A stretch of 39,484 nt of DNA, taken from the NCBI GenBank assembly GCA_018781585.1, contig JADMJT010000003.1, positions 1-39,484 on the forward strand, written 5' to 3'. Source of the stretch: Burkholderiales bacterium. Lineage in GTDB: Bacteria > Pseudomonadota > Gammaproteobacteria > Burkholderiales > Thiobacteraceae. This document shows positions 1 through 39,484 of the stretch, one piece after another. Within the stretch, counting starts at the first letter, position 1. Each line of letters opens with the position of its first letter. The notes below the pieces were generated by a model. The model was not told the origin of the DNA. It saw only the letters and a list, made by a program, of their open reading frames with translations, and did no database searches. The translations under genes and the position numbers were made by a program.

Positions 1-908
1 GTCGCTTCAATCAGCTGATTTAAATCCACCGTTTCCAGCGGCTCGCTTTCCAGGCCGCGTGCGAAGGCCAGGAATTGGCCGATGATGGCATCCATGTCCT
101 CGATGTCTTGCACCATACCGCTTTGCGTGGCGGTATCGATTTTCCCTTGCAGCATTTCCACCGCCAGCCGCAAGCGGGTGAGGGGCGTGCGCAGATCGTG
201 CGAGACGCCGGCCAGCATGACCGTGCGCGCTTGATGCAGGCGCAGCAGATCGGTGTTCATTTGGTTGAAGCTGCGGGTGAGGGTGCGCAGTTCCGCCGGG
301 CCTTGTTCGGGAATCGGATCGGCTTGTTCGCCCAGGCCGATTTTTGTGGCGGCTTTGGCCAAGGCTTGCACCGGGCGATTGATGCGCGAGGCGATAAACC
401 ACGCGCCGATGAGCGCCAGCACCAGGCTCAGTGCACCCCACATGACCCACTGCAGCGGAATCATGCGCGCCACTTGTACGCGCGGCATGGCGACCCAGTA
501 TTCATCGTCCTCGATCTTGAAGCTGACCCACAGACCTGGCACTTCGCGTCGACCAAACGAGACTTGGGTGTCCTCACCCAAGCGCTGTTTGATGCGCTGC
601 TGCACCAGTTTAAAGAAAGGGCGCTGCGGCTGAAGGCCGGCCGATTCACCGGGGAAAGCGGGATAAATCCGGATGCCTTCTTGTTGATGCAGATCCATCA
701 AGAAAAAACGCCGCTTGGCGGGTTGCACTGCGATCAGCGCCGTGCGCGTCAACTGCACTACGCTGGAAGCTTGCTGGGCAATTTGCTGGGCGCGCGGCTC
801 GCGTTCGAGCCAGCGCACCATGGTGAACCAGGCAAGTTGGCTGATGATGATCAATAGCGCGAGCAGCATCACCGTGCGCCACAACAAGGTTTGCGGCCAA
901 AGTTTCAT
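1..908 (-). CDS. Sensor histidine kinase, EnvZ-like (truncated by left window edge; C-terminal part missing)
   Basis: Translating the minus strand from ATG at 908 gives MKLWPQTLLWRTVMLLALLIIISQLAWFTMVRWLEREPRAQQIAQQ... and near the edge VQDIEDMDAIIGQFLAFARGLESEPLETVDLNQLIEA, typical of EnvZ-type kinases. It lies downstream of an OmpR-type regulator. The ORF is open at the window edge and so is absent from the ORF track. Confidence 0.85.
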   Translation of the reverse strand, partial: MKLWPQTLLWRTVMLLALLIIISQLAWFTMVRWLEREPRAQQIAQQASSVVQLTRTALIAVQPAKRRFFLMDLHQQEGIRIYPAFPGESAGLQPQRPFFKLVQQRIKQRLGEDTQVSFGRREVPGLWVSFKIEDDEYWVAMPRVQVARMIPLQWVMWGALSLVLALIGAWFIASRINRPVQALAKAATKIGLGEQADPIPEQGPAELRTLTRSFNQMNTDLLRLHQARTVMLAGVSHDLRTPLTRLRLAVEMLQGKIDTATQSGMVQDIEDMDAIIGQFLAFARGLESEPLETVDLNQLIEA

Positions 909-926
909 CTTAGAAACGCCAGTTCA

Positions 927-1056
927 CGCCGCCAAGACGCCAAGTACGCCAAGCAACGCAAAGTCTCTTTGCGTTTTCTACAACCGCCCATTGGGTGATG
1001 TGCATGAATCCGCCAAAACCTTAGCGCGTCTTGGCGCTCTTGGCGTCTTGGCGGTT
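927..1056. repeat. Imperfect inverted repeat with CGCCAAG-type arms
   Basis: cgccgccaagacgccaagtacgccaag (927-953) is the near reverse complement of cttggcgctcttggcgtcttggcgg (1030-1054). Confidence 0.75.
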
Positions 1057-1094
1057 TACTGATCCTTACATTATTCATGGCATGCCACATTGGC

Positions 1095-1266
1095 CACAAA
1101 TCCCTCCTAGCCTCCCTTTGCTAAAGGGAGGAAGTTGTCCCAAGTAGTGTTCTGCGGGTGCCCCCCTTTGCACTGCGGAAGGGTCGCTGCGTAGCAGCGG
1201 GGAACCCACCGGCGTACTCCTTGCGGGTAAAAGGGGGGAAGGGGGGATTTGAAGTGCGTCATGATT
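1095..1266. repeat. Intergenic repeat family copy 1 (cacaaatccctcc...ctttgctaaagggagg...atttgaagtgcgtcatga), with nested module
   Basis: Shares head (aaatccctcc.gcctccctttgctaaagggagg), middle (ccaag.agtgt.ctg.ggg.gccc) and tail (gatttgaa.tg.gtcatga) with 2615-2728. Confidence 0.85.
1173..1228 (+). repeat. ~55-bp module (ctgcggaagggtcgctgcgtagcagcggggaacccaccggcgtactccttgcggg) nested in the larger repeat
   Basis: Near-identical in reverse complement to 14204-14260 inside mlaA (about 4 mismatches by eye); absent from the sister repeat at 2615-2728. Confidence 0.85.
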
Positions 1267-1298
1267 TATGAAAAGCACAGTAATAACCATTTTTGGGT

Positions 1299-2024
1299 TC
1301 ATGGCGCAGGTGTCCCATCAGGCACGAATACATAGCCGAAGCCCCACACGGTTTGGATGTAGCGCGGCTTGGCCGGGTCGTCTTCGATCAGCTTGCGCAG
1401 GCGAGAGATTTGCACGTCGATGCTGCGGTCGAATGCTTCGTGCTCGCGGCCGCGCGCCAGCGCCATCAGCTTGTCGCGCGATAAGGGTTGGCGTGCATGC
1501 GTGACAAGTGTCTTGAGTAGGGCGAATTCGCCCGTGGTGAGCGCGAGCGCGTTGCCTTGCTTGCTGAAGCCGCGCGTCGCCAGATCAAGCAGAAAGGGGC
1601 CGAAAGCCACGCTGCCTTGCTGCGCCTCCGGCGCGCCGGGCAGGTTGGGGGCTTGTCGGCGCAAGATAGCGTGGATGCGCGCCAGCAACTCGCGCGGGTT
1701 GAAAGGCTTGGGCAGGTAATCGTCCGCGCCCATTTCCAGGCCGACAATGCGATCGATTTCGTCGCCCTTGGCGGTAAGCATGATGATGGGAATGCGCTCG
1801 CCATTGCCGCGCAGCCGTCGGCAAATGCTCAAGCCATCTTCGCCCGGCAACATCAGATCGAGCACGATCAGATCATAGCGGTTGCGTGCGAGCTGCTTAT
1901 CCATCTCTGCGCCATCATTCACCAACTCCACGGCAAAGCCTTGCTCGGCCAAGTATTTGCCGAGCAGGTCACGCAGGCGGAGATCGTCGTCCACCACTAA
2001 TAAGCGATGTTGGGGGGAATTCAT
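1299..2024 (-). CDS. ompR: OmpR-family winged-helix response regulator
   Basis: MNSPQHRLLVVDDDLRLRDLLGKYLAEQGF...DLIVLDLMLPGEDGLSICRRLR...LTAKGDEIDRIVGLEMGADDYLPKPFNPRELLARI...IQTVWGFGYVFVPDG; start moved to the internal Met at 2024. Confidence 0.93.
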   Translation of the reverse strand: MNSPQHRLLVVDDDLRLRDLLGKYLAEQGFAVELVNDGAEMDKQLARNRYDLIVLDLMLPGEDGLSICRRLRGNGERIPIIMLTAKGDEIDRIVGLEMGADDYLPKPFNPRELLARIHAILRRQAPNLPGAPEAQQGSVAFGPFLLDLATRGFSKQGNALALTTGEFALLKTLVTHARQPLSRDKLMALARGREHEAFDRSIDVQISRLRKLIEDDPAKPRYIQTVWGFGYVFVPDGTPAP

Positions 2025-2213
2025 GGTGCTTATGCTAACGGGAGCTGGGCTGCGGGAGAAGCACAATGTGACGAGATGTTGCCTGGGCGTGGCTTTGTAA
2101 CAAATTTTTACAATTGCACCTTAGCCGGAAACAGTTTATTTACAGCTGGGGCCTACGATGCAGCCATCGAGAAAACATAACTCGATTTGACCAAACTTTT
2201 AAGGAGTGAATTC

Positions 2214-2567
2214 ATGAAAACGACGATTAGCTTATTGTTAGCATCCCTCGCCATTTTTGCCGGCCAAGCCTATGCCGAACAAGGCGCACGGCATCACCGT
2301 CCGCGCGACCCCGGTGTAAATCAGCGCCAACATAACCAGCAAGATCGGATCAAGCAAGGCGTGCGCTCCGGGCAACTGACCAAGGAAGAAACGAGAGATT
2401 TGCGCAGCGAACAAAAGGCGATTCGCCAGGAAGAGCGCGCTTACAAGTCCGACGGAAAATTGACCAAAGAAGAGCGTAAAGATCTGCATCAGGATATGAA
2501 TGCTCTTTCCAAGGACATCTACCAAGAGAAGCACGACGGGGATGTGCGCCCGAAAGCGGTTAAATAA
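2214..2567 (+). CDS. Small secreted charged protein, hypothetical
   Basis: MKTTISLLLASLAIFAGQAYA signal peptide followed by a charged Q/K/E-rich region (RIKQGVRSGQLTKEETRDLRSEQKAIRQEERAYKSDGKLTKEERKDL). Confidence 0.75.
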   Translation: MKTTISLLLASLAIFAGQAYAEQGARHHRPRDPGVNQRQHNQQDRIKQGVRSGQLTKEETRDLRSEQKAIRQEERAYKSDGKLTKEERKDLHQDMNALSKDIYQEKHDGDVRPKAVK

Positions 2568-2614
2568 GCTCATTTCATTGATCTTTGCTTAAATCGTGCG
2601 TACCAACTTGGTCC

Positions 2615-2728
2615 CGCAAATCCCTCCCTGCCTCCCTTTGCTAAAGGGAGGGGCCTGTTCCAAGCAGTGTCCTGAGGGCGCCCACCTTTAGCAAAGGGGG
2701 GTAGGAGGGATTTGAAATGTGTCATGAA
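2615..2728. repeat. Intergenic repeat family copy 2, without nested module
   Basis: Aligns by eye with 1095-1266 except for the internal segment at 1173-1228. Confidence 0.85.
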
Positions 2729-2758
2729 TTTTGAAATGTTCAATATTCGGAGAAGATC

Positions 2759-3250
2759 ATGAGCAAATATCTTGCGATGTTATTAGCGCTTGGCCTATCG
2801 GGTGTGGCGATCGGCGCCGAGCCGCCGGCCAAGGCTGAGCGTGGGGCTCAACCCTGCGTGGACAAGAAACAACATTTTCAAAAACTTGATCTGGATAAGA
2901 ATGGCGCAATCAGTCGCGAGGAGGCCAAGACCCATGCACGCATGGATAAAGGCTTTGAGGCCATGGACACGAATAAGGACGGCCAAGTAACGGAGGCCGA
3001 ATACCGTGACTATGCCAAAGCACGTATGGAGCGGCATCGCGAAAAGGCGAAGACGGAGATGAAAGCGCGCTGGGATAAGGCCGATGCGAACGGCGACGGC
3101 ATGCTAAGCCGCGAAGAGGCCAAAGGCTCGTCTTATGTCATGAAGCATTTTGATGCGATCGATGCCGATAAAAATGGCCAAGTCAGCGAACAGGAAATAG
3201 CCGACTACATGAAATCGCATCGGCCACGTGAAGGCGGAAATCGAGGTTAA
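2759..3250 (+). CDS. Secreted EF-hand domain protein
   Basis: Signal peptide and four EF-hand loops: DLDKNGAISREE, DTNKDGQVTEAE, DANGDGMLSREE, DADKNGQVSEQE. Confidence 0.9.
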   Translation: MSKYLAMLLALGLSGVAIGAEPPAKAERGAQPCVDKKQHFQKLDLDKNGAISREEAKTHARMDKGFEAMDTNKDGQVTEAEYRDYAKARMERHREKAKTEMKARWDKADANGDGMLSREEAKGSSYVMKHFDAIDADKNGQVSEQEIADYMKSHRPREGGNRG

Positions 3251-3392
3251 GCCACTCCGATGCGCGCCCCTTGTGGCGCGCAAGCAATTCGCAAATAATT
3301 AATGAAGCACGCTGATGCGAAACTCGTGCTGGGCGGCAAGTTTGCGATGTTGGATTTGTTGAAAGTTTAGTCTTGTCGGTGACGGGTGGCCC

Positions 3393-3453
3393 GTAGCGCC
3401 GGCATCCTTGCCGGCAGTTTGGCTCCATGTTGCCGGCAAGGATGCCGGCGCTA
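3393..3453. repeat. Inverted REP pair (BIME-like), upstream of tsaB
   Basis: gTAGCGCCGGCATCCTTGCCGGCA (3393-3416) ... TGCCGGCAAGGATGCCGGCGCTA (3431-3453); the same sequence flanks the RAYT at 4703-4763 and 5318-5378. Confidence 0.92.
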
Positions 3454-3502
3454 TCCGTTCGTGGCCCCAGTATCCTTCGTGGTAAGGCTTTATAATGTCG
3501 GG

Positions 3503-4183
3503 ATGCGACTCCTCGCGCTCGACACTTCTACCGAATATCTTTCCCTCGCGCTCTATCTCGACGGCGAAATCATTTGCCGTGAGACGCACGCGGGTATTCG
3601 TCATTCCGAACTGATTCTACCGATGCTGGAGGTGTTGTTGGTTGAGGCTGGAGTGAGCTTGACGAGCCTCGACGGCATTGCCTTTGGCCAGGGGCCGGGT
3701 ACTTTTACGGGCATTCGCATCGGCTGCGGCGTGGCCCAGGGCTTGGCTTTTGGTGCGGATTTGCCGGTGGTGGGGATTGCTACTTTGCTGGCGCTGGCCG
3801 AAAGTGTGGAACAAGATTGCGTCATTGCCTGTCTCGACGCGCGTATGGGCGAGGTGTATCACGCCGCTTACCGGCGCGAGGCGCCCACTGAAGGAGGCTG
3901 GCGCGAAATTCATGCGCCCGGTTTGTATGCGCCGCAAGCGACGCCGGTCGTTGAAGGTGACGATTGGGTCGGTGTCGGTAGTGGTTTTCGAGTGGGCGAA
4001 GGCGCGTTACGCCAACACTATGCGGGACAGGTGAAGCAGGTGTTCGATGATCGTTTCCCGCATGCGCGTGAGATCGCGCGCCTAGCGAGCCGACAATTGA
4101 GCTTGGGCCGTGGCGTACCCGCGTGGGAAACGGCGCCACTGTATATTCGTGACAAAGTCGCGCTGAAAACGAGCGAACGATGA
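3503..4183 (+). CDS. tsaB: tRNA threonylcarbamoyladenosine biosynthesis protein TsaB
   Basis: MRLLALDTSTEYLSLALYLDGE...FGQGPGTFTGIRIGCGVAQGLAFG; the upstream extension in the ORF track is just the REP region read through, so the start is set to 3503. Confidence 0.93.
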   Translation: MRLLALDTSTEYLSLALYLDGEIICRETHAGIRHSELILPMLEVLLVEAGVSLTSLDGIAFGQGPGTFTGIRIGCGVAQGLAFGADLPVVGIATLLALAESVEQDCVIACLDARMGEVYHAAYRREAPTEGGWREIHAPGLYAPQATPVVEGDDWVGVGSGFRVGEGALRQHYAGQVKQVFDDRFPHAREIARLASRQLSLGRGVPAWETAPLYIRDKVALKTSER

Positions 4184-4641
4184 GCGCAGTGCCCAGCCAA
4201 GCTTTTTCTTTCCGCCCCATGAACAAAGACGATGTGGATGCGGTGATGGCGCTCGAACGCGAGTTGTATTCCTTTCCCTGGACGCCGGGCAATTTTAGCG
4301 ATTCGCTCCATGCCGGTTATAGCTGTTGGGTGTATGAATTCGGCTCGCATCTGGTGGGGTATGCAGTAATGATGCTGGCAGCGGGTGAGGCGCATGTGCT
4401 CAACATCGCCATCGGTCTTGACTGGCAGCGCCAAGGGCTAGGGCGGCGCTTGATGCAGCATCTGATCAAAGTCGCGCGCGAATACCGGGCCGAGATGATG
4501 TTTCTGGAAGTGCGGCCTTCGAATCGCGCGGCGCAACGTTTATATGACGATCTCGGTTTTAACGAAATCGCCACACGCAAACATTACTATCCAGCGCATG
4601 ACGGGCGCGAAGATGCGATTCTGATGGGGATGGCGCTATGA
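4180..4641 (+). CDS. rimI: Ribosomal protein S18-alanine N-acetyltransferase RimI (GNAT)
   Basis: RPMNKDDVDAVMALERELYSFPWTPGNFSDSL...LNIAIGLDWQRQGLGRRLM...EVRPSNRAAQRLYDDLGF; ATGA overlap with tsaB. Confidence 0.93.
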   Translation: MSAVPSQAFSFRPMNKDDVDAVMALERELYSFPWTPGNFSDSLHAGYSCWVYEFGSHLVGYAVMMLAAGEAHVLNIAIGLDWQRQGLGRRLMQHLIKVAREYRAEMMFLEVRPSNRAAQRLYDDLGFNEIATRKHYYPAHDGREDAILMGMAL

Positions 4642-5978
4642 AGCATTTGTCGCAGGAATGGCTGGCGGAGTTGAACCTGGTTCCGTTATGGCGGCAGCGT
4701 ACTGCCGGCAAGGATGCCGGCGCTACAACTGCACCTGTCGTAGCGCCGGCACCCCTGCCGGCAACTCAAAATAACCACCTGCAAGGTGTCCACAATCGCG
4801 GTTATCTCCCCCACCTGAAAGCCGAAGGCGGCATCTATTTCGTTACCTTCCGGCTGGCGGATAGTTTGCCGCAAAGCGCGCTGGATGAGCTGGAACGCAG
4901 CGCGCCGGAAACCCGCTCGAAACAAATTGAAACTTATCTCGATGCCGGGCATGGCGAGTGTTGCTTGCGCAAGCCTGAGATTGCTCAAATAGTGATCCAG
5001 GCGCTCAAGCAGTTCGAAGGCGAACGCTACGTGCTGCATGATTGGGTGGTGATGCCGAACCATGTGCACTTGGTGATTGAGCCACGCGGCGCGCATGCCT
5101 TGAGCGATATTTTGCATAGCTTGAAATCCTACACTGCGACCGAGGCGAACCGGAGCTTGAGCCGCCACGGCGCTTTCTGGCAGCACGAGAGTTACGACCG
5201 CTTGATACGCGGCCAAGCGGAGTTTGATCGCTGCGTGCAATACGTTCGAGAAAATCCCGTGCGCGCCAATCTGGCTGTGGCGCCTGATCAATATACTTAT
5301 GGTAGTGCTGGGTTTGTTGCCGGCAAGGATGCCGGCGCTACGACAGGCGAAGTTGTAGCGCCGGCATCCTTGCCGGCATTAGCCCCTGACGAGATCGCCC
5401 AACTAGACTGGCCGCAACTCAAACATGCGGCCGCGACCTGCACTGCCTGCGCGCTACACGCGCAGCGCACCCAGGCCGTGTTCGGCGTCGGCGACGAGCA
5501 AGCGGATTGGCTGTTCGTGGGCGAGGCGCCGGGCGCAGAGGAGGATCTGCAAGGTGAACCGTTCGTGGGTCAAGCCGGGAAGCTGCTCGACAATATGCTG
5601 GCCAGCATCGAACTCAAGCGCGGCGAGAAGGTGTATATCGCCAACGTGGTGAAATGTCGCCCGCCCGGCAACCGCAACCCGGAACCTGCCGAGGCGCGTG
5701 CCTGCGCGCCTTATCTCGATCGTCAAATTGAATTGATGCGCCCGAAGCTGATCGTCGCCTTGGGCAAGGTTGCGGCGGTGCGCCTGCTGGGGCGTGATGC
5801 CAGCATCGCCAGCCTGCGCGGCCAGGTCTTGGACTATCGCGGCACGCCGCTGATCATTACTTATCATCCTGCCTATTTGCTGCGCAGCCTGACGGACAAG
5901 GCCCGTGCCTGGGAGGATTTGTGTTTTGCCCGGGAGACTTTTCAGGGCTTGACGAAGCAAGCCTCCGCCACCATTTAG
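4638..5978 (+). CDS. Chimeric ORF: family-4 uracil-DNA glycosylase with an in-frame REP-RAYT-REP insertion
   Basis: N-term MKHLSQEWLAELNLVPLWRQR and C-term ATCTACALHAQRTQAVFGVG...GEAPGAEEDLQGEPFVGQAGKLLDNML...YIANVVKCRPPGNRNP...ACAPYL...ITYHPAYLLR are family-4 UDG. The middle, HNRGYLPHLKAEGGIYFVTFRLADSLP...VVMPNHVHLVIEP...CVQYVRENPVRANL, is a RAYT/Y1 transposase. No stop codon throughout; ATGA overlap with rimI. Confidence 0.93.
   Translation: MKHLSQEWLAELNLVPLWRQRTAGKDAGATTAPVVAPAPLPATQNNHLQGVHNRGYLPHLKAEGGIYFVTFRLADSLPQSALDELERSAPETRSKQIETYLDAGHGECCLRKPEIAQIVIQALKQFEGERYVLHDWVVMPNHVHLVIEPRGAHALSDILHSLKSYTATEANRSLSRHGAFWQHESYDRLIRGQAEFDRCVQYVRENPVRANLAVAPDQYTYGSAGFVAGKDAGATTGEVVAPASLPALAPDEIAQLDWPQLKHAAATCTACALHAQRTQAVFGVGDEQADWLFVGEAPGAEEDLQGEPFVGQAGKLLDNMLASIELKRGEKVYIANVVKCRPPGNRNPEPAEARACAPYLDRQIELMRPKLIVALGKVAAVRLLGRDASIASLRGQVLDYRGTPLIITYHPAYLLRSLTDKARAWEDLCFARETFQGLTKQASATI
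4703..4763. repeat. Left REP pair flanking the RAYT
   Basis: TGCCGGCAAGGATGCCGGCGCTAC ... GTAGCGCCGGCACCCCTGCCGGCA; hairpin GCCGGCA-(TCCT/CCCC)-TGCCGGC with GTAG head. Confidence 0.93.
5318..5378. repeat. Right REP pair flanking the RAYT
   Basis: TGCCGGCAAGGATGCCGGCGCTAC ... GTAGCGCCGGCATCCTTGCCGGCA. Confidence 0.93.
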
Positions 5979-5998
5979 CTTTTATTCCCTTTTAACCC

Positions 5999-6616
5999 AT
6001 GGAGAAACCGATCATGCGCCAGCTTGCTATCATCGCTACCTTGCTGCTTACCACACTCTTGGGTGGCTGCGGCTACAACACCTTGCAGCAGAACGACGAA
6101 TCCATCAAAGCCGCTTGGGCCGAGGTGCTGAATCAGTATCAGCGCCGCGCCGACTTGGTGCCGAATCTGGTCAAAGTGGTAGAAGGCTACGCCGCGCATG
6201 AACGGAGCATTTTGGTGCAAGTCACCGAAGCGCGCGCGAAAGTGGGCACCATTCAAGCCACACCCGAACTCATTAACGATGAACAGGCGTTTGCTAAATT
6301 CCAGCAGGCCCAAGGCCAACTCACCAGCGCCTTATCGCGCTTGATCGCGGTGGTGGAGAATTATCCGCAACTCAAGGCGGATACCCAGTTTCTGGCTTTG
6401 CAGACGCAACTGGAAGGCACCGAGAACCGCATCACGGTCGCACGCAACCGCTACATCAAGTCGGTGGAAGGATACAACGTGACGGTGCGTTCGTTCCCGA
6501 GCAATCTCACGGCCATGCTGTTCGGCTTCAAGGTCAAACCCACTTTCGCGCCGGAAAATGAAAAGGAAATTTCTAAAGCGCCTAAGGTGGAATTTGGTAC
6601 CGCACCTGCGCGCTAA
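5999..6616 (+). CDS. LemA family lipoprotein
   Basis: Lipobox LLGGC; YNTLQQNDESIKAAWAEVLNQYQRRADLVPNLVKVVEGYAAHE typical of LemA. Start may be the Met at 6014. Confidence 0.92.
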   Translation: MEKPIMRQLAIIATLLLTTLLGGCGYNTLQQNDESIKAAWAEVLNQYQRRADLVPNLVKVVEGYAAHERSILVQVTEARAKVGTIQATPELINDEQAFAKFQQAQGQLTSALSRLIAVVENYPQLKADTQFLALQTQLEGTENRITVARNRYIKSVEGYNVTVRSFPSNLTAMLFGFKVKPTFAPENEKEISKAPKVEFGTAPAR

Positions 6617-6622
6617 GCCTGT

Positions 6623-7474
6623 ATGAATTTTCGGTCGCGTCTTGCGCGCTGGCTAAGCTTCTTCATATTGCCCCTTGCCTTGGGGGGCTTCCCTGCATTG
6701 TCTCAAGAAGAAGTGGCGATACCGCCGCGCGCGGCGCGCGTCACCGATCTCACTCAAACACTGAGCGCGCCGCAACAGCAAGCGCTGGAACAAAAGCTCG
6801 CCGCACTCGAAGCGCAAAAGGGCAGCCAGATCGCGGTACTGATCTTGCCCACCACCGCACCCGAGGAGATCGAACAATTTTCCATTCGTGTGGCCGAAGC
6901 CTGGAAGCTTGGGCGCAAAGGCATCGATGACGGGCTAATCCTGTTGGTGGCGAAAGACGATCGCACGCTGCGCATCGAGGTCGGTTATGGACTGGAGGGG
7001 GCCATACCGGATATCGCCGCGAAGCGCATTATCGAAGAGATCATTACGCCGCGCTTTCGCACCGGGGATTTTTATGATGGCATCGATCAAGGTGTGGATC
7101 GGTTAATCGGGTTGATCAACGGCGAAGCGCTTCCCCCACCCAAGCCCAGCAGATGGATAGGCGTGAATTCTTTTGAGAACCTATTTCCGCTGGCCTTGTT
7201 TTTGATCTTTGTTGTCGGCGGCATCCTGCGCGCGATCTTTGGGCGGCTGCTGGGCGCGAGCATCACGTCGGCCGTGGCCGGCATTGGCGCTTGGATGCTC
7301 ATCGGCAGCCTGATCGGTGCGCTGATTGCGGGTGCGCTGGCCTTTTTCTTTGTCTTATCCGGCATCAGCGGCATCGGACACGGCATCGGTCGTGGCGGTG
7401 GCGGTTTGGGGGGCGGCGGGTTCTCCGGCGGGGGCGGTGGTTTTGGCGGAGGCGGTGCTTCCGGGCGCTGGTAG
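6623..7474 (+). CDS. TPM domain (YgcG-like) membrane protein with Gly-rich C-terminus
   Basis: ARVTDLTQTLSAPQQQALEQKLAALEAQKGSQIAVLILPTT...DDGLILLVAKDDRTLRIEVGYGLEGAIPD...GGGFSGGGGGFGGGGASGRW. Confidence 0.92.
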   Translation: MNFRSRLARWLSFFILPLALGGFPALSQEEVAIPPRAARVTDLTQTLSAPQQQALEQKLAALEAQKGSQIAVLILPTTAPEEIEQFSIRVAEAWKLGRKGIDDGLILLVAKDDRTLRIEVGYGLEGAIPDIAAKRIIEEIITPRFRTGDFYDGIDQGVDRLIGLINGEALPPPKPSRWIGVNSFENLFPLALFLIFVVGGILRAIFGRLLGASITSAVAGIGAWMLIGSLIGALIAGALAFFFVLSGISGIGHGIGRGGGGLGGGGFSGGGGGFGGGGASGRW

Positions 7475-7485
7475 AGGAGTAAGCA

Positions 7486-7983
7486 ATGAATGTAAAACGG
7501 CTGATAAAGCATTTTGCGCTGCCACCTTGGCTGCTGCGCCGCGCGTTAACGTCCTCCACCATGCACGCGATCGAAGCGGCCATCGCCGCCAGCGAAACGC
7601 GTCACCTCGGTCAAATACGATTTGCTGTCGAGGAGAGTTTAGCGTTTGACGCATTGTGGCGCGGCAAGACAGGGCGCGAGCGTGCGCTGGAGGTGTTTGC
7701 CAATCTCCGTGTGTGGGATACGGAGTTAAACAATGGGGTGCTGGTATATCTGCTGCTGGCAGATCGGGATGTGGAAATCGTTGCGGATCGCGGTATTTAT
7801 CGTGCGGTGGGCGAGGCGGCCTGGGAAGAAATTTGCCGCTCGATAGAAGCGGCGCTGCAAGCGGGGCAATTCGAAACCGGTGTGGTGAAAGGAGTCGAGG
7901 CCATCGGCGCGCAGTTAGCAGTACATTATCCGCGCCATGCGGCAGGGGCGAATGAATTGCCGGATGTGCCCGTCGTACTGTAG
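7486..7983 (+). CDS. Second TPM domain protein
   Basis: IEAAIAASETRHLGQIRFAVEESL...RVWDTELNNGVLVYLLLADRDVEIVADRGIYRAVGEAAWEEI; follows lemA and the YgcG-like gene. Confidence 0.87.
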   Translation: MNVKRLIKHFALPPWLLRRALTSSTMHAIEAAIAASETRHLGQIRFAVEESLAFDALWRGKTGRERALEVFANLRVWDTELNNGVLVYLLLADRDVEIVADRGIYRAVGEAAWEEICRSIEAALQAGQFETGVVKGVEAIGAQLAVHYPRHAAGANELPDVPVVL

Positions 7984-7993
7984 CGGCTTGAAT

Positions 7994-9244
7994 TTATCCT
8001 TGCGCAGCCATGTATTCGCTCATTTGCTTCGTGACGGCCTCGATGACGCTCGCGCCGACGCGTAAGTGCTGTGCCATGTTACTGATGTCTTCATCGTTGA
8101 CCACCTGTTCGCTATCCTGATAGCCGGCCTTGATCGCAAGCAGGTTCGCTAAAGCGATGAGATAAAGGCTATTGCTCGGTTGGCTCGCGCTGGAAACGGC
8201 GTCGTGAAAGCGCGCGATTTGCTGGTGTTCGACGGGGAATTTCCAACTGGCGAGCAGCGCCGCGCCAAATTCGCCGTGAAATTTTTCCATGAGTTCCAAG
8301 CATTCTTGTTCCGTCGCATCGGGGCGCTTCTTCGACATTTCTGCGAAAAACTGCAACAGGATGAGCTTGCCGATATCGTGCATTAGGCCCAAGGTGTAGT
8401 AGCTGTCCGGATCGGGGAGCGCGAGTTTTTGTGCGAGCGCTTGGGCGCAAGCGGCGGTCGCGAGCAAGTGTTGCCACACCTTATTCAGCAATACCTCAAA
8501 CTGGGGTACATCCACTTTGAATAGGCCGCGTTTGGAAAGAATCAGCACGTAGTTTTCCGTCATTTTCATGCCGATACGCGCGATGGCCTTGTCCAGGGAT
8601 TTGATTTCTGACAAGCCGCGGTATTGCGGCGAATTGGAAATGCTGATCAGCTTGGAGGTGATGCCGGGATCGGTTTGCACTACCTTGACCAATTCATCCA
8701 GATCCATGTCAACCCGTTGAAACAGCTCCTCGACTTTATGCGCGAGTTCTGGAAGCACCGGTAACGAGGCTTGCCCACTTCTGATGCGATTGACTATTTC
8801 CTCGGTGATCGACAGGGTGGGGGTAGTCTCAGCCGCTTTCGTGGCTTGCTTCGTGGGCAACTCCGCTTGGGATTTCGCCAGCAGTTTTTTGGCTTTTTGC
8901 ACCAGCGAGTCTTTGTCGAAAGGTTTGGTTATATAGTCGTTTACCCCAGCTTGTAGGGCATTGATGACGCTGGTTTTGTCTGAGCGCGCAGTCAGCAGCA
9001 GCATGGGGATGTGTTTGGTTTTATCGTTGCTACGCATCGCTTCCAGCAGCTCAAAGCCGGTCATGTGTGGCATGTTCCAGTCCGAGATGACCATCGCGAA
9101 CGGTTCCGCTTGGAGTTTTTCCCAGGCTACTTGGCCATGCTCGCAGGCAACTACTTCGTCGCACGGCAAATTTTTACTGACGATGGTTTTTAGGGCCAGC
9201 CGGATGTTTTCTTCATCTTCTGCAACTAGGATACGTATGGCCAT
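7994..9244 (-). CDS. Response regulator with HDOD output domain
   Basis: Receiver MAIRILVAEDEENIRLALK...MVISDWNMPHMTGFELLEAMR; HDOD LPVLPELAHKVEELFQRVDMDLDELVKVVQTDPGITSKLISISNS...LGLMHDIGKLIL. Confidence 0.9.
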   Translation of the reverse strand: MAIRILVAEDEENIRLALKTIVSKNLPCDEVVACEHGQVAWEKLQAEPFAMVISDWNMPHMTGFELLEAMRSNDKTKHIPMLLLTARSDKTSVINALQAGVNDYITKPFDKDSLVQKAKKLLAKSQAELPTKQATKAAETTPTLSITEEIVNRIRSGQASLPVLPELAHKVEELFQRVDMDLDELVKVVQTDPGITSKLISISNSPQYRGLSEIKSLDKAIARIGMKMTENYVLILSKRGLFKVDVPQFEVLLNKVWQHLLATAACAQALAQKLALPDPDSYYTLGLMHDIGKLILLQFFAEMSKKRPDATEQECLELMEKFHGEFGAALLASWKFPVEHQQIARFHDAVSSASQPSNSLYLIALANLLAIKAGYQDSEQVVNDEDISNMAQHLRVGASVIEAVTKQMSEYMAAQG

Positions 9245-9245
9245 T

Positions 9246-10976
9246 TTAGGATGCTCCCGTTTCTGTTTTTACTGGCGATGAAAGCGGCGCATCATTTTTT
9301 CGTTGATGTTGCAATGCCCGCTCGATTTCCTCGTCTGTGAGATAGCCGAGATCAACTAGGATCTCACCCAACTTTTTACTGGCACCGCTTGCGTCGGGCA
9401 GGGTGAACAGTATCGTGGTGCCCTTTCCCAACGCGCTTTCGGCCCAGATATTTCCTTGATAGTGGTCGATGATTTGTTTACAAATCGTCAGGCCCAGGCC
9501 GGTCCCTTGAATCTTGCGAGATTGGTCGTTCTCTACTTGATAAAACTGATCGAAAATGCGTTCCAACTGGCTGGCGGCGAGACCAGGACCGCTATCCGCG
9601 ACCGCAAGTTGAACGAATCCTTTTCCGGTGCGATCCCACACGCGTTTGGCGCTGACAATGACTTTGCCGGACGGCGTGAATTTGAGTGAATTCGACATCA
9701 AGTTGGCAAATACTTGGCGAATCTTGTCCGAGTCGGTAACCGCATACAGTGAGGCGTCGGCGACGTCTAATTCGAGCGCAATGCCTTTTGCGTGATAAGC
9801 GCCGGTAAAGGCTTCCACCGAAGCCCGTGTCACATCAACCAGATTAATTTTTTCATCGCGCCAGACCATGCGTCCGGCATCAATCTTTTGCATATCTAAA
9901 ATATCGTTGATCAACCGGTTTAAACGGTCAGCTTCGTCATTGATGATGCGCAGGTAATTTCGGGCATCCGGATCGTTGATCTCATCGCTGAGAATATTAG
10001 CGAAGGATTTGATTGAGGTTAGCGGCGTGCGCAACTCATGCGATACGATTGAGATAAATTGGGATTTAACTTGATTCGCACGCGCTAGCTCGTCATTGGT
10101 TTTTTCTAATTCTGCGGTGCGTTCCTTGATCAGCTGTTCCAAATTGGCTGTCAGCATTTCCAGCGCTTTTTGATTCGCGGCGAGATCTTGCGCGTTGCGT
10201 TTGCGCTCGGTGATGTCGGTTTGAATGCAGATAAAGTGATGAGGCTGGCCCTGGATATCTCGAATTGGAATCATGGAGGATTCTAACCATTGAATCCGGC
10301 CATGCTTGGGCTTAATTTGCAGTTCGCCGCGCCAAATTTCACCCCGCAGCAAATTATCCCAAAGCGCTGTATGACACTCAATCGGATCGGCTTCCGGATT
10401 TAATTGGGTGAAGGGGTGATCGAGTAATTCATGTCGCGAGTAGCCGGTTATCTCGCACAGTAGATCATTCGCATACTTAAGATGGCCGTTGAAATCAATG
10501 ATGCTCACGATGGCGTGACGATCAAAAGCGTATTGCTGCTCTTGGAGTTCATTGAAGGCTTGGTTCAGTGCGGTGTCTTGCGCGTGTAGTTTGCTGGCGA
10601 CTGAATTGAGTACATCGGTTAATTCGCGCAAATCGAGCGCGGCGGGCTTCGCCAGATGTGCGTCTGGATAGGTGGGTAGGGCGCGGATAAATTTGGTGAT
10701 GTCGTTGAGCGGGGCCAACGCGCGTTTGAGTAGCCAGAATATCATTGAGCCCGCAAGCAGTGAGACGATGCCACTTTGTATGAGTATGGGCGCCACGGAT
10801 GTTCTCGATGCGTCGCCGAAATGGCTTCTTAGCATGATTGCCGCCCAAACGATCAAGGTGGCGAGCAATGGTATTTTCCATTGCAGCCGATTCGGCCAAA
10901 ACAACCCCGCGGCCCTCGAAGTTGATGGGCATTGCGGGGCTGGGTTTGATGCCTGCGCAGTTTGTTGTTTCAGCAT
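9246..10976 (-). CDS. PAS-domain sensor histidine kinase with C-terminal MshEN-like motif
   Basis: PAS (FDRHAIVSIIDFNGHLKYANDLLCEITGYSRHELL), HisKA (SQFISIVSHELRTPLTSIKSFANIL), HATPase (GLGLTICKQIIDHYQGNIWAESALGKGTTILFTLP), C-term KKLGEILVDLGYLTDEEIERALQHQRK. Confidence 0.92.
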   Translation of the reverse strand: MLKQQTAQASNPAPQCPSTSRAAGLFWPNRLQWKIPLLATLIVWAAIMLRSHFGDASRTSVAPILIQSGIVSLLAGSMIFWLLKRALAPLNDITKFIRALPTYPDAHLAKPAALDLRELTDVLNSVASKLHAQDTALNQAFNELQEQQYAFDRHAIVSIIDFNGHLKYANDLLCEITGYSRHELLDHPFTQLNPEADPIECHTALWDNLLRGEIWRGELQIKPKHGRIQWLESSMIPIRDIQGQPHHFICIQTDITERKRNAQDLAANQKALEMLTANLEQLIKERTAELEKTNDELARANQVKSQFISIVSHELRTPLTSIKSFANILSDEINDPDARNYLRIINDEADRLNRLINDILDMQKIDAGRMVWRDEKINLVDVTRASVEAFTGAYHAKGIALELDVADASLYAVTDSDKIRQVFANLMSNSLKFTPSGKVIVSAKRVWDRTGKGFVQLAVADSGPGLAASQLERIFDQFYQVENDQSRKIQGTGLGLTICKQIIDHYQGNIWAESALGKGTTILFTLPDASGASKKLGEILVDLGYLTDEEIERALQHQRKNDAPLSSPVKTETGAS

Positions 10977-11152
10977 TTTTCAGTCTGGATTAAGAAACGG
11001 CTCTTGTGCGTAAATATGACATTCGACCGCCAATCTATCGGCATCTCTTCTACAAACTTAACTTGAAAGCAGGGGGATTAACCCACCTTGGCCGTGCCCG
11101 ACTTTGGCGCGAGAGAAAAACCGTACAGATAAGGACAACCGGATGCCGGTTG

Positions 11153-12433
11153 TTAGGGATGGGAGCTGGTGCGGGCTACGTCGAGCAATTTCTCGATTTC
11201 CGCACCGTGGCGGGTCACGTTACAGCGGTGCCAATTCATGATGAAGAGCATGATGGCCGAGACGAACAGCCCGAAAATGATGATCGCGCCATTCACCGAA
11301 ACGTCTGCTTTTTGCAACAGATAGTAGGTGCCGACCATGACCAGAATGCCGGCATTCTCGTTAAAGTTTTGTACCGCGATCGAATGTCCGGCGCCCACTA
11401 GGATATGGCCACGATGCTGCAATAGCGCATTCATCGGCACCACGAAGAAACCGGCGATAGCACCGATCAGGATCATCAAGAGCATCACTAAAGGAAGGTA
11501 GGTCACAGCGACCATGCTGATGACGAAGATGCCCATCATTGCCCCCACCGGCAGCACGTTGACTGATTTGTGTATGGGGATGATGCGCGCCGCGGTGATC
11601 GCACCGATCGCGACACCAATGGCGACCACGCCTTGCAGCATGGAGGCCTTGTCGAGCGAGAGTCCCAATGCAACTTTGGCCCAATCCAGCACGATAAATT
11701 GTAAGGTGGCGCCCGCAGCCCAAAATAGGGTGGTGACAGCCAAGGAAATTTGTCCTAATTTGTCCATCCAGAGCAATTTCACGCAATGGCTGAAATCACG
11801 TACGAGGAACCATGGGTTACGCTTGACCGGTTTGTGATCGACGCCGGTGTTGGGCACATATAAATTGAATAACGCGGCCAATAAGTAAAATACCGCAATC
11901 ACGCTAATCGCCATTTCTGGCGCGGTATCGATCCCGGTTTCGATGCCCGGTAGATCAAATTGTGCTAGTTGGGCGCTGATCGACGGGTTGATCAACATCC
12001 CTCCCACCACGGTGCCGAGGATGATCGCAGCAACGGTCAGCCCCTCGATCCAGGCATTTGCCAGTACCAGCTGATTAGGGGGCAACAGCTCGGTGAGAAT
12101 GCCGTATTTCGCCGGTGAATAGGCCGCCGCGCCGAGCCCGACAATGCCATATGCGAGCAAGGGATGGACATTGAACAATAACAGCAGGCAGCCCCCGATT
12201 TTGATCGTGTTGCTGATCAGCATCACTTGCCCTTTGGGCATGGAATCGGCGAAGGCCCCCACGAAGGGCGCCAACACCACATAGGAAACCGTGAAATAAA
12301 ACTTGAGTAGGGGCGAATATTCGGGGCGATGGAAAAAATCAATCAGCAGCAAAATCGCGGCGATGAGCAACGCATTGTCTGCAAGGGCGGAGCAAAATTG
12401 CGCCGCCATGATGATGTAGAAACCGCGGTTCAT
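11153..12433 (-). CDS. lplT: Lysophospholipid transporter LplT (MFS)
   Basis: MNRGFYIIMAAQFCSALADNALLIAAILLL...YSPAKYGILTELLPPNQLVLANAWIEGLTVAAIILGTVVGG. Confidence 0.9.
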   Translation of the reverse strand: MNRGFYIIMAAQFCSALADNALLIAAILLLIDFFHRPEYSPLLKFYFTVSYVVLAPFVGAFADSMPKGQVMLISNTIKIGGCLLLLFNVHPLLAYGIVGLGAAAYSPAKYGILTELLPPNQLVLANAWIEGLTVAAIILGTVVGGMLINPSISAQLAQFDLPGIETGIDTAPEMAISVIAVFYLLAALFNLYVPNTGVDHKPVKRNPWFLVRDFSHCVKLLWMDKLGQISLAVTTLFWAAGATLQFIVLDWAKVALGLSLDKASMLQGVVAIGVAIGAITAARIIPIHKSVNVLPVGAMMGIFVISMVAVTYLPLVMLLMILIGAIAGFFVVPMNALLQHRGHILVGAGHSIAVQNFNENAGILVMVGTYYLLQKADVSVNGAIIIFGLFVSAIMLFIMNWHRCNVTRHGAEIEKLLDVARTSSHP

Positions 12434-12647
12434 TCAGTACAATTTACACAGCAGTGCCCGAAGGTTATGCCGTAAGCGGAAAGCGCGTTTATACCATACA
12501 ACCGGTGACGATCGTAAGTTCGGTGCGGATGGTCGAATTGATGAGATTTTGCAGCCGGGGGCCCCGGACCGCGCCAAGCTTTTTACCGAATCCGGCGTAA
12601 ATAACCTATAATCTCCCGCCTATTTCACTCATTACCAGTCATTTTTC

Positions 12648-14018
12648 ATGTCATTTGAAAGTTTAGGTTTATCTCCCGATATCCTGCGCGCGATTGCCGA
12701 TGCGGGCTATACCGAGCCCACGCCGATTCAGGCGCAGGCGATCCCCGTCGTGCTGTCGGGCAAGGACGTCATGGCAGGGGCGCAAACCGGCACCGGTAAG
12801 ACCGCGAGTTTCACCCTGCCCATGCTGCACAAGTTGGCGGTGCATCAAAACACCAGCACCTCACCCGCACGGCATCAAGTGCGCGGCCTCATTTTGGCGC
12901 CGACGCGCGAACTGGCGGCCCAGGTCGAGGCCAGCGTACGTACGTACAGCAAATATCTCTCGCTTCGCTCGACGTCGGTGTACGGCGGCGTGCATATCGA
13001 TCCGCAAATCGCGGAACTGCGGCGCGGCGTGGAAATTCTGGTGGCGACCCCAGGCCGCTTGCTTGATCACTTGCATCAAAAAAGCGTGAACCTGTCGCAG
13101 GTGGAGTTCCTGGTGCTGGATGAAGCCGACCGCATGCTGGACATGGGCTTCATGCCAGACATCCGGCGCATTTTTAGTTATCTGCCGCCGCGCCGGCAAA
13201 ATCTGTTGTTCTCGGCGACCTTTGCCGAAGAAATTAAGCGCCTGGCCAATGATTTCATGCACGACCCGCAGTTAATTGAGGTCGCGCGCCGTAACGCGAC
13301 CGCCGATACGGTCACCCAGGTTGCGTATCCGGTGGGGAATGATCACAAACGGCGCTTGCTGGCGCAGATCATCAAAAATGAAAAATTGGAACAAGTCCTC
13401 ATTTTTACCAACACCAAGACCGGTGCGAACCGGCTAGCGCATCAATTGATCCATGAGAACATCAACGCCGTCGCGATCCACTCGGATAAAACCCAGCAGG
13501 CGCGCATGCAAGCGCTGGCTGAATTTAAGGAGGGCAAGATCCAGGCCTTAGTCGCAACCGACATCGCCGCGCGTGGTTTGGATATCGATGATTTGCCGTG
13601 TGTGGTGAATTTCGAGTTGCCGCATAGTGCGGAGGACTACGTCCATCGGATTGGCCGCACGGGCCGTGCTGGGACGAGCGGGAAAGCAATTTCGTTGGTG
13701 AGTCCGGAAGAAAAACGCTATTTGAGCGATATCGAGAAACTGATCAAACGCGTCATTCCGCTTGAAGCCATGCCAGGTTTCGGTGCGGAGCGCCTAGTTG
13801 AGGTCGCTGGCAAGGACCACTACCACGAAAGAAGCAAGGAGCGGGCGCGGCCTGTCGCTGCACGGAAGGTAGAACCGGAGCCGCGTATCGAGCCAGAATT
13901 AGCGCTTGAGTTAGCGCCGGATACGGAAATAAAAAGGGCGCCGATCCGGCGCCCTGGGCAAAAACGTGAAGTGGCGGCCTTACTCTTGCCACCCCGCAGC
14001 ATCCCCGCCACGGAATAG
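12648..14018 (+). CDS. rhlE: DEAD-box ATP-dependent RNA helicase, RhlE-like
   Basis: [58 protein letters not shown]...[11 protein letters not shown]...SATF...[10 protein letters not shown]. Confidence 0.93.
13927..13955 (-). terminator. Rho-independent terminator for mlaA, located inside the rhlE coding sequence
   Basis: On the minus strand AGGGCGCC-GGATC-GGCGCCCT followed by TTTTTATTT; just downstream of the mlaA stop at 13980. Confidence 0.8.
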
Positions 14019-14990
14019 CCAAGCCAAGAGCATCGGCATTTCATCCGCTTGCGTTTCTGTTTTTGCAGGGTTCTCAGCTTGGTTCTCGACCGTAGGTGCG
14101 GCTGGCGCAGCGGCTTCCAGCCTTTTCTCAGTTTCAATCGCAAGTTTCTCGCCCGATTCCACCACCGGCGCTTCGCTCACTGTTTGCGATTTCACTTCTT
14201 CAGTCCCCGCAAGGGGGACGCCGGTGGGTGCCCCGCTGCTATGCAGCGACCCTTCCGCAGCCTCGGCTTGTTTGGCCGGCGCCGGCTCGTCTTCCAGCTG
14301 CTCGCGTGGCGGGTTGCCATCATAGATCAGGTTACGTCGCTGCTGAATGTAAGCATCGCGCAAAAAGGTATACGGGTCGAGCGCCGCTTCGTCCAACACT
14401 TTTTCCGCATCCAGCAGGCGTGCGCGGCGGTCGATGACGCGCAGCGCGCCTAAGGTATTGCGGGTCGGGATGTGGCTCAAATTCCAAACCGGATCCAGTT
14501 GGTAATAGGCCGCTAAACCGACGGTATCGCGCAAATTGCTTGGCCCGAGAATCGGCAGCATCAGGAAGGGGCCATCGCCGACTCCCCAGTAGCCCAAGGT
14601 TTGGCCAAAATCCTCATTGTGCTTTTCCAGGCCAAAACTGGTCGCGACATCGAACAGGCCGCCAATACCGAAAGTCGTATTGGCGATCAAGCGTGCCACA
14701 TCGGAGGCTGCCTGGCTGAATTTGAACTGGAGCAAGTTGTTCACTGCGATCAATGCATCATCGATATTGGAGAAAAAATTCCCTACACTCGTACGTACCG
14801 GGTTAGGCAAGACGGCCTTGTAGCCTTTTGCCACGGGTTTCAGGACCGCTTCATCAATCGTGTCATTGAATTTATATACCCCGCGGTTAAGGGGTTCCAG
14901 CGGGTCGCGCGGGTCGCCATTGGTGGCGCAACCGGTAAGCGCAAACACGATTCCAAGCAGAGCGAATTTGGGTAGGAGCGATATTTTCAT
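13980..14990 (-). CDS. mlaA: Phospholipid-binding lipoprotein MlaA (VacJ) with repeat-bearing C-terminal extension
   Basis: [21 protein letters not shown] lipobox; [63 protein letters not shown]...[21 protein letters not shown]. Confidence 0.92.
14204..14260 (-). repeat. 55-bp repeat module inside the mlaA reading frame (encodes [17 protein letters not shown])
   Basis: Reverse complement matches 1173-1228 (about 4 mismatches by eye). Confidence 0.85.
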
Positions 14991-15228
14991 GTTCTTATCT
15001 AATTTTAGTTTCGAAATTGGGAGCAAATATATCAGCTAAGTACGTTGTTTGGAACAGTTTTTTCTCTAGATAACCATATCGGCTAGTGACCGGAATACTT
15101 GAGTGTAGACATTCAAGAAAGGGGAATTCAGGCCGTTTACTTAACTTATTCAGGCGATTTTTCGGCAAAATTACATTCAGGCGCATTTAGGGCTAAATTT
15201 TTTCTCGGGCCTGCCGCTAATCCAAATC

Positions 15229-15642
15229 ATGGCACTCAAAGGCATCACAATCGGTACCCTGGCCCGCAAGGCGAGCGTGAATATCGAAACCATTCGTTAC
15301 TATCAGCGGCGCGGCCTATTGCAGGAACCGCCCAAGCCGGTGGAAGGCTATCGCCTGTACCCGCTGGACTCGATACAACGGATCCTCTTTATTAAGCGCG
15401 CGCAGCGATTGGGCTTTAGCCTGGAAGAAATCATCAACCTGATCCATTTGGGCGAGGGCAGCTGTAGCGACGTGAAAAGCGTGGCGATGCAAAAGCTTTC
15501 CTTGATCGAAGATCGATTGACCGACTTGGGGCGGATGCGCCAGACGCTGCTGGATTTAGTTCAACGTTGCGATACCGACCAAAGTCAGCCCGGCTGCCCC
15601 TTAGTGGCGAGCCTTGCCGAGCGCGAATACGAAACAGGTTAG
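15229..15642 (+). CDS. MerR-family regulator of the Hg(II)-responsive type
   Basis: ITIGTLARKASVNIETIRYYQRRGLLQEPPKPVEGYRLYP; Cys79, Cys114, Cys123 have the 35 and 9 residue spacing of MerR C82/C117/C126; ends CPLVASLAERE. Confidence 0.9.
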   Translation: MALKGITIGTLARKASVNIETIRYYQRRGLLQEPPKPVEGYRLYPLDSIQRILFIKRAQRLGFSLEEIINLIHLGEGSCSDVKSVAMQKLSLIEDRLTDLGRMRQTLLDLVQRCDTDQSQPGCPLVASLAEREYETG

Positions 15643-15716
15643 TCGCATGCCGCCGTACGGCGAATCGGGCGAGATGCGGTTTATATTCACTGATGTTGCT
15701 TAGCAAATTTATCGTG

Positions 15717-18104
15717 ATGCCGATCCCCCGTTTTTTTCGTCATTCCCAGCACACCATCTCCTTTGGATTTATCCTCGTCCTGATCCTGATGGCCGCGATT
15801 GCGGTGATTGGACTCACGCGCATGGCGGCGGTCAACGAGCGCATGAACGCGATCGTCAGCCAGCACAATGTCAAAACCGAGTTAGTCGCTGCGATGCGTA
15901 ATGCGGCGCGCGAGCGTTCCATCAGCCTGCACCGCATGGCGCTGATGACGGATCCCTTCGATCGCGATGACGAGTATCTGTATTTTCGCAAGATGGCAGC
16001 CGAATTTCTCAAGGCGCGCGATGCGCTGAAAGTCATGCCCTTAAGCGAATTAGAACAAAAGACTTTTGAAGAATCGCAGGGTTTGACGCGTCGAGCGTCA
16101 TTGGCTCAAGAAGCAACCTACGAGCTTGTCGTTGCGCAAAACTTTGACGAAGCCAATGCGCTGCTGCTTAACGAGGCCGTCCCAGCGCAAAACCAAGTCC
16201 TGGCATCCCTGAGCAAGTTGCTGGAATATCAGCGACAGGCGACGGGCGAAGCCGTGGGATCCGCGCGGCGCGAATACGAAAAAGCCTTCTACAGCATGAG
16301 CGGCCTGGGCTTGCTCTCGATGGGGCTCGGAGTGGTGATCGCCGTCATGGTCGTTCGGCGTACGACATTTGTCGAAAAAGCGCTGTTTCATGAAAAGGAA
16401 CGCGCCGAAGTCACGCTGCATTCCATCGCGGATGCGGTGATTACCACCAACGGTGAAGGTGTGATCGAATATATGAATCCGATCGCCGAACAACTTACCG
16501 GCTGGCAAAACGCAGACGCACGCGGCCACCCGATTGATCAAGTGTTTCGGGTGATCAATGAACTGACCCGCGAAGCGGTCAAGAACCCGGTTACTGAATG
16601 TAAGATCGAGGGCCGCGTGGTGAGCATCGATCCGCATGGTGTGCTGGTGGCGCGTGAGGGCACAGAGTATGCGGTCGAAGACTCGGCTGCGCCGATGCGA
16701 GACAGCCAAGGTACGGTGATTGGCTATGTGGTGGTTTTTCATGATGTCAGCCACGCACGGCATTTGGCGCGGCAACTCTCCTGGCAGGCCAGGCACGACG
16801 CGCTTACCGGGCTTGGCAATCGATTTGAATTCGAATCGGTCATGGCGCAGATGTGGGAGAGCGCTAAGTACCATAACAAGCACCATGCGCTGGTGTATAT
16901 GGATCTCGATCAGTTCAAGATCGTGAACGATACCTGTGGCCACGCGGCGGGCGATGAGTTGCTGCGGCAACTGGCGGTGATCATCTCGGCCAAGGTGCGC
17001 GAGGGGGATAGCTTGTTCCGCCTCGGCGGCGACGAATTCGCGATCTTGCTCAATGGCTGCCCGATCAACCGTGCTGAAGGCATTGCGAACGAGATTCGGC
17101 TCGTGGTCGAGGAGTTTCGATTCGTGTGGCAAGATAAAGCGTTTGGCATCGGCGTAAGCATTGGCCTGGTGCCGATCACGGTCGATAGCGTAAACGTGGC
17201 ATCCCTGCTCGCAGCAGCAGATGCTGCGTGCTATACCGCAAAGGAAAAAGGACGCAATCGCGTACAGGTGTACGAGCCGAGCGACACCGAGTTGGCCCTG
17301 CGCGAAGGCGAAATGCAGTGGTTACCGCGCATCAACCGCGCGATAGATGAAAATCGATTGCAGTTGTATTACCAAAAAATCGCCAATGTACGTGACGGCG
17401 ATGTGAGAGGCAGCACGCAATATGAGCTCTTGTTGCGCATGACGGACGAGCATGGCGTCATCATTCCACCGCAGGCTTTTATTCCTGCGGCCGAGCGTTA
17501 TAACCTGATGCCCTCTGTCGACCGCTGGGTGATCCGTCATGCGCTGGATTGGATCACGCGGCATGCGGCACAAGTCAAAGACGTGTCCACCATTTATATT
17601 AATCTCTCTGGACAATCGTTGAATGATGACAAGTTCCTCGATTTCGTGACAGCGCAAATCAAACGCCTGGATGGTTTGGGCATCGAAATTGGATTTGAAA
17701 TCACCGAAACGGCCGCCATCGCCAATCTTAGCCGTGCGATGCGCTTGATGGGCACGCTCAAGGAGCTTGGATGCAGTTTCGCGTTGGACGATTTTGGGAG
17801 CGGGATGTCTTCCTTTGCGTACCTTAAAAATCTGCCGGTGGATAAAATTAAAATCGATGGCGTATTCGTGCGCGATATGCTGATTGATCGGGTGGATTAC
17901 GCCATGGTCGAAGCGATAAATCGCATCGGCCATTTGATGGGCATGCAGACAGTGGCCGAGTTCGTCGAAAACGACGCCATACTGCATCGATTAAAAGAAT
18001 TGGGCGTCGACTATGCGCAAGGGTACGGTATTCATCGCCCTGAGCCGTTGGCGCTGTTTTTTGCCGAGCCACGGTCGATACAGACAATCGCTATCGCACG
18101 TTAG
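15717..18104 (+). CDS. Membrane-anchored PAS-GGDEF-EAL c-di-GMP signalling protein
   Basis: Two TM segments around a helical sensor, PAS, RLGGDEFAIL, and EAL domain with YELLLRM, DDFGSGMSSFAYLKNLPVDKIKIDG. Start uncertain (15693 or 15717). Confidence 0.92.
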   Translation: MPIPRFFRHSQHTISFGFILVLILMAAIAVIGLTRMAAVNERMNAIVSQHNVKTELVAAMRNAARERSISLHRMALMTDPFDRDDEYLYFRKMAAEFLKARDALKVMPLSELEQKTFEESQGLTRRASLAQEATYELVVAQNFDEANALLLNEAVPAQNQVLASLSKLLEYQRQATGEAVGSARREYEKAFYSMSGLGLLSMGLGVVIAVMVVRRTTFVEKALFHEKERAEVTLHSIADAVITTNGEGVIEYMNPIAEQLTGWQNADARGHPIDQVFRVINELTREAVKNPVTECKIEGRVVSIDPHGVLVAREGTEYAVEDSAAPMRDSQGTVIGYVVVFHDVSHARHLARQLSWQARHDALTGLGNRFEFESVMAQMWESAKYHNKHHALVYMDLDQFKIVNDTCGHAAGDELLRQLAVIISAKVREGDSLFRLGGDEFAILLNGCPINRAEGIANEIRLVVEEFRFVWQDKAFGIGVSIGLVPITVDSVNVASLLAAADAACYTAKEKGRNRVQVYEPSDTELALREGEMQWLPRINRAIDENRLQLYYQKIANVRDGDVRGSTQYELLLRMTDEHGVIIPPQAFIPAAERYNLMPSVDRWVIRHALDWITRHAAQVKDVSTIYINLSGQSLNDDKFLDFVTAQIKRLDGLGIEIGFEITETAAIANLSRAMRLMGTLKELGCSFALDDFGSGMSSFAYLKNLPVDKIKIDGVFVRDMLIDRVDYAMVEAINRIGHLMGMQTVAEFVENDAILHRLKELGVDYAQGYGIHRPEPLALFFAEPRSIQTIAIAR

Positions 18105-18165
18105 TGGTTGTCGTGAGAATCGGTACAAAATAAACTACGCGTCTCCTCCAAACCTGGGTAACGCC

Positions 18166-19146
18166 ATGCATTCACCTATGCAGACTGTACTGGCCGGTGA
18201 TATCGGTGGCACTAAAACCTTGCTGGCCTTGGCGCATTGGGATGCGGGACAACTACGCATCGAGCGCGAAGCACGTTTTACTACCCGCGATTACCCCGCA
18301 CTTACCCCGATGGTGCGTGAATTTCTAGCCGGGGCGGCGCCGCACGCCGCCTGTTTCGGCCTGGCAGGCCCCATCAGCAGCCGATGCATCCAACTTACCA
18401 ACGCAGCGTTCTGGATCGATGCGGATGAAATCGCGCACGACTGCGGCATCGCGCAAGTACGCTTGATCAATGATTTTGCCGCCATCGGCTATGGCTTGGA
18501 CGCGCTGGCGGCAAGCGAATTGGAAATCCTGCAAAGTGGCGCAATCCGGCCTCAAGCGCCGCGCGCCTTGCTTGGCGCCGGCACGGGTCTGGGTCAGGCG
18601 ATTTTGGTTTGGCAAAACGATCACTACGAAGTGCTGAGCAGCGAGGGTGGCCATGTCGATTTCGCGCCGGTGGATGAAGCCCAGATCGCATTATGGCGCG
18701 CGCTTAGTGCGCAATACGACCATGTCTCTTTTGAACGTTTGCTATCGGGGCAAGGCTTGCACGATATTTTCCGGCATCTCGCTGTGACAGGCTACCCCAC
18801 GCCCGCATTGCTTGCTGCGTTGCATGGGGGAGGCGACCCGGCTGCCATTATTTGCGAATTCGGTTTGAGTCATCGGGATCCGCTGGCGGCAGCGGCCTTG
18901 GAACTGTTCGCAAATATCTATGGCCAGCAAGCGGGGAACCTTGCGCTCACCACGCTCGCCGAGGGCGGCATCTATATCGCCGGCGGCATTGCGCCTAAAT
19001 TGATTCGGCAATTAAAAGCAGGGGGATTCATGGAAGCATTCCGCGCCAAGGGGCGTTACAGGGAATGGTTATCCAGCTTGCAGGTGACCGTGGTGATGAA
19101 CCCGAAAGTCGGTTTGTTGGGGGCAGCTTTAGCCGCCGGTCGCTGA
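18166..19146 (+). CDS. glk: Glucokinase
   Basis: VLAGDIGGTKTLLALAHWD...LINDFAAIGYGL...LLGAGTGLGQAIL...EGGHVDFAPVDEAQIALWRAL...IYIAGGIAPK. Confidence 0.92.
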   Translation: MHSPMQTVLAGDIGGTKTLLALAHWDAGQLRIEREARFTTRDYPALTPMVREFLAGAAPHAACFGLAGPISSRCIQLTNAAFWIDADEIAHDCGIAQVRLINDFAAIGYGLDALAASELEILQSGAIRPQAPRALLGAGTGLGQAILVWQNDHYEVLSSEGGHVDFAPVDEAQIALWRALSAQYDHVSFERLLSGQGLHDIFRHLAVTGYPTPALLAALHGGGDPAAIICEFGLSHRDPLAAAALELFANIYGQQAGNLALTTLAEGGIYIAGGIAPKLIRQLKAGGFMEAFRAKGRYREWLSSLQVTVVMNPKVGLLGAALAAGR

Positions 19147-20100
19147 CATAAAGCGAATGAGCTTCGCCGGCTCCTCGCGAAACTCATGCCGCTCGGGCTT
19201 TTGCGCGATGGCTTGCAGAATCGCCTGTTCGATGTCTTTATCACTCGCGCCATTACGCAGCATGGGGCGTAATGCGACCTGGTCATTTTGGCCTAAGCAC
19301 ATATAGAGCGTGCCATCCACCGCCAAGCGCACACGGTTGCAAGTGTCACAGAAGTGTTGCGAAATCGGGGTGATGAAGCCTACTGAGAATGTGTTATCCG
19401 GCGTTTGCAAGTAGCGCGCCGGCCCCCCGCCGGATTGCACGCCATCAATCAGGCCAAAACGCGCGCGCAACCGTTCTTTCACGGGTTGCAAATCGAGATG
19501 CCGGGCCTGACGCCCGGTGTCACCCATCGGCATGGTCTCGATCAGCCGCAGCACATAACCCTGTGTGATGCAGTAATCAACCATGGTGTCGATTTCGTCG
19601 TCATTCACGCCTTGCAACGCCACCATGTTTATTTTGATCGGGGCAAATCCCGCGCGCTTCGCAGCATCTAGCCCCGCCATAATCTTGGGCAAGACATCGC
19701 GCCCGGTCACCTGCGCGATACGATCTGCATGCAGAGAATCAAGGCTGACATTGATGCGTGACACACCCGCTTGGAACAGGGCATCGGCGTGTTTATCGAG
19801 TTGCGTGGCATTAGTGCTGAGTGAAAGATCGTTGAGACCGGGCAATTGTTTCAAGCGCCGCGCCAAATCGGGCAGGTTACGGCGCAATAGCGGCTCCCCA
19901 CCGGTAAGACGCACACGCGACACGCCCAAGCGGGCAAAGGCGCCCACCACGCGTTCGATCTCATCGAAGTTCAGCCAATGCGCCGGCTCTTCGAAATCCT
20001 GGAAACCCTCCGGCATGCAATACGTGCAACGCAGGTCACAGCGGTCGGTTACCGACAGGCGCAGGTATTCGATGGCGCGGTCAAAACGGTCAATTAACAT
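19129..20100 (-). CDS. moaA: GTP 3',8-cyclase MoaA
   Basis: MLIDRFDRAIEYLRLSVTDRCDLRCTYCMPEG; RVRLTGGEPLLRRNL; C-terminal CDTCNRVRLAVDGTLYMCLG. Confidence 0.95.
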   Translation of the reverse strand: MLIDRFDRAIEYLRLSVTDRCDLRCTYCMPEGFQDFEEPAHWLNFDEIERVVGAFARLGVSRVRLTGGEPLLRRNLPDLARRLKQLPGLNDLSLSTNATQLDKHADALFQAGVSRINVSLDSLHADRIAQVTGRDVLPKIMAGLDAAKRAGFAPIKINMVALQGVNDDEIDTMVDYCITQGYVLRLIETMPMGDTGRQARHLDLQPVKERLRARFGLIDGVQSGGGPARYLQTPDNTFSVGFITPISQHFCDTCNRVRLAVDGTLYMCLGQNDQVALRPMLRNGASDKDIEQAILQAIAQKPERHEFREEPAKLIRFMSATGG

Positions 20101-20118
20101 GATGACTAGTATTATAGC

Positions 20119-20140
20119 GTTGTATTTGGCAGAATATAAC
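20119..20140. promoter_or_regulatory. Putative ModE-box-like palindrome in the moaA/mobB divergent intergenic region
   Basis: GTTGTATT-tggcag-AATATAAC; half sites 7/8 complementary, N6 spacer. Confidence 0.5.
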
Positions 20141-20169
20141 CCTTTAGAGTAGGGAGGATTCAGGTGGGC

Positions 20170-20664
20170 ATGAACGTTTTCGGCTTTGCCGGGTACAGCG
20201 GCAGCGGCAAAACCACCCTGTTAGAACGCTTGATCCCGTTTCTAACCGGTCAGGGGCTGAGGTTGGCACTGATCAAACATGCCCACCATGATTTTGATAT
20301 AGATCAAGCCGGTAAGGATTCCTACCGGCATCGACAAGCCGGGGCGACCGAGGTGCTGGTGAGTTCCGCCCAGCGCTGGGCTTTGATGCATGAATTACGC
20401 GGAGCGGAGGAGCCCAGTCTGCAAGCACATCTGGCGCGTCTTTCTCCATGCGATCTGGTGCTGGTGGAAGGCTTTAAACGCGAGCCGATTCCCAAGTTGG
20501 AAATTCATCGCCAGGCGAACGCCAAGCCGCTGTTGTTTACGCAAGATCCGCACATTGTCGCAATTGCGACCGATGTGCCAATGGAGACTTCACTGCCGTG
20601 TTTTGATTTGAATGCGATTGATGCGATCGGTTTTTTTATTTTAAAAACGACAGGACTACGATGA
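20170..20664 (+). CDS. mobB: Molybdopterin-guanine dinucleotide biosynthesis adapter protein MobB
   Basis: MNVFGFAGYSGSGKTTLLERLIPFLTGQGLRLALIKHAHHDFDIDQAGKDSYRHRQAGA. Confidence 0.93.
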   Translation: MNVFGFAGYSGSGKTTLLERLIPFLTGQGLRLALIKHAHHDFDIDQAGKDSYRHRQAGATEVLVSSAQRWALMHELRGAEEPSLQAHLARLSPCDLVLVEGFKREPIPKLEIHRQANAKPLLFTQDPHIVAIATDVPMETSLPCFDLNAIDAIGFFILKTTGLR

Positions 20665-21893
20665 ACAAGCCAAGCCAAGCCGCATTGCTGTCGGTGGATG
20701 AAGCGCTGGATTTCCTCCTGAGCCAGGCGCACCCGGTAGAAGCGGTGGAAGCGGCGCTGACACTGGATGCACTCGGCCGCGTGTTAGCAGCGACGCAAGT
20801 TTCCGCCATCAGCGTGCCACCACTCGATAATAGTGCGATGGATGGCTATGCGGTGCGCGCCGCTGATTTAAATGCCAGCGGTGAAACGCGCTTAGCCGTA
20901 ACGCAGCGCATCCCGGCAGGTTGCGTTGGCAGTGCGCTACTACCGCAGAGCGCGGCGCGGATATTCACCGGCGCACCCATTCCCCCCGGCGCCGATGCGG
21001 TGGTGATGCAGGAAGACACGACCCAAGTGGACGATATCGTGACTATTCAACGTGCGGTGCCGTCGGGCAATAACATTCGCCGCGCCGGTGAAGATATTGC
21101 CCCGGGCAATACTGTGCTCCAAGCCGGCGTCCGGCTCGGACCGCAACACCTGGGCTTGGCTGCCTCGATTGGACTGGCGCGCTTGCCGGTGTATCGCAAA
21201 CTTAAGATCGCCACTTTTTTTACGGGTGACGAAATCGTCATGCCGGGGCAGCCTTTAGCGCCGGGGCAAATTTACAATTCGAATCGGTTTACCTTGAATG
21301 GCCTGTTGCGTTCAATGGGATTCGATGTGGTGGATCTGGGCATTGTGCCGGATGATTTAGAGGCCACCGTCGGTGTGTTGCGCAGCGCAGCGAGCCAAGC
21401 GGATGTGATTCTCACCAGCGGCGGCGTGTCGGTGGGTGAGGAAGATCACGTCAAAGCTGCGGTCGAGCGCTTGGGCGAGATTGCAATGTGGCGTATCAGC
21501 ATGAAGCCGGGCAAACCACTAGCCTTCGGCCGCATCGACAATGCTTCGTTCATCGGTTTACCCGGCAACCCGGTCTCGGTCTTTGTCACCTTCTGCATTT
21601 TCGCGCGGCCCTTCTTGCTGCGCGCGCAGGGCGTGATGGATATCGCGCCGCGCGGTTTTTGGGTCGAGGCGGCATTCGATTGGCCCCGGCCTGATCGCCG
21701 GCGCGAATATTTGCGAGCGCGGCGGGTACCGGGCGAAGCGGGCGCCACCCGTGTCGAAATTTATCCGCATCAAGGTTCGGGGGTGCTGACTTCCACCGTG
21801 TGGGGCGAGGGCTTGATCGACGTGCCGGCAGGCGCCACCATCGCCCGCGGCGAGCGTGTGCTGTTTTTGCCTTTTTCCGAGCTGCTGGCATGA
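20661..21893 (+). CDS. moeA: Molybdopterin molybdenumtransferase MoeA
   Basis: PPLDNSAMDGYAVRAADL...IFTGAPIPPGADAVVMQED...GLPGNPVSVFVTF. Confidence 0.95.
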   Translation: MNKPSQAALLSVDEALDFLLSQAHPVEAVEAALTLDALGRVLAATQVSAISVPPLDNSAMDGYAVRAADLNASGETRLAVTQRIPAGCVGSALLPQSAARIFTGAPIPPGADAVVMQEDTTQVDDIVTIQRAVPSGNNIRRAGEDIAPGNTVLQAGVRLGPQHLGLAASIGLARLPVYRKLKIATFFTGDEIVMPGQPLAPGQIYNSNRFTLNGLLRSMGFDVVDLGIVPDDLEATVGVLRSAASQADVILTSGGVSVGEEDHVKAAVERLGEIAMWRISMKPGKPLAFGRIDNASFIGLPGNPVSVFVTFCIFARPFLLRAQGVMDIAPRGFWVEAAFDWPRPDRRREYLRARRVPGEAGATRVEIYPHQGSGVLTSTVWGEGLIDVPAGATIARGERVLFLPFSELLA

Positions 21894-22147
21894 GCGTGAC
21901 CGTCTTGTACTTTGCGCGACTGCGCGAGGCGCTGGGGGTGGCGCAGGAGCTTATTGCCCTACCGGCCCATCCAGCCAACGTGGCGGGGCTGCTCGATCAG
22001 CTACGTGCACGCGGCGGGGAATGGCAAACAGCGCTCGCGTCGACCCAGCCGTATCGCGTGGCGGTGAATCAAGACATGGCAGAGATCACCACGCCCTTGC
22101 ACGACGGCGACGAGGTGGCGATCTTTCCACCGGTGACCGGCGGCTGA
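21890..22147 (+). CDS. moaD: Molybdopterin synthase small subunit MoaD
   Basis: MSVTVLYFARLREALGVAQELIALP...DGDEVAIFPPVTGG (terminal GG); ATGA overlap with moeA. Confidence 0.93.
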   Translation: MSVTVLYFARLREALGVAQELIALPAHPANVAGLLDQLRARGGEWQTALASTQPYRVAVNQDMAEITTPLHDGDEVAIFPPVTGG

Positions 22148-22148
22148 T

Positions 22149-22625
22149 ATGGCTGTGCGCGTGCAGGAGGCCGACTTCGATTTAAGCGCCGAGATTAATG
22201 CATTCCGCGCCGGTCGGCCCGAGATCGGAGCGGTGGCCGCGTTTGTCGGGCTGGTGCGTGACGTGAATCTGGGCAGCACGGTTTCCGGCCTCACGCTGGA
22301 GCATTATCCCGCCATGACACAAAAAGCGCTGCTGGGCATCGTGGCCGAAGCCGAGCAGCGCTGGGAGATCATCGACGCGCTGGTGATTCATCGTGTTGGG
22401 CGCCTGCAACCGATGGATCAGATTGTGCTGGTCGCGGTGGCGAGCGCGCATCGGGGCGAGGCATTCCATGCGTGTGAGTTCATCATGGATTACCTGAAAA
22501 CCCAAGCGCCGTTTTGGAAGCAAGAGCAAACGCCGGAGGGTGCGCGTTGGGTCGAGGCGAAGGAATCGGATAATGGCGCCGCTGCACGTTGGGAAAACCT
22601 TTTAACCACGAATAAACACGAATGA
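22149..22625 (+). CDS. moaE: Molybdopterin synthase catalytic subunit MoaE
   Basis: GAVAAFVGLVRDVNLGSTVSGLTLEHYPAMTQKAL...HRVGRLQPMDQIVLVAVASAHRGEAFHACEFIMDYLKTQAPFWKQE. Confidence 0.94.
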   Translation: MAVRVQEADFDLSAEINAFRAGRPEIGAVAAFVGLVRDVNLGSTVSGLTLEHYPAMTQKALLGIVAEAEQRWEIIDALVIHRVGRLQPMDQIVLVAVASAHRGEAFHACEFIMDYLKTQAPFWKQEQTPEGARWVEAKESDNGAAARWENLLTTNKHE

Positions 22626-22717
22626 ACACGAATTTAAAAGCAAATTTAATCCCTACGTTGAGTGGATCTCACTTTTACTCAAAGCATGGGTTGATTAGTG
22701 TTCATTCGTGTTCATTC
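22605..22717. repeat. Inverted repeat A, (A)ACCACGAATAAACACGAATGAACACGAA ... TTCATTCGTGTTCATTCG
   Basis: Same architecture as the ATCCGTG inverted repeats at 24298, 25155 and 31108. Confidence 0.75.
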
Positions 22718-22751
22718 GCACCCCGGAGGGTAGGCTGCGCGCTGGTTTCAA

Positions 22752-23096
22752 ATGGTTAAGCCTTCTATCCGCATCCTCTTTGGCGCCGCAAGCTCGCTCG
22801 GCCCAGGCAAAATCGCGCTTTTGGAATCAATCAGCCGCATGGGCTCGATCTCCGGCGCGGCGCGCGAAATGGGCATGTCCTATCGCCGCGCCTGGCTCTT
22901 GGTGGAGGCGATGAATACAGCATTCACACAACCCGTGGTGATGGCGGTTACCGGCGGCAAGCGCGGCGGCGGCGCCGAAGTGACGGCTTTCGGTCTATCC
23001 TTGCTGGAGCGCTATCGCAAGATTGAAGCCAAAGCCGCAGCGGCCGTGGCGGCGGATTTGAAGGCCCTGGCCAAGATGTTGGTGCAACGCGAATAG
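22752..23096 (+). CDS. ModE-like N-terminal winged-helix regulator lacking TOBE domains
   Basis: IRILFGAASSLGPGKIALLESISRMGSISGAAREMGMSYRRAWLLVEAMNTAFTQPVVMAVTGGKRGGGAEVTAFGLSLLERYRKIE; stops at 114 aa. Confidence 0.88.
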   Translation: MVKPSIRILFGAASSLGPGKIALLESISRMGSISGAAREMGMSYRRAWLLVEAMNTAFTQPVVMAVTGGKRGGGAEVTAFGLSLLERYRKIEAKAAAAVAADLKALAKMLVQRE

Positions 23097-23201
23097 GCGG
23101 CCCGGCCAATCAAGTTTTGCCGATATTTGCCGCTGTTCTAATGTTCAGGCCTTTGTTATTCTGGATTTTTCATGACTTTCATACCGATCAAAGGATGTTC
23201 G

Positions 23202-23675
23202 ATGCGCAATTTCACAACTCGTTTATTAGTAGTGGTTTTGTTTTTGTTCTCCGCTAATACATTCGGCGCCGACAAACATAGGGTGACCTATACCTCGAAG
23301 GATGATTTTGAAACGGTCAAAAGCGCCATTACCGACGCCATTACCGGGCAAGGCTTGGTGATCAATACCACTTCGCATATCGGCGAAATGCTGGAGCGTA
23401 CCGGTAAAGACATGGGCGGCGCAAAACAAGTGTTCGTAAAAGCGGAATCATTCGAATTTTGTAGCGCCTCCGTGTCGCGCATGACCATGGAAGCGGATCC
23501 GCACAATATCGTATTCTGTCCTTACATCATTTCGGTCTATGTTTTGCCGAACGAACCGAAGAAAACCTATATCTCATACCGCAAGCCAGCGCCGGTCGGC
23601 ACGCGCGCATCAAGGGCATCGCTGAAAGAAGTAGAGAAGCTATTGCGCTCGATCATTGAGGAAGCGCTGAATTAA
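23202..23675 (+). CDS. Secreted DUF302-like protein
   Basis: Signal peptide MRNFTTRLLVVVLFLFSANTFGA followed by YTSKDDFETVKSAITDAITGQGLVINTTSHIGEMLERTG. Confidence 0.75.
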   Translation: MRNFTTRLLVVVLFLFSANTFGADKHRVTYTSKDDFETVKSAITDAITGQGLVINTTSHIGEMLERTGKDMGGAKQVFVKAESFEFCSASVSRMTMEADPHNIVFCPYIISVYVLPNEPKKTYISYRKPAPVGTRASRASLKEVEKLLRSIIEEALN

Positions 23676-23678
23676 GCG

Positions 23679-24281
23679 ATGCTCGCTACCATGGATCCAC
23701 TATCGATCATTATCACGGGCGTCGCACTGGCCGCATTGGCCGGCGCGGTGGGTGTGTTGCTGATTAATCGGCGCCAGGATAAGCGGCGCGGCGCGGCGGA
23801 GGACGCGGTCGCGAAAGCGGCGCAGGATTATTTTGCGCGTTTTCAGATTCGTGCTCGCACCGTCGGCGCTCAGTTGCCTGACGATAGTATGGTACTGATG
23901 GTGGAGACGCCGCCGCATAAGAAATTGCGTTTTTCCTACATCATCGAGCCACCGATCAAGCATTTCATCCACGTACAAACCGGCATCGAAGTAGCACGTA
24001 TTTTCTGGCGCTTCCCGATTCCACCTAAGCTCACCGGCGCACCAGACGTGAAATACGCCGATCCTGACACCATTCAACTGGATACGGCGCAACCAAGCGT
24101 CGATGCAACCGCCGCCCCGCCGCCTCTGCCGACGGAAGCGGAGTTGGAAACGGACGATTATTTTCATCAGCATCAGACCTATCACATCGAAGAAGTGAGC
24201 TGGGAAAATTTCTCGACCGTCACCCAGAGTCCGGCTGAAGCAGGTGCAACAGACTCGAAACCTCCGGTTACGAAAAAGTAA
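23679..24281 (+). CDS. Membrane-anchored hypothetical protein
   Basis: N-terminal TM (IIITGVALAALAGAVGVLLINRRQ), no family recognised. Confidence 0.65.
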   Translation: MLATMDPLSIIITGVALAALAGAVGVLLINRRQDKRRGAAEDAVAKAAQDYFARFQIRARTVGAQLPDDSMVLMVETPPHKKLRFSYIIEPPIKHFIHVQTGIEVARIFWRFPIPPKLTGAPDVKYADPDTIQLDTAQPSVDATAAPPPLPTEAELETDDYFHQHQTYHIEEVSWENFSTVTQSPAEAGATDSKPPVTKK

Positions 24282-24297
24282 ATCCAGTAAACCCTTT

Positions 24298-24382
24298 AAC
24301 CACGGATAAACACAGATAAGGCACGAAAAGCTAAAAATCGTTTTGGTTTTTATCCGTGTTAATCCGTGCGCATCCGTGGTTT
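24298..24382. repeat. Inverted repeat B of the ATCCGTG family
   Basis: aaccacggataaacacagataa ... ttatccgtgttaatccgtgcgcatccgtggtt. Confidence 0.85.
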
Positions 24383-25154
24383 CAAAAAGGTTTCCCGCTT
24401 GCTTCCCCTCGATCAACTCATCCTATTTGCGGCTTCGCTTCTGGCGAATTGGTTTTCCGCGCTATCGGGCGGCGGCGCGGGTTTAATCCAATTTCCCATG
24501 CTGATTTTTCTCGGCTTGCCATTCGGCGTCGCGCTGGCCACGCATAAGGTGGCGAGTGTCGCCTTGGGCTTGGGGGCGACGCTGCGTCATTGGAAGGAAA
24601 GCCACCTGGAGCGGCGCTTTGCGCTCATCATCTTGGGCGCAGGTTTGCCCGGGGTGATGCTCGGGGCAAGCCTAATTTTGCGGGTGCCGGAGCGTTGGGC
24701 AACCTTAGCGCTCGGTGTGCTGACGATGGGCTTGGGGATTTACTCGGTACTGAAACCCAAGTTAGGGTTGGAACACACACCGAAGAATCGCGAAGGTGCG
24801 GCCTTGGGTGTCGGCGTGGCGGGCTTGTTCGTGATTGGGGTGCTGAACGGCTCGATTACCTCCGGCACCGGGCTTTTCCTCACCATGTGGCTGATTCATC
24901 GCTTCGGCTTGGACTACAAACGCGCCGTGGCTTACACCCTCGTGCTGTGCGGCCTATTTTGGAACGGCACCGGCGCGGTGATATTGGGCTTGTTGGGCAA
25001 TATCGCTTGGGACTGGATGCCGGCGCTGCTCGCCGGCTCGCTCATCGGCGGCTATCTCGGCAGCCATTTCGCGATCAAAAAAGGCAACCGCTGGATCAAG
25101 CGCGCATTCGAGATAGTGACGATTTTGATTGGGGCGAAGTTAGTATTTTTTTAG
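24366..25154 (+). CDS. TauE/SafE family sulfite exporter
   Basis: ANWFSALSGGGAGLIQFPMLIFLGLPFGVALATHKVASVALGLGATLRHW...GVLNGSITSGTGLFLTMWLI. The GTG start in the track lies within repeat B; the true start may be downstream. Confidence 0.87.
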   Translation: MRIRGFKKVSRLLPLDQLILFAASLLANWFSALSGGGAGLIQFPMLIFLGLPFGVALATHKVASVALGLGATLRHWKESHLERRFALIILGAGLPGVMLGASLILRVPERWATLALGVLTMGLGIYSVLKPKLGLEHTPKNREGAALGVGVAGLFVIGVLNGSITSGTGLFLTMWLIHRFGLDYKRAVAYTLVLCGLFWNGTGAVILGLLGNIAWDWMPALLAGSLIGGYLGSHFAIKKGNRWIKRAFEIVTILIGAKLVFF

Positions 25155-25240
25155 CCACTGATACACATGGATAAACACAGATAAAGCATGAAAAGCCAAA
25201 ACAAATCGTTTTGGTTTTTATCCGTGTGTATCCGTGGTTA
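25155..25240. repeat. Inverted repeat C of the ATCCGTG family between convergent genes
   Basis: ccactgatacacatggataaacacagataaa ... tttatccgtgtgtatccgtggtta. Confidence 0.85.
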
Positions 25241-25249
25241 CAACAAGCT

Positions 25250-26749
25250 TTACCCATACACCCACTGATTCAACAACAAGCGCGCTGCGTCGATCACTTC
25301 CGAGGCGGTCAGGCCGACCGGGCCGATATGTTTTGCGCTCAATTCATCCGCCGCCGCGCCGTGCAGGAATACGCCCAACAGCAGCGCATCGCGCGGGATC
25401 ATGCCTTGCGCCAATAGTGCGCCGATGATGCCCGCCAATACGTCGCCGGTACCTGCACTGGCCAAGCCCGGATTGCCGCTGCCGTTGAGATACCACGCGC
25501 CATTGGGTTGGGCGCAAACACTGCCCGCACCTTTGAGTACGACGAAACTGTTCAAGCGGGTGGCGAGGATGGTTGCCACATCCACGCGCTGGTAGCGCAC
25601 GTCGTCCGTGCTAGCGCCGATCAGTCGCGCCGCTTCTGCCGGGTGCGGGGTGATGATAGTTTTTGCCTTGCGTTTTGACACCTGTGCTTGCAACTCGGGG
25701 TCTTGTGCCAGCAGGTTGAGTGCATCGGCATCCAACACCAAGGGTAGCTCGGATTCGATGGCTTGTTTTAGCCATTGCACCGCATGGGCCGATTGCCCCA
25801 TGCCGGGCCCGGCCACGATGCAGCTGAGGTTTGGCAATGCCAGCAATTCATGCGCTGAACGCAACATTAATTCAGGTTGCAAGCCATCGATACGCGGCGC
25901 GCTATCGTCGATCAAGCCGAGATAGACGCGTCCGGCGCCGAGCTTTAACGCGGCGCGCCCGGCGAGCAAGGCGGCGCCGGCCATGCCCGGCGCGCCGCCA
26001 AGTACGCCGACGCTGCCGAACCGGGCCTTGTGGCTATTGAGCGGGCGCGGTGGCAGCAGCTTCGCCACCAAGGGTCGCTCGAGCAGCCAGCCGCTGGGCG
26101 GGCAGAGCAATTGCGTGTCCAACCCCAAGGTGCGCAGCCAGATATTGCCGCTATGATCCGGCCCGTCGCCGGTGAGCAAACCCGGCTTCAAGGCGAGGAA
26201 AGTTACGGTATGCGCAGCGCGGATGACCGGCCCCATGGCGTGGCCGGAGTCGGCATTCAGCCCGCTCGGGATATCCAGGGCAAGAATCGGTACGTTCAGA
26301 TCATTGGCTTGATTCACCAATTCGACATACGCGCCTTCCAAGGGCCGGGTGAGACCGATGCCAAATAAGCCGTCGATCACTAAGCCCCAGCGCCCATGCT
26401 CCGGAATGGCATCAAGGCAAGCATCCACCTCGATCCAAGCAGAATAGGCCACGCGGGCATCGGCGGAGAGTAAATTAGGATCGCCAGTAAAGACGACCTC
26501 TACCTTGTACCACCATGCTTTTAGTTGCGTTGCTGCGACAAAAGCATCACCGCCGTTATTGCCGGGTCCGGCCAATACCAGGATGGCCGAGCCGTCCGGC
26601 GCCAGCTCGCGCGCGATTTCGGCTGCCGCCAGCCCGGCGCGCGCCATGAGCGGAGGCGGGCTAGGCAGACGTCCAGCCTGAGCTTCGATCTCGCGCATCT
26701 GATCGGTGCTATAAATAGGATTAGGGAAAGGAATTTCGTATATATTCAT
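25250..26749 (-). CDS. nnr: Bifunctional NAD(P)H-hydrate epimerase / ADP-dependent NAD(P)H-hydrate dehydratase
   Basis: PPLMARAGLAAAEIARELAPDGSAILVLAGPGNNGGDAFVAATQL; VGVLGGAPGMAGAALLAGRAALKLGAGRVY; ITPHPAEAARL; NGSGNPGLASAGTGDVLAGIIGALLAQGM. Confidence 0.94.
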   Translation of the reverse strand: MNIYEIPFPNPIYSTDQMREIEAQAGRLPSPPPLMARAGLAAAEIARELAPDGSAILVLAGPGNNGGDAFVAATQLKAWWYKVEVVFTGDPNLLSADARVAYSAWIEVDACLDAIPEHGRWGLVIDGLFGIGLTRPLEGAYVELVNQANDLNVPILALDIPSGLNADSGHAMGPVIRAAHTVTFLALKPGLLTGDGPDHSGNIWLRTLGLDTQLLCPPSGWLLERPLVAKLLPPRPLNSHKARFGSVGVLGGAPGMAGAALLAGRAALKLGAGRVYLGLIDDSAPRIDGLQPELMLRSAHELLALPNLSCIVAGPGMGQSAHAVQWLKQAIESELPLVLDADALNLLAQDPELQAQVSKRKAKTIITPHPAEAARLIGASTDDVRYQRVDVATILATRLNSFVVLKGAGSVCAQPNGAWYLNGSGNPGLASAGTGDVLAGIIGALLAQGMIPRDALLLGVFLHGAAADELSAKHIGPVGLTASEVIDAARLLLNQWVYG

Positions 26750-26824
26750 AGGGCTAAATATCGGCAGAATTTAGCCGAAATATACCATGACGAGGCTGGT
26801 CCAACGGGGGAAAGGAACGTAATC

Positions 26825-27025
26825 ATGAAAGATGAAAAAACAAATCCATCTGGTGCCCCTATCGCGGCCTGCGATATCGAACATCGTTGCGCTATCGTGT
26901 CCTGCGCGACCTGTCTGTCGGAAATACCCGCCGACGTGGCGTTGACCTTTGACGGACCGGATTATGTACAGCACTTCTGTGGCCTCGATTGTCTTGAGGC
27001 GTGGAAACGTAAGCAGGCTAAATAG
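26825..27025 (+). CDS. Small Cys-rich protein, DUF3330-like
   Basis: MKDEKTNPSGAPIAACDIEHRCAIVSCATCLSEIPADVALTFDGPDYVQHFCGLDCLEAWKRKQAK; CxxC plus HFCGLDC pattern. Confidence 0.7.
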   Translation: MKDEKTNPSGAPIAACDIEHRCAIVSCATCLSEIPADVALTFDGPDYVQHFCGLDCLEAWKRKQAK

Positions 27026-27118
27026 CATCACCCTCAGGTAGCTGCATCAGGTTTCAGTGAGCCGGGCGCGGGTTTCGGGTAAAATTTCGCTTTTCCGCAT
27101 TAAAGCGATCCCCGAACC

Positions 27119-30100
27119 ATGTCCCAGTTAATCCAGTTGCGTGGCCGCAACGCCTTATCCCCTTTTCGTCACGACAAACTCAAGCTTGCGCTCGCACAAG
27201 CAGCACCCAGCATCGAGGCGGTGCATGCCGAGTTTTGGCATTTTGTCGCGCTGCGCCGCACGTTAAGCAGCGATGAACGCAAAACCCTGGAACAGATCCT
27301 GACTTATGGCCCGCATACCCAGCCGGGCGATACGCGCGGCCATCTGGTGCTGGTGACGCCGCGCATCGGCACGATTTCGCCCTGGTCCACCAAGGCCACC
27401 AATATCGCTCAGCAATGCGGGCTGGACGCGGTAGTGCGCATCGAGCGCGGCGTGGCCTGGTATTTCCGCAAAGCTGGCTGGGCGCCGCTGACGCGTGAAG
27501 AGAACCGCGCGGTGTACCCGCTGATTCATGACCGCATGACCGAAACCGTGCTCAATGACATGGAAGGCGTGAGCAAGCTGTTCGATCATCATCAGCCCTT
27601 GCCGCTCACCAGCGTGGATATTCTGGGCGGCGGGCGCGAGGCCTTGGCGGCGGCGAATCGCGAGCTGGGTTTGGCCCTCTCGCCGGACGAAATCGATTAC
27701 CTCGTAGAAAATTTCACGCGCATGGGGCGCAATCCCGCCGATGTCGAATTGATGATGTTCGCCCAGGCCAACTCCGAGCATTGCCGTCACAAAATTTTTA
27801 ACGCCGATTGGATAATCGACGGCACGCCGCAAACTGAGACGCTGTTCGGCATGATCCGCAATACGCATGCTTTGAACCCAGCCGGCACCCTGGTCGCGTA
27901 TTCGGACAATTCTTCCGTGATCGAAGGCGCGATGATCGAGCGCTTTTATCCTCACTCGGGCGGCACGGTGTACGGCTACACGCATGAGCCGACGCATATC
28001 TTGATGAAGGTGGAGACGCATAATCACCCCACCGCGATTTCACCCTTTCCTGGGGCGGCTACCGGCTCTGGCGGAGAGATTCGCGATGAAGGCGCCACCG
28101 GCACCGGCTCCAAGCCTAAGGCGGGTTTGTGCGGTTTTTCGGTTTCCAATCTCGCTATTCCTGGCCAGGAACAGCCATGGGAAGCGAATCCCATCGGCAA
28201 ACCCTCGCGCATCGCTTCCGCGCTGCAAATCATGATTGAAGGGCCGATTGGCGCCGCTTCCTTCAACAACGAATTCGGCCGGCCCAATCTTGCGGGATAT
28301 TTCCGCACCTATGAGCAAGCAGTGGCAGGGGAGATGCGCGGCTATCACAAGCCGATCATGTTGGCCGGCGGCGTCGGCAATATCTCGGAAGCGCATGTCG
28401 AAAAGCGCGAAGTGGTTGAAGGTGCGCTACTGATCCAGATCGGCGGACCGGGCATGTTGATTGGCCTCGGCGGCGGCGCGGCATCGAGCATGGATACCGG
28501 CGCCAACGTCGAAAGCCTTGATTTCGATTCGGTACAACGCGGCAATCCCGAGATGCAACGCCGTGCGCAAGAAGTCATCGACCGTTGCTGGCAATTGGGT
28601 ACGGCCAATCCGATTCTCTCGGTACACGATGTCGGCGCGGGCGGCTTATCCAATGCGCTGCCAGAAATAGTGCACGCCTGCGACCGCGGCGGACATTTCA
28701 AATTGCGCGAGATTCCAAGCGAAGAACCCGGCATGTCGCCGATGCAGATTTGGTGCAACGAAGCGCAAGAGCGTTATGTTTTGGCGATCAAACCCGATAG
28801 CCTGGAAACATTCAAAGCCATGTGCGAGCGCGAGCGTTGTCCGTTTGCGGTACTGGGTGTGGCCACGCGCGAGCATCATTTGGTGGTGGAAGACAGCCAT
28901 TTCGGCAACAAGCCGGTGGATGTGGATTTGTCGGTGATCTTGGGTAAGCCGCCGAAGATGACACGCGATGTGACGCATATACAGCGCGAGTTGTCGCCGA
29001 TCGATTTTGCGCCGATGCAACTAAACGAAGCCACCTTGCGCGTGCTGCGCTTACCGGTGGTAGCGAATAAAACCTTCCTCATTTCCATTGGCGACCGCAG
29101 CGTGGGTGGCTTTACCGCGCGCGATCAAATGGTCGGCCCCTGGCAAGTGCCGGTGGCCGATTGCGCCGTGACCTTGATGGGTTATCACACTTATCAAGGT
29201 GAGGCATTTGCTTTGGGCGAGCGCGCGCCGCTGGCCTTGATTGATGCGCCGGCTTCCGGGCGCATGGCGGTGGGCGAAGCGATTACGAATCTGGCGGCGG
29301 CGCCGATAATGAAGCTTTCCGACATCAAGCTTTCCGCCAATTGGATGGCCCCAGCCGGGCATCCGGGCGAGGATGCGGCGCTGTTCGATACCGTCAAAGC
29401 AGTGGGCATGGAGCTGTGCCCGCAGCTCGGCATCAGCATCCCGGTGGGCAAGGATTCGATGTCGATGAAAACGGTATGGGACGAGGGCGGCGGCAAAAAA
29501 GAAGTCACCGCGCCCGTATCGCTCATCGTCTCCGGCTTCGCCCCGGTGTACGACGCACGCAAAACCTTGACACCGCAACTGCGCACGGATTGTGGCGACA
29601 CCGATCTGATCTTGATTGATCTTGGCGCGGGACGTTGTCGCCTAGGCGGCTCGGCCTTGGCGCAGGTGTACAACCAGATCGGCGATTGCTGCCCGGATGT
29701 GGTGGATGCCGCCAAGCTTAAAGCGTTTTTTGAGACAGTGCAGGCGCTGAATCGCGATGGAAAACTGCTCGCCTATCACGACCGCGCCGATGGCGGCTTG
29801 TTCGTCACCTTGTGCGAAATGGCGTTTGCCGGCCATACCGGCATCACTTTAGATTTGGATGAGCTGTGTTTCGAACGCGTACGCAACGATATCGAACGCC
29901 ATGGCGATGACGAACCGCGGCTCGCGCCGGGCGAATATTCGCAACGCATTTTTAGCGTGCTGTTCAATGAAGAGTTGGGCGCGGTGCTGCAAGTGCGGCG
30001 CGGGGACACTCAGGCGGTGCTGGATGCTTTTCTTGCTGCGGACCTGCGCAGCGAGCTGCATGTGATCGGCGCGCTGAACAGCGACGACCATATCCGTTTT

Positions 30101-31090
30101 ATGCGCCAAGAGACGACGATTTACGATGCCGCGCGCATCGATTTGCAGCGCGTCTGGTCCGAGACCACGTATCACATGCAGCGCATGCGCGATAACCCCG
30201 AGTGCGCGCAGCAAGAATTCGATCGCCTATTGGATGCAAGCGATCCGGGCCTCTCGGTCGCGCTGTCTTATGATTTGAATGCGGACATCGCCGCGGCTTA
30301 TATCTCGGTTGGTATCGCAACCGGCCAGCGCCCGCGCATGGCGGTCTTGCGCGAGCAGGGCGTCAATGGCCAAGTGGAAATGGCAGCGGCGTTCGACCGC
30401 GCCGGGTTCGAGGCGGTGGACGTGCACATGAGCGATATCATCAGTGGCCGCGTGTCGCTGCGTGACTTCAAAGGCTTCGTCGCTTGCGGCGGCTTTTCTT
30501 ATGGCGACGTGCTGGGCGCGGGGGAGGGTTGGGCCAAGTCCATCTTGTTCAACCGCCGTGCGCGCGACGAATTCGAGGCATTCTTTCAACGCGACGATTC
30601 GTTCGCCCTAGGCATTTGCAATGGCTGCCAGATGATGAGCAACCTGCACAGCATCATTCCGGGTACGGCCCACTGGCCGCATTTTGTGCGCAACAAGTCA
30701 GAGCAATTCGAAGCGCGTTTCGTGCTGGTGGAAGTACAAGACAGCCCCGCCATCGTGTTTGATGGCATGGCTGGCAGCCGCATGCCAGTCGCGGTGGCGC
30801 ACGGTGAGGGCTATGCCGAATTCACCGATACAACTTCCCTAGCGCAGGCGCAAATCGCGCTACGCTTTGTCGATCACCACGCACAGCCAACTGAAACCTA
30901 CCCGCAGAACCCTAACGGCTCGCCTCAAGGTATCACCGGGCTCACCACGTCGAATGGCCGCTTCACCATCATGATGCCGCACCCGGAGCGCGTGTTCCGT
31001 GCGGTGCAGCACTCTTGGTATCCCCATGGCTGGCAGGAAGACGGCCCGTGGATGCGCATGTTCCGCAACGCGCGCAAGTGGGTTGGGTGA
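27119..31090 (+). CDS. purL: Phosphoribosylformylglycinamidine synthase (large fused form)
   Basis: 1323 aa; [61 protein letters not shown] (glutaminase Cys); [10 protein letters not shown]. Confidence 0.96.
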
Positions 31091-31107
31091 GAAGATCTTT
31101 TTTGAAA

Positions 31108-31186
31108 TCACGGATGAACACGGATACACACGGATAAAAAACAGCGTGTGGCCTGTTTCGTCTTTTATCCGTGTTTATCCGTGGCT
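31108..31186. repeat. Inverted repeat D of the ATCCGTG family
   Basis: atcacggatgaacacggatacacacggataaaa ... ttttatccgtgtttatccgtggct. Confidence 0.85.
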
Positions 31187-31259
31187 AAAGTTTTGCTTTT
31201 GCTTGAAATCTAGCGCCTTCACCCCCATTTCACACCCCAAGTAACGAGAAAGCAAGGCT

Positions 31260-32195
31260 ATGCAATACAAAGACTATTACAAAATTCTCGGCGTGGAACG
31301 CGGGGCCTCGGAGGAAGAAATCAAAAAGGCCTACCGCAAGCTCGCGCGCAAATATCATCCCGACGTGTCGAAGGAAAAGGACGCGGAGGAAAAATTCAAA
31401 GCCGTGAACGAGGCGAATGATGTCCTGAGCGATCAGGAGAAGCGCGCCGCCTACGACCAACTGGGGCACTACAAACCAGGCCAAAATTTCCGGCCACCGC
31501 CGGCTTGGGAGCAGCAGTTCGGCCACGGCGCGCAGTCCGGCGATTTCGGTAATATGGATTTTGGCGACTTATTCTCGCAGATGTTCGGTGGGGGTGCAGC
31601 ACATGGACGGCGCGGTGGACGCGGCTTTGGACAAGCCGGACAAGATTTCGAGATGGCTTTTGAAATCACGCTGGAAGAAGCCTATCAGGGGGGTGAAAAA
31701 ACGCTGAAATTGGAAGTGCCTGAGCCGAGTCCACAGGGCTTCATGGTGCGTGTGCCACGCACGATCAAGGTGCGTATTCCGAAAGGCGCGACCGAGGGGC
31801 AGCGGCTACGCTTGCCGGGCAAGGGCGGTTCTGGGATGCATGGGGGTAAAGCGGGTGATTTGTATTTGCGCATCACCTTCCTGCCGCATGCGTGGTTTAA
31901 ACCCAGCGGACACGACCTAAATTTAGAGGTTCCGCTCACGCCCTGGGAAGCAGCGCTGGGCGCGAATGTGGAAATTCCCACCTTGGCGGGAAAAGTGCGC
32001 CTGAAGGTCAAGCCGGGCAGCCGCTCGGGGCAAAAGATGCGGCTCACCGGCAAAGGCTTGCCGAAAGCGGGTGATGCCTTCGGCGATCTTTATTGCGTGT
32101 TCCAGATCGCCACGCCGGAGCCCTTGAGCGAGCAAGAAAAGAAACTGTTCGAAGAGTTGCAACAATCTTCTACTTTTAATCCGCGCAGCTTTTAG
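31260..32195 (+). CDS. cbpA: DnaJ-class curved DNA-binding co-chaperone CbpA
   Basis: [58 protein letters not shown]; DnaJ C-terminal domains without zinc finger. Confidence 0.92.
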
Positions 32196-32210
32196 CGCTT
32201 TTTGTGACGA

Positions 32211-32250
32211 AAAAAACGGCGCTGCAGATTGCAGCGCCGTTTTCATTTTT
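32211..32250. terminator. Bidirectional rho-independent terminator between convergent cbpA and ppiC-like genes
   Basis: aaaaaACGGCGCTGCA-gat-TGCAGCGCCGTtttcattttt. Confidence 0.88.
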
Positions 32251-32260
32251 ATTACCTGAA

Positions 32261-33163
32261 TTACTTTTTGTCAGCAGGGGCGGGTGGTGTCGGCTTGTCA
32301 GCGGGTGTGCTCGGCACCGGGATGGTGGTCGCGGCCGGGGCCTGCGCGCCTTTGTACTCAATCTTGGCTTTGGCGCGTAAATCTTCGATGTGCTTACGCA
32401 ATTGCTCTTGTTGTACGCGTGGGGTGAGATTGGCTTTCACTTCGTCAAAAGCAGGCATATCTTTAACCTCTTCCAACTTGATAATGTGAAACCCGAATTG
32501 AGTTTGCACCGGGGCTTTAACGGTCTCGCCTTTTTTCAAGGCCACCATGGCGTCGGCAAACGGTTTCACAAAGCGCGCCGGCGGATTGAAACCCAAATCG
32601 CCACCCTTTGGTTTCGATCCTTCATCGAGTGATTTGCTGCTTGCCAGCTTATCGAATTTCGCGCCTTTTTTGAGTTGGGCGAGGATGTCCATCGCTTCCT
32701 TCTCGGTCTTCACCAAAATGTGGCGCGCGTGATACTGTTTGTCGCCCATTTGGGTTTTGATCTTGTCGTACTCCGCCTTGAGCAGGTCATCGGTAGCCGG
32801 GTGGGTTTTGGAAAAATCTTGTAGATAAGCGTTAACCACAATGGCCATTTCTGCCAGTTCGACCTGTTGTTTTACTTCAGGACGCTTATTAAAGCCTTGC
32901 TTGACTGCATCCTGGCGCGCGACTTCTCGGCCAACCAATTCTTCCAATACGGCTTTGCGCACTTCCGGCGTATCAGGTGCATTTTGCATGGCCGCTTGCT
33001 TCATGAAGTTGTCTATCATGGACTGGTAGAGCGGGGAGCCATTCACGGTAGCGATGACGGTTTCGTTGCTGCTGGCTTTCTTTTCTTCTTGGGCGTTGCA
33101 GGCATTCAGCAGCACCAAGCTACCGAGCGCGAGCAGGGCAATGCGGGCTTTGACGTTGCGCAT
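32261..33163 (-). CDS. Parvulin-type peptidyl-prolyl isomerase lipoprotein
   Basis: MRNVKARIALLALGSLVLLNAC lipobox; YHARHILVKTEKEAMDILAQLKKGAKFDKLA...GSKPKGGDLGF...VKAPVQTQFGFHIIKLEE. Confidence 0.92.
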   Translation of the reverse strand: MRNVKARIALLALGSLVLLNACNAQEEKKASSNETVIATVNGSPLYQSMIDNFMKQAAMQNAPDTPEVRKAVLEELVGREVARQDAVKQGFNKRPEVKQQVELAEMAIVVNAYLQDFSKTHPATDDLLKAEYDKIKTQMGDKQYHARHILVKTEKEAMDILAQLKKGAKFDKLASSKSLDEGSKPKGGDLGFNPPARFVKPFADAMVALKKGETVKAPVQTQFGFHIIKLEEVKDMPAFDEVKANLTPRVQQEQLRKHIEDLRAKAKIEYKGAQAPAATTIPVPSTPADKPTPPAPADKK

Positions 33164-33176
33164 AGTGATTCCTTTA

Positions 33177-33455
33177 TTAGTCATGGGTTGAAAAAAATTC
33201 GTCTGGGGTTTGAGCCTTGATGCTTAATGCGTGAATCTGTTTGTGCATCAGGTCGCCGAGCAATGCATATATTTTGCGGTGGCGCGCAAGGGTCGATTGT
33301 CCTGCAAACTGCTCAGATACGAGTGTAAGAAAAAAGTGCCCGCCACCGCTTTTAGCGCCGGCGTGGCCCGCATGGCTGGCGCTATCGTCTTGGATTTCGA
33401 TATGGGAGGGATTAAGTACGGCTAACCGGGCTTGTATGGTTTCAATCGTGTTCAT
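33177..33455 (-). CDS. BolA family protein
   Basis: [81 protein letters not shown]. Confidence 0.92.
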
Positions 33456-33754
33456 GCGGGGAATACCTTCTTAAAGGGTTTGACGCTGACTTGGGCATAT
33501 ATCCCCGCAGCGACATAAGGATCGGCCTCGGCCCAGGTTTTTGCAGCTTGCAGCGAGGAAAATTCGGCCACGATCAAGCTGCCGGTAAAACCCGCCGGGC
33601 CAGGATCGATGCTGTCAATCGCGGGAAAGGGGCCGGCGAGTAATAGTCGGCCTTCGTCTTGCAATTGTTTGAGCCGCTCCAGATGCGCGGGGCGCACAGA
33701 GAGGCGCCGTTCCAGGCTATCCGCTATATCTTCCCCCACGATGGCGTAAAGCAT
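33452..33754 (-). CDS. YciI-family protein
   Basis: [44 protein letters not shown]...[24 protein letters not shown]. Confidence 0.9.
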
Positions 33755-34362
33755 TAGGGGCTTTCTCCTTCTTCCATATGCTTGGAGAGCATCACGCCCT
33801 GCAGGACGATAAATACCAGCATCAGCCCCATGAAGCCGAACAACTTGAAATTCACCCAGGTGGATTCGGAGTAATTATAGGCCACATACAAATTGAGCAC
33901 GCCCATGCCGGAGAAGAACAGCGCCCAGCTTAGATTGAGCCGCCGCCACACCGGCGCGGGTAGTTTGACTTGGCCTTTCATCATCACGCTGATGAGATTC
34001 TTGTTAAACGCAAAATCAGAAACCAAGAGTGTCGCGGCAAACAGCCAATACAACACGGTGGGTTTCCATTTGATGAAAGTGGGATCATGCAGCCACAAGG
34101 TCGCGCCGCCGAACACGACGATCAGCCCCAGGCTGACCCAGAGCATGGCATCGACTTTGCCATGACGAAACCATACCCAGCCGATTTGTAGGAAAGTGGC
34201 GGCGATCGCAATGGCCGTCGCCATGAGAATCGGTATTTGCTTGATATCCGCGTGATAGCCGATCGCCACGGCCAGTGCATTGGCTTCCTCGGGATTGCTG
34301 CCCGCCAGCTTAAACGCGGCAAAAAAGAGAATGATGGGGAAGAGATCGAATAAAATTTTCAT
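33754..34362 (-). CDS. yciB: Septation protein A / YciB inner membrane protein
   Basis: [21 protein letters not shown]...[36 protein letters not shown]. Confidence 0.93.
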
Positions 34363-34402
34363 AGTGTGTCTAACGTGAAACTCGCGCAGCGAGCCTAAGT
34401 CC

Positions 34403-34426
34403 CTCTCTCCCGCTTGCGGGAGAGAG
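34403..34426. repeat. Perfect 11-bp palindrome CTCTCTCCCGC-TT-GCGGGAGAGAG
   Basis: Direct reading of 34403-34426. Confidence 0.85.
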
Positions 34427-34488
34427 TTGGGAGAGGGGGTAAACGGTCATGGAGGGTTTCCCAGTGTGGTTGACTATTGTCATGACCG

Positions 34489-35205
34489 TTAGTGTCTGAC
34501 AGTCCAGCGCGTGAAATATTCTTGCATCAGGCTTTTGACGATCGGGCCATAGACGGGTTTATCCGATTGACGCAGCCCTTCTTCGAAGAAGGCGGGCGCA
34601 TCTTCTGGCAGATTGCGGCTCAGGGTGTCGAAGGCTTCATGCATCAACTGCGCATCTTGGGTACGGGTGGCAACAATGGCAAAATTGAAATTCAGCGCGC
34701 GCCAGGGCCGGCCGGGGTTGGTTTTATCCAGGTCTTGCTTGATCGCAGCCGCAGTATGTTCCAACACGAGTTGCATTGCGCGGTACAACACGCGCAGCGT
34801 TTCTTCGGATGCGGTGGTGTTGGCTTCAGAGGCGAAGCCATTGACGATGGTGTCTAGTGCGTGAATTTCGCCCTCATGCCGTACCACCCAAAGTGCTACG
34901 CCGACCGCGACTTTTTCCACGTCGGCTTTAGCTTGGCTCAATTCCAAGCGCTCGGCCCAAGTGGCGAGGTCGGCGGCGATATTCACGCCATGCTCGCCCA
35001 GTTCGCCCGGATCGTCGTAAGGCAGGGGGCCGTATTCGCCATTCTCTCGATCGAGCTTGTCGAAAACAAACAAAAGCTGAGATAGCGCCTCGACCAATTG
35101 GCCGGGGCTAACGTCGCTCGGCAGCATGCCGCGTTCGGTGAAGCGCGATTCGATCGCTTGCGCAGCACGGGTGAACAGGGTTTGGATTTCTTGCAGCTCG
35201 GTCAT
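34489..35205 (-). CDS. Conserved hypothetical protein
   Basis: 238-aa ORF with good coding character, no family recognised. Confidence 0.7.
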   Translation of the reverse strand: MTELQEIQTLFTRAAQAIESRFTERGMLPSDVSPGQLVEALSQLLFVFDKLDRENGEYGPLPYDDPGELGEHGVNIAADLATWAERLELSQAKADVEKVAVGVALWVVRHEGEIHALDTIVNGFASEANTTASEETLRVLYRAMQLVLEHTAAAIKQDLDKTNPGRPWRALNFNFAIVATRTQDAQLMHEAFDTLSRNLPEDAPAFFEEGLRQSDKPVYGPIVKSLMQEYFTRWTVRH

Positions 35206-35327
35206 GGGATCCGCTCGGCGAAAGCCAAGCAGGGTGCTTATGAAGCTGGCAAGTTTAACATGGGCAAAACAGACAGAATAGCGGCGTTTTGCTAGAATTC
35301 CCTTTTATTAACCTGCTTTAACCCCGC

Positions 35328-36179
35328 TTGATCAAAGTTGACCTACACAGCCATTCCACTATTTCAGATGGTTTGATGACCCCACGCGAGTTGGTGCACC
35401 ATGCTGCCGCCCAAGGCGTGCAGGTACTTGCGCTGACCGACCACGATGACGTGGCGGGTATTCCGGAGGCGCGCGAAGCAGCGTTGCAAATCGGTATCAC
35501 CTTGATCGCGGGCACCGAAATTTCCGTCACTTGGCGCAACCGTACTCTGCATATCTTGGGTTTGCACCTTGATCCGGCGCATCCGGCGCTGCAACAAGGG
35601 TTGGCGCGGCTGCGCGCCTCTCGCGCCACCCGTGCGCAAAACATTGCTGACGAGTTATCCAAGGTAGGCATCCTGAACAGCTTGGAAGGCGCGCATAAAC
35701 ACGCGCCAGAAGGCATTATCAGCCGCACGCATTTCGCGCGGTTTTTAATCGAGCAGGGCCACGCAAAAGACATGAAGAGTGTATTCAAGCGCTATCTAGT
35801 CAAAGGCAAACCCGGCTACGTGCCGCATATTTGGGCTACGCTGGAAGAAGCCGTGAGTTGGATTATTGGCGCCGGCGGCATGCCGGTTATCGCGCATCCC
35901 GGTCGCTACGATTTGGGCAGCACCTTGATGAATGCCTTGTTTACCGAATTCAAATTACTCGGCGGCGCGGGCATTGAAGTCGTTTCGGGCAGCCACCACA
36001 TCGACAACTATGAACAGTTCACGCAGCTGGCCGAGAAATTCGGCTTGCGCGCTTCGCGCGGGTCGGACTATCACGGCCCCGGCCATAGCTATCGGGAGAT
36101 GGGCAAGTTGCCCGATTTACCCAGCCGCTGCCAACCGGTGTGGCAAGACTGGGAAGAGGTGCGCTCGCTCGCAGCATGA
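35328..36179 (+). CDS. PHP-domain phosphoesterase (RNase AM / YciV-like)
   Basis: IKVDLHSHSTISDGLMTPRELVHHAAAQGVQVLALTDHDDVAGI...MPVIAHPGRY...SGSHHIDNYEQF...GSDYHGPGH; TTG start. Confidence 0.9.
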   Translation: MIKVDLHSHSTISDGLMTPRELVHHAAAQGVQVLALTDHDDVAGIPEAREAALQIGITLIAGTEISVTWRNRTLHILGLHLDPAHPALQQGLARLRASRATRAQNIADELSKVGILNSLEGAHKHAPEGIISRTHFARFLIEQGHAKDMKSVFKRYLVKGKPGYVPHIWATLEEAVSWIIGAGGMPVIAHPGRYDLGSTLMNALFTEFKLLGGAGIEVVSGSHHIDNYEQFTQLAEKFGLRASRGSDYHGPGHSYREMGKLPDLPSRCQPVWQDWEEVRSLAA

Positions 36180-36216
36180 TGGAGGGCAAGGTTTCGCCCC
36201 AATCGCTCTAAAATCT

Positions 36217-36846
36217 ATGGCGCAATATTTCACTATCCACCCCGAGAACCCTCAGCCGCGGCTGATTCGCCAAGCGGCCGAGATCATGCGCGCGGGCGGC
36301 GTGGTCGTGTATCCGACCGATTCCTGCTACGCATTCGGTTGCCACATTGGTGATAAGGACGCGGAGCAGCGCATTCGCGAGATTCGGCAAGTCGGCGTCG
36401 ATCATCATTTCACTTTGGTATGCCGGGATTTGTCAGAGATTGCGCACTACGCGCGCTTGGACAATCAGCAGTTTCGCTTGCTCAAATCCGCCACGCCCGG
36501 CAGCTATACCTTTGTTTTGGAAGCCACGCGCGAAGTGCCGCGCCGCTTGCAGCATCCCAAGCGCGCCACGATCGGGCTGCGCATTCCGCAGCACCCGGTG
36601 GCGCAGGCGCTGTTGGCCGAGTTGAACGAACCGATTTTAAGTTCGACGCTGATCCTGCCAGGCGACGAATTACCCTTGAACGACCCGGATGAAATACGCG
36701 AGCGCGTGGAGAAACACGTGGCGCTGATACTCGATGGCGGCGCGTGCGGCGTCGAGCCGACCACGGTGATCGACCTCACCGGCGAGATGCCGGTCGTGCT
36801 GCGCAAAGGCCGGGGCAGCCTAACGCCGTTTGGCTTGGAACACTGA
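36217..36846 (+). CDS. L-threonylcarbamoyladenylate synthase-like protein, YciO/Sua5 family
   Basis: MAQYFTIHPENPQPRLIRQAAEIMRAGGVVVYPTDSCYAFGCHIGDKDAEQRIREIR...PGSYTFVLEATREVPRRLQHPKRATIGLRIP. Confidence 0.92.
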   Translation: MAQYFTIHPENPQPRLIRQAAEIMRAGGVVVYPTDSCYAFGCHIGDKDAEQRIREIRQVGVDHHFTLVCRDLSEIAHYARLDNQQFRLLKSATPGSYTFVLEATREVPRRLQHPKRATIGLRIPQHPVAQALLAELNEPILSSTLILPGDELPLNDPDEIRERVEKHVALILDGGACGVEPTTVIDLTGEMPVVLRKGRGSLTPFGLEH

Positions 36847-36862
36847 GGAATAGAGTGGCTTA

Positions 36863-37525
36863 ATGGATTTTTCAAATATCATCGTACAGATTTCAGTTCT
36901 CGTATTGCCGGTGTTGTTCGCCATTACCTTGCATGAAGCGGCGCACGGCTATGTGGCGAAACATTTCGGCGATCTCACCGCATATCAAGCGGGGCGGATC
37001 AGCTTGAATCCATTGCGCCACATCGATCCCATCGGCACCATTCTCGTGCCACTGGTGGTGTATTTCAGCACGGCCGCCGCCGGCCAGGGCTTTCTATTTG
37101 GCTGGGCCAAGCCGGTGCCCGTGAATTTCGCGCGGCTGCGTCATCCGAAAAAGGATATGTTATGGGTCGCCGCAGCGGGACCGGCGGCAAATCTACTGAT
37201 GGCCGTGATGTGGATTTGGATCGCGAATGGCGCGATGCAGACCGGCGGCGGGACGACGAGCACTTGGTTTTATGCCATGTCCCAGGCCGGTATTCTGATC
37301 AACGTCGTGCTGATGGTGCTGAATCTGTTTCCGCTGCCGCCGCTCGACGGGGGGCGCATCGCGGTCAGCCTGCTGCCTCATGCTTACGCTTATCGCTTTG
37401 CGCGCATCGAGCCCTACGGCATGATTATTCTGGTGCTATTGCTGATCAGCGGCGTGCTCGGCGTGTTATTGGGGCCATTCGTTTTCTATACCCGTGCCTT
37501 GTTATTATTTCTTTTTGGTTCTTAA
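36863..37525 (+). CDS. Site-2 protease family (M50) membrane metalloprotease
   Basis: LFAITLHEAAHGYVAKHFGD (HExxH) and LNLFPLPPLDGGRI. Confidence 0.92.
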   Translation: MDFSNIIVQISVLVLPVLFAITLHEAAHGYVAKHFGDLTAYQAGRISLNPLRHIDPIGTILVPLVVYFSTAAAGQGFLFGWAKPVPVNFARLRHPKKDMLWVAAAGPAANLLMAVMWIWIANGAMQTGGGTTSTWFYAMSQAGILINVVLMVLNLFPLPPLDGGRIAVSLLPHAYAYRFARIEPYGMIILVLLLISGVLGVLLGPFVFYTRALLLFLFGS

Positions 37526-37537
37526 GGAAAGTCCACT

Positions 37538-38740
37538 ATGTTCGTTGAACGCGTGCTATCCGGCATGCGCCCCACCGGTAGTCTGCATCTGGGCCACTAC
37601 CACGGGGTGCTCAAAAACTGGATTCAATTGCAGCACGAATACGAGTGCTTATTCTTCGTCGCCGACTGGCACGCGCTGACCACGCATTACGATAACCCGC
37701 ACATCATCGAACAAAGCGTGTGGGGCATGGTGATCGATTGGCTCGCCGCCGGTGTCGATCCGGCGCAAGCGACGTTATTTATCCAATCGCGCGTGCCGGA
37801 GCACGCCGAGCTGCATCTGCTGCTCTCCATGATGACGCCACTTGGGTGGCTGGAGCGTGTGCCGACATATAAGGATCAACAAGAAAAACTCACCGAAAAA
37901 GATCTTTCGACCTACGGTTTTCTCGGTTACCCCTTGCTGCAAAGCGCCGATATTTTGATCTATCGCGCGAACCAAGTGCCGGTGGGCGAAGATCAAGTGC
38001 CGCACATCGAATTCACGCGCGAAATCGCGCGCCGCTTCAATCATCTCTATGGGCGCGAGCCGGGGTTCGAGGAAAAGGCTTTGCTAGCCGTCAAAAAACT
38101 CGGTTCCAAAAAAGCCAAGCTGTACGATGAGCTGCGCAATCGCTATCAGGAACAAGGCGACAATGAGGCGTTGGCGTCCGCCCAAGCGCTGCTGCACGAA
38201 GCGCAGAATCTCTCCATGGGTGATCGGGAACGCCTCTTCGGCTACCTGGAAGGCGGCGGCAAAATGATCCTGGCCGAACCGCAAGCACTGCTTACCGCTG
38301 CCGCGAAAATGCCCGGCCTGGACGGCCAAAAAATGTCCAAGTCCTACCACAACACGATTGCCTTAAGAGAAGACACCGACAGCGTCGTGAAAAAAATCCG
38401 CACCATGCCCACCGACCCTGCACGCGTGCGCCGCACCGACGTTGGTGACCCGGCAAAATGCCCGGTGTGGCAATTCCATCTTGTGTATTCCGATCAAGCG
38501 ATTCAGGATTGGGTGGTGCAGGGCTGCAAGAGCGCGGGCATTGGTTGCCTGGAGTGCAAGCAGCCGGTGATCGACGCCGTGCTGGAAGAACAAAAGCCCA
38601 TGCACGAGCGCGCCCAACCCTATGAAGAAGACCCGACCTTGATCCGCAACCTCATCGCCGACGGCTGCGAAAAAGCGCGTGAGTTGGCGCAGGAGACATT
38701 GCGCGATGTGCGTGAGGCGATGGGGTTGAATTACAGTTAG
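37538..38740 (+). CDS. trpS: Tryptophanyl-tRNA synthetase
   Basis: VLSGMRPTGSLHLGHYHGVLKNW (HIGH-type) and LDGQKMSKSYHNTIAL (KMSKS). Confidence 0.95.
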   Translation: MFVERVLSGMRPTGSLHLGHYHGVLKNWIQLQHEYECLFFVADWHALTTHYDNPHIIEQSVWGMVIDWLAAGVDPAQATLFIQSRVPEHAELHLLLSMMTPLGWLERVPTYKDQQEKLTEKDLSTYGFLGYPLLQSADILIYRANQVPVGEDQVPHIEFTREIARRFNHLYGREPGFEEKALLAVKKLGSKKAKLYDELRNRYQEQGDNEALASAQALLHEAQNLSMGDRERLFGYLEGGGKMILAEPQALLTAAAKMPGLDGQKMSKSYHNTIALREDTDSVVKKIRTMPTDPARVRRTDVGDPAKCPVWQFHLVYSDQAIQDWVVQGCKSAGIGCLECKQPVIDAVLEEQKPMHERAQPYEEDPTLIRNLIADGCEKARELAQETLRDVREAMGLNYS

Positions 38741-38749
38741 AAGCAGTAA

Positions 38750-38995
38750 ATGATCACCTATCCGGACGACACCGAAGTACAAGTGGGCGACTTCATATTG
38801 ATAGAGGGGGGCAGGACGCCAGGTACGGTGTATGAACTCATTGAAACGTCAGAACAAATGGAGCGGTGTCGTGTTGATGTGCCAGGCATCCTGGTAGATT
38901 CGATACCGGATGGTTTGGTATTTCTGCCGTCAGAAAGTTTCAGTGATGACCCCATCGCATTTGTTTCGCGCCCACATACTCATTCATCAAACTGA
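38750..38995 (+). CDS. Small hypothetical protein
   Basis: 81-aa ORF MITYPDDTEVQVGDFILIEGGRTPGTVYELIETSEQ..., 10 nt after trpS stop. Confidence 0.55.
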   Translation: MITYPDDTEVQVGDFILIEGGRTPGTVYELIETSEQMERCRVDVPGILVDSIPDGLVFLPSESFSDDPIAFVSRPHTHSSN

Positions 38996-39108
38996 CAGCC
39001 ACTGGCAAGCCGGTGTGTTCATTAAATTGAATTTTCTTTAATCAAATATTTTGTTTGTGCGCTAGGCGCGTTTTCTTTATGGCCGGTAATGCCCCGGCAG
39101 GGCAGTCC

Positions 39109-39134
39109 CTTTTTCTTGCTTATCCAAGAAAAAG
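39109..39134. repeat. Palindrome CTTTTTCTTG-cttatc-CAAGAAAAAG at the head of a GC-rich non-coding element
   Basis: Perfect 10-bp arms; followed by cggttcgccggtcgcc...gctcgccgaaccg self-complementary GC-rich sequence to about 39320. Confidence 0.75.
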
Positions 39135-39484
39135 GAACCAAAAAGAAGGACACCCCGGTTCGCCGGTCGCCCTGTTGGGCGACTTCCCTGCGTTGCTCGC
39201 CGAACCGGGCGGCTGCGGAACTCGCGCGATCCGCTGCGCGGCCACGCGCTCAGACAGGTCCTCGCCGAATTCCCCGGCCCGGCTGCGCTACTCGGCGGCT
39301 CGCAGGGGCCCCAAGGTCAACACCAGTGGCGCATCTCGGCTTTGTGATATTCAAAATAGCTCTCAATTGATGGATTGGAATCATGATCGAGTTTTATGGG
39401 CTTTGTTGGCTGTAATTGCCTGTTTTTACGTTAAATAATTATGCCGCTTTGGCTTGGGATATAATCTTGTAACATTTCAAGGGC

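Follow-up and report, generated by a model that had tools for sequence, protein, structure and literature searches.

A REP-flanked RAYT transposase lies in frame within a family-4 uracil-DNA glycosylase gene in three betaproteobacterial families

The stretch of 39,484 nucleotides analysed here (the window) contains a single open reading frame of 446 amino acids (4638..5978, + strand) in which a REP-associated Y1 transposase (RAYT, or TnpA-REP) lies within a family-4 uracil-DNA glycosylase (UDG4), in the order UDG4 N-terminal motif, REPs, RAYT, REPs, UDG4 core. The same architecture occurs at the same site in 17 genomes in three betaproteobacterial families. We consider it likely that the cassette is a full REPtron residing in frame within the disordered linker of udg, translated as part of its host gene and still feeding the REPs of the genome. 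REPtrons and in-frame REPs are both known; what appears to be new is a whole REPtron lying in frame within a host gene. In agreement with an earlier interpretation of the window made from its letters (the sequence-only reading), which knew of no described RAYT-UDG fusion, we found no report of one in the open-access literature.

The chimeric ORF is part of the gene order tsaB-rimI-udg-lemA. Its ATG overlaps the stop codon of rimI by 4 nt (ATGA); rimI lies directly 5' (4180..4641, +; TIGR01575, 138.6 bits) and tsaB precedes it (3503..4183, +; TIGR03725, 185.8 bits), with a LemA-family gene following on the 3' side (5999..6616, +; PF04011, 193.5 bits) that is syntenic in the relatives examined. 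Translation of 4638-5978 runs through 0 stop codons and returns exactly the single UDG/RAYT frame that the sequence-only reading had claimed. The protein matches both PF03167 and PF01797 above their cutoffs, and the four Fe-S cysteines, the UDG4 motifs, the RAYT HVH and the candidate tyrosine picked out in that reading are all present. The REP junctions, which the same reading had singled out for an assembly check, recur in independent assemblies, whose contigs measure 60-293 kb and include the RefSeq record of a named strain. An assembly artefact is very unlikely because the junctions repeat in this way.

At its N-terminus the chimera carries a motif (MKHLSQEWLAELNLVPLWRQR; 4638..4700, +) that is conserved across the UDG4 proteins of the order, whether or not they carry the insert. 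These proteins share a layout of conserved N-terminal motif (L.EL.L.P.WR.R), highly variable Ala/Pro-rich linker and core CxxC, and in all carriers the cassette occupies the linker between motif and core. The proposed in-frame insertion of REP-RAYT-REP into a low-complexity UDG linker is supported, and sister species show the empty site. The motif stays conserved despite the variable linker separating it from the core, and it looks like an interaction peptide.

The glycosylase core (residues 268-429; 5439..5924, +) comprises CxxC, GEAPG..ED, KCRPP, C356 and HPAYLLR, and matches TIGR00758 UDG_fam4 with 204.6 bits (cutoff 125.3). An AlphaFold model based on a 26-sequence alignment shows the UDG core as well folded and the linkers, residues 21-61 and 225-243, at pLDDT below 50. 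By Foldseek, the UDG part matches family-4 UDGs, including 1ui1 and 1l9g. Among the aligned UDG4s of g64, a second genus that includes carriers (g64/f44), nearly all, insert-bearing or not, have serine at the third Fe-S cysteine (KSRPP; for example in L047, L080 and L084), the remaining three cysteines being invariant. The possibility that the chimera is a dispensable copy, backed by a second family-4 UDG, was rejected: the two further proteins with PF03167 reach 25 and 51 bits, where the family-4 cutoff lies at 125, and no second intact UDG4, a possibility raised in the sequence-only reading, was found elsewhere in the window's genome.

The RAYT (TnpA-REP) domain (residues 52-226; 4791..5315, +) matches NF047646 REP_Tyr_transpos over residues 111-221 with 84.7 bits, and the fusions of Methylobacillus sp. 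MM3 and L047 match with 82.4 and 90.6 bits, respectively (cutoff 80). The only solved structure that matches this part by sequence is that of E. coli TnpArep, 4er8. The HUH motif H142-V-H144 (5061..5069, +) aligns with its HMH, and Y202 (5241..5243, +) aligns with the tyrosine of its YIYINP, Y115, the catalytic tyrosine of the E. coli enzyme (PMC8266576). Both the HVH and the tyrosine are invariant in all fused RAYTs aligned, though overall identity drops to 46-60%. The AlphaFold model of the domain is of medium confidence (pLDDT 62-87) and the Foldseek list for the chimera, with UDG-like matches only, bears on the UDG half. Like other RAYTs, this one has a REP-associated Y1 transposase domain, an HUH motif with a tyrosine, and GTAG-REP flanks related to REPs dispersed in the genome; it is not a free-standing gene, lying in frame within udg. 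The window's genome encodes two further RAYT-like proteins of 287 and 291 aa (L001 and L002, on contigs C37 and C116 of G000), which have a C-terminal extension, with an HTH recognised in L002, and about 30% identity to the fused RAYT. Plasmid carriage of the cassette was considered and set aside, the plasmid matches being distant transposases only, at less than 60% identity.

The sequence-only reading had placed a REP at each junction. REPs are indeed present there, not as single copies but as an inverted pair at each junction. On the 5' side, an outer GTAG-REP (4704..4726, -; read in frame as AGKDAGAT) precedes the one at the 5' end of the RAYT cassette (4740..4762, +; VAPAPLPA), which has 2 mismatches to the 23-nt consensus. 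On the 3' side, the GTAG-REP at the cassette end (5319..5341, -; AGKDAGAT) is followed by the outer copy of the pair (5355..5377, +; VAPASLPA). The chimeric ORF therefore holds four GTAG-REPs, two per junction, and shuffled sequence gives 0 (100 shuffles). An intergenic REP pair of the same family lies 5' of tsaB (3393..3454), arranged + then - with GTAG outward, opposite to the pairs in the ORF.

Across the carriers, the junction REP stems are lineage-specific and differ in their paired bases (GTAGCGCCGGC...GCCGGC or GTAGCGCAGGC...GCCTGC, the CCGGC and CAGGC types). Most fusions show the order +REP, RAYT, -REP, usually with a further +REP, and all REPs are in frame; the 3' linker contains three REPs in G411 and four in G136, again all in frame. 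In every complete case the frame is kept across both junctions despite the changing REP number, without stops. We rejected the idea that the REPs of the window's genome often lie in frame in its other genes, since 17 of the 21 REP sites read fall outside any ORF of at least 150 aa; the sole REP tested in a recognised gene sits before the matched domain, near the gene start. The long ORFs over the REPs tested in G321 had no Pfam match, in a high-GC genome where such a count is uninformative.

The 17 carriers comprise 12 with one complete ORF, four cut by contig ends and one whose frame shifts at the 3' junction. Within the window's genus, g1, the ORF is complete in the window's genome (G000) and in two congeners of the window's species, G004 (91% identity) and G006 (77%); the contigs of G001 and G002 end inside the RAYT, and G005 has the shifted junction. 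The g64/f44 carriers include eight complete cases and two (G410 and G413) broken at contig ends, and the case in Methylobacillus sp. MM3 (G465) is complete at 489 aa. The search of GTDB genomes that found the MM3 case also returned a chimera of 426 aa in a groundwater betaproteobacterium. The sequence-only reading had taken the insertion for an isolated event, a view that does not survive the recurrence of site and architecture in other genomes; a recent one-off insertion is ruled out by this recurrence and by a dS near 1 between carriers. G007 is probably a carrier too, since its contig ends in a REP directly after the UDG N-terminal motif (L034 5616-5695).

In an even sample of the order (399 genomes), a profile built for the fused RAYT found matches in 12 at E 1e-22 or better, ten of them fused to UDG (six from the window's genus and four from g64), one in an HsdR-like gene and one a distant RAYT. 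The fused RAYT is carried by 10 of 23 g64 genomes, and the fusion by 1 of 187 genomes in the family of G034, which was taken as Methylophilaceae from the MM3 match. The other matches in a class-wide sample of 369 were open frames of 187-321 aa, with no UDG fusion among them. One cassette copy was seen per genome. Most of the genomes are MAGs, their genes being named from profiles and synteny, and several break at the cassette. Assemblies repeatedly end in or beside it (L034 in G007, L095/L079 in G410, L094 in G413, L009 in G002, L007 in G001), so that carriers are undercounted in MAG collections.

The presence of the fused RAYT is matched by that of its REP family. The ten g64 carriers have 66, 33, 135, 92, 59, 98, 171, 16, 59 and 10 REP copies, counts that include stem types beyond the junction type, and all 13 g64 genomes without the fused RAYT have 0 (Fisher p about 9e-7, for carriers that share ancestry, with G321 apart in the UDG tree). 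In g1, the carriers have 31, 7, 7, 22, 30 and 7 copies, the window's genome holding at least 31, and the probable carrier G007 has 30; the empty sister species G003 has 4, and the sister genus 0 and 0. The simplest reading of this correlation, which comes from few independent origins (G321, the main g64 clade and g1), would be that the fused RAYT drives the matching REP family.

Initiation sites bear on how the RAYT is made. In 6 of 14 fusions, the window's included, the stretch that joins the UDG N-terminal motif to the RAYT core contains no ATG, GTG or TTG; with the usual start codons, the RAYT of these fusions can therefore be translated only from the udg start codon. Between the RAYT and the UDG core, the weak starts GTG and TTG are found in most fusions, and ATG in five. 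We infer that a single chimera of about 50 kDa is made. Judged by substitution rates, the RAYT and UDG halves are both under purifying selection: in g1, dN/dS is 0.045-0.15 for the RAYT (dS up to about 1.2) and 0.05-0.13 for the UDG core, and in g64 the medians are 0.156 for the RAYT and 0.082 for the UDG. The cell's need for UDG can account for the missing stops and frameshifts, and does not account for the purging of missense changes in the RAYT.

In the window's genus, the RAYT tree agrees with the flanking-gene tree, and vertical descent of the cassette is most likely in the window's lineage, with a single clean loss, that of G003. This empty species nests among carriers in the flanking-gene tree with support of 96/96, making cassette loss the most likely course. 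In its udg (L010 1480-2184) the linker forms a long and almost perfect palindrome (VALAPSPASEGASAT; -55 kcal/mol over 90 nt), which may be the scar of that loss. G005 shows a natural split (L008 1273-2175 and 921-1541), with the 3' REP pair deleted and the frame shifted: the RAYT remains in frame with the UDG N-terminus, and the UDG core ORF starts at its own ATG within the end of the RAYT. If the MAG is correct, the fusion is dispensable in G005, because the 3' junction is frameshifted and the UDG has an ATG of its own.

The g64 genomes record a different history. G407 and G411 are 92-93% identical throughout; between G407 and G410, identity is 92-93% in rimI and in the core of the UDG and 74% in the RAYT, and the RAYT data reject their grouping (AU p 4.7e-6). 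This mismatch despite matching flanks means that the cassette was replaced at its site. On these comparisons, g64 cassettes were exchanged between species, the UDG and rimI flanks having stayed put; homing by the cassette itself or ordinary recombination in its flanks may account for the move. In the UDG tree the carriers are scattered over at least four clades, and G321 shares 46-49% identity with the main g64 clade in the RAYT and 77-80% in the UDG. One ancient fusion inherited vertically everywhere is disfavoured by the scattered clades and by the RAYT divergence of G321, though the RAYT tree alone does not reject a single g64 RAYT clade (AU p 0.12).

In two families, the gene for an HsdR-like type I restriction subunit holds a related RAYT in frame, in open frames of 1159 aa in G629 (L103 1-2829, contig C11) and 1173 aa in G288 (L060 1-2661, contig C14). 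These RAYTs keep the HVH and the tyrosine, and are flanked by different REP-like hairpins that likewise encode linker peptides. UDG is therefore not the sole possible host, which fits a housed element better than a fusion dedicated to repair.

The preferred reading, a REPtron housed in the udg linker, has to be weighed against a fusion selected for two functions, in which coupling uracil excision to the processing of single-stranded REPs would be useful, for example where uracil occurs near REP hairpins on the lagging strand. The use of one gene and one site in three families despite divergent RAYTs speaks for such an enzyme, as do the conservation of both halves and the report that REPs lie preferentially inside repair genes (PMC3733652). 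We nevertheless regard it as improbable: a related RAYT sits in frame in a restriction gene, cassettes are exchanged independently of the UDG core, one species has lost the RAYT and kept the UDG, another has split the two, and UDG stands alone in many sister species. The HsdR-like residence and the UDG-independent exchange point to a housed element rather than to an enzyme built for two functions.

The remaining alternatives concern whether the RAYT is active and whether it is truly joined to the UDG. Two separate proteins could arise by internal initiation or by proteolysis at the REP-encoded linkers, leaving a fusion at the level of the ORF only; the start codons available before the UDG core (GTG or TTG in most fusions, ATG in five), the ATG overlapping the RAYT end in the split G005 and the predicted disorder of the linkers would all permit this. 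The six fusions lacking a start before the RAYT core count against it, since there the RAYT carries at least the UDG N-terminus, as does the preservation of frame at both junctions in every complete case, whatever the REP number, and we give this version little chance. Less credible still is a decaying or chance insertion, with the RAYT a dead passenger whose frame is open only for the sake of the downstream UDG. Selection acting only on the UDG would suffice to remove stops and frameshifts, and the linker tolerates length variation, but the selection test already refutes this version in part: RAYT missense changes are purged as well (dN/dS 0.05-0.15 in g1, median 0.156 in g64), the HUH and tyrosine are invariant at 46-60% overall identity, and REP populations track the presence of the RAYT. 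The suggestion in the sequence-only reading of a silent passenger carried at no cost fails on the same grounds, selection conserving the RAYT domain and its presence coinciding exactly with the REP family in g64.

Under the housed-REPtron reading, the chimera of about 50 kDa would fold as two independent domains joined by flexible linkers. The RAYT half would nick and join single-stranded REPs through Y202 and the HUH motif, spreading or maintaining them, and the UDG half would still excise uracil. In-frame residence would give the RAYT constant host expression and protection against loss, because nonsense and frameshift mutations in it would also hit the UDG. We further speculate, as a tentative extension that we hold to be possible rather than probable, that the cassette behaves as an unspliced, intein-like homing passenger, its single-strand HUH nuclease re-invading or converting the same linker of udg, and linkers of other genes such as hsdR, and that the enzyme, carried in a repair protein, builds and maintains the REPs.

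These observations bear on the host role and long persistence of RAYTs, for which carriers and non-carriers within one genus offer a natural test. A RAYT that persists by residing within a gene the cell keeps would be a transposase protected from loss without being free-standing, and the fused RAYT could be assayed through a known partner. In 2018, a survey of TnpA-Y1 proteins set aside those longer than expected as gene fusions or annotation errors (PMC6006769); surveys that drop over-long TnpA proteins in this manner miss a class of elements.

Compared with known family-4 UDGs (TTUDGA, 1ui0/1ui1; TM0511, 1vk2/1l9g), the window's protein has the core, Fe-S cysteines and motifs intact, and differs by about 220 aa inserted between N-terminal motif and core. 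Inteins with homing endonucleases are likewise nuclease passengers that occupy one site in orthologues patchily, are lost, and are exchanged independently of the host gene. The RAYT cassette resembles them in its patchy one-site occupancy, its losses and its exchange independent of udg. Unlike inteins, whose site is the conserved active site, it sits in a variable linker, and no intein splicing domain is among the Pfam/NCBIfam matches of the window protein and the MM3 and L047 fusions.

The closest known system is the REPtron, a RAYT/TnpA-REP flanked by GTAG-REPs, as exemplified by E. coli TnpA-REP (PMC8266576, PMC3116915). The cassette shares with it the HUH/Y1 domain, the HVH and tyrosine aligned with 4er8, the inverted GTAG hairpin flanks, and the pattern of a single cassette seen in each genome, alongside REPs that number from tens to hundreds at other places; it differs in that the housed RAYT has no gene of its own and, in several genomes, no start of its own, and in that its REPs serve as linker peptides. 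A 2013 paper listed REPs in genes of replication and repair (uvrA, recB, polA, dnaE2, ligase); the in-frame REPs and Rickettsia palindromic elements of that work are non-autonomous hairpins coding for 20-80 aa, many of them in DNA-repair genes (PMC3733652). As with those palindromes, the REPs here are read through in frame as flexible linkers in a repair gene; in contrast to them, a transposase accompanies the hairpins, and the whole REPtron lies within the ORF.
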